This document shows positions 1 to 64,000 of a stretch of DNA of 64,000 nt, piece by piece. The translations under genes were made by a program, and so were the position numbers. Numbering within the stretch: position 1 is the stretch's first letter; the number at the start of each line of letters is the position of its first letter. Source of the stretch: Bacteriovoracales bacterium (lineage in GTDB: Bacteria > Bdellovibrionota > Bacteriovoracia > Bacteriovoracales > Bacteriovoracaceae); the NCBI GenBank assembly GCA_028346125.1, contig JAOMEV010000003.1, forward strand, positions 1 through 64,000, read 5' to 3'. The notes under the pieces were generated by a model. The model ran no database searches and was not told the origin of the DNA. It worked only from the letters and a program-made list of their open reading frames with translations.

Positions 1-1
1 T

Positions 2-730
2 AGTGATATTTTTTTAGTCAAATATAATGGCTCAGGAACTGAGTCTTGGAGAAAACAACTTGGATCAACTTATACTGACGTTGTAAATGGAGTTGATACA
101 GATAGTTCAGGCAATGTTTATATCACAGGTTATACTGAGGGCGATTTAAGTGGAGATAATACAAATGATGCTGATTTCTTTCTTGCCAAATATAATTCAT
201 CCGGAACAATTCAGTGGCTGGCCCAACTAGATACAACCAGTGATAACTTCGCTCAAGATATCGTCATAGACACTTCAAACAATATTTATATTACCGGGTA
301 CACAAAAGGCTCTTTTGATGGAAGTTCAGACTCTGGAGGATCAGACATTTTTTTAGTAAAATATAATACCTCGGGCGAAAAGCAGTGGTCAGCACAAACT
401 GGAAGCTCTGGTAATGAATACGCAAAAGGGATCTCAGTCGACACTTCTGGAAATATTTATATCACGGGATATACCTCAAGTGAATTAGATGGAAACTCTA
501 ACCAGGGGGGTCAGGATTCTTTTGTTATGAAATTTGATTCATCCGGTACAAAACAGTGGACTGTTCAAACGGGCACAACTTACAATGACTTTGCCAATTC
601 TATGGGAATCGACTCCGAAAATAATTTGTTTGTGACTGGAGGAACTGATGGTGGTTTAGATGGGAACATCAATTCTGGAGGGACTGACATTTTCCTATTT
701 AAGCTAAATTCAACCGGTACAAAGCTTTGA
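2..730 (+). CDS. SBBP (beta-propeller) repeat protein, 3' part
   Basis: The frame is open from base 2 to the TGA at 728-730 (242 codons), so this is the C-terminal part of a larger protein whose start lies left of the window; the ATG at 527 is internal. It is built of tandem units of the SBBP beta-propeller type: each opens with a D(I/F)FL(V/A)K(Y/F)N-like strand, has SSG and W a few residues on, and closes on NxYITGYT. The unit start falls at bases 5, 173, 344, 515 and 686, a period of 56-57 codons. Such proteins are usually exported or surface lipoproteins (family knowledge); the signal sequence is not in the window. No hairpin terminator is evident downstream. Confidence 0.85.
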   Translation, partial: SDIFLVKYNGSGTESWRKQLGSTYTDVVNGVDTDSSGNVYITGYTEGDLSGDNTNDADFFLAKYNSSGTIQWLAQLDTTSDNFAQDIVIDTSNNIYITGYTKGSFDGSSDSGGSDIFLVKYNTSGEKQWSAQTGSSGNEYAKGISVDTSGNIYITGYTSSELDGNSNQGGQDSFVMKFDSSGTKQWTVQTGTTYNDFANSMGIDSENNLFVTGGTDGGLDGNINSGGTDIFLFKLNSTGTKL

Positions 731-888
731 TTTTAGGCCATTGATATATAAAATTCCACTTGTTTTAATATAAGTAAATGCCTTAGAACAAGTATAAAAA
801 ATTAAACAAACCGATTAAATCATTTTAGTCAGACGAATCCATAACTTAGTTTTTTATTTCTTATAAAAATCAATGTTATATTTAAATA

Positions 889-2862
889 ATGAAAATATTT
901 ATCTTAGGTCTCATTTTTTTTATAGGTTGTGCTCAAAAGAAAACTCTTAAGATAGAAGTTCCAGTAAGTTCAACGACACAATCAAAGGTCAAAAAAGTCC
1001 CATCTCAAATAGGGCAAATTACAGTTGATTTCCTAAGAATAAGGGAAAACCCCGACCTTAAAGCAAAAACTCTTTCTTTTTTTTATAAATATATGATGGT
1101 TAACATTTTAGAAAGGTCAAAAGTTAAAACGAAAATAAAAAGATCAAATCACTATTGGTATAGAGTTTCAAGAAAAGGCATTTCTGGTTGGGTGTTTGGT
1201 AGGTTTGTAGATTTAAAGTTAAAAAACAAAGGCCAAGACTTATTTAGAGGAAGTTCTAATATGGGGTGGTTTTTCAAAAGGTTTTCTAAATGTTACTCAA
1301 AAAAAACAAACCTTAAAAATTGTAACGTTCAGTTTTTCACTTTCAGTTTGGAAGATTATAGAAATTTAATTTCAGCGGCCAAAGAGGGAAATCTTTTGGC
1401 TAAAACTGCCCTTAAAAAATCTGCTGGAATTTTTTTTCGTAGGTATCCAAACGAAAAAAAGTTTCAACATTTAAAAAAAGGACTTATTGAAAATGACTTA
1501 TTGAAAATAATAACAAAAAATGATTTTAGCGAAGAAAAAAAATTAATTTTAAATAAAGTTAAAATTAACCCTAATTTTTTGAAACATATTCCAAATAGAT
1601 ATAAAAACGATGAAGACGTAGTCTTATCCGCCGTTAAAAAAAATGGAATGGTCTTAGAGTTTGCTTCAACAAGGTTAAAGAAAAATTTATTTTTGATCAA
1701 AACCGCATTGAGAGTAAGCCCAAAGGCCATAAAGTTTGTGAATCCCAAGTTAAGGAGACAAAAAAACTTATTAAAAATAATTACTCAGAAAATAATCAAA
1801 AAAGAAAGCTCAAAGGCCATAAAAGTAGTTGTGTCCAATTTAGACCAACAAAAAAAATCATTAGAGAGACGTTCTCCAAAAAGCATCAAAGAAGAATGCG
1901 ATAAAACATCCTGTTTTAACCTTGGGTTAAAAAAAGAAAAATCCAAAAATTTTCAGGCGTCAAAATTACTTTTTATTAAATCATGCGACTTAAACAATAG
2001 TGATGGGTGTATTAAAGTTGGCCTCCATGAGTTTTTGGCCGGAAATGATGAGGCTTCTCAAAAAATGTTAGAGAGATCATGTAAAATGCATTTTAGTTCA
2101 GAAAAATGTCTTGGCCTTGAAGATCTGGAATCAAAAAAATATGAAAAAATGGAACGGGCCAAAATTCTCGGGGCCATCTTTGAAGATAAGGCCCCTTGCA
2201 AAACATACACTTCATGTTTTAGTGATGGTAAGGGTGATGAAGAGTTAGAGTTGGCGATATTTTTTTTAAATAAATCCTGCATTTTTGAAAAGTGGAGCGC
2301 CTGCTCTCTTTTGGGAGACATCTATAAAAAGATAGGAAAAATTAGGAATGCAAAAATGTCCTATGAGAAGGCATGTGACCTCAAATACGCAAAGGGATGT
2401 AAAGAGCGTGGAAATATAGAATATAAGGATGGAAACTTTAACCTGGCAAAACACTTTTTTAAAAAAGGCTGCGATCTCCTCAAGGCTGGTGGGGGCTGTT
2501 ACAATTTGGCCTTTATTTTAGAAAATAAGGAAAACAATATTAGTGGCGCAAAAATGATCTATAAAAAACTATGCCTCTCCAATGTAGGCTATGGAGCGGT
2601 GAAAGGATGTTATCATTTGGGAGCTTTAAATCAAAAAGAAAATGACCTCCAATCAGCAAAAAAAAACTACAAGAGGGCCTGCGATCTTGGATATAAACTT
2701 GGTGAATTTTTTAATACCTTGGGCAGAACAAAAAGGAATTCCTTTTCTAAAATGTCCTGTTCTCATTTAGGAGAAATTGAAAGGCAATTAGGCAACTTTG
2801 AATCTTCAAAAATTGCCAATGAAAAGGCATGTAACCTTGGACTTCATGAAGCTTGTCTTTAG
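889..2862 (+). CDS. Lipoprotein with SH3b, DUF4116-like and Cys-rich Sel1 repeats
   Basis: A 657-residue lipoprotein: the N-terminus is a short hydrophobic signal ending FFIGC-A, a lipobox with Cys14. Residues about 40-110 look like a bacterial SH3 domain (VDFLRIRENP near its start, WYRVSRKGISGWVFGRFV near its end). Residues about 180-300 resemble the helical DUF4116 repeat region (repeated VLxAVKKNG/ALxxSPKAI motifs). From about 330 to the end run Sel1-like helical repeats of about 36 residues, each with paired cysteines (KACDLxYAKGCKERG type), as in disulfide-stapled Hcp-type Sel1 proteins. It probably sits in the periplasm as a protein-binding scaffold (inference). Its stop overlaps that of the convergent gene on the minus strand. 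Lysine content is very high. Confidence 0.8.
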   Translation: MKIFILGLIFFIGCAQKKTLKIEVPVSSTTQSKVKKVPSQIGQITVDFLRIRENPDLKAKTLSFFYKYMMVNILERSKVKTKIKRSNHYWYRVSRKGISGWVFGRFVDLKLKNKGQDLFRGSSNMGWFFKRFSKCYSKKTNLKNCNVQFFTFSLEDYRNLISAAKEGNLLAKTALKKSAGIFFRRYPNEKKFQHLKKGLIENDLLKIITKNDFSEEKKLILNKVKINPNFLKHIPNRYKNDEDVVLSAVKKNGMVLEFASTRLKKNLFLIKTALRVSPKAIKFVNPKLRRQKNLLKIITQKIIKKESSKAIKVVVSNLDQQKKSLERRSPKSIKEECDKTSCFNLGLKKEKSKNFQASKLLFIKSCDLNNSDGCIKVGLHEFLAGNDEASQKMLERSCKMHFSSEKCLGLEDLESKKYEKMERAKILGAIFEDKAPCKTYTSCFSDGKGDEELELAIFFLNKSCIFEKWSACSLLGDIYKKIGKIRNAKMSYEKACDLKYAKGCKERGNIEYKDGNFNLAKHFFKKGCDLLKAGGGCYNLAFILENKENNISGAKMIYKKLCLSNVGYGAVKGCYHLGALNQKENDLQSAKKNYKRACDLGYKLGEFFNTLGRTKRNSFSKMSCSHLGEIERQLGNFESSKIANEKACNLGLHEACL

Positions 2863-4592
2863 TCCCATGTGTTATTGTTAAGAGATTTCACCTTAAAACC
2901 ATAATTTCTCAAAACCTTTAAGGCCTTTGCCCCCTGTTTTTTATTTACCACATAAATCCCTATTTTAGCGTGATTTACCATGACTCCTTTAACTGCAAAG
3001 ACTTGGGCCTTAACATTTTCAAGACCTAAGTAGTAAGCAATATTTTCTTTGATATAAAATTCGTCTTGAAAATTAAGATCGGCCATATAATCTTTACCAA
3101 AAAGGTCTAGGTTGGAAATCTGAAAAGATTTTTTTATCTTAAGTTTTAAAGGCCTCCCCCGACTGTTTTTAAATCTCAATGGGAGTTTTTTTTCATTGTA
3201 AACACTCAAAACATCTTTTGGTCTTAGGTAGGGGTTCCTTTCCCCCGGCCAATCTGAGTGTGGTATATAATCGATGGGGGACCAAATAAAATCAGGATGA
3301 GTGTGATTAAGAGCAGAGTACTTTTCTGCTCCTTCTTCTCCATCATAAAGGTAATTTTCGGGGTTTTCTTGATGGTCCCAAATCCCACCAACAATTTTTC
3401 CCACGGATTTAACGACAGTTTCAGAATCCATGCGAAGTGGTTTATCAAAAAACAACTTAAACTTTAAAAGCCTCCCATCATAATGTGTAATCTCTTGGTT
3501 CTTCCCCCAATGAAAGTCCATTTTCCCTTTCCAAATATCCTCTACTTCTTCAGTATCTTTAGTTTGCTTATAAATATTAAAAGGAAGGCCTATTCCCCCC
3601 TCTTCAACTTTGTCATCACCCCAAAAAAGTTTCATTCTTAAAGATACCGGATAAATTTTTCTACCTGTTTTATTATCTTTTTCAGCAGGATGAATATCAT
3701 CACTCCTTATGGGAAGAATTCTATAACCTGCAACTGGTTGATTCCAGACCTCATCTCCTGTGAAACGATCTATCGCAAGGCCTTGTTTCATAACACCCAT
3801 AAAATTTGTAAAAAGAAGAAAAAAGGTTTCAGGAGAAGGGTCCCAAAACTTTTCATACTGAGAAATTCCCTCTTCATCAGATTCCTTTGCCAACTTGGAT
3901 TTAGGTTTTAAAACCCATTCATTTGTTTTACTTGTCGCGGGAACATTATACCCTTCTACAAAAATATTGTGCTCCATATAGATGGCCGTAAGAAAGGCCT
4001 TTTGATCTCTCACACCAAAAATAATGGATTTTCCATTGTTAGGATTAGAGGCCTTCAAAGACGCTCTCGGTTCAACTTCTTTTATCGCCGCTGCACTCCA
4101 AGCATTACAGTGTCCCCACCAGCCTAAACACCCTTTATAAATACCTGGGTCATCTGGATTATTTATTTTAACGGTTCGACATGAGTGCTGATCTCTCTCA
4201 AAAGTCGCCGAAGGATAGAGAACCTTAACCTTTTGGTTTTTTTCCAAATCTTCAACAAAACGTCCCCAATCTTCCGGTCTTACTTGTTTTTTCTCACTCA
4301 TCAGCTTTTTGGCCTCCCCTTTATCGGCCAATCTTAGAAAATCATCCCACTTTTCAGCAGGAGAAGTTCCCGGTATAAAAAGTTCCGTTTTTCTATCCCA
4401 ATCCGGTTGTGAAATTCCATCATATTCAAAAGTCCAATAGCTCGCTGGCCAGGGTATATTTGCAGGCTGTCCCATTCGGGCCTTATTAAAAAGGTATTTA
4501 AAATTACGGTTTGCAACTTCAAAGGGCCGTTCATCCGAAGACCAGGAAGATGCACATAAGGTCAAAAGAAGAATTAAATAAGTTATTTTCAT
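2859..4592 (-). CDS. Secreted transglutaminase-elicitor-like protein
   Basis: Start set at the ATG at 4592, which has GGAG six bases upstream; the frame could extend to a GTG at 4604. The protein has about 577 residues with a cleavable signal peptide (KITYLILLLTLCASSWS). A PWPASYWTFEYDGIS segment near residue 45 and GWWGHCNAWSAAA around Cys162 match the layout of the oomycete/bacterial transglutaminase-elicitor family, where that Cys is the nucleophile. The family crosslinks Gln to Lys or acts as a related cysteine enzyme; the substrate here is unknown. It lies 11 bp after an upstream lipoprotein gene, so the two form an operon. Fold assignment is good by motif; activity is inferred. Confidence 0.7.
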   Translation of the reverse strand: MKITYLILLLTLCASSWSSDERPFEVANRNFKYLFNKARMGQPANIPWPASYWTFEYDGISQPDWDRKTELFIPGTSPAEKWDDFLRLADKGEAKKLMSEKKQVRPEDWGRFVEDLEKNQKVKVLYPSATFERDQHSCRTVKINNPDDPGIYKGCLGWWGHCNAWSAAAIKEVEPRASLKASNPNNGKSIIFGVRDQKAFLTAIYMEHNIFVEGYNVPATSKTNEWVLKPKSKLAKESDEEGISQYEKFWDPSPETFFLLFTNFMGVMKQGLAIDRFTGDEVWNQPVAGYRILPIRSDDIHPAEKDNKTGRKIYPVSLRMKLFWGDDKVEEGGIGLPFNIYKQTKDTEEVEDIWKGKMDFHWGKNQEITHYDGRLLKFKLFFDKPLRMDSETVVKSVGKIVGGIWDHQENPENYLYDGEEGAEKYSALNHTHPDFIWSPIDYIPHSDWPGERNPYLRPKDVLSVYNEKKLPLRFKNSRGRPLKLKIKKSFQISNLDLFGKDYMADLNFQDEFYIKENIAYYLGLENVKAQVFAVKGVMVNHAKIGIYVVNKKQGAKALKVLRNYGFKVKSLNNNTWD

Positions 4593-4603
4593 TACTATCT
4601 CCA

Positions 4604-5530
4604 CTATAGTGAATTGGCCCCATTTCTTAAAACAGCAAAATACCTTCTTGTTTCTATCGTCGTAGGCCAGGCATTTCCTTCACACCATCCCACTCGAACC
4701 TTTCGTCCATAAAGGTCTTTATAGTGAGTTCTATAACCTTCTTCACACATTTTATGGGCAACATTAAACTTTCTCATTTGAGAAACAATAAAAGGGTGCT
4801 TCGGAACTTTTGTTGCCCCTTTTAAAACTTTTTTCCAATTTTTTCTAGCGACTGGAGAAGTAAAGTTCGGAAGGTCCACAGGAAAACCTGAAAGTCCCGA
4901 ATCTAAGGGGTAGAAGGGATTTAACTTAAAACTAACAATCCCGACTTCGCCATAATTTTTTCTTGCTTTAGGAACTCTAGCAATTTCATATTCCTGTCCA
5001 AAAGGACGTAAAGAATCATCTAAATATATCCTCATGGCGATCTTGTCGTCTTTTCTAATCCTACTTCTTAGAATCTTAGGGAAAGACTGCTTAACTTCAA
5101 GAACAAGACAATTTCTTTTTGAAGAAGAAGAAAAATTGTTTTGCGTGAAATACCTAAAGGCCCTCCATTTATCTTTTGAAGTTGCCAAAGAATAACATTT
5201 TCCAATCCTTCTCTTTTGGAAACGGTAAATCAAAGGAAAACCCCATTTAAGCTTAGAAAACTTTTTGTTTGGATACTTAAATGCCTGACCGGTTATTTTG
5301 GGAAAGACCATGACTTCAAAGTCTGTCGACAAACTTTTAATCCTTGGAAGGAGGTACTCAACTTCTTGAGATCTCTCAGTAAAAGATGCCAATTTCCGAC
5401 CTTTTTCATGACTCTCCATCCTAGAAAAGGCCTTTTCTAGTGCCAGCCTATAGGCCTTTCCAGAAGACTTTTTTTGTATAGCACAGCCTGTTAAAAACGA
5501 ACTTAAAAGAAGACAAAAAACGAGTTTCAT
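4604..5530 (-). CDS. Lipoprotein of unknown function
   Basis: A 308-residue lipoprotein: signal MKLVFCLLLSSFLTGC has a clear LTGC lipobox at Cys16. I do not recognise a catalytic domain. The body is rich in K, R and aromatic residues. The C-terminal 40 residues contain two cysteines (KMCEEGYRTHY and GWCEGNAWPTTIETRRYF) that could form a disulfide. Its stop is 11 bp before the TGase-elicitor-like gene, so the two products are probably made together, and it may be a partner, anchor or inhibitor of that enzyme (inference). An AGGG site precedes the ATG. Confidence 0.65.
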   Translation of the reverse strand: MKLVFCLLLSSFLTGCAIQKKSSGKAYRLALEKAFSRMESHEKGRKLASFTERSQEVEYLLPRIKSLSTDFEVMVFPKITGQAFKYPNKKFSKLKWGFPLIYRFQKRRIGKCYSLATSKDKWRAFRYFTQNNFSSSSKRNCLVLEVKQSFPKILRSRIRKDDKIAMRIYLDDSLRPFGQEYEIARVPKARKNYGEVGIVSFKLNPFYPLDSGLSGFPVDLPNFTSPVARKNWKKVLKGATKVPKHPFIVSQMRKFNVAHKMCEEGYRTHYKDLYGRKVRVGWCEGNAWPTTIETRRYFAVLRNGANSL

Positions 5531-5626
5531 TAAAATACCCTACGAATATAAATCATTTTATACTATGTTAAAAAACCATGATCATTTGATCAAATTAAAA
5601 AGGTTGGATTATTTTTTTTAAGTGCC

Positions 5627-7069
5627 CTACAAATCAAAAACCATCGTTCCATCTTCTAAAGGATCACTAAGAAACATCTTCTTGTCTATTTTATAATTTT
5701 GAGGATTAATCCAAGGACTTTTATCACCTTGTTTTGGAAAAAGGTGAAGAGACCTTTCAAAAAAACCTGGTGTAAAACCCTCTATAAAAGGTTTTTGAAG
5801 CATCTCTCTTTCTTTTAAGCGAGGTGTACACTTTTTCATTCCTTTAGACTTTAGGGCATTAAGCAGTCGGCAAAGATAGGTTGAAATGAGATCCGCTCGA
5901 AGAGTCCAAGAAGCATTAACATAGCCAAAAACACTTAAAAAATTAGGGACATCTGAAACTCCTGCCCCTTTATAAGTATATCTTTTTGAAAAATCTACCT
6001 TTTGACCATTAACCAAAATTTCCATTCCACCAAGCGCTAAAAGTTGAAGGCCTGTTGCCTTAACAATGATGTCAGCTTCAAGTTTTTCACCAGACTTTAA
6101 CAAAATACCATCTTGAGTAAATGATTTGATATGGTCAGTTACAATAGTGGCCTTCTCCTCTTTTAAAGCTTTAAAAAAGTCACCATCTTTGGCCAAACAA
6201 AGCCTCTGGGCCCATGGTTTATAATCTGGAATTAAATGCTTTTCCACATCAAAATGAGGCCCAACTTCCTTTTTAGCTTTCTTTATAAGTAAAGCTTTAG
6301 CTTTCTCGGGGTTTCTCTGAGAAAAATGGTAGAGAAATTGTTGGAGAAAATTATATTTTGTTTTCATAACAAAAGAGACAAATTTTCTAGGAAAAAATTT
6401 TCTAAGGACATTGGCCAACAAATCTTTACCTGGCCACGAAGTAATATAGGTTGGTGAACGCTGAAGCATTGTAACCTTCTTGGCCTTTTTACACAATTCA
6501 GGGACAAGTGTCACGGCAGTTGCTCCTGAGCCAATCACAACTACCCTTTTATCCTCAAGGTCCAAACTCGATGGCCAATTTTGTGCGTGGATAAGAGGTC
6601 CTTTAAAAAGATCCTTTCCTTCAAATAAGGGGTCATACCCCTTATCATAACGATAATAACCACTGCACATATAAAGAAATTTACAATGAAAGATCTTTTG
6701 ATTTTCCACCGTTACTTTCCACAAGGCATCTTCATCATTCCATTCGGCCTTGACTACTTTATGAAGAGTTCGAATATGATCTTCAATATTGTATTCTTTT
6801 GCTGCTTCCTTAATATAGTTTAAAATCTTTTCCCCTGAGGGAATAAGTTCTGAGGAATCCCAGGGTTTAAAACTGTAGGCAAGTGTGTACATATCACTAT
6901 CTGAACGAATCCCTGGATAACGAAATAAATCCCAGGTTCCACCCGTTTTCTCACGCCCTTCCAAAATAACAAAAGTGTGCTCTGGGCATTTTTCCTTAAG
7001 ATGGCACCCGGCCCCTACTCCCGACAGACCTGCCCCAACAATAACAACGTCAAAAAATTCATTTTTCAA
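5627..7069 (-). CDS. EthA-like Baeyer-Villiger flavin monooxygenase
   Basis: A 480-residue class B flavoprotein monooxygenase. The N-terminal FAD Rossmann motif is VVIVGAGLSGVGAG, followed by GGTWDLFRYPGIRSDSDMYT, which is characteristic of the EthA branch. The Baeyer-Villiger fingerprint FxGxxxHxxxW is present (F-K-G-P-L-I-H then NW). The NADPH Rossmann motif is VVVIGSGATAV near residue 180. It is expected to oxygenate ketones or sulfur compounds with NADPH and O2 in the cytoplasm; the substrate is unknown. The start is TTG at 7069 with AAGGA six bases upstream, and that site overlaps the stop of the cyclase gene, so both lie in one operon. Confidence 0.88.
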   Translation of the reverse strand: MKNEFFDVVIVGAGLSGVGAGCHLKEKCPEHTFVILEGREKTGGTWDLFRYPGIRSDSDMYTLAYSFKPWDSSELIPSGEKILNYIKEAAKEYNIEDHIRTLHKVVKAEWNDEDALWKVTVENQKIFHCKFLYMCSGYYRYDKGYDPLFEGKDLFKGPLIHAQNWPSSLDLEDKRVVVIGSGATAVTLVPELCKKAKKVTMLQRSPTYITSWPGKDLLANVLRKFFPRKFVSFVMKTKYNFLQQFLYHFSQRNPEKAKALLIKKAKKEVGPHFDVEKHLIPDYKPWAQRLCLAKDGDFFKALKEEKATIVTDHIKSFTQDGILLKSGEKLEADIIVKATGLQLLALGGMEILVNGQKVDFSKRYTYKGAGVSDVPNFLSVFGYVNASWTLRADLISTYLCRLLNALKSKGMKKCTPRLKEREMLQKPFIEGFTPGFFERSLHLFPKQGDKSPWINPQNYKIDKKMFLSDPLEDGTMVFDL

Positions 7070-7079
7070 GACTTGTCCT

Positions 7080-8759
7080 TCATTCGCCCTTTTTTAATAA
7101 TTCTAGTGCTCGTTCAAGTAATTCTCTTTTCTTACCAATGTCAGTGACAACCTTTGGGTCTACAAAAAGGGAGAATCCATCATGCTTTTCTTTTATCTGA
7201 AGATTAAGATCCTCATGCTTTCCTACAACTTTATAGGTTTGAATAGGGTGCTTTATATTTTTCACATTGATCTTATTCAACCTCTCGCAATGAATAGATT
7301 CTCGAATAAGTAAATAGGTATCCTCAGAAATAAGAATTTCGTTGGGCCTTGCATTCGATTCTAACCGTGAGGCCAAATTCACCCCATTCCCTATTGTAGT
7401 GTAATCCAAACGATCTTGAGAACCAAAATTTCCAACGGTACAAATATCAGTGTGAATACCTATACGTATTTCTAAAGGCTGTGATATTCCTCTTTTTTTC
7501 CAAGTATCTCGAATTTCCCAAAGCCTCGAATTCATTTCCATGGCCATCTCAACACAAGAAACCGCATCTTCTTTATGTCCCTTTGAATTGGGGTCTCCAA
7601 AAAAGACCATGATGGCATCACCAATATACTTATCAACAGTCCCCCCATGTTTGACTGCAATATTTGTCATGGCCGTTAAATAATCAGTAATAATTTCAGT
7701 AAGAACCTCAGGCTCCAAACGTTCTGTAATTTCACTAAAACCTTTTATATCAGAAAAAAAGACCGTTAATCTCTTTCTCTTCGTTTGAATTTTAACCTCA
7801 AGGTCTCCTGAAAAAATAGACTCATACACTTGGGGAGAGAAATATTTTGTTAATTTCAATAAAATAGTTTCATTATCTTTTGCTGCCGTTATGTCCGTTC
7901 CATAAATATTAACAAAATCAAACTCCGGAACTTGCACAGTATGAAAAAGGAATGTTTTCTCTGCTACTTCAAGTTCCAGAGGGGCCGTTGAAAAATCCTT
8001 AGCAGACTCTATTATAATATCGGGAACCTTATCTCCAATTTCAACACCCCATGATTCTTTAATACAAGATCCTGCCTTATTGACATACAAAATGGCACCA
8101 TCCATATCCGTTCTTAAAACTGGATTAGGGTTTTGGTCTGGAAACTTTGTTATGGCCTTCATCGCCGTGATATCTGTTCCATAAATATTAATAAACTCAA
8201 ACTGTGGTACGGGAACAATATGAAAAGAAAATGTATACTTCCCAACCTCCATTTCCAATCGCCCACTACCACTCGATTTGGTATGGTCAACTATTTCACC
8301 AGGGACAGGTTTCCCAATTTCAATTTTCCATTCTTTTTGAATCTTAAGCCCTGCCTTATTGACGTACAAAAGGGCGCCATCCATATCCGTTCTTAAAACT
8401 GGATTAGGGTTTTGGTCTGGAAACTTTGTTATGGCCTTCATCGCCGAAATATCTGTTCCGTAAATATTAATAAATAAAAATTCAGGAACAGGGACTGTGT
8501 GAAAAGAAAAAGTATGCTTTCCGATTTCCATTTCCAAAGGACTTTCAACACCTGATTTAGCATGGGCCACAACTTCGTTGGGAACAGAATCCCCGACTTC
8601 AATTTCCCATCCTTTTTGAATCCTGATACCAGCTTTATTGGTGTACAAAAGGACACCACTCATACTTATTTTCAAAACAGGATTAGGATTTTGATCTGGA
8701 AACTTAAGCAGCGAATCAACCTGCCTTTGCAACGAGTCAATTTTTATTGAATTAGACAT
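7080..8759 (-). CDS. Adenylate cyclase with three tandem PAS-like repeats
   Basis: About 559 residues from the ATG at 8759, chosen because AAGGG lies five bases upstream; an earlier in-frame ATG at 8831 has no such site. Three PAS-like units of 93 residues repeat almost exactly, each beginning KFPDQNPNPVL and ending FxNIYGTDI. The C-terminal half is a class III nucleotide cyclase: the metal Asp residues are in FFSDIKGF and GDAIMVFFGDP, the purine-selecting Lys and Asp in VDKYIGD and LDYTTIG (adenine type), and the transition-state Asn/Arg in GNGVNLASRL. It should make cAMP in response to a small ligand or redox state sensed by the PAS units (inference). It is co-transcribed with the downstream monooxygenase. 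Confidence 0.88.
   Translation of the reverse strand: MSNSIKIDSLQRQVDSLLKFPDQNPNPVLKISMSGVLLYTNKAGIRIQKGWEIEVGDSVPNEVVAHAKSGVESPLEMEIGKHTFSFHTVPVPEFLFINIYGTDISAMKAITKFPDQNPNPVLRTDMDGALLYVNKAGLKIQKEWKIEIGKPVPGEIVDHTKSSGSGRLEMEVGKYTFSFHIVPVPQFEFINIYGTDITAMKAITKFPDQNPNPVLRTDMDGAILYVNKAGSCIKESWGVEIGDKVPDIIIESAKDFSTAPLELEVAEKTFLFHTVQVPEFDFVNIYGTDITAAKDNETILLKLTKYFSPQVYESIFSGDLEVKIQTKRKRLTVFFSDIKGFSEITERLEPEVLTEIITDYLTAMTNIAVKHGGTVDKYIGDAIMVFFGDPNSKGHKEDAVSCVEMAMEMNSRLWEIRDTWKKRGISQPLEIRIGIHTDICTVGNFGSQDRLDYTTIGNGVNLASRLESNARPNEILISEDTYLLIRESIHCERLNKINVKNIKHPIQTYKVVGKHEDLNLQIKEKHDGFSLFVDPKVVTDIGKKRELLERALELLKKGE
8097..8703 (-). repeat. 279-bp tandem coding repeat (PAS units)
   Basis: Inside the cyclase gene the segment around GGATTAGGGTTTTGGTCTGG (8122 and 8401; a diverged copy near 8680) recurs with an exact 279-bp (93-codon) period. 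The first two copies in window order are identical at DNA level for roughly 70 bases, while the third has several substitutions. This is an intragenic tandem duplication, kept alike by recent copying or gene conversion. Confidence 0.9.
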
Positions 8760-8933
8760 AAAGGCCCTTGAGAAAAAATAAAATTTTGTTACGCAAAAAC
8801 ATAAAATCACAAAAATAAAACAAACGTCCATTTTTTATTTATGTAATTCGTTTCAATAGCACAAAAATATGATTAAAATTTTTGAAAAAAAGAAGAACCC
8901 ATTGCAAAGGCAAACTTAACTAAAAAGTCAGGT

Positions 8934-10064
8934 TCAGCCCATAACTTTACCAAAAACATCTGAAAAGCTTTTTACTGTTCTGTCTATATTATGCAATTTA
9001 TCCAGGCCAAAGAGACCAATACGAAAAGTTTGAAAGTCCTCAGGTTCATCACATTTAAGTGGCACTCCGCCCGCAATTTGAATTCCCTTTTCTAAAAACT
9101 TTTGACCATTTTTTACGAGAGGATCTTCTGTATAACTGACCACAACACCAGGTGCCTGAAATCCTTCCGCTGCAAGACTTTTAATCCCCTTACTTTTAAG
9201 GAAAGCACGAATTCGATTTCCAAGTTCTTGTTGTTCATTACGGACTTTATCTAGGCCATACTCGAGGGCCTCTTTCATAGCGTCGCGAAACATACGGATG
9301 CTATCTGTAGGCATTGTTGCATGGTAAGCATGACCACCATTCTCATAGGCCTCCATAATCTGGAGCCATTTTTTTAAATCACAGGCAAAGCTTGTACTGG
9401 AGGTTGAGTGAATGCGTTCTTTCGCTAAGGGCCCAAGCATAACGAGAGCGCAACAAGGAGAAGAACTCCATCCTTTCTGAGGAGCACTGATAAGAATATC
9501 TACGCCACATTTTTCCATATCAACCCAAATTGTCCCCGAGGCAATACAGTCTAACACCATCATTCCACCTACTGAGTGAACAGCTTCAGCAACAGTGCGA
9601 ATGTATTCATCTGGAAGAATCATTCCTGAAGCAGTCTCCACATGGGGAGCAAAAACAAGATCAGGTTTTACTTCTTTGATAGTTTTAACAACTTCTTCAA
9701 TAGGAGCTGGCGCAAAGGGTGCTTGTTTCCCTTCTTCAATAGGTCTGGCCTTTAAAACTGTTGAGCTAGAAGGAATTTTTCCCGCTTCAAAAATCTGACT
9801 CCAACGATAACTAAAAAATCCATTTCGAATAACCAAGCACTTTTTATCTGTCGCAAACTGGCGAGCAACGGCCTCCATTCCAAAGGTTCCACTCCCCGGA
9901 ACAACGGCAACGGCCTTTGCATGATAAACCTCTTTCAATGAATTTGAAATATCCCTCATCACTTCCTGGAACGGCCCTGACATATGATTTAAAGAACGGT
10001 CTGTGTAGACCACTGAATATTCTAATGGGCCAGAAGGATCTATGTGAGAGAGTAAACTTGCCAT
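8934..10064 (-). CDS. Class V aminotransferase, alanine-glyoxylate type
   Basis: A 376-residue PLP enzyme of the class V (AGXT/serine-pyruvate) family. Recognisable features are the VPGSGTFGMEAV phosphate-binding turn near residue 57, LDCIASG with the cofactor Asp, and the Schiff-base Lys in SAPQKGWSSSP, with an RIGLFG segment carrying the substrate Arg near the C-terminus. The likely reaction is transamination of glyoxylate or a similar 2-oxo acid with alanine or serine. That would fit glyoxylate made by the ureide genes about 8 kb away, but the link is inference. The ATG has AAGGAGA upstream. Neighbours on both sides are spaced, so it is probably a single-gene unit. Confidence 0.82.
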   Translation of the reverse strand: MASLLSHIDPSGPLEYSVVYTDRSLNHMSGPFQEVMRDISNSLKEVYHAKAVAVVPGSGTFGMEAVARQFATDKKCLVIRNGFFSYRWSQIFEAGKIPSSSTVLKARPIEEGKQAPFAPAPIEEVVKTIKEVKPDLVFAPHVETASGMILPDEYIRTVAEAVHSVGGMMVLDCIASGTIWVDMEKCGVDILISAPQKGWSSSPCCALVMLGPLAKERIHSTSSTSFACDLKKWLQIMEAYENGGHAYHATMPTDSIRMFRDAMKEALEYGLDKVRNEQQELGNRIRAFLKSKGIKSLAAEGFQAPGVVVSYTEDPLVKNGQKFLEKGIQIAGGVPLKCDEPEDFQTFRIGLFGLDKLHNIDRTVKSFSDVFGKVMG

Positions 10065-10144
10065 CTTGATCTCCTTTTAACAAAGAGAACGATGTTTACT
10101 TTGAATTTTTTCTTTGTCAAGAAAAACTCTTCCTGACCAAAAAG

Positions 10145-11176
10145 TCAAAGCTCGCTTTCTAAGGCAAAACCCATGTTCGAGGCCATACTTGATGAGTAGG
10201 CACTATTGTAATTTTTAGCGAGATTTTCATTTCTTACCTTTATCTCTGCTGGAGTCATCGGTACCATATAAAGGTCAACGCCTCCCCCGGCCTTCACGTT
10301 GGGGAAAACATAAGTGTTTGCCCTAAAGGAAACTTTTGTGCTGTCATCCTTATTCCTTACAGCACCCGCTTCTAAATTTCCGGTTCCTGCCCAAAAAGTT
10401 TCAGCTCCTTTTGATTTTCCTACTTTAAGTCCTATGCCATCTATTTTTCCACCAACTTGGTAATTTTCTGCATCTTTAAACTTAATAGAATTATCTCCAA
10501 CCTTTTTCTCAAAAGTAACGCTGGTATTGTCAGCAACATGACTATGCCATTCTTTACCAAAAACTCCCCACAATGAATCCATGAGGCTTGTTCCCGAAGC
10601 GACCTTTGCCGTTTTCCCATCAACATTTTTAAAAGTACCACTCGATGACGGTTTCGCAATAACTTCTTTATAAGAAGCTTTTATAGGCCCTCCTTTTACC
10701 TGGGCCTGGGCCGTAACTTTGCCCTTAAAATCTGTTCTAAAGCCAGCATTAGAACCTCCTTTAGAAACTCCGACAAAACCATCAACACTTGAACCCATAG
10801 GATTTTTTAATTTTCCTTTAGTTCGTATTTCAGTTTTTGCTGGCCCGTAACCTAAACTAAAATTAGTTTTTAAAGTAGCATCACTAAAAGTTTTCTTTTG
10901 AACATCATATGATTTCCAAACTTCGGCCCCACCTGAGGCAATACCGGCATTGGCCTGAACCTTACCCATCATATCAACTTTAGTAACTTTTGAATTCCAC
11001 ATAAGCTTAAACATTCCAGGCCTTCCTGGGTTAGAACTTGAACCTGTCGGTAGACTACCCGACCACAAAGTTCCTCCAGCATAGCCAGGCTCATCGCCTA
11101 ATTCAAATTGGGCCATTGCTTGTTGACCTAGGAATGTTACAAAAAAGAAGGACAATAAAATTTTAAATCTTTTCAT
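10145..11176 (-). CDS. Secreted beta-rich protein of unknown function
   Basis: A 343-residue protein with a signal peptide (KILLSFFFVTFLGQQAMAQ, cleavage after AMA). The mature part is rich in Gly, Ser and Lys and in alternating short hydrophobic strands, with few charged helices, suggesting an extended beta structure. I recognise no family. It starts 11 bp after the stop of the periplasmic binding-protein-like gene and has AGAGGTGTG before the ATG, so the two are probably one operon. Its envelope or extracellular location is the only functional inference I would make. Confidence 0.65.
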   Translation of the reverse strand: MKRFKILLSFFFVTFLGQQAMAQFELGDEPGYAGGTLWSGSLPTGSSSNPGRPGMFKLMWNSKVTKVDMMGKVQANAGIASGGAEVWKSYDVQKKTFSDATLKTNFSLGYGPAKTEIRTKGKLKNPMGSSVDGFVGVSKGGSNAGFRTDFKGKVTAQAQVKGGPIKASYKEVIAKPSSSGTFKNVDGKTAKVASGTSLMDSLWGVFGKEWHSHVADNTSVTFEKKVGDNSIKFKDAENYQVGGKIDGIGLKVGKSKGAETFWAGTGNLEAGAVRNKDDSTKVSFRANTYVFPNVKAGGGVDLYMVPMTPAEIKVRNENLAKNYNSAYSSSMASNMGFALESEL

Positions 11177-11187
11177 TTTTCACACCT

Positions 11188-12018
11188 CTATTTTTTCCAT
11201 TTTTTTAAAAAGCGAAGGCCCTTGAGACTATTTTTGTAGAGGTCCTTTCGTGGATCCGTGATTTCATTCAAATAGGCCTTGACCTTTCCCTGTTCTTTTA
11301 GTTTTTTGAATCCCTCATTAAAATCATTAATTAATTTTTGATTTTGGGAGTGCTTTTTACTTAAGATAAGGTGACTCCATCCTTCATAGAGAGGCTTCTT
11401 CTCGTGGTGGGTCACCATTCTCTGATACTTTTTAGGAAAATACTCTTTCAACTGGTGATAGCCAACAAGCTTTTCCTGGGGAAACAAATCTATTTTTTTG
11501 TGGACGAGGTAAGCAAAGGCAAATTCACTTAGGTAGGTTCTTCCGACTTTTATTCTCCCCTTCCTCTCTGCTTCAGCGAATTCCTTTCCATAGTGAAAAC
11601 CAATAATCGCACCGATCCTAAGCCTTGAAAGGTCTGATAATCTATTAAAAATAACGGGGGATTCTTTTCGATGAAAAAATACATGTTTTTCGTGAATTAG
11701 GGGCTCACTGTAATGAAAATCCTTTTCTCTTTCTGGAGTCTTAAACCAAAGAAGAGTTCCATGAACTTTTCCACCTTTTGGTGTTCTTCCCTTTTTTCCC
11801 CAGGCCATGCTTTCCTGCCAATGGGCAAAATGAATCTCTACCTTGTGCCCTTTCATTTCAAAGGCCTCTGTTACAATTTTTCCAGCTATTCCATTTTTGT
11901 CCATTTTTGGCGAAAGATAAGGTGGCCAGTTTCCGGCCATAAGGTGAATCGTTTCAGCAAAAGTAGAGTTTAAAAATAAAAAAGAAAAGAGCAATAATAC
12001 AAGTTTCTTTTTTTTCAT
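11188..12018 (-). CDS. Periplasmic solute-binding (SBP_bac_3-like) protein
   Basis: About 276 residues; the ATG at 12018 has AAGGA seven bases upstream and is preferred over the TTG at 12021. A signal peptide (LVLLLFSFLFLNSTFA) is followed by IHLMAGNWPPYLSPK and GIAGKIVTEAF, the opening of family 3 amino-acid-type binding proteins; RIGAIIGFHYG and GWSHLILSKKH mark the second lobe. Stand-alone proteins of this type in predatory and aquatic bacteria are often sensors or scavengers rather than ABC subunits, and no permease or ATPase adjoins it here. It forms an operon with the secreted protein downstream. Confidence 0.75.
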   Translation of the reverse strand: MKKKKLVLLLFSFLFLNSTFAETIHLMAGNWPPYLSPKMDKNGIAGKIVTEAFEMKGHKVEIHFAHWQESMAWGKKGRTPKGGKVHGTLLWFKTPEREKDFHYSEPLIHEKHVFFHRKESPVIFNRLSDLSRLRIGAIIGFHYGKEFAEAERKGRIKVGRTYLSEFAFAYLVHKKIDLFPQEKLVGYHQLKEYFPKKYQRMVTHHEKKPLYEGWSHLILSKKHSQNQKLINDFNEGFKKLKEQGKVKAYLNEITDPRKDLYKNSLKGLRFLKKWKK

Positions 12019-12144
12019 CAAGGTATCCTTATTTAATAAAATATTGTTTAGGTAACCTTATTTACGGAAAGTAAAAATATAACTTTTGCTAAAACATTTA
12101 AGGTGGCAAAAAGTCCTAGTATGAGTTGATCACTATAGTCAGCT

Positions 12145-13767
12145 TTAACGAAGAAACTGCTCCACTTTTTTCTTTTGTTTTCTAAGGTAGTTGTTAAAAT
12201 CATCAACAAACTTGATGTATTCTTTGGCCTTTTTGTCGCCTTTTTTGGATAAATTCCAGCGGTCCTTATAAAATTTAGACTTTTTCCTCATACCAACTTT
12301 TAATAGGGCCTGATTATAACGATTTAAATAAAAACGATAATGGTCACTCAAACCTTCAAAAGTCCTCTTTCCCTGTGGGTGATAATATGAAAACTCCCTT
12401 TTATCTCCTGCCGTGGTATAACGAGTAATTCTACTTTTGAGAGAAAAATCTTTAGTTCTAAAGTTACTAAACCATTCTTTAAAATCCGCAGCACTCTGAA
12501 AGGGGTTTTTCACTTTTTCTTTAAACCAATGGAATTTATTTTTTATACTTTTTTTTCTACTCGAACCTGAAAGCGCCAAAACTTGAAGAACATAATCATT
12601 ATTTTTAAAAAGACGATTTAATTTATTTTTTACAACTTTGGAATGGGGATTGCCAATTGTACCGTAAAGAGGAATTTTTTCGACAATCGTTCCTGGCCGT
12701 TGAGGAATAAACCCTCCTTCTCCTAAGTTGACAGACTCTTGAAAAACTCGTCTCTTTTCTTTATCACTCCAATAGTTATCAATATCAATAGGTTCTCTAT
12801 TTAAATTATCAAAAATCTCTACAAAATAATTGGCAGGGATAGCAACTTGAGTAAATTGTTTAAACAAAGGGAGGTCAGTCATCACCGGGGGAAAAATCCC
12901 TGTGACTTTTGCAAGAGAATTGATGGCCAAATGAGTACAATTTTTAAAAAACATGTCCCACTCATAGACCGCTTTTTTCTTAACTCCAGATGATAAAAAG
13001 CGTCCTCTATATTTTTCTCCTACTTTAACAAGTTTTCTATCTTCATTCGACTCTTCGACCATTTTTTTCATGAGCCTCTTATTTAAAGGAATATTGACAC
13101 AATAAAGATTCCTCCCATAAGAAATAGCTATCCCTGTACCAAAAGCTATTTTAGCTATTTCAATATGTTTCTCTTTATCTCTCTGTTTAGACAATTTATC
13201 AGAAAATTCAGTTGCCTCCATAGACTTGGCCCAAGAATAGGCTTCCTTTTTAAAAAGAACCCCATTTGTCGCACCTTTTGATACAGCGTACTCCGACACT
13301 TTATTTCTGCCCGAATCATCCAAAATATCTTTACCATTAAGAAGTCCCACTCCTAAAAAAAGATCAAGTCCTGGAACATTCATATAAATCGTATTTTTTA
13401 AATAAGAATCTACAGTTATTCCAGTGCCTAGATTAGGATTATTGAGCTTTTTGCGATTTGACTTATATTCTGGAAGATCCTCACACATCACAAGGGGGCT
13501 AAGGGAATTTATTCCTTTCCTTTTATCAATACATACCTTGCTCAAAAACATGAATGCATGACCACCAATTCCACCTCCCTCACCTTCAAAAGGGGTTCGC
13601 TGAGTACTCGCACAATACTTATAATAATAAGGATACATGTTTGACATAACATGAGGTGGAGCGAAGGTACCTGGAGAAACTGTCTCTTTGAAGCCAGCAG
13701 GAAATTTTGCCCAATTAACTTCCATTAAGAGTAAAAATGCAATAAATACCTTTTGTACCTTAAGCAT
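12145..13767 (-). CDS. Secreted protein with possible permuted papain-like site
   Basis: A 540-residue exported protein (signal KVFIAFLLLMEVNWA). I do not recognise a named family with certainty, but the order of a glycine-flanked His (IGGHAFMFLSKVC, about residue 70) followed about 210 residues later by FFKNCTHLAINSLAKV resembles permuted NlpC/P60-LRAT-like folds, where a His strand precedes an NCxH nucleophile helix. The second half is lysine- and arginine-rich and helical. It starts 15 bp after the stop of the 1324-residue kinase, with its AAGGAA site in that gap, so the two are co-transcribed; it could act on the envelope under control of, or as ligand source for, that kinase (inference). 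Confidence 0.6.
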   Translation of the reverse strand: MLKVQKVFIAFLLLMEVNWAKFPAGFKETVSPGTFAPPHVMSNMYPYYYKYCASTQRTPFEGEGGGIGGHAFMFLSKVCIDKRKGINSLSPLVMCEDLPEYKSNRKKLNNPNLGTGITVDSYLKNTIYMNVPGLDLFLGVGLLNGKDILDDSGRNKVSEYAVSKGATNGVLFKKEAYSWAKSMEATEFSDKLSKQRDKEKHIEIAKIAFGTGIAISYGRNLYCVNIPLNKRLMKKMVEESNEDRKLVKVGEKYRGRFLSSGVKKKAVYEWDMFFKNCTHLAINSLAKVTGIFPPVMTDLPLFKQFTQVAIPANYFVEIFDNLNREPIDIDNYWSDKEKRRVFQESVNLGEGGFIPQRPGTIVEKIPLYGTIGNPHSKVVKNKLNRLFKNNDYVLQVLALSGSSRKKSIKNKFHWFKEKVKNPFQSAADFKEWFSNFRTKDFSLKSRITRYTTAGDKREFSYYHPQGKRTFEGLSDHYRFYLNRYNQALLKVGMRKKSKFYKDRWNLSKKGDKKAKEYIKFVDDFNNYLRKQKKKVEQFLR

Positions 13768-13782
13768 AATTTTTTCCTTACT

Positions 13783-16700
13783 TTAAGACTTTGCTTTATC
13801 AAGAGGAACCTTATGGTCAATCTCTATTTTAAATTCTGTTCCTTTTCCTGGAATGTTATTAAGAGTAAGCTCTGCCCCTATGGCCTCTAGGTTCTTTTTC
13901 ACAACATCCATACCGACCCCTCTTCCTGAGACTTCTGTTGTGACCTCTTTTGTACTAAAATTTGGTAAGAAGATTAATGCAACTTTTTCATCATCACTCA
14001 TTGAATCAAATTGATCTTCGGAAACAATATTTTGCTGAAGGGCCTTCTTAAAAACAGCTTCGGGGTTTACTCCCTTACCATCATCCCTCACACATATTTC
14101 AAGAATATCTTCTGACTTAGCATTGCACTCTATTTCAAGTGTTCCAAATTCTTCCTTCCCTTTTGAGATACGGATATCAGGGCCTTCAATCCCATGATCA
14201 AGAGAATTTCTTACAAGATGAATCATGGAGTCTAGAAGAAGGTTTAATTTATCCCTATGAAGAGAACCTTGATCACCAGAAAGAACAAATTGAACTTTCT
14301 TCCCAAGGTCCTGAGAAAGTTCTTTAACGATACTTTTAAATCGCACAAAAGAGTATTTAACTGGCATATCCAAGAGCCTATCAAATTGATTAAAAACATT
14401 ATTAAGCTCATTTTTTCCTTCAGATTCTTGAAGGTAAGAGATCGTTTTTTTAAATTGATTAAAGTTATCAAGAAGAACTTCCACCATTTGCGGCATAACA
14501 ACTTCTTTTGACTCACTTTCAAACTCTGTGTAAAGCCGAAGAAAAGTTAGTACTTCCAGTTGCCTTAAATAACTATCATGTTTTGTTTCGACAAACCTTT
14601 TTAGTGTAAAAAAGAAAGTGCTATTTCCTTCCTCTTCATTGGTTATTGTTTTACCTATAGACTCTGGCGAAAAATTATCTTCTAAATCGTTAAGAACTCC
14701 AGGCAATTTATCAAGAAATTGGCCAGTAGGAACAAAAGATTTAATGGCCATATTGTGGGAACATTGAAGAAAAGTTTCCATAATTTCAAAAAACTTTTGT
14801 GGTGTTTCTTCTTCTCTTTTCAAACTCCTAAGGAAAGAGATAAAGACTGTTTTTCCTAAAGACCCCTCCTGATCAAGATCTAAATTATTTTCTTGAAAGC
14901 CCTTGAAAGTTTCACGCATCATTTCAGGGTTACTATTTTTGTTTAAATCAAGAGATGAAATAAGTGCGAGATAACTCCAAATTTCCCGACAATAAGGAAG
15001 TAAGGTTTTATCTAGAAGCTTATCCCCTTCGATTACCAAAAATCCTTTTTTGACAATTCGGTCTATAAAATCCAAGTTATTTTCTTTGGCGGTAATTTTG
15101 AGCGCCTCAAGACCGACTTTGATATCATGGTCATCTAATTTGTCTTCCAGAACATTTTTGGCCAAAGAAAATGACTCGTTAAAAACTTTAACCCAGGACT
15201 CATGAGAAACAGATTGCCTATCCTTGTGCATCTGGGCCTTAAAAAAAAGTTCTTTTCCTAATTGAAAGACCTTCTTTTGAGGCATTAAGATGCATTCTTC
15301 GAATTTTTCCTTTGTTAGATCACCATCATGACCAAAGACCTCTAAACCTGTTTCCAAGGTGTGTACGAGATCAGACATTTCTCTTTCACCAATAGAGCGA
15401 GCAATTCCTTTGGTTGTATGAAGACACATTTTCAACTGGTAAAAAAAGTTAGAAAAGGTATCCCTACTTTTAATTCGTTTAACTTTTTCGGAAAAATTCT
15501 TGCCCTCAATCTTTTCTAGAGGATGAGTGATTGCCTCTTGTAAAAGGAGGTCAAAAAGGTAAAGGGAATGCTGAAGCTCTCGTTTAAACTTTTTATCTTC
15601 CGTAAAGTGAAGATCAAAAACTTCTTGACCAACTTTCATATAGTCATTAATCTGCCCTTGTACGCCATACAGTTGTTGAATGAACTCATCAACGGTCGTA
15701 AACTCTGGTTTTGTTTCTTCTTTTTCAAGATCCTTAAAGTCTGTTACTTTTGTTTCAAGGTGATGAACCATCGTTGAAATAAGTGAAAGACCAAAAATTC
15801 TAGAGTTTCCTTTAAGAGTATGAAGGTTCCTAAAAAGGCTTTCTAACTCGGGGAATTTTTCTTTTTCAGAAATATTATTGCGATAATCTTTTGTCGCATT
15901 AATAGCATTTCCTGCTAACTTAATCGCATTGGTGAAAAACATACCCAAGTCTTCTTTATTTGATGATGCCATTTCCTGAAGCATCTGAATATTTTTTGAA
16001 GCTGCCGTTTTTTGTTCACTCATTTCTTTTTCTAATTTTTCTATTTCAGTAATATCTTCCACAACAAACATAATTCTTTCTAAGGTCTCATTACTATTCC
16101 AAAGTGGGTTATAAACAAGCTTCAGGATTTTATCATCTACCTCATCACTTTCTTTATAAATAATTCTACGGGGAAAATTATCTTCCGACAGGTCCCACTG
16201 AAGTTCATCAGAGTCAAAGCATGCATTAAAACAACTTTCAATGGTTGCGAATATTTCAGATGACTTATCAATTGATGCATAAACATGATCAAAAACGTTT
16301 TCTCCTTCAATATTTTTCCCAAAAATATCCATTGTGAAACGAGAAACAGGTGTCATAACTATTCCGTCACTATTAATTGTAAAAACGGATTGCCTCATAT
16401 TATTAAGTAAATTTGAAACATTCCCTTCAGATTCCTCTGCTCGCTCTTTTGCATCTACCGCCTCTTTGGTTCTTACAACAACTTCTTTTTCCAAATCTTT
16501 ACTAAGCTTTTCGGCCGTTTTATAGGCCCTTGAAAAGTTTGTCGCGAGAATATAACTTTGTATAAAAATAAAGGCCATAAATGTATAAGGAGTTATAAAT
16601 GGAGGCTCCGTTACCTTATGGGTTATAAGAAGGTCATACACGACCCCGAAAGAAAAAACGAAAACAGCAAGAAGTAAAAGCCTTGCATTCTGGGCATTTT

Positions 16701-17757
16701 TGACTGAGGCCCTAACAATATTAAAAGTTGTATAAAGAAGACCTGAGAACAAAATAACCTGATAAATATTCAATCCTAGCTTTTGGGTATAAACAACGGG
16801 TGTATTAAATAAGCTATAAAGAGAGAATAAAATACCACAAGTACCAAAAAACATAATCACTTTTTTATTAATATAATCTTTTAAAAGCTCGTGTATAAAC
16901 ATTATAAATATAGGTACACCTAAATACATCGATATATATTCGATATAAGAATTAAGCATAAAAAGAGTTTTTGACTTTTCAACAAAATACATCAAAAATG
17001 TTTTCTCAGCGAACTCCCTCAAAAAAAAGTTAAAGCATAAAATTCCAAACCATAAGCTCCCTAGATCTTCTCTCCTAAGACTAAAAAGGCCAAAATGGTA
17101 AAGAGACATAATTAAAATAACTCCAAGAAGGAAGAATGCCCTAAAGTTATTTTTAGTAAACTCTTCAGTGATTACTGATCCTTTTCCCATGGTGAATGAT
17201 CCAAAAAAGCCTCCCGCACGATAATGAAAATTAGATGTTTGAACTAGAATAGTAAAATCACCACTTTCAAGCGTAACCTCTGCCATTCTTTGAGATGCGG
17301 TTGGTATAGAGGTTTCTGACGATGTTCCGACTTGGCCTGCTTTAAACACAGGAATTATTTTATCTCCCTGTACAATCGTAAATGAATAGGCCGTCGCAAA
17401 ATAACGAACAAAAAATGCTATCTTGGTCTTTGTTTTTAGGCCTTCGACTTTTAGAACATAAGTTCCATAACCCAAAGTAAATTGTTTTTTAGGATTATTT
17501 GGATCTTTTATGGCATTAGTCCACTCACCAGGCATTTTCACTTTTATAGGACTTGGTGGTAGGCCCTCTTTTAAAATTTCTTCAGGTTTAATTAATTTTT
17601 TCCAGTAAAAATGCCAATCTCCATAAAGTTCGATTTTTTCATTTTTATCAATATCCCACTGACTTAAGTCTATTCTTCCTTTTTTAGCAATTGGATTTGC
17701 CAGACAAAGATCATAAAGAAAAATAAACATGAAGAGAAAACGAAAACATATTTTCAT
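13783..17757 (-). CDS. 7TM-DISM receptor / dual-Hpt / CheA-like histidine kinase
   Basis: A 1324-residue sensor kinase. Signal peptide (1-20); periplasmic jelly-roll DISM-type domain (about 25-200; YGDWHFYW, PGEW, GYGTYVLKV); seven membrane helices (about 205-405); coiled coil (410-450); PAS (450-575, ending VVEDITEIEKLE); Hpt with His646 (NLHTLKGNSR); a second Hpt-like segment with His780 (CLHTTKGIARS); a long helical region; CheA P3/P4-like end with N box HLVRNSLDHGIE (about 1180-1191), DDGKGV and GRGVGMDVV. No CheW-like P5 domain follows. It presumably autophosphorylates one or both His and passes phosphate to separate CheY-like regulators (inference). AAGGAAGG precedes the ATG, and the periplasmic protein gene follows 15 bp later. 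Confidence 0.9.
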   Translation of the reverse strand: MKICFRFLFMFIFLYDLCLANPIAKKGRIDLSQWDIDKNEKIELYGDWHFYWKKLIKPEEILKEGLPPSPIKVKMPGEWTNAIKDPNNPKKQFTLGYGTYVLKVEGLKTKTKIAFFVRYFATAYSFTIVQGDKIIPVFKAGQVGTSSETSIPTASQRMAEVTLESGDFTILVQTSNFHYRAGGFFGSFTMGKGSVITEEFTKNNFRAFFLLGVILIMSLYHFGLFSLRREDLGSLWFGILCFNFFLREFAEKTFLMYFVEKSKTLFMLNSYIEYISMYLGVPIFIMFIHELLKDYINKKVIMFFGTCGILFSLYSLFNTPVVYTQKLGLNIYQVILFSGLLYTTFNIVRASVKNAQNARLLLLAVFVFSFGVVYDLLITHKVTEPPFITPYTFMAFIFIQSYILATNFSRAYKTAEKLSKDLEKEVVVRTKEAVDAKERAEESEGNVSNLLNNMRQSVFTINSDGIVMTPVSRFTMDIFGKNIEGENVFDHVYASIDKSSEIFATIESCFNACFDSDELQWDLSEDNFPRRIIYKESDEVDDKILKLVYNPLWNSNETLERIMFVVEDITEIEKLEKEMSEQKTAASKNIQMLQEMASSNKEDLGMFFTNAIKLAGNAINATKDYRNNISEKEKFPELESLFRNLHTLKGNSRIFGLSLISTMVHHLETKVTDFKDLEKEETKPEFTTVDEFIQQLYGVQGQINDYMKVGQEVFDLHFTEDKKFKRELQHSLYLFDLLLQEAITHPLEKIEGKNFSEKVKRIKSRDTFSNFFYQLKMCLHTTKGIARSIGEREMSDLVHTLETGLEVFGHDGDLTKEKFEECILMPQKKVFQLGKELFFKAQMHKDRQSVSHESWVKVFNESFSLAKNVLEDKLDDHDIKVGLEALKITAKENNLDFIDRIVKKGFLVIEGDKLLDKTLLPYCREIWSYLALISSLDLNKNSNPEMMRETFKGFQENNLDLDQEGSLGKTVFISFLRSLKREEETPQKFFEIMETFLQCSHNMAIKSFVPTGQFLDKLPGVLNDLEDNFSPESIGKTITNEEEGNSTFFFTLKRFVETKHDSYLRQLEVLTFLRLYTEFESESKEVVMPQMVEVLLDNFNQFKKTISYLQESEGKNELNNVFNQFDRLLDMPVKYSFVRFKSIVKELSQDLGKKVQFVLSGDQGSLHRDKLNLLLDSMIHLVRNSLDHGIEGPDIRISKGKEEFGTLEIECNAKSEDILEICVRDDGKGVNPEAVFKKALQQNIVSEDQFDSMSDDEKVALIFLPNFSTKEVTTEVSGRGVGMDVVKKNLEAIGAELTLNNIPGKGTEFKIEIDHKVPLDKAKS

Positions 17758-17804
17758 AAAAAACCTTCCTTAATAATGAGGCTTATCGTAAATTTGACTA
17801 GTTC

Positions 17805-17844
17805 AATTAAGTTTTTTGAGGAAGGAAATTAAATTTTTTGAGGA
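17805..17844. promoter_or_regulatory. Direct repeat upstream of the large kinase gene
   Basis: Two 18-base copies of AATTAA(G/A)TTTTTTGAGGA lie at 17805-17822 and 17827-17844, period 22 bp, differing at one base. They are about 50-90 bp upstream of the kinase start at 17757, in the place expected for a promoter or operator. Two helical turns between copies would suit a dimeric regulator (inference). Confidence 0.4.
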
Positions 17845-17885
17845 ATAAATTTTAATTTGTCTTTAAAATACTTATTAAATAAAAT

Positions 17886-18434
17886 TTAGGTAACAATAAA
17901 TTTTTGGGTGACTTTCGATTCAACAGTATCTCCATCTGGATCAAGCCGGTCTTCAAACACTGCACAACTAAAACTTTGCTCATTGTTTAGTACGGTCAAA
18001 GGAAAATGCCATACTCCTGGTTTATAAATAATTCCCTGAGATCCTTTGGCCTTGAAGGCCTTAAGGGTACCAGGAATAGAAGTATCTGTTCCTCTGGCAA
18101 CAATAACCAAATACTCGGTCTCCTTTCCGAAAGGCCTTTTTGGGCACAAGGGAATGAAGGCCTGCGAGGAATTAGGATGTTTTTCCAAAAGCTCAACTTT
18201 AATAGGTAAAGTCGATGGCCTTATATGAAAAATACTCATGCAGGCCTTTGCATTCGGTCTCAAGTTTTCAAAATTGTCACAAATAACTTTCTTTTCACCT
18301 CTCCCCTGATTGACACTTGTACCGATAGTTCCATCATCTTTTCTCTCAACAACATATCCAAACTCAGAGAATGATTCCTGAGTTAAGGGAGTTAAATAAA
18401 TTTCAGGCAAGATATTGACCTCTATTGTTTCCAT
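17886..18434 (-). CDS. allA: Ureidoglycolate lyase
   Basis: A 182-residue cupin-fold enzyme that splits ureidoglycolate into glyoxylate and urea, the last ureide step of allantoin catabolism in the cytoplasm. Family signs are FSEFGYVVE near the N-terminus, EKHPNSSQAFIPL with the metal His region in the middle, and YKPGVWHFPLTVL near residue 145. Length is normal for the family. It lies 33 bp after the allantoicase fusion gene and is almost certainly in the same operon, which supplies its substrate. The ATG has an AGGGAAAAG site. Confidence 0.9.
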   Translation of the reverse strand: METIEVNILPEIYLTPLTQESFSEFGYVVERKDDGTIGTSVNQGRGEKKVICDNFENLRPNAKACMSIFHIRPSTLPIKVELLEKHPNSSQAFIPLCPKRPFGKETEYLVIVARGTDTSIPGTLKAFKAKGSQGIIYKPGVWHFPLTVLNNEQSFSCAVFEDRLDPDGDTVESKVTQKFIVT

Positions 18435-18467
18435 CTTCTTTTCCCTAATTAAGAGGCATAACGTCCC

Positions 18468-20753
18468 TTAATCTGCATTATTTTCCAAACCAATATGTGA
18501 AACAGGTACTCCAAAAACTTTAAAACGATTAATTCCGCCATCTGGAAAGAGCCTTAAACGAACCTTCTTTGTCCTAGTTGTTTTGCAATTTATTCTCAAG
18601 CGGTTTCCGGCCCAAGGCTTGACTCTCATTTTTTCGGCCATAGGAACCCACTTACCATCAACCTCTCCATAAACATCAAGGTCGCGTGGGCTGTTGTTAA
18701 TAAAATAAGAAAAATCAAATTCAAGAGTATCAACATCACAAAGCTTTCTCAAACCTACGACAACTTCTTCATTATGATTTCCCCGACTCCGGCTTGACTC
18801 TAACCCATCTTCCATCCCAACAGGAGAATCTGAAGAAAGTATAAGATGGGCGGGTGAGTAATGCTCATCTGTACACGCTAGAACTCTTCCCCCATATTCG
18901 GCCGAAGAAACATCAACAGGTTTGGCCTTATTTATACACATCCAGCGAGTATCAATGACTTTTTGATCAAGCTCCTCGGCCTTAAGAAAAGCCTTTTCCT
19001 CTCCCTTTGGAATGATCGACTGACATTTTTCGATAGAAACGCCTTCCTTTTTAAGTGATTTTTGGACAGAATCCGGCAAGTCCTTAATTTCTTCACTTCG
19101 ATAAAGTCCTAGGCGAGAAATCCCACCATCGGGATATCCAGAAACAGAAAGTTTGCTCCAGGTTTTCCTTAATTCCTGTGGGATCTTAAACCAATGACTA
19201 GAATGTCCAAAAAGTTCCGTTTTAGATAACAAATATTCCCACTTTCGATTTTCTTCGTCCCATCCTCGAAGGTCTGCAAACTGGCAGTGATTACCATTAT
19301 GAAACTCCGTAGAAAAGTGGATTAAATCAAATTCACTCGGTGCTTTAAGAGTAAAAATGGCAGTTTCCTTATCTTGAGGATTATGTCTCTTACTCTCCCA
19401 ACTATCCATAATTTTTCCCTGTCTACCAAATTCATTCGGGTCAAATGTCGGACATCGATTACTAAAAAGGTTAGAGGCCCTGGCGAAGCTTTGATCTGTA
19501 CAATGTAAAATATTGGCCTCCACAGCTACATTTTTTTCGGACCACTTAGCAATTGCTCCTTGCCTAAAAGGCATTTCAGGGAGTACTTCTTGAAAATAAC
19601 GAAGAACCATATCTTTCAAAGATTTACTTACTATATCTTCAGGGTTCAACCCATCAGTCTCCAAAAAAGATTCTCCAAGATTGAGACCGTGCCAAGGTAT
19701 CAAAAGTTCCCTTGCGACAAAACAATTTAACTTCATTGCATTGTCACTACCATTACTTGCAATAACAAACCCCTCCCCCTGATTGGGGCCACTCACACAG
19801 CATACAAATAATCCACGAAAGCCATCATTGGCAGCATGATGGAGTGCGATACGATTCAATCCTGCTTTTGCAATGAAAATACCCAACCCAACTTTAGCAC
19901 CGATGAAATCGACACTTCCCTGACAACGTTCAGAGTGAAGCATGAGAACAGCTGTGTTGTGATTAATACCTCCCGAGCCTTCAATATCATGATAAGCATT
20001 AACCAGGTGAGACAAAAAAAGAGCATAAGAGCGTGTGGTACATTCGCCACCAGCGGCTAAAGCAGGAAATGTTAAGGCCCCTCCCTCAACAGGAGTTCCA
20101 TCATCATAATACCCTCTTGCAAATACTGGTGAATCGGTTTCCCTAGTAAAACGGAAATCTGAAAGGCCCATCCCATCAAGAAAAGGGCGCATCAACCTTT
20201 CTATAGATCTTTGACCTATTTCTTCAATAATATATTGTAAAAGTATGAAGCCCCCACCAGAAAATGAAAAGGTTTCTCCAGGCCTTCTAGAAATTTGAAC
20301 GACTGGATGTCCTCCTTTTCCCTGAAGAAGTTCAAGACAATTTGAAGGTTGGCCTAATCGTTCTCCTGTAACGTAACCCACATCTAAGGCAGTGTGATCA
20401 AGTAGCTGATCTATTTGAACCTGATTGGCCCATTCTGAATCATTCTCAGGCCCGGACTTTAAACGGAAAACACTTTTATGTCTGGACAAAATATCATTAA
20501 CTTTGGTCGTCAATGGAATATCTTTTTCCTCAAAAAATTGAATTGCATAAGCAGTTGCAATGACTTTGCTCATTGAGGCCATTTGGAAACGAGTAATTGG
20601 AGTAATTTTCGTATTTTTTGATGTATCAGATAGTCCCCAACTGTAGGTCTCACCTACACCACAGGGCAGACCTTTCAAACAGGTTACCGAAAGACCGGCC
20701 ACGTGACTTTGATTTAACATTGATTTAACTTTTTTCTCACTAAACAAACTCAT
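18468..20753 (-). CDS. Beta-lactamase-like / allantoicase fusion
   Basis: About 761 residues from the ATG at 20753 (AAGGAG six bases upstream; the frame extends further but without a site). Residues 1 to about 400 are a serine beta-lactamase-like/esterase domain: SMSK gives Ser60 and Lys63, but the usual YSGGG Tyr is Phe (FSFSGGGF); LHHAANDGFRG matches the third motif. Residues about 430-761 form an allantoicase with its two repeats (DSWESKRHN and LESSRSRGNHNE; SGYPDGGISRLGLY and LFPDGGINRFKVFG), converting allantoate to ureidoglycolate and urea. The next gene is ureidoglycolate lyase. No signal peptide is seen. The role of the hydrolase half is unknown. Confidence 0.85.
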   Translation of the reverse strand: MSLFSEKKVKSMLNQSHVAGLSVTCLKGLPCGVGETYSWGLSDTSKNTKITPITRFQMASMSKVIATAYAIQFFEEKDIPLTTKVNDILSRHKSVFRLKSGPENDSEWANQVQIDQLLDHTALDVGYVTGERLGQPSNCLELLQGKGGHPVVQISRRPGETFSFSGGGFILLQYIIEEIGQRSIERLMRPFLDGMGLSDFRFTRETDSPVFARGYYDDGTPVEGGALTFPALAAGGECTTRSYALFLSHLVNAYHDIEGSGGINHNTAVLMLHSERCQGSVDFIGAKVGLGIFIAKAGLNRIALHHAANDGFRGLFVCCVSGPNQGEGFVIASNGSDNAMKLNCFVARELLIPWHGLNLGESFLETDGLNPEDIVSKSLKDMVLRYFQEVLPEMPFRQGAIAKWSEKNVAVEANILHCTDQSFARASNLFSNRCPTFDPNEFGRQGKIMDSWESKRHNPQDKETAIFTLKAPSEFDLIHFSTEFHNGNHCQFADLRGWDEENRKWEYLLSKTELFGHSSHWFKIPQELRKTWSKLSVSGYPDGGISRLGLYRSEEIKDLPDSVQKSLKKEGVSIEKCQSIIPKGEEKAFLKAEELDQKVIDTRWMCINKAKPVDVSSAEYGGRVLACTDEHYSPAHLILSSDSPVGMEDGLESSRSRGNHNEEVVVGLRKLCDVDTLEFDFSYFINNSPRDLDVYGEVDGKWVPMAEKMRVKPWAGNRLRINCKTTRTKKVRLRLFPDGGINRFKVFGVPVSHIGLENNAD

Positions 20754-21022
20754 CATCAACTCCTTGAGCTCAGAAGGAAGGGCAAGAGATAATAAATCTT
20801 CCAAAACATACAAGCCTAAATAAACTGTGCAGGATATTATCACCTTGTTTATTCAAGGGTCAAGGTTACTAAAATTTTAAAGATACCTTTTTTGATCAAT
20901 AAGGTTGATTTACAGAAATTAGTTTAAAACCAAAACTCTGACAAAAAACATATGAAACTCTAAATTAACCTATTTAAAGTACCGAAAGGACTTATTAATA
21001 GTCACCATATTAAGTTGAGAAA

Positions 21023-23764
21023 ATGAGAAAGTTTTTTTGGTTCTTTTTAACTCAGTTCTTTATATTTTTTGCACTAACTGCGAATGCTGTTAAAAAGAAT
21101 CCGATATCAATAAACAATAATTTTTCAAGTCCAATATCACTTTCTGGTGAATGGAACTTTTATCCTAATAAAATTATTAATCCAAAAGAATTTTTGAATA
21201 ACAAGGTTGAAGTTGATCCCATAAAAATAAAAATAACTACACCATGGAGTAATCAAGGCCTTAGGAAAAATGGGTTTGGTACTTACACAATTGAAGTCAA
21301 AGGAGCAAATAAAAACCCTTTCTATTTTAATACTCCTCGTGCAAACAGCGCGAGCGCTGTTTTTGTAATAGATGGAAAAAGAATTGTCAGCATAGTTAGA
21401 AATGGAATAGTTGGCAAAAATGCTGGGGAAGAGGTACCAGGTTTTAAAAAATCATCGAAAAAGGTCTTTCCAAGAAGTAATAAAATTTTATTTGTGATTC
21501 AAATATCCAATTTTCATTACCAGGATGGAGGCTTTAAAGGACCGCCTTCCATTTCCAAGACAAGTGACCTGAGTAGAGAAATATATTCCTCTGCCTTATT
21601 TTTTGGATTTTTGTTGGTGATGATCTGTTTTTATTTTGGTCTTTTTTTACAAGGAAGAAATAAAAAATCATCCTTATATTTTGGAATTATGCTTATTGCC
21701 TTGTGCGCTTGGATGACAGGTGATGGCCATATCTGGATATTCTTAGACTGGTCTAAATACCTTTGGTCATTTTTAAACAAATTAGAACATTCGGCTTTAA
21801 TTATTGGGCCCCTGGCATATTCTTATTTTCTAAGAGAAATGTTTCCCCAATCAAACCTTTTTAAATCTTCAGTCAAATTTGGAGGCCATATAGGTCTTGT
21901 TCTTGTCGCCATTATTACTTTTTTCCCTTCAACTTTTTTCACAAAAGAAATTATCCTTATTCCGACCAGGTTTTTTTTAGTTTTAAGTTGTTTTTCTTTT
22001 ATATTAGGTTTGGCAAAGTGCTGCAAAGAAGAAAAAATTGCGCAATATTTACTCATATTTCTTTTTTTCCCAATAATAACATTTGGAATGGATGCTTTCG
22101 AAAACTTAGGACTAACGATTTGGATATTAGGGCAAAGCTATATTCTTTCACGAAATTTTTCTAACCGTTACGATGATCTTGAAAGGTTATCCAAAAGTCT
22201 TAAAAAAGAGCTAAAGCTAAACACAAGAAATTGGGAGGATGAAAGAGATAAGGTTTCAAATTTTCTCAATAGTGTTAATGAAGCTGTGTTCAGTATTGAT
22301 TATAAAGGCATAATTAAAGAAGGTTCAATTTCCAAGTCTACTAAAGACATTTTTGAACAGGATATGGTAGGAAAGTCTGTATATGAAACCCTTTTTTCTT
22401 CTATACCAAGAAATACTGAAATTTTTATAAAAATCCAATCTGGAATTTCAACATCAATAGGGACGACTGTAGGGCATTGGGAAATTTGGAAAGATGATTT
22501 ACCAAAAATAGTAAAATATAAATCCCCAGTTGATGATAAATATCTGTCTATAAATTACGAGGGAATACTAACAAGTGACGATAAAGAAGTTAAAGAGATT
22601 ATTCTTTCTGTAGGGGATATCACCGAAAAAGAAAATTTAAAAGTAGAAAGGGCCAAAGAAAGAAAAAGAAACATCATTATTAGTGAATTAGCGCCGGAAA
22701 GAGGAAGAGACTTAGAAAAATACAAAAATAATCTTGAATATTTTTTTGACCAGTCTAGAAAACTAATAAGTGAAGCAAGTAGTGTTGCTTCAGCAAAAAG
22801 TTTAGAAGAAATTAATAAATGGGATGAACAGTTAATTTGGAAAAACATTCATAAAGTAAAAGGAAACTCTAGATTATTTGGACTCAAAGGTCTTTCTTCA
22901 AAACTTCATGAAGAGGAAAGTAAATTTTTAGATTTTAAGCGTGGAAAAAAAAGAATGTCTGATGACATTATTCTTGAAATATGTAGTAGTTTACTTGCAA
23001 CAATTGAAATACTTTCAGATTACGAATCAACAGCAAAGGATATATTTGGAATTGGTACCCAAACAACAAAATTAAAGGAAACTAAGCATATTGAAGTAGA
23101 AAAACTAGATATAATGGATGGAAAGATACTCACTCTGTCAAAGAGTTTGGATCTACCTGAAATAAAAGATCTGAAAAATGAATGGGACAATTTGCTTCAA
23201 TCCTCGACCACCGATTTATTTTCAGGCTTTGAGTCCCTTATTGAAAGCATTTCAAGAGAACTTGGCAAGGAAGTTTCTTACAGGGTTGGTGGAGATGACA
23301 TTCACCTAGATGGTAAAAGGTTTTCCAAAATTTTAGACGCTTTAACACATATTTTAAGAAATTGCATCGATCACGGTATTGAACTCCCTACTGAAAGACT
23401 TATAAATGATAAACCTAAAAAGGGAAACATTGATATAAATTGTTTCAAAGAAAATACTAATCTTAAATTAATTGTGAAAGATGATGGTCGTGGAATAGAT
23501 GGAGAATTAATTTCTAAAAAGGCCCTTGAGAAAAAATTTATTTCCAAAGAAGAGCACGAATCAATGATAGAGTCCGAAAAAATTGATCTTATTTTTAGGC
23601 CTGGTTTTTCTTCTAAAGACGAGGCAACGGAAATCTCTGGAAGAGGGATAGGTATGGATATAGTAAAGTCAAATATTGAAGATTTGGATGGAAAAATTGA
23701 AGTTAAAACCCAAAAGGGAAAAGGAAGTGACTTTATAATCACCTTACCAATAAAAACTTCCTAA
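21023..23764 (+). CDS. 7TM-DISM receptor / Hpt / CheA-like histidine kinase
   Basis: 913 residues, same plan as the 13783 kinase but shorter. Signal peptide 1-22 (ending TANA); periplasmic jelly-roll domain about 30-180 (SGEWNFYP, FGTYTIEV); seven membrane helices about 187-378; coiled coil; PAS about 405-535 ending SVGDITEKENLK; one Hpt with His610 (NIHKVKGNSRLFG); CheA-type P3/P4 end with HILRNCIDHGIE, DDGRGID and GRGIGMDIV. No P5 domain. It is divergent from the allantoicase operon and convergent with the DUF4956 gene nine bases downstream. The upstream site is weak (TTGAGAAA). Ligand unknown. Confidence 0.9.
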   Translation: MRKFFWFFLTQFFIFFALTANAVKKNPISINNNFSSPISLSGEWNFYPNKIINPKEFLNNKVEVDPIKIKITTPWSNQGLRKNGFGTYTIEVKGANKNPFYFNTPRANSASAVFVIDGKRIVSIVRNGIVGKNAGEEVPGFKKSSKKVFPRSNKILFVIQISNFHYQDGGFKGPPSISKTSDLSREIYSSALFFGFLLVMICFYFGLFLQGRNKKSSLYFGIMLIALCAWMTGDGHIWIFLDWSKYLWSFLNKLEHSALIIGPLAYSYFLREMFPQSNLFKSSVKFGGHIGLVLVAIITFFPSTFFTKEIILIPTRFFLVLSCFSFILGLAKCCKEEKIAQYLLIFLFFPIITFGMDAFENLGLTIWILGQSYILSRNFSNRYDDLERLSKSLKKELKLNTRNWEDERDKVSNFLNSVNEAVFSIDYKGIIKEGSISKSTKDIFEQDMVGKSVYETLFSSIPRNTEIFIKIQSGISTSIGTTVGHWEIWKDDLPKIVKYKSPVDDKYLSINYEGILTSDDKEVKEIILSVGDITEKENLKVERAKERKRNIIISELAPERGRDLEKYKNNLEYFFDQSRKLISEASSVASAKSLEEINKWDEQLIWKNIHKVKGNSRLFGLKGLSSKLHEEESKFLDFKRGKKRMSDDIILEICSSLLATIEILSDYESTAKDIFGIGTQTTKLKETKHIEVEKLDIMDGKILTLSKSLDLPEIKDLKNEWDNLLQSSTTDLFSGFESLIESISRELGKEVSYRVGGDDIHLDGKRFSKILDALTHILRNCIDHGIELPTERLINDKPKKGNIDINCFKENTNLKLIVKDDGRGIDGELISKKALEKKFISKEEHESMIESEKIDLIFRPGFSSKDEATEISGRGIGMDIVKSNIEDLDGKIEVKTQKGKGSDFIITLPIKTS

Positions 23765-23773
23765 ATGACCCTC

Positions 23774-24265
23774 TTAATCTTTAGGTATTTTATTATGAAT
23801 CGATCCAGTAATAATCCAAAGCAGAATAGTAATAAGAAAGTAAGCCCCTGTAGAAAGCCATGCCAGCCCTACTTCATTTAGGCCACAAGCTATTCCACAA
23901 ACGATACTAAATAAAACATTGGAATTAGACATATTTCTAGAAAGCTTAATCCGAAACCGAATGAGAGCTATGGCCGCACCAATAGCAAAGGCCCTTGCTA
24001 AATTATTATTAACTAAAATCATAACAGATGTCATGCCAGTACATAGGTACATTATATTAACTGTACCTAAAATAAGTTCTATCTTTTCTTCTGAAGGACC
24101 CTTAGCATCTTTTAAAAGACTTCTACTTGTAAAATAGGTTACAATACAAAGAGATGCGCCAATTGCGAAAGAATGAAATAAAATAATTATAAGCTCACTC
24201 AAACTATAGCCAATAATTATATTTTCTGTTGAAGAAAGGGCCCTTGAAATTAAGTTTTGCCCCAT
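23774..24265 (-). CDS. DUF4956 membrane protein
   Basis: 163 residues with about four hydrophobic helices. The family hallmark is LARAFAIGAAIALIRFRIKL (a loop with paired Arg and a small-residue helix), typical of DUF4956 proteins, which are often found beside VTC-type polyphosphate polymerases or CotH-like proteins in other genomes. Neither is seen here, so no process can be named. The ATG has AAGGAAAAG upstream. It stands alone, convergent with the 913-residue kinase and divergent from the kinase-less receptor. Confidence 0.75.
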   Translation of the reverse strand: MGQNLISRALSSTENIIIGYSLSELIIILFHSFAIGASLCIVTYFTSRSLLKDAKGPSEEKIELILGTVNIMYLCTGMTSVMILVNNNLARAFAIGAAIALIRFRIKLSRNMSNSNVLFSIVCGIACGLNEVGLAWLSTGAYFLITILLWIITGSIHNKIPKD

Positions 24266-24663
24266 AATCTTTTCCTTGACAAAAATACTACTAATATCTT
24301 GTCGGGAACTTTAATTTAAACTTAAAAAGACTTGTAATAATCATAATATTTAATCAATGGAGTTTATCGAGACTAAATAATTCTTACCCTTAAATGTTAA
24401 TTTTGTGGCTTAATATTAGAAATAATAATTTAATGACAAAACCCGATTATTTTAATTGTCTTTTTTTAAAAGATAACAATCAAATTTCTACAAGATATTA
24501 AGGCCACTTACTAAAATAAGATACAATCACAAGATAAATAGACCGAGGCCACGACAAGGTCGTCCTTATCATGACTCTAAAGCCTAAAGTGCCGTATCGA
24601 CTTGCATTAATATATAGCTTATCCTTGAATTAGATTAAGTTTTACTTTTTTAAAAATTTTTTT
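24266..24663. other. Intergenic region between divergent genes
   Basis: About 400 AT-rich bases that must hold the promoters of the DUF4956 gene and the 7TM-DISM paralogue. I see no open frame of substance, no tRNA and no strong hairpin; the only small inverted repeat is ACGAC-AAG-GTCGT near 24551. Confidence 0.5.
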
Positions 24664-27144
24664 TTGCTCTTGAATAAAATGAATTTTAAAAATATCTTTA
24701 AAGTACTTCTCCTTTTAAAAATACTTATAATTCTTTCCCCTTCATCTAATTTAATGTCTAAAATAATCGAAGGCGTTTTGAACCTTGAAACTCATAAATT
24801 TCAGGAAGGCGCTATATCCCTAGAGGGAAATTGGTTATTTTTTCATAACCAATTTCTTGACCCTAAAAAATTAATAAATGAAGAGATATTATCGAAAGGA
24901 ATAAAAATTAAAGTGCCTGGAGCATGGAGAAAACAGAATATCCAGGGCCTGGATCGATTTGGTTATGGAAGTTACCTTTTAAAAGTTAAAGGTATTAAAA
25001 AAAAGATGGATTTTGCCCTTAAAGTTAAAGATGTTGGGACAAGTTATAAAATATTTATTATAGAAAATAATAAAATTAAAATGCTTGGGGGCCTAGGAAG
25101 GCCAGGTGAAAAAAAAGAAACATCAAATCCTAAATATGGGACCTTTTTTTCAGATTTTTTAATAAAGGAAAAATCATTTTTTATTTTAATTCACATATCT
25201 AATTTTCATCATAGAGATGGCGGGCTTACAAACACTATAAAGCTAGGAGAAAAAAATAATTTACGTGATGAAATTGAAGGAATGAAATATAAAAGTTTTT
25301 TTACCCTTGGAATTTTTCTCATTATGGGTATCAACCACATTATTATTTTTTTTCAAAGAAGGGAAGATAAAGGGAGTTTTTGGTTTAGCATTTTTTGCTT
25401 TGTTATAGTTATAAGGTTTTTGTCTTTGGATTCTTACTTAGGAACCCTATTTTTTCCACCTGGGCCACTAGCTTTTAGTTTTAATTATAAATTTAGGTTC
25501 CTTACTTTTTTCCTAATTGTTCCGATATTTTGGAATTTTTTAAATTTTTTATTCGATAAATTCTTTCACGACAATCTCTTGAAAGGATTTTGGATTATAT
25601 CGCTTTCATTTTCAAGTATTACGATTATCGCACCGGTTTATATTTTTACGGAGTTGACGGAATTTTTTCAGGTTATCATTCTTCTATCCTCTGCTTATAT
25701 GATTATTCAATTAACAAGAGCCTCGCTTAAAAGTGTTACCTACGCTAATATTTGCTTGGCCGGTATTGTATTTTCAGTATTTGGAGTAGTCTGGGATTTA
25801 CTCATAGTTAACAAAATACTTCCACCTCCGCAAATTTCATTATTCACAGTAGCTATTTTTATTTTAATACAAAGTTATATTATTTCTAAAAAGTTCTCTA
25901 ATGCCTATAAAACGGCCGAAAATCTAAACATAAAGCTAGAAGATAAGGTTCAGAAAAGAACCAAAGAAATATCTGGTCTTCTAAATAACTTAGAAAGTGC
26001 AATATTCTCTGTAAAAAAGGATTTAAAAGTTATTCCCCCTTTCTCACAATATTCCGAGACTCTTTTTAAAAAAAACATTGAAGGGAAAAATATTTTTGAT
26101 TTTCTTTTTTTTAACATTGAAAAAGAAAGTAGAAAGTACACACAAGCAAATTTAAGTTTTCAATCAATTTTTAATGACGATGAATTAAATTATTCATTTA
26201 TTGAAGTGAACTTCCCACAAGATGTTATTTTAAGTGATACTGAAAGACCAGAAGGAAGAAAACTTAAAATTTCCTATTCGCCTATCTACGACAAAAATAA
26301 CCTTGTTGAAAGACTTATGTTTATCGTAGAGGACATTACGGAGTTTGAAAAGTTTTATCAAGAAGCTCAAATGGACCAACTTAGTTATAATTTTATAAAA
26401 GAAGTTTTAACCATTGAAGAAAAAGATAAATTAGCTGGCATCTTGGAAAATTCTATAAAAAGTGGTTTTGAGACGCTAGAAGACCTTCTTTCTCCCAAGT
26501 CTGAAACCGCTGGAAATGAGCATTTTTTAAAAATTTACAAGGCCATAATCGAAAAAATAACATCAGATGTAAAAATAATGCCAATTTTAAATAAAAAAAT
26601 TCATATAAAAACTGCTGACTTTGATTATATTTCTTTAATGGGAGAACAGGATTATGGTGGTAAAAAAGTCGAGGAGGAGACCAATTATCAGTTAGAAGTT
26701 ACAGACAAAATAAATGACATCATTGATTATCTGTTAATTTACGACAACGTTGTAAAGCTTTTCCACAGTGAACCATCTAAATATCCTTTTGAGGACTCTA
26801 TTCAAGAAAAAGTCCAAGATTTAAAGCTGTTACTTACTGGCCTATTTGAAAAAACCTTTCTTATCCAAGACACGAATAAAATTGATAAAGTTAGTCTCGC
26901 AAAAATTGCAAACTTAGCAAAGTCATATACAGACTTTGATAAAAAGATAGGCCATATTCAACAGAAGACTAAGTTTATTTCCTTGCTTTTGAAGGCGAAT
27001 AAAAAGGAAGAAGCGTCTAAGAATTTTTCCACTCTAGCAAATCTTTTTAAACAGATGCCTCCTCAGAATAAAATAAATGAAACTAGCCTTAACCAAAATC
27101 TAATTCTACCCTATAAAGAAATTTTAAACATAGAGCTGTCATAG
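24664..27144 (+). CDS. Kinase-less 7TM-DISM/PAS receptor (degenerate paralogue)
   Basis: 826 residues from TTG at 24664, or 821 from ATG at 24679; neither has a clear ribosome site. Signal/anchor helix (10-30), periplasmic jelly-roll domain (LEGNWLFFHN, GYGSYLLKV), seven helices (210-410), coiled coil and PAS (435-560, ending FIVEDITEFEKF) all match the large kinase. The region aligned with the first Hpt reads FLKIYKAIIEKITSD: Lys626 or its neighbours replace the phospho-His and the HTxKGxSR motif is gone. No ATPase domain follows; the protein ends in helical sequence. The gene is otherwise intact over 2.4 kb, so it is probably expressed as a non-catalytic receptor (inference). Confidence 0.8.
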   Translation: MLLNKMNFKNIFKVLLLLKILIILSPSSNLMSKIIEGVLNLETHKFQEGAISLEGNWLFFHNQFLDPKKLINEEILSKGIKIKVPGAWRKQNIQGLDRFGYGSYLLKVKGIKKKMDFALKVKDVGTSYKIFIIENNKIKMLGGLGRPGEKKETSNPKYGTFFSDFLIKEKSFFILIHISNFHHRDGGLTNTIKLGEKNNLRDEIEGMKYKSFFTLGIFLIMGINHIIIFFQRREDKGSFWFSIFCFVIVIRFLSLDSYLGTLFFPPGPLAFSFNYKFRFLTFFLIVPIFWNFLNFLFDKFFHDNLLKGFWIISLSFSSITIIAPVYIFTELTEFFQVIILLSSAYMIIQLTRASLKSVTYANICLAGIVFSVFGVVWDLLIVNKILPPPQISLFTVAIFILIQSYIISKKFSNAYKTAENLNIKLEDKVQKRTKEISGLLNNLESAIFSVKKDLKVIPPFSQYSETLFKKNIEGKNIFDFLFFNIEKESRKYTQANLSFQSIFNDDELNYSFIEVNFPQDVILSDTERPEGRKLKISYSPIYDKNNLVERLMFIVEDITEFEKFYQEAQMDQLSYNFIKEVLTIEEKDKLAGILENSIKSGFETLEDLLSPKSETAGNEHFLKIYKAIIEKITSDVKIMPILNKKIHIKTADFDYISLMGEQDYGGKKVEEETNYQLEVTDKINDIIDYLLIYDNVVKLFHSEPSKYPFEDSIQEKVQDLKLLLTGLFEKTFLIQDTNKIDKVSLAKIANLAKSYTDFDKKIGHIQQKTKFISLLLKANKKEEASKNFSTLANLFKQMPPQNKINETSLNQNLILPYKEILNIELS

Positions 27145-28836
27145 TTCACATATAAAACCTAAATTAGAATCACAAGATACATCGTTCCACCTTGGATATT
27201 TTTCCCAAAGGTAAATCTCAGCACAATCTTCGCCTTTTCCCCAATTGTTAGGCTCCCCTTTTGCCCAGAATTCATAATGTAAATTTGTTTTATTAACCCA
27301 AACCCATCTACCTTCTATATCAGAATCTGTGATACCAACCCACATTCTCCTTTTATAAATTTTCTTTATCCATTTTTGAACAGATTTGTACTTTATTTCA
27401 TCTTCAAAAGATGCCATTTTTCCCCCAAGTAAAGAACAGGAACTCTGAGCATCCTCAAAATTGGCCCCATCAGGACAAATAACATAATTATCAATTCGAG
27501 CGCAACGAATAAGGCCAACGCCGGCCAAACTTGTATATTTCTTACCAAATGGGTAAGTAACATTTTTTTCAGGTAAAAGTTCAACAGGAGTTTTCCCATC
27601 CGACCAAGGAGATGGGCGCTCCATAACAGGTAGCGGGTTTTGAATGAAATAAAGAGTAATTATTCCTATTACAAAACATAAGATAACACTTTCTTTTCTT
27701 TTAAAGCTTGGAAACCGCCTCCCATTTAAAAAATTTCCAATAAAAGTAGAACGTACAAAAGCATCGTAGGTTACTAAACAAATAAAAAAAACAATAATAA
27801 ATGAAATAATAAATTTAATCCAAAGTGCTACGTTTAAGCTTATAAAAAAAATAGGCATAAGGGGACAAATTGTAATATGAATAAGAAATATCCAATATGA
27901 TGAGTCTGAAACATAACGCCAAATTGGACTATCGGAGGAGCAATATTTTAAAAAAATACCAAGGAAACCTCGAACGAGTCCAATCAAGGCCATGGTTCCC
28001 AAAAATAATTTTACAGAAAACCAAAATACCATTTCCCACTGAAGAATGATCCCTTTTTTATAATCATAATCAACAAAAAGATGGTCTAAAGAAGAGTGAA
28101 AGTAAGAGGAAATCATACCTATGATTAAAAAAGGCCAAGGATTTTTCGTAAACGAAAAGAAGTCAACTTTTGTAGTATAAAAAAGCCAACCTAAAGAATA
28201 AAAAATTGCGTAGTAAGATATAATAAATAAATTAGGAACCCAACGACTATCGGTTGGGATGCTATCCCATTTAAAAAGAAGCCCCCATACAAAGTTGATA
28301 AGGCCAACAAAAATAAGAAAAGTCCATCCTCCCTCAAATATTCCTTTTAACTTTTTTAAAACATACGGGGATGAATAAGAAAAGCGCTCTATCCATAGCA
28401 CAATTGTGAGTACAAAAAATATTACAAATATAAGATAGTAAAGGAACCAGAGATGCATAAGATCCGTCAAAGGAAAAAGGTTTTCAAATGTGAAGCGGAC
28501 GGAATATTCTAAAGGGTTGGCAAAGCCTCGATTAAACCCATCAAGATAACTCCAAAATAAGGTATTGATTGGGTAAAGAGTAAAAACGAAAACAAGAAAA
28601 GGAAGGCACAATCGGTGAATTCTATTTTTCACCATCATTTCAACGCCCCGTCTATACCATAAAAGAGCTCCAAAATATCCGGATAAAAGAAAAAATCCTG
28701 GCATTCGAAATGTATGGATAGAATCAATTATTTTGTCAAAACCATAAACGACGGCCGTATGAAGAACGACGCCCAGGATCATTAGAACGGCCCGATAAGT
28801 ATCAAGGCCATGCATTCTTTGATTTTTATTTTCCAT
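27139..28836 (-). CDS. Acyltransferase-3 fused to a C-type lectin domain
   Basis: 565 residues. Residues 1 to about 400 are an OafA-type membrane O-acyltransferase with about ten helices; HGLDTYRAVLMILGVVLHT carries the N-terminal Arg/His and FRMPGFFLLSGYFG the second Arg motif. Near 385-400 a final helix leads to an exported tail. Residues about 435-565 are a C-type lectin fold: four canonical Cys (SSCSLL, EDCAEI, VSCDSN, FICEL), plus an extra N-terminal pair, WVGITD, the EPN sugar motif (GEPNNWG) and WND (RWNDVSC), so all usual Ca2+ and mannose-type ligands are present. The tail probably binds glycan while the membrane part acylates a polysaccharide (inference). The last six bases overlap the convergent gene. 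Confidence 0.9.
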   Translation of the reverse strand: MENKNQRMHGLDTYRAVLMILGVVLHTAVVYGFDKIIDSIHTFRMPGFFLLSGYFGALLWYRRGVEMMVKNRIHRLCLPFLVFVFTLYPINTLFWSYLDGFNRGFANPLEYSVRFTFENLFPLTDLMHLWFLYYLIFVIFFVLTIVLWIERFSYSSPYVLKKLKGIFEGGWTFLIFVGLINFVWGLLFKWDSIPTDSRWVPNLFIISYYAIFYSLGWLFYTTKVDFFSFTKNPWPFLIIGMISSYFHSSLDHLFVDYDYKKGIILQWEMVFWFSVKLFLGTMALIGLVRGFLGIFLKYCSSDSPIWRYVSDSSYWIFLIHITICPLMPIFFISLNVALWIKFIISFIIVFFICLVTYDAFVRSTFIGNFLNGRRFPSFKRKESVILCFVIGIITLYFIQNPLPVMERPSPWSDGKTPVELLPEKNVTYPFGKKYTSLAGVGLIRCARIDNYVICPDGANFEDAQSSCSLLGGKMASFEDEIKYKSVQKWIKKIYKRRMWVGITDSDIEGRWVWVNKTNLHYEFWAKGEPNNWGKGEDCAEIYLWEKYPRWNDVSCDSNLGFICEL

Positions 28837-28978
28837 AAAGAAAGGGTTTTTTTTGTTTTTTTTATATTACCTTAATTACTTCTTCTTTTAAAAAAATTTA
28901 CTATAAGGATCAATTTAGTAAAAACTAAGGTTATTATGTTTATATTTCAGTAAAATTTATTGGATAAAAGATCGGTAC

Positions 28979-30283
28979 TCACATAAAATCTTTTTGAATT
29001 AAAAACTCCAGAATATTTATCCTATCCTGCCCCCACAAATAGATGCCTCGATAATTAAATGAAGGGACACCCCACAAACCTAAATTATTTAATTCATTTT
29101 GATTGTGATCAGTCATCTCTTTCCATGACGAACTTTGAAGAAGATGTTTTGCCTTATGAAAATCCAAGCCAATTCTTGTCACGATTTTTTTTAAATCATT
29201 TTCATGTGCCAGATTTAAGGCCTCACTCCAACAACCCTTTGTTGTCGATTTTATGAACTCTCGTTCCAAATTATTTTCGACTGCGAAACTATATAGCGCC
29301 ATACAATTTTCTACACCTTTTCCCACGGGGTCTGAGATACAACCAAAAGAAATTCCTAATTCTCTTGCAATTCTTGATGTATCCAAAGCAATATACATTC
29401 CCTTTTTGGCAGGAACGGGTAATCCCCTCATTACCATAGGGAGCACAGGTCTTATATTAATTTTTAAGTTATATTTTTTTTCTAGAAGCAAAATTCGATC
29501 AATCGCCAAGTATGAATAGGGGCTACGAAATGAAAAATAAAAGTCAATTGAATTTTCTTCAGATCGCCTTTCTTTTAAAAACTGCAGTTCTTTTTTCAAA
29601 GGCTCTTTTTTTCGAACGAGAGGAGGACTTTCAAAAATACCTTCCTCTTTCAAGCGACGTGACAAATAATGAAAACGGTCTATTCCCCAATACCACTCCC
29701 CTTCATAATAAAGCATCCCACCTTGATAATGGCCTTTTTTATGGATAACTTGTTCACCCTCGGATAACTTTTTTTCTTTTTCTTTTTCCGAAACTATCCC
29801 ATATTTTTTTTCAAACTCATTAATACTTTTCTCATCTCCCCTTAATAAGGCCTCTCCAATTAACTTTATAATATGAATATCTTTTTTCATAAGGGCACAA
29901 AATATTCTTTGAGATTGGGCCAGTAGTTGGGGCTCAATATGGGGTTCTTTCTCCAATTCATTAAGAAGGCTAAATTTTAATTCCCAAAAAGAAGTCAAAA
30001 TTTTGGCGTCTCTAAAGTTCCAACTTTTTCTTAGTTCGGGAACCAAATCATAATCCCCTGTCGGACCAGGTATAAGGACAATGTCAATGTCTAAAGGAAA
30101 TTCATTCTGAACAGAAAGATACTCCAAAAGAAGGTGACTATGATAATCCGTCATGTCATGAAAAAATGTTATCTTTTTTTTTCTCCATGGATTTTTTTTA
30201 TGAATATTTCTTTTTAATTTTTGTACACCTTCGCCCAGTATTTTTTCAATAAGGGCACCTCTTATTTTATCCCTGACAGACAT
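28979..30283 (-). CDS. Tandem thioredoxin-fold protein, HCCA isomerase/kappa-GST-like
   Basis: About 434 residues from the ATG at 30283 (AAGGA upstream; a TTG precedes it). The C-terminal half (about 235-434) is a DsbA-like fold of the HCCA isomerase/kappa GST type: FYFSFRSPYSYLA carries the Ser of SPYS in place of a CxxC, and LWGVPSFNYRG is the cis-Pro loop. The N-terminal half begins ITFFHDMTDYHSHLLLEYL and looks like a second, diverged copy, making a tandem protein about twice the usual 200-residue length. A glutathione-dependent isomerase or transferase is the family guess. It follows the YihY gene by 12 bp in one operon. Confidence 0.78.
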   Translation of the reverse strand: MSVRDKIRGALIEKILGEGVQKLKRNIHKKNPWRKKKITFFHDMTDYHSHLLLEYLSVQNEFPLDIDIVLIPGPTGDYDLVPELRKSWNFRDAKILTSFWELKFSLLNELEKEPHIEPQLLAQSQRIFCALMKKDIHIIKLIGEALLRGDEKSINEFEKKYGIVSEKEKEKKLSEGEQVIHKKGHYQGGMLYYEGEWYWGIDRFHYLSRRLKEEGIFESPPLVRKKEPLKKELQFLKERRSEENSIDFYFSFRSPYSYLAIDRILLLEKKYNLKINIRPVLPMVMRGLPVPAKKGMYIALDTSRIARELGISFGCISDPVGKGVENCMALYSFAVENNLEREFIKSTTKGCWSEALNLAHENDLKKIVTRIGLDFHKAKHLLQSSSWKEMTDHNQNELNNLGLWGVPSFNYRGIYLWGQDRINILEFLIQKDFM

Positions 30284-30295
30284 CAAAAATCCTTC

Positions 30296-31198
30296 TTATT
30301 TTGGCTCTATGAAATCGCTTGGCAGTGATCGACTCCTATTTGTATATGCCACGCAGGCACCTAGAAAAAATGCCCCCATTAAAACATAAATCCAAATAAG
30401 CCCAATCACTAAGGTATAAAAGTTTCCAAAACTTTCCTGCAAATTTTTTCCTATGGTACCAATATAAACACCATAAAAAGACTTTGCGACAATGAAGCAT
30501 AAAACAAATGTAAGGCCTCCCCAAAAAGAGTCTTTTACTGAAATAGATTCCATAAACTTATAACAAAAAGTAAAAAAGAGAAGCGAAATGAGCAATTGAA
30601 ATACATTATATTCAAATAGGAACTTAATAGTTGAATGCAGACCCTTATTTTTTTCAATAACAATATTGTAAATAAAAGAACCTTCAGAAAAGCCCAGTAA
30701 GCATACAATGAAGGCCGTCATCAAGGTACAACCTAAAAGAGATCTTATATCATCAAATATGACCCCCCCTCTTATTTCCTGGTGGATAATACTCCTAATA
30801 CCTACAAGGACAGAGTTATAAAAACCGGCTGATGACCAAACCAAAAAAATAATATTGACAATATTTTGAGAAAATCCTTTTAATTGAGAAGTTACAATTT
30901 TCTCTATACTTTTAAAAATCCAAGGGGCCAATTTAGGGAAACTTGAATCGAGATTACTAAGAACCAGTTTTTTAGCAGCTTCTAAATCTCCCAAAAAATA
31001 TCCCGTCGCAGAGACTAAAAGAAGAACCATTGGAAAAAAAGACATAATCGCGAAAAAAGTCGAAGCGCCGGCATGCACACTTGCCTTTCTCGTCCTGTAG
31101 ATATAAAAACCATTTAATAGTTTGGTAAAAAAAACCATAAAGAGGTTATAACTTTTCGCATCGTATTTTTCGCCTAAATCTAATACCTTTTTACTCAT
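30296..31198 (-). CDS. yihY: YihY/BrkB-family membrane protein
   Basis: 300 residues with about six membrane helices. Family marks: an ASTFFAIMSFFPMVLLLVS first helix region, VWSSAGFYNSVLVGI in the middle and GNFYTLVIGLIWIYVLMGAFFLGACVAY near the end. YihY/BrkB proteins are inner-membrane proteins of uncertain function, not an RNase despite an old name. The stop is 12 bp upstream of the tandem thioredoxin-fold gene, and the SpoIID gene ends 52 bp upstream, so these three may form one operon. Confidence 0.85.
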   Translation of the reverse strand: MSKKVLDLGEKYDAKSYNLFMVFFTKLLNGFYIYRTRKASVHAGASTFFAIMSFFPMVLLLVSATGYFLGDLEAAKKLVLSNLDSSFPKLAPWIFKSIEKIVTSQLKGFSQNIVNIIFLVWSSAGFYNSVLVGIRSIIHQEIRGGVIFDDIRSLLGCTLMTAFIVCLLGFSEGSFIYNIVIEKNKGLHSTIKFLFEYNVFQLLISLLFFTFCYKFMESISVKDSFWGGLTFVLCFIVAKSFYGVYIGTIGKNLQESFGNFYTLVIGLIWIYVLMGAFFLGACVAYTNRSRSLPSDFIEPK

Positions 31199-31250
31199 AA
31201 GTTTAGTATCGACACCTTGACATAAAGGATTAAGCTTAAATTTAAAAACT

Positions 31251-32540
31251 TTATAATTGCTTCAAAGAAATTCCCTTATAATAATGATTTAGAATATCTT
31301 TATAATCATAACCATAATTATTGGCCATCATGAATGCTCCCCATTGGCTCATTCCAACATGATGTCCCCACCCATGGCCCTTTAATTGAAAAAATTTGCT
31401 TTGATTATTGAGATAAAACCAATAGGAATAAATCTTTCCATAACCAAAAATTCTCCTCAACTCTTTATAACTTATGCTCTCTCTCCTTTCACCTTGTATG
31501 ACCCACAAATTTTTTAAAGATTTAAAATTCCCATTATCTCTTTCAGCTTTTAGAAACAAAGATTCATTTTTAAAATTTTTAAATTTACTCTTTAAGGACT
31601 GATCATTTTTAAGAAGGCCCAAAAAATCTAATTTATCAATTTTTGGAGTTGTCCATTGAACAATCCATGAAAACTTTGGATTAAGCTCTTTTAGTAATTC
31701 TTCTCTATTAAATATTTCATCAGTACCTAAGCAATATTCATTAAATTCACCAAAAATCTCTTTGGCGGAACTTGTTTTACCTCCACTATAAGAGTGAAAA
31801 TATGCTTTGATAACACGTTCCTTGTAAGTCATCACTTCACCGGAAGTTTCTTTAATAGCGAGATCCGTTTTCTCCACGACGTGAGAAATTCCTGTAAAAA
31901 CCTGATATCTTGCCGTATCGTCTACATCCCAAAATTTCGGGCCTTTATCCAAAAGCCTATGGTAAACAGCATAGGTTCTTGCCGCAACCGCTTGAACTTT
32001 CAAAACATCCATCGGCCATGTTTTAACTACCTCATTGGGCAGAACTCCTCTTAAATAGTTTTCCAACAACAAATGGTTTATGGCCAAAAGTCTATCTTTT
32101 CCAACTCTTATTTCCAGCGTTCCCTCATATTGATGTGTCTTTTTAGGGTTGTTTTCTCTAAAAACTCTTAGAGGCATTTTTGATGTTAAGGCCATAAATC
32201 CTTTAGGGATTCTTTTTTTAATCCCTTTGCTCTCCATAAACAATTCATTATCTTCAAAAGAAAAGACAATTTCCTTTCCAATAAATTTTCCCTCTGATTC
32301 GATGTCGACCTCACCAAAGACTTTTAACCGATAAGCGTTATCGGGTATACCGTGTCTATAATCTTTTTTTAACGTATGAGGAAAAACCAAAACACGCATT
32401 TTTAGAGGAATCAATTTATTCGGAATTTCAATTCCCCATGGTCCCTCATTAATCGATGGTGAGTTTGATTGAACTGGAAAGTCCAAATTAGCTCCCAAAG
32501 TTCTGCTTAAAAGAAAAAATATCACTATCCAAAATTTCAT
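31251..32540 (-). CDS. SpoIID/LytB-domain secreted protein
   Basis: About 429 residues from the ATG at 32540, which has GGAG six bases upstream (an ATG at 32552 is weaker). Signal peptide KFWIVIFFLLSRTLGA. From about residue 150 the SpoIID domain is clear: LENYLRGVLPNEV with the catalytic Glu, LKVQAVAARTYAV, AYFHSYSGGKTSSA and GHGWGHHVGMSQWGA. SpoIID is a lytic transglycosylase acting on denuded glycan strands in sporulating Firmicutes; in Gram-negative bacteria homologues are presumed peptidoglycan enzymes. It probably acts in the periplasm. Confidence 0.88.
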   Translation of the reverse strand: MKFWIVIFFLLSRTLGANLDFPVQSNSPSINEGPWGIEIPNKLIPLKMRVLVFPHTLKKDYRHGIPDNAYRLKVFGEVDIESEGKFIGKEIVFSFEDNELFMESKGIKKRIPKGFMALTSKMPLRVFRENNPKKTHQYEGTLEIRVGKDRLLAINHLLLENYLRGVLPNEVVKTWPMDVLKVQAVAARTYAVYHRLLDKGPKFWDVDDTARYQVFTGISHVVEKTDLAIKETSGEVMTYKERVIKAYFHSYSGGKTSSAKEIFGEFNEYCLGTDEIFNREELLKELNPKFSWIVQWTTPKIDKLDFLGLLKNDQSLKSKFKNFKNESLFLKAERDNGNFKSLKNLWVIQGERRESISYKELRRIFGYGKIYSYWFYLNNQSKFFQLKGHGWGHHVGMSQWGAFMMANNYGYDYKDILNHYYKGISLKQL

Positions 32541-32709
32541 CAGGAACTCCATTATCCAAAATCAACTTTATATTAAAAAATGATTTTTACTTTATAATAA
32601 AAATAAAGCTTATCAAAGGAAAGACAAGTTATTCATTAAAACAAAAGTTTTTTAAGCATTTCAGAAAAAGAGCTGAAGGGAATGGGGATTCTTAATGATA
32701 ATAATTAAG

Positions 32710-33639
32710 CTACCTAGGAAAATTTATGACGTTTAAAACCGTGTGCGCCATACTCCAATAGTCCCTACTATTATTACTTGCATTTATGATAAACCATGGG
32801 AAAGGAGGAAGTAACGGCACTTTAATCGCCATTATCCTTGTTGTGATAGTTAAAGTACCCTTACTTTTTAAAGGCCAATGTTGGAGAATAAATATACCAC
32901 CTTTTATAAGTTGTTCTTCAAGAACATTTTTATTCCCTTCTTTAATTTTAAGAAGGGTTACTTTTTGAGGAGCGCCCAAGCTTTTTTCGAAAGAAGTTTC
33001 AAAGAACCCATTTAATTCATTCATTGAAAAGTTTTTTCCCACGAGGTTTTTTCGATCCAAGCTGTAGTAATCTCCCCTAAAAACAACTGTTCCGATTTTG
33101 ATTCCACCCATATCCAAGTCTGTCTTAAACTTGGCGGAAACCTTTGAACAAAGTTCCACAGGTTTTCCCACTTTAATTCCCCCAGGTACGACCCCCTTAA
33201 TTGTCTTTTCCAGGAAACTTCTATCAGTCATTTTTTTTAAGCTAAACCATTCAACATTCTTTCTTGGAGTAATGTAAGCATACCTGTATATGCTTAAAGC
33301 TATATTTGGCATCTTATTCCACCCTAAAAAGTCTAAGGAGTAATATGGTGACTTTCTAAACTTTCTCATCTCTAAGTCTGTATAAGTTGCCTTAGCAAAC
33401 TGAACATAACCTCGGGAGAGAGCTTTTAGATTGGCCTTAAAATTGATGGCCTTTTCTTCATGGAATTTAATTCTTTTTTTAATAGAATAGCCTTTCACGG
33501 GAAGGGTAAAAGACCTTAAGCTCTTGAGGTAATTTTTGGCCTTTGAGTCCAAACACTCCTTTTCATTCGAAGAGTGATCAGATGCATAAATTGGAGATCC
33601 CAATAAGAAAAAAATAATTACAAACTTAAAAATGCCCAT
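32710..33639 (-). CDS. Exported protein of unknown function
   Basis: 309 residues with a signal peptide (FKFVIIFFLLGSPIYA). No family recognised. The body is basic with many aromatic residues; two Cys remain in the mature part (near residues 29 and 162). The C-terminal part contains LTITTRIMAIKVPLLPPFPWFIINAS, a hydrophobic stretch that is more like beta strands or a lipid-facing groove than a membrane helix, reminiscent of START-like lipid-binding proteins (weak). AAGGAA lies seven bases before the ATG. It is a single gene followed by 160 bp of AT-rich DNA. Confidence 0.65.
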   Translation of the reverse strand: MGIFKFVIIFFLLGSPIYASDHSSNEKECLDSKAKNYLKSLRSFTLPVKGYSIKKRIKFHEEKAINFKANLKALSRGYVQFAKATYTDLEMRKFRKSPYYSLDFLGWNKMPNIALSIYRYAYITPRKNVEWFSLKKMTDRSFLEKTIKGVVPGGIKVGKPVELCSKVSAKFKTDLDMGGIKIGTVVFRGDYYSLDRKNLVGKNFSMNELNGFFETSFEKSLGAPQKVTLLKIKEGNKNVLEEQLIKGGIFILQHWPLKSKGTLTITTRIMAIKVPLLPPFPWFIINASNNSRDYWSMAHTVLNVINFPR

Positions 33640-33798
33640 AAAAAATTCCTTTTCAAAGAAGTCCTTTATCTTATCGAAATTTGATAAAATAAATTTAATC
33701 TAGGCCTTTTTTATAGATAATTTTAATTGAAATAAATCTCTCAGTGGATCAATTAATTATGAATTTAAAAATTTATCATTTTTTTTGGATGTATCAAC

Positions 33799-34362
33799 TT
33801 ACTCTAGTTTTCTTTTAGCATGGTCTATTTTTTCTCGGGTTAAATTAATAGACTTTATGAGCATTTTATCAAGCCAATTGTCTAATTCTCTTTCCCATAA
33901 AAGAACGGAGTGAGCACACTTATATTCTGTTGACTTAAAATGATAAATACAAGAAGGGATTTGCGGCAACTCCAATAGGCATTCATTTAGGGGATGTGCT
34001 AAAATATTATTACAGTAATAAATATCTTGAAGTGACGGCCATTTTTTATAATCTATATTTTTAGTACAATAAAAACCCTTTAACCTAAAGTTGTAGAAAG
34101 CTTAATCCAAGGAATTAACCACTTCTTCTTTTTTACTTTTACCATTGAGTCTAAGAAATTTCTTTTTACACTGGGGCCAATCCTTTAAAAGATGAGTGCA
34201 CTTTTTTGGTTTGAAAAAATTCAAGAAACGAGGTTCTTCTGGGATAACTATCGGCCATCAGTGCCTCTCAGGACAAAAACAACCAGGAACATTCACTATT
34301 TTTCGCTCCGATAAAAACGAGAAGTAGAAAAGGATGAGAAGGACATTGATAAATGCTCTCAT
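33799..34362 (-). pseudogene. Decayed Cys-rich secreted protein gene (two in-frame stops)
   Basis: One reading frame runs 188 codons from ATG at 34362 to TAA at 33799, broken only by TGA at 34258-34260 and TAA at 34102-34104. It opens with a signal peptide (RAFINVLLILFYFSFLS). After the first stop it keeps protein-like sequence with KKCTHLLKDWPQCKKKFLRL. After the second come GFYCTKNIDYKKWPSLQDIYYCNN, IPSCIYHF and KCAHSVLLWERELDNWL. Regular cysteines and WP motifs on both sides of the stops argue for a once intact exported protein of about 187 residues. I do not recognise the family. Stop-codon readthrough or sequencing error are alternatives. Confidence 0.6.
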
Positions 34363-34626
34363 AATTTATTATCGAAGATTTCCCCTTTACAATCAATATA
34401 AATTCTATGGTGATTTTCTATTAAACAAATATTAGATCATTGGTGATTTTTTCTTTTAAAAATAAATGCTTAAGGTATTAGTTGAAATTTTCCCATAACC
34501 ATTAGGTTTATGGAAACGAAGAAACTTTCTCTTATGAGGAAGCTTAATATTCAAAGAATAACTGGCCACTATGAAAACTCTATTGATAACCTATTAGAAA
34601 TACATTTTTTTTAAGGGAGACAAAAA

Positions 34627-36078
34627 TTGAAAAAAAAAATCATTGACCTCTGTTTTTTGGCCCTTCTGAGTCTTTGTAGTAATTTTGTCTCTGCTCAGGA
34701 AAGAAGTGATGTTATTCAAAGTCGTGAAAAATTACTTGTAGTAGAAAAATCTGTTTTTTCAAAAGCATCCACAAAAATCCTAGAGTCAAAAGTTCTTAAA
34801 CCTATTCTAAAAGGTGGGGATCCCAAAACAGTCATAAGCTCTCTTAAAAGCTGGTACGAAAAACAAAAAGACTACCAGGATCAACTTGACGATTTCATTT
34901 TGTTAAAACAATCACATTTTATTTCCAAGGCCAGATCTGAGCTTAAAAGACTTATTTGTCAATTGCCCAAAAAAAAGCAAAAGATCCTCAATGAAGACCT
35001 ATCCTATTTGGCAAATGAATTCAAAAAATGGGAAGAGGCCAAAAATATAATTGGCGGACCTAAGCAAAAGGACCGACTCTATTCTTATCAGAACTATTTT
35101 AAAAAACTTCCAAAAGTCTTCAAAAAAATTATTAAAAAAAGCCCAAACCTTAAACCAAAAATTCCCCCTAAAACACTTCCTCCGTCAGCCGCCATAAAAA
35201 CTAAAGTTTTAGGCCAACTCAGAATGGCAGGTGTTGGTGTAAAGATTTTGGCCGATATCATGAGAGAAAAAAAAAGAAAAGAGGGCCACACTCCTTTAAC
35301 AGCTAAGTTCAATAAATTATTTTTCAATTGGGGAAAACAATCTAATTTTTCAGTTGTTATTTACGGGAGAGAAAATCTCCCTAACCTAAACTTACCTGTA
35401 CCGGATAATAAAACAGTCAATTTAATTCTTCCTTCACACAGGGCCCCAATCCCAGATGCAATTTTGATGGGAAATTTGAAACTTCCAAATTATATGATTT
35501 TTGCTAACCCGAAAGCATTTATGCCTACAAAAGCGGCAGCTCAAAAGCTTGCCAGTGCGCCAGAGTTTTTGGCCGTAGGTAAATGGAGGGGAAAAGGCAA
35601 CATGAGACCAGCGGACAAGTTACTCCAAGGGCTCAAAAATCGATTGAGCTATAATGCACTCAATTACCCTCAGGGGTTCACAGCAACAATGAATGAAATT
35701 CTTCCTATCACTCCCGCTTTTTCCCCAAAGCTGTTGGGACGTCTTATTAAGGAAGGTTTCAAAGTCAACGTAGTTCCTATTTCCTATGAAGTCGGAAGCC
35801 AATTTTTGAGACAAAATAAGAATGTTCTTGAACGTGATATTGAAGCAAAAATCCATCCTTCTTTACCACCTGATCTCATTGAACTTATACTTAAATTAGA
35901 AAAAGAAGGTATGGAAAACCTATTTGGTGTAATGTTAAGAAGCTTTTGGCTAGAGCATATCAAAAAATATGGAGAATTAAGACTTGAACAAATTGAACTA
36001 CGCCTTTACAGGCAATTTCCTCACCGTCGTATTGGGGCCTGTCCAAAAGGTCAACTTGTTCCAACTCTTAGCTTTTAA
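34627..36078 (+). CDS. Exported PlsB/PlsC-like acyltransferase
   Basis: 483 residues from TTG at 34627, with AGGGAGA seven bases upstream. A signal peptide (KIIDLCFLALLSLCSNFVSAQ) is followed by a lysine-rich helical region and, from about 260, a glycerol-3-phosphate acyltransferase-like domain: LILPSHRAPIPDAILMG is motif I but with five rather than four residues between His and Asp, NYPQGFTA stands for the FPEG motif III, and VVPISYEVG for motif IV. Cytoplasmic family members acylate glycerol phosphates from acyl-ACP or CoA; an exported one would need another donor, so substrate and activity are open. Confidence 0.65.
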   Translation: MKKKIIDLCFLALLSLCSNFVSAQERSDVIQSREKLLVVEKSVFSKASTKILESKVLKPILKGGDPKTVISSLKSWYEKQKDYQDQLDDFILLKQSHFISKARSELKRLICQLPKKKQKILNEDLSYLANEFKKWEEAKNIIGGPKQKDRLYSYQNYFKKLPKVFKKIIKKSPNLKPKIPPKTLPPSAAIKTKVLGQLRMAGVGVKILADIMREKKRKEGHTPLTAKFNKLFFNWGKQSNFSVVIYGRENLPNLNLPVPDNKTVNLILPSHRAPIPDAILMGNLKLPNYMIFANPKAFMPTKAAAQKLASAPEFLAVGKWRGKGNMRPADKLLQGLKNRLSYNALNYPQGFTATMNEILPITPAFSPKLLGRLIKEGFKVNVVPISYEVGSQFLRQNKNVLERDIEAKIHPSLPPDLIELILKLEKEGMENLFGVMLRSFWLEHIKKYGELRLEQIELRLYRQFPHRRIGACPKGQLVPTLSF

Positions 36079-36104
36079 CTATTAGATATTTGAGGTAATT
36101 TTTT

Positions 36105-38936
36105 TTAAGACTTTTCAACTTTTATTTGAAAGGTTGTACCTTTCCCTATTATTGAACTTAAACCGAGGGTACCACCTAGCTTCTGAATATTTGTTTTAAC
36201 CACGTCAAGACCCACGCCACGTCCCGAATACTCCGTTGCTATGTCTTTTGTTGAAAAACCTGGTCTCATAATTAGACCCAGAGCTTCACTGGGACTTAAT
36301 TTTTCAACTTCTTCCATTGTGACAATCCCCTTTTCCAAGGCCCGTTCAATTACAAAATTAGTATCTATTCCTTCTCCGTTATCTGAAATGATAATAGATA
36401 TTTCTTCTTCCTCTTCAGAAAGTTGTATTTTTATTAATCCTTCGTTCCTAATACCATGGTCGCAACTATTTTGAATAATATGCATAATGGAATCTTTTAG
36501 CATAGAAGATTTTTCCATATCAAAATAAACATCTTCTCCTTGTATTTTTAATTGGATTTTTTTATTAAGAGAAGTTGAAATTTTACTAACTATATTTTTT
36601 AATCCTAAAAGAAAATCGTTAAATTTTTGTAATTCAATTGTCTTCAAGACGTCCAAAATATCTTTCTTATTCGTTTCCTGAGCAATCTTTTTAATCTTAT
36701 CGAGTCCATTAAATAATATAGACCTCGAAACTTCTATAGAGTCTAAATTTTCAGATAAAAAAATGCCATCTACATCATCACCGTAAATTTCCCGTGCCAA
36801 TTGTAAATAATTTCCAACAGATTTTTTGACTTTTTCGTTAATTTCTTTAAATTTTTTTTCCAATGATTCTTTGTTGAAATCACTTTCTCTCAATTCAGCT
36901 ATTTCAGATTCACAAATATGGATTTCACTAGAAAGTCCTGTTAAGTTATAAATTCTTGAAACGCCTTTAATTGTATGAATAGCTCTAAAAAGCTCATTAA
37001 CATCAAAACTACTAATTGATTTTTGGGCCAAATCTAAATTTGAATTAACTTCTCTTGAAAAACGTTGAATTTCTTTTTTTTCTTGAGAAACTATTTCCTG
37101 GAGTCTTTTAACCTTGAGGGAAGAAGTTTCCTCATTTTTTTTGGCCTCCTTTTCCAACTTTTTTAACTCTGTTATATCTTCTACTACCAGCATTATTTTT
37201 TTAACTGTTTTATCATTTCCTAATATTGGAGAATAACTTATCTTTAGGTTTTTTTCCTTCTTATTTTCATCCTCAATGAACAAATTATGAGGTAATCCAT
37301 CTTTAACAATATTAAATTGAAATAAATCAGAACCTAAAGTAACGTTTATTACAAATAAAAAATGGGCATATAATTCTGACTTTGGCCCAACACCTTTCAG
37401 CAAAGTATCAAAGATTAATTTGCCACCGATATCCTCACCAAAAATTTCATAACTATAATCAGAAACAGGATTTATAATAAGCCCATCTTCACCTACCGAA
37501 AACACCGATTGCCTCATATTATTAAGAAGATTTGAAATATTTTTTTCTGACTCTTCGGCTATATCTTTTGCATTTACCGCTTCTCTTGTTCTTTCCACCA
37601 CGATACCTTCAAGTTCCCTATTTTGCTGCTCCACTTTATTGCACATAACACCAAGTTCAGTGTTTGTTTTTTCTAAACTTAAAGTTAATTCCTTTTCCTT
37701 TACAAACGCCTTAAAAAACTTAGTGGAAAGAATATAACTTTGAATTAAAACAAATAAAATAAGAATAAAAGAAGTGATTTCTGGGGGATTAAAGATTTGA
37801 AAGTTAATTAATATATCGTGAAGAACGCCATATAAAATTATAGAACCTGCAACAAGAAATATTTTTGAAAACTCCTTACCTCTTAACGCCAAATTAATAA
37901 TTTTAAAGTAACAATAAAGCGAGCCTATAAAAATGATTAGTTGAAAAGTAATTACAAAGTAGATTTGGGCGTAAAGCTTGGCAGGAAAAAAGAGAATACA
38001 AGGAGCAAATAAAAATGAGGGGTAATAAATAAATTTATTAATTTTTTCAAAATGACCAGTGAATGACTCATTTAAGTAACTTACAAATAAAGGCATCATA
38101 AAAATTAAGGTAAAATAATCAAGCTTTCCATAAATTTGAAATACGGAGTTTGAGGGAACTTTAAAAAGCCAAAAAATAAAATAACCATTTGCAATTTGAC
38201 GTAAACAAATAACACCACAAAAAAGGCCAAAAAACAGTGATGCACGGTCTTGCTTCCTCGAAAAATAAAGCTCCATATGATGCAAACACATCACCAGTAG
38301 TATACCAATAACTAGTAAATCTCTGTATCTTTGAAAATCAAAATTCCAAAATATATCTTTCTTCAAACCTAACTTAAAACTACTATTAAACTTTCCTTCC
38401 CTATAACGATAATTTGAAACATGGACTAGGAGAATAAGAGTATTTTCATTTGTAAAAAAAGAATTTTTGAGACTTTTAAACTGTGCTACAGCTGTTTTCT
38501 TCGTTTTTCCAGGTATTCCAATTTTGAAAAGAGGTCTTATTAAATTTCCTTGCATTTTATATAGGTTATAACTTGAAAAACATTTGGCCGATACCAACCC
38601 TAATTCTTCCCCAGCCTTTAACCCTTTAATCTTAAGAATATATGTTGCATAACCATCCACTGTCGTTTTTCTTTTAGACCTCAACCCACTCCATGAACCA
38701 GGGACTTTTACAAGACCATCAGAACTAGGCAAACCATATTTTTGAACATATTCCGGTTTTACAAATTTACCCCAGTAAAAGCTCCAATCTCCTTTAAGCT
38801 CTACAGGTCCATCTTTTTTAAAATCCCAATCTGACAAATCTAAAACACCTTTAACTACTTTCGGCATTATTTTTTTTGAGCCTTTTTGGCCACAAGAAAT
38901 AAAAATTAAAAGAAAAAGTAGTAAAAAATACTTCAT
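36105..38936 (-). CDS. 7TM-DISM receptor / Hpt / CheA-like histidine kinase
   Basis: About 943 residues from ATG at 38936 (TTG at 38945 also possible; no strong ribosome site). The N-terminus MKYFLLLFLLIFISC-G looks like a lipobox, unlike the other copies. Then a jelly-roll domain (KGDWSFYWG, VPGSW, YATYILKI), seven helices about 205-410, coiled coil, PAS (about 470-595, ending VVEDITELKKLEKE), one Hpt with His654 (AIHTIKGVSR) and a CheA P3/P4 end: HIIQNSCDHGIR, DNGEGID, GRGVGLDVV. The acidic SEEEEE insertion beside the N box is unusual. No P5 domain. It is a single gene convergent with the PlsB-like gene. Confidence 0.9.
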   Translation of the reverse strand: MKYFLLLFLLIFISCGQKGSKKIMPKVVKGVLDLSDWDFKKDGPVELKGDWSFYWGKFVKPEYVQKYGLPSSDGLVKVPGSWSGLRSKRKTTVDGYATYILKIKGLKAGEELGLVSAKCFSSYNLYKMQGNLIRPLFKIGIPGKTKKTAVAQFKSLKNSFFTNENTLILLVHVSNYRYREGKFNSSFKLGLKKDIFWNFDFQRYRDLLVIGILLVMCLHHMELYFSRKQDRASLFFGLFCGVICLRQIANGYFIFWLFKVPSNSVFQIYGKLDYFTLIFMMPLFVSYLNESFTGHFEKINKFIYYPSFLFAPCILFFPAKLYAQIYFVITFQLIIFIGSLYCYFKIINLALRGKEFSKIFLVAGSIILYGVLHDILINFQIFNPPEITSFILILFVLIQSYILSTKFFKAFVKEKELTLSLEKTNTELGVMCNKVEQQNRELEGIVVERTREAVNAKDIAEESEKNISNLLNNMRQSVFSVGEDGLIINPVSDYSYEIFGEDIGGKLIFDTLLKGVGPKSELYAHFLFVINVTLGSDLFQFNIVKDGLPHNLFIEDENKKEKNLKISYSPILGNDKTVKKIMLVVEDITELKKLEKEAKKNEETSSLKVKRLQEIVSQEKKEIQRFSREVNSNLDLAQKSISSFDVNELFRAIHTIKGVSRIYNLTGLSSEIHICESEIAELRESDFNKESLEKKFKEINEKVKKSVGNYLQLAREIYGDDVDGIFLSENLDSIEVSRSILFNGLDKIKKIAQETNKKDILDVLKTIELQKFNDFLLGLKNIVSKISTSLNKKIQLKIQGEDVYFDMEKSSMLKDSIMHIIQNSCDHGIRNEGLIKIQLSEEEEEISIIISDNGEGIDTNFVIERALEKGIVTMEEVEKLSPSEALGLIMRPGFSTKDIATEYSGRGVGLDVVKTNIQKLGGTLGLSSIIGKGTTFQIKVEKS

Positions 38937-39180
38937 AACAACCAATTGATATTATCGTTATTACTATATTGACTTTTCGGCTTTTAATACCCGATTACTT
39001 AAATGGGTTTTTAACTTCCGTTTAACGTTTTTCACCTATTTAAATATATTTAATTTTTTAAACAAAGAGCTTTAAATAAAATTTTTAGATTTTAAATGGA
39101 TAATTTAAATTGAAAGAAAGGTTAAACAAGTTGATAAATAAAAAATAATCAATTAGTTTAATGTCAATATAAAAATGGCT

Positions 39181-40257
39181 TCAGGGACCTAGAGGTTTTT
39201 TAGTATCCTTTACAGAAGTATTCCTGTGTAAAACTTCTTCTTTTTTCACAGAACGATAAGAGCCATTGGCATAGGCCAAAAACTTATTAAAGTCGGCTTT
39301 TTGATTAAAAAGTGTCCAAAATATATTAGGTTTCGTATTAAACATATGGAGTAAAGTTAATAATTTTGATTTTTTGTAGGCCTGTGACAAGTCAATCCAG
39401 CGGTAACCCAAGGCCAACGAATCGCTTAAATTTGAAACAAAATGCCAGATCAAAGGTGGATTAAATAGAATATCTCCAGGCCTTAACTTTGCGTAATAAG
39501 TATTAACATACCTCATTAAAGGAAATTTATTAAAGTCTGGCTTTTTTGAATTGAAATCACAGCCTTTGTATGGAGAATTATTACAATCTGGGTTTAATGC
39601 TGGCATTGCGCTCATAGGGTAAAGAAACCATTCCTTTTCACCATAAAGCTGAACAAAAACATTACTATTAAGGCCATTATGAAGATAAGTGAATGTGTCT
39701 TTTCCACCCATAAATAATTGATACCGGGTTGTCGAGTTTACGGGCCAAAATTTTTCAAGGACCTCAAAATTAAGCTCCTCTCTTAACTCTGGATGATCTT
39801 CGAAGAGAGTATGAAATCGAGTATATTTTTTCCCCCCCTCTTTCATGTTTTTGACTATATCTTTTAAAGTTAAATATTCAAAATTTTCCCCAGTAATATT
39901 TTCGGGGGCGCCCTTGGGCTCAAGAAGGAGTGCTTTATCATTTCCATAAACATCAGAAATAAAATCTGGAGTTAACTTCTTACAGGCCTTCCAGTTTTTG
40001 GCGCCGCCTTCCATTACGACAGGAATTCCTTTTTTTATATAGTTTTCTTTTATCTCTTCTGCTGTTAAATTGTTTTTCCTTTCGAGTTCAATAAACTTTC
40101 CTTCACCTTGAGATACTAGTTTTTTTTCAATTTTTTTTGAGGATTTTAAAATACTTTTTTTAAATATTCCCTTACATATTTTTTTTCCTAAGAAATGCTC
40201 CCAAAAAAATATTTTGTTATAGTCTATTAGATCTGATGGAGTTAATTGATCAATCAT
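39181..40257 (-). CDS. JmjC-like cupin protein
   Basis: About 358 residues from ATG at 40257 (AAGGGA upstream; a weaker ATG lies at 40287). The cupin/JmjC-like core is GIPVVMEGGAKNWKACK, then FTYLHNGLNSNVFVQLYGEK and LRPGDILFNPPLIWHFVSNL. In Fe(II)/2-oxoglutarate hydroxylases the first metal motif is HxD; here the Asp position is Gly (HNG), while the distal His (IWHFV) and a Lys near YGEKEW are kept. It may therefore be a non-catalytic or altered-metal member. It is cytoplasmic (no signal) and a single gene. Confidence 0.75.
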   Translation of the reverse strand: MIDQLTPSDLIDYNKIFFWEHFLGKKICKGIFKKSILKSSKKIEKKLVSQGEGKFIELERKNNLTAEEIKENYIKKGIPVVMEGGAKNWKACKKLTPDFISDVYGNDKALLLEPKGAPENITGENFEYLTLKDIVKNMKEGGKKYTRFHTLFEDHPELREELNFEVLEKFWPVNSTTRYQLFMGGKDTFTYLHNGLNSNVFVQLYGEKEWFLYPMSAMPALNPDCNNSPYKGCDFNSKKPDFNKFPLMRYVNTYYAKLRPGDILFNPPLIWHFVSNLSDSLALGYRWIDLSQAYKKSKLLTLLHMFNTKPNIFWTLFNQKADFNKFLAYANGSYRSVKKEEVLHRNTSVKDTKKPLGP

Positions 40258-40418
40258 AAATGTTCCCTTAATTTTAGCTTTTAACATAATAACTTAATTA
40301 ACTAAAAGGATAAATTTCAGACTAACTTTGCCCCCATACTCCTATATTTAAAAGACTGACTATTTATTTAGGATTGATCAACAGAAGATCTTTTTTCGCT
40401 AGAATTAAATATTACTTC

Positions 40419-40835
40419 TTAAATAGGCTCCCTTAAAATACCCCAAAGAAAATAAAAACAAATAAAAAATGCAGCCGTTAATTTGCCATGATAGTTGTAG
40501 CTTTTTTTTACTTTAAAGAAGAGACCAGGAAAAAATATATAAAGAAAAGCACCTCCAATTATGGCAGTGTAAATAAGAATTCCGCCAGGGTGGTAATGCC
40601 AGGATTCTTTCCAATTTCCTATAAAAAGAGAAATTAATGACCTCCCCAATCCACATGTTGGACATGTAATATTAAAAAATTTCACAGTTGGGCAATCAAA
40701 AAAAATAAATTGGGATATTTTTTTTTCATCCTGAAAGTATTGGTAAAGCAAACCAAAGAAATAAAAAGGGAGAACACTAAGAAGAAAGAGCCCCAAACTT
40801 AACCAATAATTTTTTTTAAGGCCTGTTTTCACCAT
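40419..40835 (-). CDS. DUF2752 membrane protein
   Basis: About 138 residues with three hydrophobic helices. The DUF2752 mark is ITCPTCGLGRSLISLFIGNW followed by HYHPGG, a CPxCG loop between helices. The frame extends upstream to 40889, but that would overlap the preceding gene by 74 bases; starting at the ATG at 40835 leaves a 20-base overlap, typical of translational coupling. It is the last gene of a three-gene unit with the DUF4234 and DUF922-like genes. Function unknown. Confidence 0.7.
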   Translation of the reverse strand: MVKTGLKKNYWLSLGLFLLSVLPFYFFGLLYQYFQDEKKISQFIFFDCPTVKFFNITCPTCGLGRSLISLFIGNWKESWHYHPGGILIYTAIIGGAFLYIFFPGLFFKVKKSYNYHGKLTAAFFICFYFLWGILREPI

Positions 40836-41163
40836 AATATTGATTGATATGATACTGTTGAATAGCATCCGAAATAATATGTAAACCAAAAACAGTCAAA
40901 ATAAGACTTATTAACCCAATACTTTGGTCTGCACCAACACATTTTCCAACATCTTCCCCTTTAACGTATTCATGATAAATGTGATAAAGGCCAAAAGTAA
41001 ATATAGTAAAAAGAAGCCATTTCAAAAAAGAGTACCGTTCTTCTTTAAGCATCTCATTTATTGCAATTATTTGTTTGTACTGTACGTAAATATTAAAAAG
41101 TGAACATGTTAATAGCGTAAGAATAATGTCTAAAAATATATTTCTAATATGATCTACTTTCAT
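40816..41163 (-). CDS. DUF4234 membrane protein
   Basis: 115 residues, three or four hydrophobic segments. LLTCSLFNIYVQYKQIIAINEML and LFTIFTFGLYHIYHEYV match the DUF4234 pattern, where a TxGlyxxY motif follows each helix. Function unknown. It lies between a DUF922-like lipoprotein (27 bp upstream) and the DUF2752 gene it overlaps; the pairing of DUF4234 and DUF2752 small membrane proteins is a recurrent type of neighbourhood, but I cannot name a process. Confidence 0.7.
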   Translation of the reverse strand: MKVDHIRNIFLDIILTLLTCSLFNIYVQYKQIIAINEMLKEERYSFLKWLLFTIFTFGLYHIYHEYVKGEDVGKCVGADQSIGLISLILTVFGLHIISDAIQQYHINQYYGENRP

Positions 41164-41190
41164 AAAAGCATCTCTTTGATATATTTAACG

Positions 41191-41748
41191 TTATCGAAAA
41201 ATAGCACCATTTTTAACACCATAATCTGTTTTCTTATTATAAGCATCTCTAAATTCCCCATACTTTTGTACAATGCTATCGCCAAGTGTATTGGCATCAC
41301 GATTTAGTTTTGAACAATCTACTTCTTTCATCGCCAATAACATTTCTTTTAATTCTTTCTTGGCCTTTACCGCAAATTCTTCCTGCATCATCTGGTGTTT
41401 AAGTTGGTTTTTCAAATATACCTTCCACTTGTCTTGCAACTCAGGACTAAGTTCTTCTAGGTTAATCAAACGAGGCATCATCGTTGTACTTGTTATGCTA
41501 ACATCGACACGCTCCATAGTACAATTACCACCATCTTTTCTCTTTTTAAAATTAAACCTCACGCTCCATTTTGTGTAAGCATCTTTCCCTTTTGCATGAA
41601 TCTTTCTTTGTTGATTCATAGATTCTTTTATTTCTTCCAATGTTGTTCCTTTTACATCATAATATAAATTATTTTTGCCTGAAGTTGCGCATCCGACGAA
41701 ACTTAAAATAAAAATTAAATATAAAAAATATATTTTTCTTTTTTCCAT
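41191..41748 (-). CDS. DUF922-like lipoprotein with lost zinc motif
   Basis: About 185 residues from ATG at 41748 (GGAGAAGG directly upstream). The signal KIYFLYLIFILSFVGC ends in a lipobox Cys. YYDVKGTTLEEIKESMN, KWSVRFNFK and CTMERVDVSITS follow the DUF922 putative metalloprotease pattern, but at the place of the HExxH zinc motif the sequence reads LKHQMMQEEF, that is HQxxQ. It is probably catalytically dead or uses other residues. It is the first gene of a three-gene operon with two small membrane proteins. Confidence 0.7.
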   Translation of the reverse strand: MEKRKIYFLYLIFILSFVGCATSGKNNLYYDVKGTTLEEIKESMNQQRKIHAKGKDAYTKWSVRFNFKKRKDGGNCTMERVDVSITSTTMMPRLINLEELSPELQDKWKVYLKNQLKHQMMQEEFAVKAKKELKEMLLAMKEVDCSKLNRDANTLGDSIVQKYGEFRDAYNKKTDYGVKNGAIFR

Positions 41749-42038
41749 TTCCTTCTCCACTCTTTTTTTAAGTTCCATTTTTACTTTAATAAATAAAAAC
41801 TAAACTATTCTTAACGTATCGATTTTGCACAAAATAATTTGAGGAAAAATAATCAATTTCATGACACTTTAAATGTAAGTGGGATGTCCAAAAAATTCTT
41901 TTTTTTATCAAAGTAACAAAAAGTACGTAAATATTTTTTGTTTGCATAATTATTCTTTTGATCAATCATTAAGAGTTGATATATTTAACTAAAGTAGACA
42001 CGATTATCTTCATTTTAAAAAAGTTAAAAAGGAAACTA

Positions 42039-42350
42039 GTGGCCGAAAGCGAATTAACATCCCTTGAAAAATCTGCTATTATCCTACATATTTTGGGTGA
42101 AAACTCATGTCAAAAAATATTTTTTTTCCTTAGAGACTCAGAAGTCAAAAAAATTTTAATTGAAATGAAAAAGATTAAAAAGGTGCCCCACTCTATAGCA
42201 AACAAAGTTTTAGAAGAGTTCCATCAAGTTTTATCAGAGGAAAAGCACCTTTTGCTCGGTAGAGATACTTTCTTTTTTAATTTTACTAAAGGCAAAAAAG
42301 AGCATGAGCAACTTTTGAATTTTCTTAAAAATAAAACTTCAACCTTATAG
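42039..42350 (+). CDS. Stand-alone FliG N-terminal-domain-like protein
   Basis: About 103 residues from a GTG at 42039 with AAGGA five or six bases upstream; a TTG at 41976 gives a longer, less likely form. ELTSLEKSAIILHILGENSC, FLRDSEVKKILIEMKKI and ANKVLEEFHQVL follow the pattern of the FliG N-terminal domain, which anchors the flagellar switch protein to the FliF ring. The middle and C-terminal FliG domains that bind FliM and MotA are absent, and no flagellar gene is near. It might compete with FliG at FliF or be a gene relic (inference). Confidence 0.6.
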   Translation: MAESELTSLEKSAIILHILGENSCQKIFFFLRDSEVKKILIEMKKIKKVPHSIANKVLEEFHQVLSEEKHLLLGRDTFFFNFTKGKKEHEQLLNFLKNKTSTL

Positions 42351-42942
42351 AGATATTCACCGAATCTAAATAGTAACCTTATTTTCTCTATAGGAATTCC
42401 ATATATTTTATTCTAAATTTTTTATTGTATTAAGTTTTTTTCTGAATTTACCCCTTCCTTAATTACCTTATACTGAATATCGATAAAGGCATATGCGTCT
42501 AGAGGAAAAGCTTCACTATCAGACCTATACATCCACTTTTTCATTTTTTTAGAAGTAATTTTTCAAAAAATTCTAAAAACTACCTACTCAAAACTAAAGC
42601 CTTTAATTATAGGGATCCAATTATTTGCTTCTTAGCCTTAACACTAAACCTTAATCAAAAAATTAATTTTTTTTTAACTAAAAATTATTTAAAAGGTAAA
42701 CACCGCTGATTTTAAGTTATCCCAGTAGGTTTTCAGAAGAAATGGATAATTTATAGACGCAAAAAATAGCACTATTCACCTTATTCTCAACATATAAGTC
42801 ATAGAATTTAACTAGCTTTAGGCCAGTATCTTTCATTTATGGAACTTATTTAAGCTTTTGCCCTAAACATACCGAAGATTTTTCAAACCCTATCCTAGAA
42901 CGACTCTTAGGAATCATTAACATTCTACCAAGGACGAGTATA
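42351..42942. other. Long AT-rich intergenic region
   Basis: About 590 bases between two plus-strand genes. Apart from a 40-codon minus-strand frame (listed separately) I see no coding sequence, tRNA or convincing terminator. The last 20 bases carry AAGGACGAG, the ribosome site of the next gene. Confidence 0.5.
42422..42544 (-). pseudogene. Possible gene remnant, 40 codons
   Basis: An ATG-to-TAA frame of 40 codons encodes KWMYRSDSEAFPLDAYAFID followed by IQYKVIKEG. Its composition is less AT-biased and more protein-like than the surrounding DNA, but it has no ribosome site, and a stop codon lies seven codons upstream. It may be the tail of a decayed gene or a chance frame. Confidence 0.25.
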
Positions 42943-43497
42943 ATGTTTCGTGTAATTTTTTTTATTCTTTTATCCTTTTCACTACAAGCACAAGATAAAA
43001 AAGGAGGTCTCTACCTTCTTACAACCGAACCAACATTTTACTTAAAAAAAATAAACAACTCTGGTACCGTTATCTCTGAAACCAGCTCAATTGACAAAAA
43101 AAGAAGACTGGGAGTTGGTGCCTATCGAATTGACTCAGGTCGTTTTTTGGCCTGGGAAGGTCACTTTTTTTACACGCCTTATAGTCACCCTGATGACCCC
43201 AAATCCTGGCGTTTATTTTCTACGTTAGGTATCAGACTATTTAACCTTTTACCTTTAAATGTTGGGGCCGGTGTTTATTATAGCTTTGGCTCTAGTAAGC
43301 ACAGTGATACTGCCTTTCACTTTGGTTCCATTTTATCTGCACGCCTTAGACTTTTTGGTTTTTTTTTGGAAGGCCGCTTTATTAAAGATCACGATAATCA
43401 AAAAGGTTCAAATGCTGATGCTTCTCTAATTTATGAATCCCACCTTAAAGAATATCAGTTATTAATAGGCGTCACCTCTGAAAGCTTTTTTCAATAA
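42943..43497 (+). CDS. Exported beta-barrel-like protein
   Basis: 184 residues with signal peptide FRVIFFILLSFSLQAQ. The rest alternates short hydrophobic strands with Gly and aromatics (LGVGAYRIDSGRFLAWEGHFFY, LNVGAGVYYSFGSS, ARLRLFGFFLEGRF, LIGVTSESFF) and ends in aromatic-aromatic-Gln, which suggests a small outer-membrane barrel. No family named. AAGGA lies eight bases before the ATG. It is a single gene, convergent with the histone-like gene across a hairpin region. Confidence 0.65.
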   Translation: MFRVIFFILLSFSLQAQDKKGGLYLLTTEPTFYLKKINNSGTVISETSSIDKKRRLGVGAYRIDSGRFLAWEGHFFYTPYSHPDDPKSWRLFSTLGIRLFNLLPLNVGAGVYYSFGSSKHSDTAFHFGSILSARLRLFGFFLEGRFIKDHDNQKGSNADASLIYESHLKEYQLLIGVTSESFFQ

Positions 43498-43642
43498 CCA
43501 AACCTATGACTGTATATATTCCAGTGTTACCAAATTATAAAAATTAAGGATATTTATCCGAAATTTTTGTGATACATTTTAATCTCGGAAGTAGCGCTTT
43601 TTGATTACAATAATTTGTTAAAAAGTTAGATTTTTTTAATCC

Positions 43643-43713
43643 CCTCTCCAAAGGATTAAACCCAAAATGAGTTTAACCTTGGTCTTTAGCAATTTTTAAT
43701 TACTTTGGAGAGG
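43643..43713. terminator. Nested inverted repeats between convergent genes
   Basis: CCTCTCCAAAG (43643-43653) pairs perfectly with CTTTGGAGAGG (43703-43713). Inside the 49-base loop, TTAAAC and GTTTAA around 43656-43677 form a second stem. The element sits between two convergent genes and could serve both as a bidirectional terminator, though neither side has a long T-run. Confidence 0.45.
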
Positions 43714-43733
43714 TCTTAAGAGAATTTAATACT

Positions 43734-44165
43734 CTACTTTTTCGCTACTTTTTTGGTCACCTTTTTTTTCTTTGTTACTTTCTTTTTCTTTGTTGCTTTC
43801 TTTGTCTTTGTTACTTTCTTTTTCTTCGTTACTTTCTTTTTTTTCGAGAATTTTTGAATGAGTTTTTGAAGTTTGTCTAGTTCTTTTTTTTGCATTTCAA
43901 TAAATTTTGTAACCCGTTTGATTTCTTTTTTCAAAGCTCCATCAAGTATTTTTTCGATGTTATTTTTTTCTTTTGCAAACTTCTTCTTTATTGAGCCTAT
44001 ATCTTTGTCTACTTTTTTATTGATGTTTGTCTGAGAATCTTTTAAAAACTTGTGTACCTGCTTTTGGACTTCTTCGTATTTGTTTTTTTTAACTGATTTA
44101 TAAAGATTTTTTTTTAACTTTTGCCAAGAGTCCAACAAGCTTTTAATTTCTTTTGAGGGGGCCAT
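43734..44165 (-). CDS. Histone H1-like protein with lysine-repeat tail
   Basis: 143 residues from ATG at 44165 (AAGGAG seven bases upstream). Residues 1 to about 105 are a charged helical/coiled-coil region (EIKRVTKFIEMQKKELDKLQ); the last 35 are a KKKKVTK-type tail of six-residue repeats, like the C-terminal tails of bacterial histone-H1-like and HU-tail proteins that bind DNA non-specifically. It follows the KfrA-like gene by 41 bp in the same operon, so the two are probably nucleoid- or DNA-organising partners (inference). The tail is encoded by low-complexity CTTTCTTTTTCTTTGTTAC repeats, which may be length-variable. Confidence 0.75.
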   Translation of the reverse strand: MAPSKEIKSLLDSWQKLKKNLYKSVKKNKYEEVQKQVHKFLKDSQTNINKKVDKDIGSIKKKFAKEKNNIEKILDGALKKEIKRVTKFIEMQKKELDKLQKLIQKFSKKKKVTKKKKVTKTKKATKKKKVTKKKKVTKKVAKK

Positions 44166-44206
44166 TACTTTCTCCTTAAGGATGTGAAGGTTCAAGGTCG
44201 CTTAAA

Positions 44207-44722
44207 TTATTTTTCTTCCAAAATTCTTTCTTTGGCTTTCATAAGAATTCCATCTGTCAATTTTCTTAGCCTTTTTATTTCTTTTTCGTACTCATTTAAT
44301 CGAAACTCTAATTTTTCTATTTCCATATCTTTTTTGGCCACTGTACTCTCTAACTCTTCCATACCTATTTTTAAACTTTCTAAGTTTTTTTCGAAGGTAT
44401 GTAGTTCTTCATTTTGGGCCTCGATTTCTTTTTCTTTTTTCGCAATTTCATTAAGAAGAGACTTTCTTTTTTCGTCCCCTTCAGCGTTAAATTGATCACC
44501 TAAAAAATTGATTGTCTTAATTATTTCTGGAGTTAAAACCCTCTCTCTCATCTTCTTCTTAATGGCCTGCCCTTTCTCTCCTCTCCAGTCTGCAAGATGA
44601 TTAAGAATGGTGGTAAATGACCCACGCCCTAACCTTTCCCTAATTTTGCTTGCAGTTGCTGTAATATTGAGTGATTTTAGGTACTCGGCCTGTTTTATAA
44701 CTTCATCTTTTGTTATTCTCAA
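44207..44722 (-). CDS. KfrA-like DNA-binding coiled-coil protein
   Basis: 171 residues from TTG at 44722 with GGGAG seven bases upstream. Residues 5-60 match the KfrA N-terminal DNA-binding domain (ITATASKIRERLGRGSFTTI then NHLADWR); residues 80-171 are a long coiled coil. KfrA proteins are plasmid-borne autoregulators and segregation aids, and the coiled coil forms filaments. Here the gene is beside a histone-like protein rather than replication or partition genes, so it is either chromosomal or of plasmid origin. Direct repeats lie about 60 bp upstream and may be its own operator. Confidence 0.8.
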   Translation of the reverse strand: MRITKDEVIKQAEYLKSLNITATASKIRERLGRGSFTTILNHLADWRGEKGQAIKKKMRERVLTPEIIKTINFLGDQFNAEGDEKRKSLLNEIAKKEKEIEAQNEELHTFEKNLESLKIGMEELESTVAKKDMEIEKLEFRLNEYEKEIKRLRKLTDGILMKAKERILEEK

Positions 44723-44780
44723 CTTTATCTCCCGGTCGTAACGTGATGAGTCTTATCAACAACAAACTCATAAGCGTAAA

Positions 44781-44806
44781 TTACAGTTTACACTTTACAG
44801 TTTACA
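44781..44806. promoter_or_regulatory. Direct repeat, putative KfrA-like operator
   Basis: TTACAGTTTACA occurs at 44781-44792 and again at 44795-44806, period 14 bp, with GTAAA/TTTAC inverted arms at 44776-44791. The site is 59-84 bp upstream of the kfrA-like start, as expected for an autoregulated promoter. Binding is inferred from position and from KfrA biology. Confidence 0.5.
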
Positions 44807-45091
44807 TTTCGCACTTGCAAGCGGTATTTTATGTAGCCTTGGACAAATAATTTAGGGCCAAAATCATTCTAATTATTATTCAAATTATTAAAAACAAATA
44901 CTAATTTTTAAAAGACTTTTGAAACCTTAACTTCTCAAGGGCCAATCCAATTAAGTTTTCACTGACCATTAATAACTTAGAAGAAAACTCTTTTTTTTGA
45001 ACAAAATAAAGTCAAACATTATTTTCTAGATCTCATTTATGAAATTGTGTTAAATTTTTATTAATAGTTTATCGAAAAGAGGGGCTACCTA
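44807..45091. other. Intergenic DNA upstream of the first CheY-like gene
   Basis: Together with the operator region this makes a 369-base gap between divergent genes. No further open frame, RNA gene or hairpin is evident; AGAGGGG before 45092 is the ribosome site. Confidence 0.5.
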
Positions 45092-45502
45092 ATGGAAAAA
45101 ATAATTGTGATTGATGATACTTCCTCTATTAGAAATCAGGTAAGAACAATATTAACTAAGGAAGGCTTTAATGTTCTCGAAGCAGAAAATGGAAAGCTTG
45201 GAATAGACCTTATTAAGGAAAACCTTGATTGCTCTCTTATAATTGTTGATTTAAATATGCCTATTATGGGTGGCTTTGAGATGCTGGAAACATTAGAAAA
45301 GCAAGATATTGGTACCGAAATACCAAAAGTGATATTCACAACAGAAGGAATAGGAGATAAAGACAACTCACAAAAAATAAAAGAACACGGAAAAGACCTT
45401 GGCGTAAAAACTTGGTTTACCAAACCACTAACCTCCAAAAGGGAGGCCATCTTGATAACGACTGTAAAAAAATTAGTAAAAAAATATAACAAAAATGATT
45501 AA
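45092..45502 (+). CDS. Single-domain CheY-like response regulator
   Basis: 136 residues, a receiver domain only. Acidic pair Asp8/Asp9, phospho-acceptor Asp53 (IIVDLNMP), Thr83/84 (FTTEG) and Lys111 (FTKPL) are all present. The stretch between the Thr and Lys motifs is about 12 residues longer than in CheY. No output domain and no adjacent kinase: it probably takes phosphate from one of the Hpt-containing kinases and acts by protein contact (inference). The second regulator at 46028 is a clear paralogue. AGAGGGG precedes the ATG. Confidence 0.92.
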   Translation: MEKIIVIDDTSSIRNQVRTILTKEGFNVLEAENGKLGIDLIKENLDCSLIIVDLNMPIMGGFEMLETLEKQDIGTEIPKVIFTTEGIGDKDNSQKIKEHGKDLGVKTWFTKPLTSKREAILITTVKKLVKKYNKND

Positions 45503-45555
45503 ACTCAGTTTATTTTTAAGAATCAAAAAATATTTATAAATCCATTACAAAACTT

Positions 45556-45830
45556 TTAATAAAAAATTAGAACAGGACCACTTTTATTGAAAGGACCTTC
45601 CCCAGTAATTGCTAAAAAATAGCTAAGGCCAACAAAACTTTTAATGTTGTAATATTTTTAGAGAGGTAAAAGTAAAATTAAATTTATAAACCTTAAGTGC
45701 AAACGCCTTAGCACCTTTTGTTATTTTAAGTTTGGCGTATTCAATTACAACCCAAACGTAGCACAACTCTGTATGTTCAAATATTTTAGTCAAAAAAAGA
45801 TCTACCGTGTTACTTTTACTTCATTTCAAC
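45556..45830 (-). pseudogene. Possible frameshifted gene remnant
   Basis: Minus-strand coding-like sequence without a start codon. From about 45830 one frame reads VDLFLTKIFEHTELCYVWVV then IEYAKLKITKGAKAFALKVY. Near 45650 the sense moves to another frame, giving YNIKSFVGLSYFLAITGEGP and ending SGPVLIFY at TAA 45556-45558. The pattern suggests the 3' end of a decayed gene between the two regulators. It could be chance in AT-rich DNA; no family is recognised. The remainder of the 525-base gap (45503-46027) shows nothing else. Confidence 0.3.
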
Positions 45831-46027
45831 CCATTAAATCACCTACAAGGTTTCTTATCAGTCAAACTAAGAGGTTACCAGAGGACTGAGGTCGGGCTTT
45901 GGATACTTGTCCCTTATTAATACATTGACTTAAAGCAAGTATGATAAAGAATACAGCTGGTTGAAAATGAGACCTAAATTAAAGAAAAATGAATATATGT
46001 AATTAAAAAAACAGTGAGGGTGATCCT

Positions 46028-46441
46028 ATGAAAAAAGTAATCTGTATTGATGATAATCCTCAAATAACAGAACAACTCAGGATCAATTTAGAAGCAGCTG
46101 GTTTTGATATTTTGGAAGCTCAAAACGGAGTTGAGGGTCTAAAAACTGTCCAGGAAAATACTGATTGCCTTCTTATTATCGTTGATCTTAATATGCCTCG
46201 TATGGGCGGTTTTGAAATGTTAGAAACACTATCACAAGAAAATATTGCCACTGATGTTCCGAAGATTATATTTACCACAGAAAGCCTCATGGAAGGCGAA
46301 AACTCTAAAAAAATGAAAGAGAAAGGGAAAAGTATGGGTGTACAAACCTGGTTTACAAAACCACTTACACCAAAAAGAATGGGTATTTTGTTAGAAACCG
46401 TTAAGAAATTACTAAAAAAAAATGAGTCAACCTCTTCTTAA
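46028..46441 (+). CDS. Single-domain CheY-like response regulator (paralogue)
   Basis: 137 residues, receiver only, with Asp8/Asp9, Asp53 (IIVDLNMPRMGGFEMLE), Thr83/84 and Lys111 in the same positions as the 45092 protein. The two share most residues around the active site and the same long beta4-alpha4 region ending GVxTWFTKPLT, so they arose by duplication. GAGGGTGATCCT precedes the ATG. No kinase adjoins; a role as shared or competing phosphate acceptors for the CheA-like kinases is inference. Confidence 0.92.
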   Translation: MKKVICIDDNPQITEQLRINLEAAGFDILEAQNGVEGLKTVQENTDCLLIIVDLNMPRMGGFEMLETLSQENIATDVPKIIFTTESLMEGENSKKMKEKGKSMGVQTWFTKPLTPKRMGILLETVKKLLKKNESTSS

Positions 46442-46581
46442 TTAAGTTATAACTTTGACTTCTAAAAAACCATACCAAAAACTTGAGGCCATTTTAAATC
46501 ACTTACCTTATCATTTATTAGTGGCATTATCATAAATAATTAACTCAAGAAACATGTATGACAGATGCTAAGAGGATTTTT

Positions 46582-47616
46582 ATGAGGTATTTCTCTTTAT
46601 TATTTATATTCATTACAACAACCCTTATGGCGCATAACCAAAAACTTACTCCGCTCTCTCATTATAAATTGCGAAATAATGTAAAATATAACGATATTTG
46701 GGGTTATACCGACAGTAAAGACCGTGAGTATGCACTTCTTGGCGTACGGAATGGTACTAGTATTATTCAAGTTCTAGATGATGGCTCCCTAAAACCTATT
46801 TCCTTTATTAGTTCAAATGAATCTGTTTGGAAAGATATAAAAACTTATAAGCACTATGCTTACGTAGTAAATGAGTCTGGTGGCGGGATGCAAATTTTAG
46901 ATTTATCTGAACTTCCTAAACAGGTAACCATCGCTGCTACTTATACCCAGTTCCAAACATCACATAATATTTATATTGATGAAGAAAGATCCCTTTTATT
47001 CGCAGAGGGAAGTCACTCCCAACCAGTACGGCTATTAAGTTTGGCCGATCCTCTTAGACCTGAACAACTTACAAATTTTGGGGTTGAATGCCATGATATC
47101 TTTGCTCGTAATGGAAAGGTATACGTGAGTGAAGGTGGGCATGGAACAATTGGTATTTATGATTACAATGACCCACGAAATGTAAAACTCTTAAAGCGTC
47201 ACCAAATTAAAAATGCTGGTTATGTACACAATGCCTGGCCAACTGATGATGGAAAGTACCTTATGACCACAGAAGAAAATACAGGAAAGACAATGAAGAT
47301 GTTTGATATTAGGGATCTTGACAATATTGTTTTAGAGGATGAAGTCTTAGCTCCCGGCCGCCTAGCGCACAATACTCATATTAAAGGAAATTATGCCTAT
47401 GTAAGCCATTACGGATCCGGTTTACGTATATACGATATTGGAGATCCTAAAAATATTCGTGAAGCGGCTTTTTGGCAGAAAGGAGAAAAGGCCCAAGCTG
47501 GTTTTGTATCAAACTGGGGAGCCTTTCCCTTTTTTAAAAGCGGAAAAATTATAATAAGTGATATCGAAACAGGTCTTTACGTTTTTAACTTTGCTCCTTC
47601 AAGAGAGTCTTTATGA
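46582..47616 (+). CDS. Exported LVIVD-type beta-propeller protein
   Basis: About 344 residues from ATG at 46582 (AGAGGATTTTT upstream; the frame extends to 46558). Signal peptide RYFSLLFIFITTTLMA. The body consists of propeller blades of the choice-of-anchor-B/LVIVD type: YNDIWGYTD, GGMQILDLSELP, HNIYIDEER, ECHDIFARNGKVYVSEG, YVHNAWPTDDGKYLMTTEE, AYVSHYGSGLRIYDIGDP and IISDIETGLYVFNF. Such proteins are extracellular or periplasmic with no known enzymatic role. It overlaps the next gene by four bases (ATGA), so the two are translationally coupled. Confidence 0.82.
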   Translation: MRYFSLLFIFITTTLMAHNQKLTPLSHYKLRNNVKYNDIWGYTDSKDREYALLGVRNGTSIIQVLDDGSLKPISFISSNESVWKDIKTYKHYAYVVNESGGGMQILDLSELPKQVTIAATYTQFQTSHNIYIDEERSLLFAEGSHSQPVRLLSLADPLRPEQLTNFGVECHDIFARNGKVYVSEGGHGTIGIYDYNDPRNVKLLKRHQIKNAGYVHNAWPTDDGKYLMTTEENTGKTMKMFDIRDLDNIVLEDEVLAPGRLAHNTHIKGNYAYVSHYGSGLRIYDIGDPKNIREAAFWQKGEKAQAGFVSNWGAFPFFKSGKIIISDIETGLYVFNFAPSRESL

Positions 47617-48545
47617 AAACCCAATTTATTATTATCTATTTATTATTAATTTCTGGAGTAGAAGCTAGGGAGCTTGAGGCCGTCTTGAAAATTTTCGATG
47701 ACTCCGAAAAAAGGGAGATATCGTTAGATCAACCAATCCCCCTCAAAATAAGTTTTATAAAACCTAGTAATCAAGAAAACCATAAAATGTTTATGAAAAT
47801 GCATGCAAAGCCTATGCATATGCTCATCATTAAAAGTGATGGTCAGAGCTTTTCTCATATACACCCTAACCTTAACCCCAAAACTGGTGAATTTAGTTTA
47901 AAGCTCAACGACCAAACCCGAGATCCCGATAACTTTTCACTTCCAAAGGCCATTCCTTATAAAGGAAACTACACAATTTTTACCGAAACCATGCCCATGT
48001 TCCCAGGTGAAGAAGGTCAAATGCAAATGAACCGCTTCCAGGTTAAGGCAATTGATGGGCCTGAAGTAAATAAAAGAGATGAACAATTTCCTGATGCTCG
48101 CAATAAGATAAGTGTCTATTTAAATGAAAATGGAAAGAGTACCAAGGTATTAAGTGAAGCAAAATATAAGGCAAAAATGCATTATCAACAATTCGATTTT
48201 TGTGATCGGTATCTTCCCAAATTTTATTTTGAAGTTTTTGAAAAAAATCACCTCGGTCTATTTGAAAGGCCGAAGAAGTTTGATAATTGGTTAAATATGG
48301 GAGGACACAGTATTATTTTAGAAAACCCACAAGACCCTGAAGCCCGCCCAAAATTTTACCACCTCCATGCCTTCCTTCCTATGGCCGTAGATGGTGAGTT
48401 TACTTTCCCCTATCACGACCATAAAAATAGTTTTATGCCAGGCCAGTATCGCATTTGGGGACAAGTAAAACTCAAGGGAAAAGTTCTCACCTTCACTACA
48501 AGCTTTACCTATACTCTACCCGAGCAATGGCCACGAAACTGCTAG
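47613..48545 (+). CDS. Exported Met/His-rich tandem-domain protein
   Basis: 310 residues with signal peptide TQFIIIYLLLISGVEA. Two similar Ig-like halves are visible. The first has MKMHAKPMHMLIIKSDG, FSHIHP and FTETMPMFPGEEGQMQM. The second has GGHSIILENPQDP, FYHLHAFLP and FPYHDHKNSFMPGQYRIWG. Each carries an HxH strand followed by a Gly-Gln-rich strand. The clustering of Met and His suggests binding of copper or another soft metal in the periplasm (inference; no family named with confidence). Its start overlaps the stop of the LVIVD protein gene, so the products probably work together. Confidence 0.65.
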   Translation: MKTQFIIIYLLLISGVEARELEAVLKIFDDSEKREISLDQPIPLKISFIKPSNQENHKMFMKMHAKPMHMLIIKSDGQSFSHIHPNLNPKTGEFSLKLNDQTRDPDNFSLPKAIPYKGNYTIFTETMPMFPGEEGQMQMNRFQVKAIDGPEVNKRDEQFPDARNKISVYLNENGKSTKVLSEAKYKAKMHYQQFDFCDRYLPKFYFEVFEKNHLGLFERPKKFDNWLNMGGHSIILENPQDPEARPKFYHLHAFLPMAVDGEFTFPYHDHKNSFMPGQYRIWGQVKLKGKVLTFTTSFTYTLPEQWPRNC

Positions 48546-48679
48546 AGGCTCCATTGTATTAATCGACATCTAAATTTACATACAGTACTCTCTTCTTCGC
48601 AAATGCTTTCTTTTAATTTAAACTATTCTTACTAAAAGACAGATCATCCATATTAACTTTTGTTAGGGAGAATAAAATA

Positions 48680-48991
48680 ATGATGGTAGCACGCTGGCAA
48701 CTAGAGGCCCGATTTGGGCATAAACAAAATGTAATAGATTCCTTAAAAAAATGGTTTGAGGAAATTGGTTCAGAAGTTGGTTGGACTTTAGAAAAAGTAA
48801 GGATAACTACAGGTTCTGTGGGAGCCTTGGAATCAACTGTAGTTGCAGAGCTCATCATAGAAAACCTGACAGAGCTAGATAATTCCTGGACTAAGCTCGG
48901 TAGCATTGATGGGCATAAAGCATGGAGTGTGGAAATTGAGCCCTATATTGTTTCCGGTACTACCAAGTGGGAAATTTTTCGAATTGTTTAA
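48680..48991 (+). CDS. Small soluble protein of unknown function
   Basis: 103 residues (ATG at 48680 or 48683; AGGGAGAATAA upstream). RWQLEARFGHKQNVIDSLKK opens a beta-alpha-beta layout with ESTVVAELIIENLTELDNSW in the middle and WSVEIEPYIVSGTTKWEIFRIV at the end, like a small dimeric alpha-beta barrel (NIPSNAP/ABM-type fold; a guess from strand order). No active-site residues are evident. It is a single gene followed by a clear terminator. Confidence 0.7.
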   Translation: MMVARWQLEARFGHKQNVIDSLKKWFEEIGSEVGWTLEKVRITTGSVGALESTVVAELIIENLTELDNSWTKLGSIDGHKAWSVEIEPYIVSGTTKWEIFRIV

Positions 48992-49003
48992 GCGCTTTAA
49001 TGA

Positions 49004-49038
49004 AGGACAGGGGAAGAAATTTTTCCTGTCCTCTTTTT
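49004..49038 (+). terminator. Rho-independent terminator
   Basis: AGGACAGG (49004-49011) and CCTGTCCT (49025-49032) form an 8-bp stem with a 13-base loop followed by CTTTTT. It lies just after the 48680-48991 gene and before the convergent glycosyltransferase gene. Confidence 0.8.
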
Positions 49039-49046
49039 ATAACTAT

Positions 49047-50150
49047 TTAAGCCTTCTCATTATTCAGTAATTGCTTAGCAGACTCAAAAACCTCATCTAC
49101 TTCAACTTTTTCCATACATTCATAATAAAGGCAAGATGACCCTGCACATTGGAATTTTTCACCACAGACGACATCTGGCACGATCACTCGAACCGTTTCA
49201 GTATCACGAAAAAAAGGACCCCAGCGCAAAGATGTTTGAACTTTTATAGGGGAATAAATTGTGACGATTTTAACTCCTAAAACATTTGCGAGGTGAGTTG
49301 TTCCGGTACTTGGCCCTACAAATAAATCTGCATTAGATAAAACGGCCATATAATTCCTTAGACCTTTCAAACCGCCATCGAAATGGAAAACTTTGTCCTC
49401 CAAACAAGTAAAACTCTTTTGACCAAGCTCTTTCCTAACGCCATCGATATAACGTTTATCACTTTGCGTAAATGATAAAACAAAAAGAAAGCGGTCAGGA
49501 AATTTTTTTTCAAGCTTCAAAATTAACCTAGCATAATTTTTTGAAGACCAATTGAGTGTATGCCCAGTCATACCCGGGTGAATAAAAATCATCTCATTTT
49601 TAAATAGAATCTTTTTTTCCGCTACATCTTTTTGGAAATCATTCAACGCTTTTTGCTTTTCTTCTTTCTCAAATAAAATTTCGGGAGCACAACTCTCCCT
49701 TTCAGAATAGTGGTAATCAATCCCTAACGGTTGAAGAAGATTTATGTTGTATTCCGACTCATGCATTTCAACAAGAGAACGCCTTTGCCTCACACCTTTA
49801 TTGAGAAGAAAAAATGTTTGCCATTTGTTTAACAGGCCTCCTCTATAACGTATGCCCGCCATTAAGGCGGCCAAACTTGGTAGATGACCCCCTCCTACAT
49901 GAAAGTACGTATCAATTTTTTCTTTCGAAAATTTTTCCCTTAAATTGACAATGTTTTTTATCGCCGAAACCTGCTTATCGTAGACCCAATAATCATCGAC
50001 ACTCGGGTTACCCATTAATACAGGAGCAGTTTTTGGCGAAACAATAAAAGTAATATGGCAGCTTGGAAAATGCTTTTTCAACTTTTTGGCCATGGGAAGA
50101 GTCAACAATGTGTCTCCAATGGCATCACTTCTATTAATAACAATTTTCAT
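49047..50150 (-). CDS. Glycosyltransferase family 9 (heptosyltransferase-like)
   Basis: 367 residues. MKIVINRSDAIGDTLLTLPM is the N-terminal GT9 signature; FIHPGMTGHTLNWSSKNYA and the nucleotide-sugar loop DLFVGPSTGTTHLANVLG are diagnostic of ADP-heptose:LPS heptosyltransferases. Four Cys near the C-terminus (VCGEKFQC, SSCLYYEC) may bind metal, as in several family members. It is expected to extend lipopolysaccharide core at the cytoplasmic face. It is a single gene; its exact acceptor cannot be told. Confidence 0.88.
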   Translation of the reverse strand: MKIVINRSDAIGDTLLTLPMAKKLKKHFPSCHITFIVSPKTAPVLMGNPSVDDYWVYDKQVSAIKNIVNLREKFSKEKIDTYFHVGGGHLPSLAALMAGIRYRGGLLNKWQTFFLLNKGVRQRRSLVEMHESEYNINLLQPLGIDYHYSERESCAPEILFEKEEKQKALNDFQKDVAEKKILFKNEMIFIHPGMTGHTLNWSSKNYARLILKLEKKFPDRFLFVLSFTQSDKRYIDGVRKELGQKSFTCLEDKVFHFDGGLKGLRNYMAVLSNADLFVGPSTGTTHLANVLGVKIVTIYSPIKVQTSLRWGPFFRDTETVRVIVPDVVCGEKFQCAGSSCLYYECMEKVEVDEVFESAKQLLNNEKA

Positions 50151-50573
50151 AAGCTTTTAAAGCTCCATATTTTTTGCTCTCACACTTTTCTAAACAATTC
50201 CTTCTAGAGTAGAAAGTTTTCTTTTTGAGCGACACCTTCTTCTCTTAACTCGTTTAAAGTTAGTCTGAGCACTTAAACCAAGGTTTATTTTACAAAAAGC
50301 CTTTGGAAATTCAACCATACCAACATCTCTATACAGTTTTCAGTGAAGCAGATGCAGCGTATCAAGAATACCTTTGCCTTAGAGACTAGGATAGTAGGTG
50401 ATGTAAGAGAAGTTGTGAATCATTACTTGCAGATTTTAAAGGAAAAGAAAACCTTCTTTTTACGACCTATGGATTCTCCAAATATTTGTTATTAAGATGA
50501 CTACACAAGGCAGCATATTTAATATCCGAGAACAGGATTCGTTCACTTAATATTTAGCTTTTTTTGAATTTGT
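50151..50573. other. Intergenic region without clear genes
   Basis: 423 bases between two minus-strand genes. A 47-codon plus-strand frame from ATG 50351 has no ribosome site and is probably chance. No RNA gene or strong hairpin seen. It should hold the glycosyltransferase promoter on the minus strand. Confidence 0.45.
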
Positions 50574-53306
50574 TTAATTTAGCAGTGGTAATTCAACAAT
50601 AAAAAGGGTCCCTTCTCCAACCCTTGAATGAACTGAAATCGACCCTCCTAATTTTTCAACTTCTGCCTTAACAGCATCTAAACCAACTCCTCTTCCGGAA
50701 ACATCAGTTAAACTCTCTTTTGTGCTAAACCCAGGCAGAAATATCATTTCTACAAGGGATTGAGAGTTTATACCTTTGAGTTCTTCTTCCTTTTTTAAAC
50801 CTTTTTCTATTAATTTTCCTTTAATACTCTCAGGGTTAATACCTGAACCATCATCAAAAAACTTAACCACAAAGGATTCATCTTTAAGCCTAAAGTTTAA
50901 CTCAATCTTTCCTATTTCACTTTTTGTTAAATCGAGCCTTTCTTTCTCGGTTTCAATCCCATGATCAACCATGTTCCTAAAAAGGTGGATCGCATTTTTT
51001 ATAAAGTTTGAGTATTTTTTTTCATCTACTCTTATTTCATCGCCATAAATATTGAGATCTACTTTTTTACCTTGTTCTCGCGCCAACTCGGTGATCAATG
51101 ATCTATACTTTTCAAATTTTTTCTTTATATCTGTTAAAAGATAATTTTTCATCAAAAGCTTCATGTAGTTTTCATCAATTTTATAGCCATCAGTATTATT
51201 AATAATCTCTGAGACTTGAACTGCACTCCCCTCTTCTGCTAAAAATCGATTTGCGGCTTCAACAATAAGTCGATTTTCTTTTAAAAAGTTTTTTAGTTGA
51301 GAATCAAATTTATTAACCTCTGAAGCCAAATTTTTAATATCCTTGTTTGAAATTATTGTTTCAATATTATTTAACAAGTAAGTTATACTTCTAAGACCAT
51401 ACTGAGCAAAACGTGCCTTCAATGTATGAAAGGTCCTAAAAAGTATTTCGAGGTCTTTTTCTTCATTTTCTCTAAAATCATCTAAAATATGATAAGTATC
51501 ATCTAATAAATCGACAAAGTCTGCTGGGCTTCTAAGGCAAGAGGTAACAAACTCCGTTTTCTCTTTATCTATTTCTAGTTGGTTTTTAAGCTCTAATTCT
51601 TTTGTTTTGTCAGAAGCTATTAGAATAACTTTATCAATTCGAACATTTTCTCCTTCTTTAAAAATAGGACGAAACTCCAACTCGATATATTTATCATGAT
51701 TACCTTCAAATATTTTTGGTGCCAACTCACATAGATCCTTAAATAATATTTTTTCTTCAAAAACATTATTCACCCATTTCTTAAAGTTTTCTGTTTTTTC
51801 AGGTTGTCCCTTGAAAAGAATATCCCAAATTTTTAAACCCTCGGGACAACTCTTTAACAAATTAGTTTCCAAAAGCTGTTCAGTAATTTTAGTTACACCT
51901 TCTTGAATCACACCCTCTGAGTCAAAAGTAAGATAACCTTGACCTAAACTTCCCAAAAGCTCATCTCTTGATTTTTTTTGCTTAGAGGTCTCTTCAAGAA
52001 TAGTCTTAAGAGAATCTTTTTCCTTTTTTAACTCTGCAGTTTTTTCTAACACTTTTTTGTGAAGACTCACAGCATGATTCTTAAGAACTTTCTTCGCCTC
52101 TGCTTCCTTTTCTAATGCCTTTTCTTTTATAAGGTTAAATTTATCGGCAAGCCCTAATGATAGAAGAATAAGCTCTAAGGCATTACCAATAATAGGAGCT
52201 TGTTTAACGATTAAAATAGGAGGCAAAATACCCGTTGTCATTAGACCCATAACAATGGCCCCAATTAGCATAGAAACGAAGGCCAGACAAAAATAAATAG
52301 CGGGCCTATAACTAAAAAGTCTATAAAAACCTACGAGGAGAATAACTGTTGTAAAAGTAAATCCATTTATTGATTGATAATTTATGTTAAAAGAATAATC
52401 GAATATAAACGCCGAAGGTATTAGACCCGCACAAAAAATACTAAGTCCAATTAAACATCGATAAGTTTTTGGCATTTCTTCCTTTATTTTTAAAAATTTA
52501 ATCGTAAAAAAATAAAGAAAAAAGCCCGTAAGACCTATTAGAACTGTTATTCCGTTATTACTCATAATAGGAGTATTACTAAAAAGAAACCTTTGTCCAA
52601 AACCTTGATATAAAGAAAGTCCTAACCCATAAGAAATAACATATAAAACGTAATACAAATAACTTAGGTTTTTGGTTGAAAGAAAAATAAAAGAGTTATA
52701 AAAAATCATCGAAAGAACGAGTCCAAAAAATAGACCTAAAATATAATTATCTTTTGTTTGGTCTTTGGCAAACCGAATAGGACTTGAAAGTGTTAAGTCA
52801 AACTGGTTAGCAGTCCCACGAATCTTAATATAATAAGTAGATTCATCTAAAGGCCTGAGTTTAAAAGTGAAAGACCTAGCTGCAACTTCTCTTGAAGAAA
52901 AAGGTTCCATATCGCCTGTTTTTGACCCTACCCAATCATCCTTACCTTTCTTTCTATAAAGCTCAATTTCATCTTGAAGATAATAATGATGAGAGAGAAG
53001 CCATGTTTTTTGTTCCTTGGAGTAATTTTTTAATTTGAGACGGGCCCAAAAAGTGGATTTAGAGTAACCAAAGTTAAGCTTTTTTTCCTCTCTATTCTTA
53101 AATTTTTTTTGCCAATTGTTTTGTACTATTTCAGTTATTGTTAATTTTCCCGAAGGATCTTCCAAAATGGAAAGGTATTTCCCTAAAACGTGATGACTTT
53201 CTTGATCTGTGAGGGTTAAGGTTTTGGAATCTTCACCTTTAACACCAAAAGGGCCTAGTAAAATAATAAGAAGTAATGCTTTAAAGTAAATAAACAAAGA
53301 AATCAT
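50574..53306 (-). CDS. 7TM-DISM (DISMED2) receptor / Hpt / CheA-like histidine kinase
   Basis: 910 residues. Signal peptide 1-24; a 7TMR-DISMED2-type periplasmic domain (about 30-175; STFWARLKLKN, ELYRKKG, STYYIKI), different from the jelly-roll sensor of the other copies; seven helices 185-390; coiled coil 395-450; diverged PAS-like region 455-575; Hpt with His627 (TFHTLKARFAQYG, lacking the usual KGxS glycine); CheA-type end HLFRNMVDHGIE, DDGSGIN, GRGVGLDAV. No P5 domain. It is a single gene; the upstream AGG is very close to the ATG, so translation may be weak. Ligand unknown. Confidence 0.9.
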   Translation of the reverse strand: MISLFIYFKALLLIILLGPFGVKGEDSKTLTLTDQESHHVLGKYLSILEDPSGKLTITEIVQNNWQKKFKNREEKKLNFGYSKSTFWARLKLKNYSKEQKTWLLSHHYYLQDEIELYRKKGKDDWVGSKTGDMEPFSSREVAARSFTFKLRPLDESTYYIKIRGTANQFDLTLSSPIRFAKDQTKDNYILGLFFGLVLSMIFYNSFIFLSTKNLSYLYYVLYVISYGLGLSLYQGFGQRFLFSNTPIMSNNGITVLIGLTGFFLYFFTIKFLKIKEEMPKTYRCLIGLSIFCAGLIPSAFIFDYSFNINYQSINGFTFTTVILLVGFYRLFSYRPAIYFCLAFVSMLIGAIVMGLMTTGILPPILIVKQAPIIGNALELILLSLGLADKFNLIKEKALEKEAEAKKVLKNHAVSLHKKVLEKTAELKKEKDSLKTILEETSKQKKSRDELLGSLGQGYLTFDSEGVIQEGVTKITEQLLETNLLKSCPEGLKIWDILFKGQPEKTENFKKWVNNVFEEKILFKDLCELAPKIFEGNHDKYIELEFRPIFKEGENVRIDKVILIASDKTKELELKNQLEIDKEKTEFVTSCLRSPADFVDLLDDTYHILDDFRENEEKDLEILFRTFHTLKARFAQYGLRSITYLLNNIETIISNKDIKNLASEVNKFDSQLKNFLKENRLIVEAANRFLAEEGSAVQVSEIINNTDGYKIDENYMKLLMKNYLLTDIKKKFEKYRSLITELAREQGKKVDLNIYGDEIRVDEKKYSNFIKNAIHLFRNMVDHGIETEKERLDLTKSEIGKIELNFRLKDESFVVKFFDDGSGINPESIKGKLIEKGLKKEEELKGINSQSLVEMIFLPGFSTKESLTDVSGRGVGLDAVKAEVEKLGGSISVHSRVGEGTLFIVELPLLN

Positions 53307-53627
53307 CCTAGAATATAATTAAAAATTGATCCTTTTATTATCTATAAGTTCTAAATATTTCCTATATAGTAATAATGAAATCCATCATCCATTCAAGCTA
53401 CCTTTCTTTTTTATATACTCAAGGCCCAAAATTACATTTTAAATTATATTAAACTTTTGACTATTTCTTAATTTTATCCGACATACCCAAGCAACTACTT
53501 AACCTATGCATAACTACTTATTTTTATATACGATTTTACAAGAAAAATTATTGAAAATTCCAACATTAAAAATTTAATAAATAAATATTTATGGGTAGGT
53601 GCCAACTTTTTTTCAATTAGAGACCCG

Positions 53628-53653
53628 GTCCCCTCAGTTTAAACAGAGGGGAC
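53628..53653. other. GC-rich stem-loop
   Basis: GTCCCCTC (53628-53635) pairs with GAGGGGAC (53646-53653) around a 10-base loop in otherwise AT-rich DNA. The T-run (ATTTTTA) is on the plus-strand side, whereas the adjacent genes are on the minus strand, so it is not a classical terminator for the gene ending at 53670. The remainder of the 53307-53669 gap is featureless. Confidence 0.55.
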
Positions 53654-53669
53654 ATTTTTAAAATTTATT

Positions 53670-54173
53670 TTAGAAGAAAAATCCAATCGAAAAGTAGGGA
53701 AGAGAAGTTTTTAATTTTGTGGCCGTGTTTATTCCAAAGGCCAAACTCAACCCCCAATCTGTTACCCAATCAAGACCATAACTTATGTAAGGCAAACCTA
53801 CAGTACCGGAACCTATCCCAAACTTTGAGTCCCCACTACCTGCCGTAAGCGTGAGCGTTGTACTACCATAACCTGCACCAACAAAGGGGGTAAAGTTCCA
53901 ATCTAGAAGAAAAAAGAGCGCATGAGCTCCAACAGTTTTTATATTATATGTAAGCAAACCACTAGTTATATCACCATTGGAATAACCAGCTGCTAATCTA
54001 ATTCTGCTCGTCGGGTGCCAAGCAAGGTTATAACCAGCAATAGAAAGCAATGGGTGCCCGAGAAGATCATAAGTAAAACCAAACTTGTTACTGTCACGAC
54101 TACTTGCATGAGTTGAGTGGCTCGAAATTAAAATGGAAAAAGTAATAAGGAGTAAGCAAAGTATTTTTTTCAT
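53670..54173 (-). CDS. Small outer-membrane beta-barrel-like protein
   Basis: 167 residues, signal peptide KKILCLLLITFSILISSHSTHA. The mature part alternates hydrophobic strands (FGFTYDLLG, IRLAAGYSNGD, FTPFVGAGYGSTTLTL, LPYISYGLDWVTDWGLSLAFGI) and ends in FSIGFFF, the aromatic C-terminal signal read by the BAM complex. No family named. GGAGAG lies before the ATG. It is a single gene. Confidence 0.72.
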   Translation of the reverse strand: MKKILCLLLITFSILISSHSTHASSRDSNKFGFTYDLLGHPLLSIAGYNLAWHPTSRIRLAAGYSNGDITSGLLTYNIKTVGAHALFFLLDWNFTPFVGAGYGSTTLTLTAGSGDSKFGIGSGTVGLPYISYGLDWVTDWGLSLAFGINTATKLKTSLPYFSIGFFF

Positions 54174-54787
54174 AACTACTCTCCGAAAATATTAAAACTA
54201 TTTACGGACCGATCGTTTTAAAAAATTAAAACTTTAATTAATTTATTTCAAATAATAAGTAACCTTGGTCTGGCCAATCTTTTTAGTCGGATGTTTTCTT
54301 TTAACCCTTTTGAAAAAAGCTCTTTTAATTCATTCAAAATGGACTTTCAGGCCAGTATTTTAGATAACTCAGTCATGTCAAAATTATTGGAAGCTTAATT
54401 TTTTTATCTTTTCCACCTCAAATGAGACCTCTTTGGCCACGACAACTCTTTTCCCACTTTAAGTCTTCCGAAAAAGAATCCAATACGGGACAGCTCGAAC
54501 ATCAAAGTGTTTTTGCCATTTTTTTCTAGGATCCCTTTAAACGGGAAGTTTGATTTTTTTCTTTTTTATATAAAACAGCGCCCTTTTTGGGTTCTTGTTT
54601 ATATTTATTGAATAAACTGCCAATTTTTCACTTTCTAATTGAGGAAGGTCAAAGCGAAGCTTCTTTCAAAACTTTGACACCATGTTACCCAAAAATAATA
54701 TAACCGTAAGAATTATTTCAATTAAATGATTAATCAAATATGGTCCGTTTAGCACTTAAAATTAATTTCAATTTGGAATATATGTTT
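54174..54787. other. Long intergenic region with possible decayed coding
   Basis: About 610 bases. Short minus-strand stretches around 54400-54560 read like protein in shifting frames (FELSRIGFFFGRLKVGKE in one, VVVAKEVSFEVEKIKK in another), suggesting a degraded gene, but no frame is intact and no start is visible. No RNA gene seen. Confidence 0.35.
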
Positions 54788-56500
54788 CTACAGAGAAGCT
54801 TCCTTCGAAATTCCTTTAGGAATTGAATCAATAAGCCTTTTTGTATAATCCTTTGATGGATTCTTATAGATTTCACTTGGAGAGGCCATCTCTACAATTT
54901 TCCCTTCCTTCATGACAGCAATTTGGTCAGAAAAGTATTTGACCACATTGAGGTCGTGAGAAATAAAAATATAAGTGAGATCAAACTCTTCTTGGAGGTC
55001 CTGTAACAGGTTCAAAACTTGGGCCTGAATTGACACATCTAAAGCGGAGACCGATTCATCACAAATAATAAACTCAGGCTTGACTGTCAAAGTCCTAGCT
55101 ATGCAGATTCTTTGCCTCTGTCCTCCAGAAAACTCATGGGGATAACGTGAATAATGTTCAGGTAAAAGTCCAACTTTTTCTAAAAGCCCATGGGCGATTT
55201 CCTTTCTCTCTTTTTTATCCTTTCCAATTTTGTGAATATGAAGAGGCTCTGTAATAATTTCACCTACAGTCATACGAGGATTTAAAGAAGAATAAGGATC
55301 TTGAAAAATAATTTGAAGCTTCTTACGCATAGACCTCATCTCTTTTGAATTCAAATTTGAGAGGTTTTGTCCTCGGTAAATAATTTCCCCACTTGTGGGC
55401 TCTGTAAGGTGGAGAATTGTCCTTCCCAAAGTTGTCTTACCTGAACCACTTTCTCCAACAAGACCTAATGTCATTCCTTTTTTTAAAGTAAAACTTACAT
55501 CATCAACGGCCTTGAAGTGGTCAATGGTCCTCCCAAGAATTCCCCCTTTGATCGGAAAGTATTTTGAACAATTCTTGACCTCAAGAAGGATTGGGTTTTT
55601 ATTTTCTTCTAAATTTTTTTCCACTTTTATTTCTATTTTTTCTTTTGGAAAAGAAAAACTAGGGTCTTCTTTTGCAAGAAAGTCCTGGACAGTGGGCAGT
55701 CTTTTTGGATTATCCCCTAAAGAGGGACGACAAGCTAAAAGGCCCTTTGTATAGGGGTGCTTAGGATTTAAAAAGAGGTCCTCTGTTTTTCCTTGCTCAA
55801 CAATAACCCCATGCTTCATAACCGCAACGCGATCAGCTATTTCAGCGACAACAGATAAGTCATGGCTTATAAAAAGAAGACTCATCTTGTGGTTTTTTTT
55901 CAATGAAACGAGAAGCTCTAAAACTTGTTTTTGAATTGTAACATCAAGTGCTGTTGTTGGTTCATCACAAATCATCAAATCTGGTTCACAAGCTAAGGCC
56001 ATGGCAATCATCACCCTTTGTCTTTGTCCTCCAGAAAGCTGGTGAGGATAATCATCTACTTTTCTCGAAGCATCTGGAATACCTACCTCTTCTAAAAGCT
56101 GTATTGACCTTTCTCTGGCCTCTTTTTTTGAAACATCCTGATGGAGGATGATTGTTTCTATGATTTGATTACCTATTTTGAAGACCGGATTGAGGCTTGT
56201 CATAGGCTCTTGAAAAATCATTGTAATTTTGTTGCCCCTAAGCTCGGTCATCTCCTTTGTGGTGAAGTTTAATATATTTTTACCCTTATACAGAATTTCA
56301 CCATTTTGGATTTTTGCCTGTGGTTTTGGTAAAAGCCCCATGATTGCTAGAGATGTCACACTCTTTCCAGACCCTGACTCACCAACAAGCCCAAAAGTTT
56401 CTCCTTCTTTAATAAATAAGGACGAGTTTTTGACCGCATTTACAGGTTTTCCTTCAACAAAAAAATCAACACTTAAGTTTTTAATATCAATGACGTTCAT
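54788..56500 (-). CDS. Fused dipeptide/oligopeptide ABC transporter ATPase (YejF-like)
   Basis: About 570 residues from ATG at 56500, just after the stop of the FKBP gene (the frame extends upstream into it). Two complete ABC ATPase modules of the DppD/DppF type: Walker [10 protein letters not shown] and GESGSGKTT, signatures LSGGQRQR and FSGGQRQR, Walker [13 protein letters not shown] and [12 protein letters not shown]. Fusion in one chain is the YejF/microcin C uptake layout. No permease or binding-protein gene is adjacent, so the partners must lie elsewhere. It is co-transcribed with the SlyD-like gene seven bases upstream. Confidence 0.9.
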
Positions 56501-56507
56501 TTTATTC

Positions 56508-56996
56508 TCACTTAAAATTAAAGTTATCCTCAAACATTCTTGTCTGAGATGTTCGTGCTTCGCTATTTGCACATGATATCTTATTTACAAATATATCAAA
56601 TAAAAGCTTTGCTCCTGCTAGCGGATGATTGGCATCTAAATATATGTGAGTATCATCTTTGGAAATAACTTTACCAAACTTACTCCTGCCATCATTCATG
56701 TCTAATTCATATTTATAACCTATTTCTGGATTAAAATCTTCGTTTTTTAAATCTCTCTCCATTTTATAGACTAGGTTTTCATCGTAATCACCGTAGGCCT
56801 CATGAGGCTCTAATGTAACAATCACCCTCTCCTCAACTTTTGCACCTAATAAGGCTTTTTGAATTTTTTTAAAAAAGTGGATTGAAGGGTGAAAGTAGCT
56901 AAAGTTCGTTTTTGTATAGACTTTTACATCAGAGTCCTCAGTAAAGATAAAAACCTTAAAACTCAAATCGACAAACTTTCCTTCATTAATGGTCAC
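56508..56996 (-). CDS. SlyD-like FKBP peptidyl-prolyl isomerase
   Basis: 162 residues from GTG at 56996 with AAGGTGG upstream. SlyD-type marks are LEPHEAYGDYDENLVYKM (FKBP active-site loop ahead of the IF chaperone insert), SKDDTHIYLDANHPLAGAKLLFDI and a two-part FKBP core. The His/Cys-rich nickel tail of Escherichia coli SlyD is missing. It catalyses prolyl isomerisation and holds unfolded chains in the cytoplasm. It is in an operon with the ABC ATPase. Confidence 0.82.
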   Translation of the reverse strand: MTINEGKFVDLSFKVFIFTEDSDVKVYTKTNFSYFHPSIHFFKKIQKALLGAKVEERVIVTLEPHEAYGDYDENLVYKMERDLKNEDFNPEIGYKYELDMNDGRSKFGKVISKDDTHIYLDANHPLAGAKLLFDIFVNKISCANSEARTSQTRMFEDNFNFK

Positions 56997-57118
56997 AGTT
57001 CCACCTTGTTTTAATTCAAGAAAAAGGTAAACAGTTTTAAAAAGTTTGACAAGTCAAAAAAATGTTTCATAACATAAACTTTTAGGTTATTAATATTTTA
57101 ACACAAGGGGAAAAAGCT

Positions 57119-57760
57119 ATGAAAACCGTTTTAGTTTTAATTTTTATGGGTCTATCTAATATATGCATGGCAACACAAACACTTGAAGAAAACCTTGGTA
57201 AAGAGGCCAAGTTCACTCTTATTAAAGAGAAAAGCAGAACAAACTATATGATTAAATCAGGCAAAAGCTTACTCAAAGTTGCTGATATTAAAAGAATGGA
57301 AGATGGAATAGAGTACCAGGTTAACTGGAAATATGATGTTCTCGTAAAATGGGCAGGGAAAAGAGCTGGAACGATCAAGCTTATGATGCCTGGTGAAGTT
57401 TTTAGCGATTCTTTTTGGTCTAATCTACAAGATGGCGCCATACGTACTTCTAATCTAACAATGACCTATATCGCCAATAAAAGCTCCGTTACAGTAAATA
57501 ACAAGACGTATGAGGATTGCAATATCATTAAAATAGACGACGTCAGAGATTCAAACCTTCATGCTCTTGAAAAGGTCCTCAAGGTGAAAGCAATAGAACT
57601 AGGACTCATCGATGAGAATAACTTTAGAGAAGAAAAAGTAGAAAATATCGAGATTGAAGCCGTAACCCATAAAGACGGTCCTGTGATGGGCGTACTCCAA
57701 TGGACTATCCAGGGCGATGTAAAAGGTTACTCAATAAAGATGGGCTTCGATTTAATTTAA
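57119..57760 (+). CDS. Exported protein in the DUF6607 operon
   Basis: 213 residues with signal peptide TVLVLIFMGLSNICMA. The rest is a beta-rich soluble domain; KVADIKRMEDGIEYQVNWKY and DCNIIKIDDVRD then AVTHKDGPVMGVLQWTIQGD are its most distinctive parts. No family recognised. It heads a four-gene plus-strand operon (gaps 12, 13 and 41 bp), with AAGGGG before the ATG. Confidence 0.68.
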   Translation: MKTVLVLIFMGLSNICMATQTLEENLGKEAKFTLIKEKSRTNYMIKSGKSLLKVADIKRMEDGIEYQVNWKYDVLVKWAGKRAGTIKLMMPGEVFSDSFWSNLQDGAIRTSNLTMTYIANKSSVTVNNKTYEDCNIIKIDDVRDSNLHALEKVLKVKAIELGLIDENNFREEKVENIEIEAVTHKDGPVMGVLQWTIQGDVKGYSIKMGFDLI

Positions 57761-57772
57761 AAGGAGAATATT

Positions 57773-58687
57773 ATGAATAGGATAATACTTGGAACTTTAG
57801 CAATGGCCATAAATATCCAGGCCTTTGCTCATAATGATAATTATAACAAAGATGTCGAATCAATAAAAAGTATGACAGGTTGTTATAAAGTTACCTTTAG
57901 AAATGCAGAAACTTTTGCTTTCAGTAAAAATTATAAATACCATGATAGATTTAAATCAGGACCAGTTCTTGAATGGATTTTTGTAGATTCAGAAAGTCCA
58001 AGAAAATTATCCCTTCAACATCTATTAGTTGCCGGACCTCATATAATCAAACATTGGAGGCAAGAATGGACCCACGAAGAAACATCCTTATATGAATACC
58101 AAGGAGATTTTAAATGGACTCCAAAAGATCTAGATCCTCTTAATGTTGTAAACCAGTGGACACAAAAAGTTTACCAGGTTGATGATAGCCCAAGATATGA
58201 GTGTTCAGCTCCTTGGATTCGATACAATAAAAAAAATTACTGGGAATGCACGACGAATGCTCCTTTACCGAGACGTGAATACTCCAAAAGAAATGATTAT
58301 AATATAATGAAAAGGACCAACCGCCACGAAATCATTTCCGGTGGCCATGCTCATGACCAGGATAATGTAAAAATTCTAAAGACAAAAGAATTTCAAAAAC
58401 CTTTAGTCATGGAAAAAGGCCTAAACCTCTATACAAAAGTTTCTAACTCTCTTTGTAATAAAGCGAAAAATTGGTGGAAAGACCATAAAGACTATTGGTT
58501 TCATGTAAGAAATATTTGGGACGAGTTCTATTCGAAAAGAGAACCAATGAAATTTAGAAAAAAGGTTGATGGAAGTACTCTCTGGCAAAGACTTTTTGAA
58601 CTGGGAGATCAATATAAAGAAAATCCAAATGAAATAGAAGCACTTAAAAAAGAAATTAATACGACAATTAAGGAATTTCTTTATTAG
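57773..58687 (+). CDS. DUF6607 exported protein
   Basis: 304 residues, signal peptide NRIILGTLAMAINIQAFA. The DUF6607 pattern is strong: MTGCYKVTFRNAETFAFS near residue 35, LSLQHLLVAGPHIIKHWRQEW near residue 80, NQWTQKVYQVDDSPRYEC near residue 125 and RREYSKRNDYNIMKRTNRHE near residue 170. The family is periplasmic and of unknown function. AAAGGAGAAT precedes the ATG. The first gene of the operon ends 12 bp upstream. Confidence 0.85.
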   Translation: MNRIILGTLAMAINIQAFAHNDNYNKDVESIKSMTGCYKVTFRNAETFAFSKNYKYHDRFKSGPVLEWIFVDSESPRKLSLQHLLVAGPHIIKHWRQEWTHEETSLYEYQGDFKWTPKDLDPLNVVNQWTQKVYQVDDSPRYECSAPWIRYNKKNYWECTTNAPLPRREYSKRNDYNIMKRTNRHEIISGGHAHDQDNVKILKTKEFQKPLVMEKGLNLYTKVSNSLCNKAKNWWKDHKDYWFHVRNIWDEFYSKREPMKFRKKVDGSTLWQRLFELGDQYKENPNEIEALKKEINTTIKEFLY

Positions 58688-58700
58688 AGAGGAGATGAAT

Positions 58701-58943
58701 ATGAGTTCTTGTAATAATAACAAAGATATCAGAGTAGGACTTTGTCACAAGTGTGACAAAGTCACACTTTTCATGGGTGATACTTCGTTAAAGTTAGATA
58801 CAGATAACTTTTTAAAACACGCGAAAGTTGTGAAAATAGCCGAAGAACGAATTTTAGCAATGAGAGAGAAATTAAAAAAAGAGGAAAAGAGAAAAGAGAA
58901 AAAGCCTCGAGACAATTCTTTTTTAAGCCTTCTTAAGGCCTAA
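58701..58943 (+). CDS. Small CxxC protein, DUF6607 operon
   Basis: 80 residues from ATG at 58701 (GGAG six bases upstream; the ATG at 58695 touches the site). SSCNNNKDIRVGLCHKCDKV contains a CHKC pair that could bind zinc or be redox active; the C-terminal half is a lysine-rich helix (ILAMREKLKKEEKRKEKKP). No signal peptide. No family recognised. The codons for LCHKCDKV overlap a palindromic stretch described separately. Confidence 0.55.
   Translation: MSSCNNNKDIRVGLCHKCDKVTLFMGDTSLKLDTDNFLKHAKVVKIAEERILAMREKLKKEEKRKEKKPRDNSFLSLLKA
58740..58767. repeat. Overlapping palindromes inside a small gene
   Basis: CTTTGTCACA and TGTGACAAAG are arms at 58740-58749 and 58752-58761 (2-base centre). The second arm shares bases with GTGTGAC (58751-58757) and GTCACAC (58761-58767) around AAA. 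The two hairpins are mutually exclusive in RNA. Codons need not be constrained this way, so a regulatory site is possible. Confidence 0.5.
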
Positions 58944-58984
58944 TATATCGTTGTTTTTAAAGAAGTAAACAATAGGTTTTTTTT

Positions 58985-59230
58985 ATGGCCGACATATTAA
59001 AATTTAAAATAAAAAAGAATAAAGATTTTAAAAATGATCCAAAGTTTAATACCTTAATGCTACAAAAAATAATGGATCATATTTATTGCCAAGTGAAAAT
59101 TAATATTGATAAGGGGTTTCAAGGAGGGCTTTACGACCTTATAGGCGTTTACTGTAAAGCAAACAAAAACGATAAAAGGTTAAAGGAAGTATTTATAAAA
59201 GAAATATTAGATAGAAACAACCCCTCCTAA
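58985..59230 (+). CDS. Small protein of unknown function
   Basis: 81 residues, ATG at 58985 with only a weak AGG upstream. Basic and helical: LKFKIKKNKDFKNDPKFNTL, then YDLIGVYCKANKNDKRLKEV. No signal peptide or recognised domain. It is the last gene of the four-gene DUF6607 operon (41 bp after the previous stop). Confidence 0.5.
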   Translation: MADILKFKIKKNKDFKNDPKFNTLMLQKIMDHIYCQVKINIDKGFQGGLYDLIGVYCKANKNDKRLKEVFIKEILDRNNPS

Positions 59231-59253
59231 GACCCAGAAAATCTTTTTATGTA

Positions 59254-59283
59254 AAATCCCCCTCCTACCTATGTAGAAGGGGG
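59254..59283 (-). terminator. Terminator of the ferric-binding protein gene
   Basis: CCCCCTcCTAC (59258-59268) pairs with GTAGaAGGGGG (59273-59283), one mismatch. Read on the minus strand the stem is followed by ATTTTA, so it ends transcription of the gene finishing at 59292. Confidence 0.65.
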
Positions 59284-59291
59284 TATGTGAA

Positions 59292-60329
59292 TTAATTAAA
59301 GCCTGCTCTTTGCATAACTTTTATAGCTTTTTCTCTTAGGTTACCAAGCTTAGGGAGAGAAACTAAGTCTTGCTTAAAAGAACCTTTCGTTATTCCATCT
59401 TGCATTTTTCCAAAAGACTGAACAATAAGAGAGAGATTTACATTCTTTTTAAGAGGATACTCATGGTTCACTTGAGCATACATATGCTGTGCTAAGTCTC
59501 CTGATAAAAATTCTATAAGTTTAATAGCATTCTCTTTATTTTTTGCATATTTGGTGATGCCAGCGCCACTAAGGTTAACATGGGTTCCAACGCCCTTTTG
59601 GTCAGGAAAAAATATTCCTGCAGAAGCTGCCCAAGTTCTTTGCTTTGGGTTTTCAAGCATTTTTCCCATATAATAGGTATTGCCAAGAGCAAGGTCACAA
59701 AGCCCTTCCGCAATCGCTTTCACTTGAGACCTATCGTTTCCTTGTGGCTTTCTGGCCAAATTAGCTTTAACTTCTTTTGCCCACTTCAAGGAATATTCTT
59801 CACCATGATGGAAAATCATTGAGGAAACTAATGCCAAATTGTAATTGTGGAGACCAGAACGACTACATATTTTTCCTTTGAATTTTTTACTGGTTAGATC
59901 TTTATATGATTGAAGATCTTTTGGGCTAACTCTATCTTTGGAATAGTAAATAATTCTGGCCCTTGCTGATAGGCCTACCCATAAATTCTTTTCGTGCCGA
60001 AACTTACTTGGAATATTTTCTGATACGACTTTAGATTCAAAAGGCTGGAATAATCCAAGGTTAGCAATTTTTGAAAGGTTACCAATATCAACAGTTAAGA
60101 TAGCATCTGCAGGAGTATTTTTTCCTTCATTTTTCAGTCTCTCAATAAGGCCTTTTTTAGTAAAAAAAACGTTTACTTTTATACCCGTCTTTTGTTCAAA
60201 GACTTTCAAAAAGGGCTTTAATAGAAACTCCTGCCTATAAGAATAAAGGTTTACTTCTTTTTTCTCTTTTGAATAAACATTAAAGGTTACGATGGACATA
60301 AAACTCAGAAAGAGGAGAATTGTTTTCAT
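59292..60329 (-). CDS. Periplasmic ferric-ion binding protein (FbpA/FutA-like)
   Basis: 345 residues, signal peptide KTILLFLSFMSIVTFNVYS. Family marks: VNLYSYRQEFLLKPFLKVFE, ADAILTVDIGNLSKI, WVGLSARARIIYYSKD, KFKGKICSRSGLHNYN and LCDLALGNTYYMGKML, whose paired Tyr bind Fe(III) in this family. It delivers ferric iron to an ABC permease, but no permease or ATPase is adjacent. AAAGGAAA precedes the ATG. The next genes are bacterioferritin and flavodoxin, suggesting an iron-response neighbourhood. Confidence 0.88.
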   Translation of the reverse strand: MKTILLFLSFMSIVTFNVYSKEKKEVNLYSYRQEFLLKPFLKVFEQKTGIKVNVFFTKKGLIERLKNEGKNTPADAILTVDIGNLSKIANLGLFQPFESKVVSENIPSKFRHEKNLWVGLSARARIIYYSKDRVSPKDLQSYKDLTSKKFKGKICSRSGLHNYNLALVSSMIFHHGEEYSLKWAKEVKANLARKPQGNDRSQVKAIAEGLCDLALGNTYYMGKMLENPKQRTWAASAGIFFPDQKGVGTHVNLSGAGITKYAKNKENAIKLIEFLSGDLAQHMYAQVNHEYPLKKNVNLSLIVQSFGKMQDGITKGSFKQDLVSLPKLGNLREKAIKVMQRAGFN

Positions 60330-60625
60330 ATTTTTTTCCTTTGGTTAAGTTAAAAGAACCTTTCAGGCCACATTCTACACCAAAAGTTTGTCACATCAAA
60401 CTATTATTCAAGCACGCAAACAAAGTTTATTCTTTTTGGGTTAATATCAACAGAGAGGGTTTATAAATATCGGAGGACTTTTTAATTTTATTAAATAAAT
60501 TTAAAGCCTTAAAAGCTTGAGTTCGGCCTAAGTACCTAGGGCCTTTTTTAGAAAGGTAAGGAAGTTATCAACAATTTATTCTCAGACTAGGTTTAAAAGT
60601 CAAAACAATAAAAGTTAACTATTTT

Positions 60626-61090
60626 TTACATTTGGCTTTGCATATAGTTTTGTTCGCCAACTCTTTCAATAAGTTCCAACTGAGTTTCTAACCAATCTAT
60701 ATGTTCCTCTTCACATTTATAGATTTCTATAAAAAGTTCTCTGGATCCATAATCTTTAAGCTCCTCGGCCTTTTCAATAAAACCTTTTAAATCACTGACG
60801 GCCTTCAACTCATGCTTCAAATCTGCTTCAATTATATCTTTAATTTTTAGTCCAATGCTAATTCGATCTATTTTTTGAACATTCGGAACACCTTCAAGAA
60901 AAAGAATTCGTTGAATAACTTTATCCGCATGAACCATTTCTTCCATGGATGCATCATATTCTTTTTTTCCGAGAGACTCGAGTCCCCAATTTTTTATCAT
61001 TCTTGAGTGCAGTATAAATTGATTTCCTGCAGTTATTTCATTTGTCAGTAGCTGGTTTAATATTGCAATCATATCCGGGTGACCCTTCAT
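60626..61090 (-). CDS. bfr: Bacterioferritin
   Basis: 154 residues from ATG at 61090, with GGAGG five bases upstream (the frame extends to 61102). Ferroxidase ligands are all present: Glu18 (NEITAGNQF), Glu51 and His54 (MEEMVHAD), Glu94 (EADLKHEL), Glu127 and His130 (CEEEHIDWLE); Met52 for heme is kept. It stores iron in a 24-mer cage in the cytoplasm. An inverted repeat about 20-40 bp upstream is a candidate operator. Single gene. Confidence 0.95.
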   Translation of the reverse strand: MKGHPDMIAILNQLLTNEITAGNQFILHSRMIKNWGLESLGKKEYDASMEEMVHADKVIQRILFLEGVPNVQKIDRISIGLKIKDIIEADLKHELKAVSDLKGFIEKAEELKDYGSRELFIEIYKCEEEHIDWLETQLELIERVGEQNYMQSQM

Positions 61091-61108
61091 AAAAACCTCC
61101 AAAAAGAA

Positions 61109-61132
61109 TGTTATTACTCTCTTATAATAACA
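61109..61132. promoter_or_regulatory. Inverted repeat upstream of bacterioferritin
   Basis: TGTTATTA (61109-61116) and TAATAACA (61125-61132) are perfect inverted arms separated by 8 bases, 19-42 bp upstream of the bfr start. The A/T-rich dyad is of the size bound by Fur/PerR-type dimers; the assignment is inference. Confidence 0.45.
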
Positions 61133-61457
61133 TTTAAAAGCAGGTGAATGGTCTTAAAATAAGGAATACTAAAAGGTTTGTTAAAAAGACTTTCGTATTA
61201 TTCAAATACAAAAGTTGGATTAAAATTCGAAAGTTTGAAGAGCGCTATGCAATTAAATTTAGAATGTTTTTTACCTTTATAAATGAGGAACTAAAAAACC
61301 TAATTTTGTAAGGTTTGTCTAAAAGTTAATAAGGACAAATATCATTATTACTTTTCACCAATTGACCTAAAAAGGTTTGACTAGTGAAACTTTTATTTTA
61401 TCATTTAAACGGCCCTGATTTAGAGGGTATAAACTGAAAAATCAAGGGAGTATCTTG
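61133..61457. other. Divergent intergenic region bfr/flavodoxin
   Basis: About 325 bases with the promoters of both genes. A 55-codon plus-strand frame (61144-61311; FKYKSWIKIRKFEERYAIKF) has a GTG but no ribosome site and may be chance or a relic. Nothing else is seen. Confidence 0.4.
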
Positions 61458-61997
61458 ATGAAAATGGGAATTTTCTATGGAAGCCAAACAGGAAACTGTG
61501 AGGATTTATGCTCACAGGTAAAAAAAGAATTAGGTGAATCCGAAATTCATAATATTTCAGATGTTTCAAGCGATAACTTTGAAGAATATGATCTCATCAT
61601 TCTCGCAACATCTACTTGGGGCAGCGGAGACCTTCAAGACGACTGGGAAATGCAGTTAGATGAAGTTAAAAATGCTAACCTTGACCAAAAATTTGTGGCC
61701 TTTATTGGAGTTGGAGACCAAGAGGGATATGGGGACACTTTTTGCGATGCCGTAGGTATCATTTACGACGCTATTCAAGGAAAGGGGTTCAATCATATTG
61801 GACTTTGGCCTAGCGAAGGATATGAGTTTGATAACTCTGAAGCTTTTAGGAACGGTCAGTTCCTAGGTTTAATTTTGGACGTGGAAAACCAAGATGATTT
61901 ATCTGAAGACAGAATAAAAAGTTGGGTTAAACAACTTCATCAGGAAATGAATCCCCTGTCTAAAACTCAAATAAATGAAGCTCGAGCTGAGTTATGA
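61458..61997 (+). CDS. fldA: Flavodoxin
   Basis: 179 residues from ATG at 61458 (AGGGAG seven bases upstream). The FMN phosphate loop is GIFYGSQTGNCEDLC; ATSTWGSGDLQDDW and GVGDQEGYGDTFCDA are the two isoalloxazine loops, the second with the 20-residue insertion of long-chain flavodoxins (GLWPSEGYEF). It carries electrons in place of ferredoxin, typically when iron is scarce, which suits its place next to bacterioferritin and a ferric-binding protein. Single gene. Confidence 0.95.
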   Translation: MKMGIFYGSQTGNCEDLCSQVKKELGESEIHNISDVSSDNFEEYDLIILATSTWGSGDLQDDWEMQLDEVKNANLDQKFVAFIGVGDQEGYGDTFCDAVGIIYDAIQGKGFNHIGLWPSEGYEFDNSEAFRNGQFLGLILDVENQDDLSEDRIKSWVKQLHQEMNPLSKTQINEARAEL

Positions 61998-62115
61998 CAA
62001 GTAAATATCTCCTTATTCACGAATAGCGCCTTTATATTTTTTTAAATTTCTTAATGGCAATTTCAAAAAATGGATTGTATTCCTTATACTTACTCATTTA
62101 TTTAAGGCGATATCA

Positions 62116-63288
62116 ATGAATTTTGAAAACATTAGAAAGGAGACCTTGGGCCTCGAAAATCTAATTCACTTTAATAGTGCTGGAAGTTCACTTCCTCCTA
62201 GATGTGTCACCGATACTGTAGTCAATTACCTTGTGCAAGAGGGGCAAGTTGGGGGCTACGAGCAGTTTGAGATTGAAGCTAATCGCTTAGAATTCGTTTA
62301 TGATCAAATATCCCAGCTGATAAACGCAAATAGAGAAGAAATTGCTTTGATGGAAAGTGCTACAAGGGCATGGATTTCTCTTTTCTATTCTTTGGAATGG
62401 AAAAAAGGACAGGTGATTTTAACGAGTCAAACTGATTATGCCAGTAACTTTATTTCTTACCTTCAACTTCAAAAGGAAAAGGGAGTTATTCTTGAAGTAC
62501 TTCCTCAAAGTAAGCATGGTGAAACTTGCCTTCAGTCCCTTGAAAACAGGCTTCAAAAAGGTGACGTAAAGTTAGTCTCTCTTTCTCATATACCAACGAA
62601 TGGTGGATTAATTCAGCCCGTTGAACAAGTTGGGGCTTTGACTCAAAAATATAATTGCCTTTTTCTTTTAGATGCCTGCCAAAGTGTCGGACAATGCCCT
62701 ACAGATGTTCAAAAAATTCAATGTGACTTTTTAACAGCGACGGGGAGGAAGTATCTTCGGGGTCCAAGAGGAACAGGTTTTCTCTACGTCAAAAAGAAAC
62801 ACTTTTCATGGCTTAACCCTTTTTCTTTGGACCTTTTTTCTGCAAACTTAACTTCTAAAAACTCTTATGAAGTAAGGCAAGATGCCAGAATGTTTGAATC
62901 CTGGGAATCTTCACCAGCATTGAGGCTTGGGTTAGGACAGGCATGCGAGTATGCATCAAAATTAGGTATTGAAAACACTTTTGAGAAAATTAAGCAATTG
63001 GGAAACTTCCTGAGGCAGGAGTTACAACAAGTTAATGGCATTGAAATTCATGATCTAGGAAAAGAAAAGGGTGGAATCGTTTCTTTTACCCTTAAGAATA
63101 AAGACTCATTAAAAGTTAAAAAGGAGCTTTCCCAAAGAAAAGTTAATGTTTCCGTCAGCTATAAAACGTCTACTTTCTTCGATATGGAGGTTCGTGGCCT
63201 AGGTGATATATTAAGAGCGTCTGTGCATTATTATAACACAGAGGAAGAGGTCCTCTCTTTTATTGAAACTTTAAAGGGCCTTCCATAA
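62116..63288 (+). CDS. egtE: Class V PLP enzyme, EgtE-like
   Basis: 390 residues. HFNSAGSSLPPRCV opens as in cysteine-desulfurase/EgtE-type enzymes; LLDACQSVGQCP holds the cofactor Asp and TATGRKYLRGPRGTGFLYV the Schiff-base Lys, with the RGPRGTGFLY run typical of EgtE. EgtE is the C-S lyase that finishes ergothioneine synthesis. The name rests on this motif and on the convergent egtD-like neighbour; an isopenicillin-N-epimerase-like enzyme is the alternative. AAGGCGA precedes the ATG. The last 18 bases overlap the opposing gene. Confidence 0.7.
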   Translation: MNFENIRKETLGLENLIHFNSAGSSLPPRCVTDTVVNYLVQEGQVGGYEQFEIEANRLEFVYDQISQLINANREEIALMESATRAWISLFYSLEWKKGQVILTSQTDYASNFISYLQLQKEKGVILEVLPQSKHGETCLQSLENRLQKGDVKLVSLSHIPTNGGLIQPVEQVGALTQKYNCLFLLDACQSVGQCPTDVQKIQCDFLTATGRKYLRGPRGTGFLYVKKKHFSWLNPFSLDLFSANLTSKNSYEVRQDARMFESWESSPALRLGLGQACEYASKLGIENTFEKIKQLGNFLRQELQQVNGIEIHDLGKEKGGIVSFTLKNKDSLKVKKELSQRKVNVSVSYKTSTFFDMEVRGLGDILRASVHYYNTEEEVLSFIETLKGLP

Positions 63289-64000
63289 GGCATTTAAAAA
63301 ATATTTTTTTGAGTCGGTGAAATGCTCAACTACTCCAAATTGGCTTTGCTCCGAAAGGTCAAAACTTTCTTGGGCACTATATTTCCAGGAGTATTCGGTA
63401 TGAATGGGTTCAAAAGCTCCAAAACTGAAAACCCTATTGTCGCTTTTAAAAGAAACTTTTTGGTTTTTTAAAGAGATTAAGTAACTCTCCATTGTTCCTT
63501 TTATCGGGTTATATGTTCCAAAATGTTGGAAGGCCTCTGGGTTAAAATCAGCGTTAAGCTCACGATTAATCCTTTCCAACAAGTTGAGATTAAATTGTGA
63601 AGTCAGACCTTTAGAATCGTTATAGGCCTTTAGAAGAACGGATATTTCCTTTTTTAGGTCTAATCCAATAAAAAGAAAGTCGTTACGGTTTAAAGACTTT
63701 CTAATTTCTTTTAAAAAGACAACCGCTTTTTCCTGAGAAAAATTCCCAAGGTTAGATCCTAAAAAGAGAACAACATTTTTTCCAGGCCTTTTATCTCTCA
63801 CCCATTGGAGACCAGATGAATATTCCCCTACGACGCCGTATGTTTTCAGTTTCGGAAAAGTTTCACTAAGATCTTTAAGAAGGCCCTCTATTGCATATCG
63901 CGAAATATCAATAGGAATATATTCAAATTCTCTTTTAGACTTAATAAGCTCATCCAAAAGAACTTTTGTTTTCCGCCCATCACCTGCTCCGAGTTCAATA
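63271..64000 (-). CDS. egtD: L-histidine N-alpha-methyltransferase, EgtD (5' end missing)
   Basis: The frame stays open through the right edge: beyond the TTG at 63957 it reads IELGAGDGRKTKVLLDEL, the SAM-binding motif of this methyltransferase family, so the start is outside the window. The 243 visible codons also show LFLGSNLGNFSQE, FIGLDLKKE, LLKAYNDSKGLTSQFNLNLL and FEPIHTEYSWKYS, the EgtD substrate region. It trimethylates histidine to hercynine, the first step to ergothioneine. It converges with the egtE-like gene with an 18-base 3' overlap; an egtB partner, if present, must lie to the right. Confidence 0.88.
   Translation of the reverse strand, partial: IELGAGDGRKTKVLLDELIKSKREFEYIPIDISRYAIEGLLKDLSETFPKLKTYGVVGEYSSGLQWVRDKRPGKNVVLFLGSNLGNFSQEKAVVFLKEIRKSLNRNDFLFIGLDLKKEISVLLKAYNDSKGLTSQFNLNLLERINRELNADFNPEAFQHFGTYNPIKGTMESYLISLKNQKVSFKSDNRVFSFGAFEPIHTEYSWKYSAQESFDLSEQSQFGVVEHFTDSKKYFLNALWKAL

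Follow-up and report, generated by a model that had tools for sequence, protein, structure and literature searches.

Why should a bacterial membrane acyltransferase end in a C-type lectin domain? The question is raised by a gene at 27139..28836 on the minus strand of the 64-kb stretch of DNA analysed here (the window); all parts of the gene given below lie on that strand. The ORF sits exactly where the original prediction had placed it, starts with ATG and encodes 565 aa, arranged as an AT3 (Acyl_transf_3) membrane domain, a predicted 11th transmembrane (TM) helix, a linker and a C-type lectin domain. The joint presence of Acyl_transf_3 and Lectin_C in one protein, proposed at the time as the point to verify, is borne out by Pfam, both matches being far above the cut-offs: PF01757 over aa 9-357 (78.1 bits against a cut-off of 31, E 8e-22) and PF00059 over aa 458-564 (72 bits against 22.6, E 8e-20). 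The host has not been cultured and is related to predatory bacteria of the sea.

The common bacterial architectures of AT3 proteins are AT3 alone, AT3-SGNH and AT3-alanine racemase, and animal AT3 proteins carry N-terminal NRF domains (PMC9558356, PMC12423673). The union of AT3 with a C-type lectin had been thought to be undescribed, and the literature searches agree with this, no description of such a fusion having been found in the literature searched; uncharacterised database entries may exist.

Distribution and origin of the fusion

Full-length AT3-lectin orthologues are encoded by UBA7317 (Bacteriovoracaceae bacterium, 57% identity) and SP87 (Halobacteriovoraceae bacterium, 45% identity), so that each of the three genomes available for the genus (Bdellovibrionota, Bacteriovoracia) has the fusion. 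Elsewhere in the phylum no fusion is present among the AT3 matches listed: across 369 genomes, a Lectin_C match falls together with a listed AT3 match in the three members of the genus only. At E<=1e-5, each of these three genomes (68-85% complete) shows no AT3 besides the fused one. An AT3 of the same type is found in 12 of the 129 genomes of the class, the other nine being AT3-only proteins that stop at the end of the AT3 domain. Likewise, the nearest AT3 relatives, whether from the family or plasmid-borne, measure about 370-430 aa and stop at the point that corresponds to the end of this AT3, which indicates that TM11, linker and lectin were added to it as a module.

The fused AT3s form one clade (support 99/99); the fusion originated once, in one genus. 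Lectin_C itself occurs in few genomes of the phylum (11 of 369). A scan of genome contigs returned two genus members and two distant partial AT3 matches and nothing else, the scan being keyed to two N-terminal AT3 peptides, such that independently formed fusions could escape it. Matches on plasmids and at two more distant contig loci are partial, either AT3-only or lectin-only. In GC content the lectin part (35%) differs little from the AT3 part (33%) and hence gives no sign of recent import. An origin from phage or plasmid was considered and rejected, there being no phage match and no match among viral contigs.

Identity to the two orthologues amounts to 59/46% in the AT3 domain, 59/44% in the linker and 55/44% in the lectin, and falls to 17/17% in TM11. 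At codon positions 1 and 2 the lectin is conserved about as well as the enzyme; at the second position, conservation extends over the AT3 domain, the linker and the lectin and is missing from TM11. Identity and codon pattern show that lectin and linker are under selection about as strict as that on the enzyme, and that helix 11 is retained only as a hydrophobic span. This is the pattern to be expected of a functional lectin for which TM11 would be only an anchor.

The acyltransferase domain and its predicted topology

The membrane domain (aa 1-375; 27712..28836) had been assigned to the OafA type. Its closest named subfamily in NCBIfam is instead MdoC/OpgC, and Pfam, which shows Acyl_transf_3 and Lectin_C only, finds no SGNH domain in the 565-aa protein. 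The match to PRK03854 (MdoC) extends over aa 3-375 with 114.7 bits and stays far short of the equivalog cut-off of 338; judged by sequence, the domain is OpgC/MdoC-like, yet it is not OpgC itself. The motifs of AT3 proteins have been defined as R-x10-H in TM1, DxxR, and RxxR at the cytoplasmic face of TM3 (PMC9833829, PMC12423673). In the alignment of homologues, R15-x10-H26 (TM1; 28759..28794), the D12xxR15 before it, R72xxR75 (28612..28623), H128-L-W130 and H320 are all intact. The R15-x10-H26 motif is invariant across 15 aligned homologues, E. coli OpgC included, and D12, R15, H26, R72 and R75 are present in all three orthologues. E. coli OpgC/MdoC, the succinyltransferase of osmoregulated periplasmic glucans (OPG), belongs by NCBIfam to the same AT3 subfamily and has D12, R15, H26, R72, R75, H128-L-W130 and H320 in common with the fusion; OpgC (385 aa), however, ends after AT3 without a lectin, whereas the fusion protein carries the lectin tail. 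A role in OPG succinylation was rejected because a search for opgG (MdoG), with a positive control in E. coli, gave no match in the genus (three genomes, 68-85% complete) or in two further genomes (G004 and G009).

Past the AT3 domain, hydropathy reveals an extra hydrophobic span at about aa 380-402 (27631..27699), and over the whole protein it is compatible with 10 + 1 spans. The loop just ahead of the extra span contains five K/R and zero D/E. A full-length AlphaFold2 model, with the three orthologues as input, was discarded for its pLDDT of 40. Given the N-in topology of AT3 proteins, an 11th span with a positive loop would put the lectin in the periplasm, a placement derived from hydropathy and charge only. 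The tail had been described as exported, with a cytoplasmic position named as contrary evidence; hydropathy and the positive-inside rule predict the periplasmic side and not the cytoplasmic one.

In AT3-SGNH enzymes, too, TMH11 and a linker carry a periplasmic domain (PMC9558356, PMC9833829), and the order predicted for the fusion, with AT3, 11th TM helix, linker and periplasmic domain, is that of OafA, OafB, OatA and PglI. The C-terminal domain of these enzymes is, however, a catalytic SGNH hydrolase fold, where the fusion protein has a C-type lectin, and the AT3 part of the fusion is OpgC-like, unlike AT3-SGNH acyltransferases. The proline-rich linker, predicted to be periplasmic (aa 403-441; 27514..27630), bears the conserved motif NPxPxxERPSPW..LLP..V.YPF, which occurs in the three fusions only, among 124 relatives.

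The lectin domain

The lectin segment (aa 442-565; 27142..27513) was modelled by AlphaFold2 from 13 lectin sequences with a pLDDT of 91.3 and a pTM of 0.84. At E<=1e-3, Foldseek matched the model to 528 PDB chains, which include collectin-11 (9srk; TM 0.85, 2.0 A), mannose receptor CRD4 (7l66; TM 0.85, 1.8 A) and MBP-A (2msb; TM 0.82/0.90, 1.8 A, 32% identity). The C-type lectin domain of the original prediction is thereby upheld, and a model devoid of the lectin fold, which it had named as contrary evidence, was not obtained.

As regards the cysteines, of which four canonical ones had been reported, the actual count is six (C445, C454, C467, C538, C555 and C563). All are invariant in the three orthologues and they fit the conserved disulfide pattern, C445 and C454 being what we take to be the extra N-terminal pair of long-form C-type lectin domains. 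The EPN motif (aa 528-530; 27247..27255) and the WND motif (aa 550-552; 27181..27189) are present as described, and the claim of intact Ca2+ and sugar ligands holds at the level of sequence, the five positions of Ca2+ site 2 (E528, N530, E536, N551 and D552) being all canonical. The domain is predicted to bind both Ca2+ and sugar.

Fold, disulfide cysteines, EPN and WND are common to this lectin and to MBP-A, the collectins and mannose receptor CRD4; the latter are animal secreted or receptor proteins, whereas the lectin studied here is joined to a bacterial membrane enzyme. C-type lectin folds are already known in predatory bacteria, for Bd2740 of Bdellovibrio, the tip of a mosaic adhesive trimer in a related predator, has this fold without the Ca2+ motif (PMC10769870). 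Yet Bd2740, which is secreted and forms the trimeric tip of a fibre, no longer possesses the Ca2+ motif and has no enzyme attached, while the lectin of the fusion keeps its Ca2+ ligands. To the bacterial repertoire the fusion would add a periplasmic, enzyme-coupled use of a C-type lectin domain that appears Ca2+-competent from its residues.

The three orthologues differ at the sugar-specificity motif. The window protein has EPN and both orthologues have QPD at the same site, with the middle Glu and WND unchanged; E536, N551 and D552 are invariant, and residues 528 and 530 change as a matched pair, in keeping with the motif rule for animal lectins that bind sugars (PMC5379193). A paired change of this kind, next to invariant Ca2+ ligands, points to sugar binding. 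EPN is the mannose-type and QPD the galactose-type signature (PMC5379193); should the motif rule apply to bacteria as well, orthologues within a single genus would bind different sugars. Residue 532 is aromatic throughout (W, W and Y across the three orthologues). It lies at the position where, in engineered MBP, a Trp strengthens the binding of galactose. Heptose of LPS is a further ligand of EPN lectins such as SP-D, and by analogy one may speculate that inner-core LPS is one candidate ligand.

Proposed function and alternatives

It is moderately probable that the protein is an OpgC-like glycan O-acyltransferase of the inner membrane, from the AT3 (TmAT) superfamily, whose own lectin tethers the periplasmic acceptor glycan. 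The AT3 domain would take an acyl group, for which acetyl and succinyl are both candidates, from acyl-CoA on the cytoplasmic side and transfer it to a sugar in the periplasm, where helix 11 and the linker of about 40 residues would keep the Ca2+-dependent lectin beside the mouth of the enzyme. The ligand of the lectin would be a sugar on the acceptor, for which the most plausible candidate is a lipid-linked or LPS-type glycan made by the cell itself and not yet exported; the acceptor being kept near the active site might result in higher selectivity or processivity. Placed where AT3-SGNH enzymes have their SGNH domain, the lectin would serve substrate recruitment, not catalysis; in AT3-SGNH enzymes there is a precedent for a periplasmic part that restricts the choice of acceptor (PMC9558356). 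Against a tether speaks the fact that OpgC-type enzymes are expected to work without a lectin, so that the need for one is not obvious, as does the finding that no glycan-assembly cluster adjoins the gene within the 64-kb window.

What decides which periplasmic glycan an AT3 enzyme acylates is a question still debated for the whole family (PMC9558356). With a lectin whose predicted sugar preference is legible from three residues and differs between orthologues, the acceptor choice of an AT3 becomes directly testable. A bolder and rather doubtful extension would be that these proteins are lineage-specific, lectin-programmed acyltransferases, in which the lectin picks the glycan, an exchange between EPN and QPD switches the choice from species to species in a protein that is conserved in other respects, and the SP87 chain, with its added 7TMR-DISM receptor, senses one sugar ligand, binds a second one and acylates.

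Alternatively, the lectin may be a sensor, a bound periplasmic sugar opening or closing the AT3 domain and making it a ligand-gated acyltransferase. This reading, which appears rather unlikely, is kept alive mainly by SP87 (G002), whose ORF of 973 aa comprises in frame DISMED2, a seven-TM 7TMR-DISM, AT3 and Lectin_C, such that a complete receptor precedes the AT3-lectin and the AT3 domain occupies the place of a cytoplasmic output domain, which in a related receptor of genome G001 is a histidine kinase. The topologies of receptor, AT3 and lectin would be compatible with each other, and the genus is rich in 7TMR-DISM receptors (30-44 per genome). A second copy of the receptor start is found downstream in SP87 with 79% DNA identity, and duplication of a receptor gene is the probable source of the receptor fusion; misassembly was judged unlikely, the two copies being only 79% identical in DNA. 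The receptor is joined, however, in only one of the three orthologues, enzyme and lectin alone sufficing in the other two, and ligand gating is not known among AT3 proteins.

The lectin might also bind a protein partner or another non-sugar ligand and so bring the enzyme into place within a complex. Sugar binding is absent from many C-type-lectin-like domains, and Bd2740 retains the fold without the Ca2+ motif (PMC10769870). The five canonical Ca2+ site 2 positions in all three orthologues, with the paired replacement of EPN by QPD, argue against a non-sugar ligand and make it distinctly unlikely.

The original prediction had further suggested that the lectin could, in a predator, recognise a prey glycan. 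The genus does belong to the Bacteriovoracaceae/Halobacteriovoraceae group, relatives of known predators, and Bdellovibrio has lectin-like fibre tips that act on prey (PMC10769870). The suggestion nevertheless fits badly: since AT3 must use cytosolic acyl-CoA, the enzyme would have to reside in the inner membrane, with its lectin held on a short linker (about 40 aa) within the periplasm of the cell itself and prey out of reach, and adhesion to prey is very improbable. That the gene is an artefact or a decaying fusion, be it a chimeric assembly or a functionless lectin tail, can practically be dismissed, for although the MAG that contains the window is incomplete (68%), three separate genomes encode the fusion, 45-57% identical and with no change in ligands or cysteines.

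As for its surroundings, the fusion gene is flanked by a 7TMR-DISM receptor gene (24664..27144, plus strand), the two lying tail to tail with a 6 bp overlap. As the genome of the window has 44 such genes, their adjacency counts for little, and the neighbour is possibly unrelated to the fusion.

The 7TMR-DISM receptors, a member of which adjoins the fusion gene in the window, are greatly expanded in the three genomes of the genus, with 44, 42 and 30 matches in the window's genome, UBA7317 and SP87, respectively, and five within the window. SP87 encodes a four-part membrane protein (L026:8717-11635, in locus coordinates, as for all L-numbers) comprising 7TMR-DISMED2, 7TMR-DISM_7TM, AT3 and Lectin_C; 3' of its gene lies a second copy of the receptor start, 79% identical.

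In UBA7317, a gene located 1.7 kb from the fusion gene (L025:6743-8830) combines a Transglutaminase-elicitor domain with a C-terminal MVL mannan-binding lectin domain; the window carries a TGase_elicitor gene without MVL (2859-4604).

The window's genome encodes a secreted protein that gives a truncated Lectin_C match (G000:C95, L027:8728-10044, reverse strand; L016:367-2436, forward strand). In it, EPK replaces EPN and WQSED replaces WND, and a region that by eye looks PLC-like precedes the truncated match; genome G047 encodes a similar protein. Genome G309, from a different family of the phylum, has nine Lectin_C domains (loci L011 and L017-L024), which sit within long proteins bearing calcium-binding-type repeats.

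Along the window, a 791-aa ORF (18468-20843, reverse strand) pairs a beta-lactamase domain at aa 68-368 with allantoicase repeats, whose strongest match covers aa 443-581 (E 1e-46), an odd combination for one ORF.
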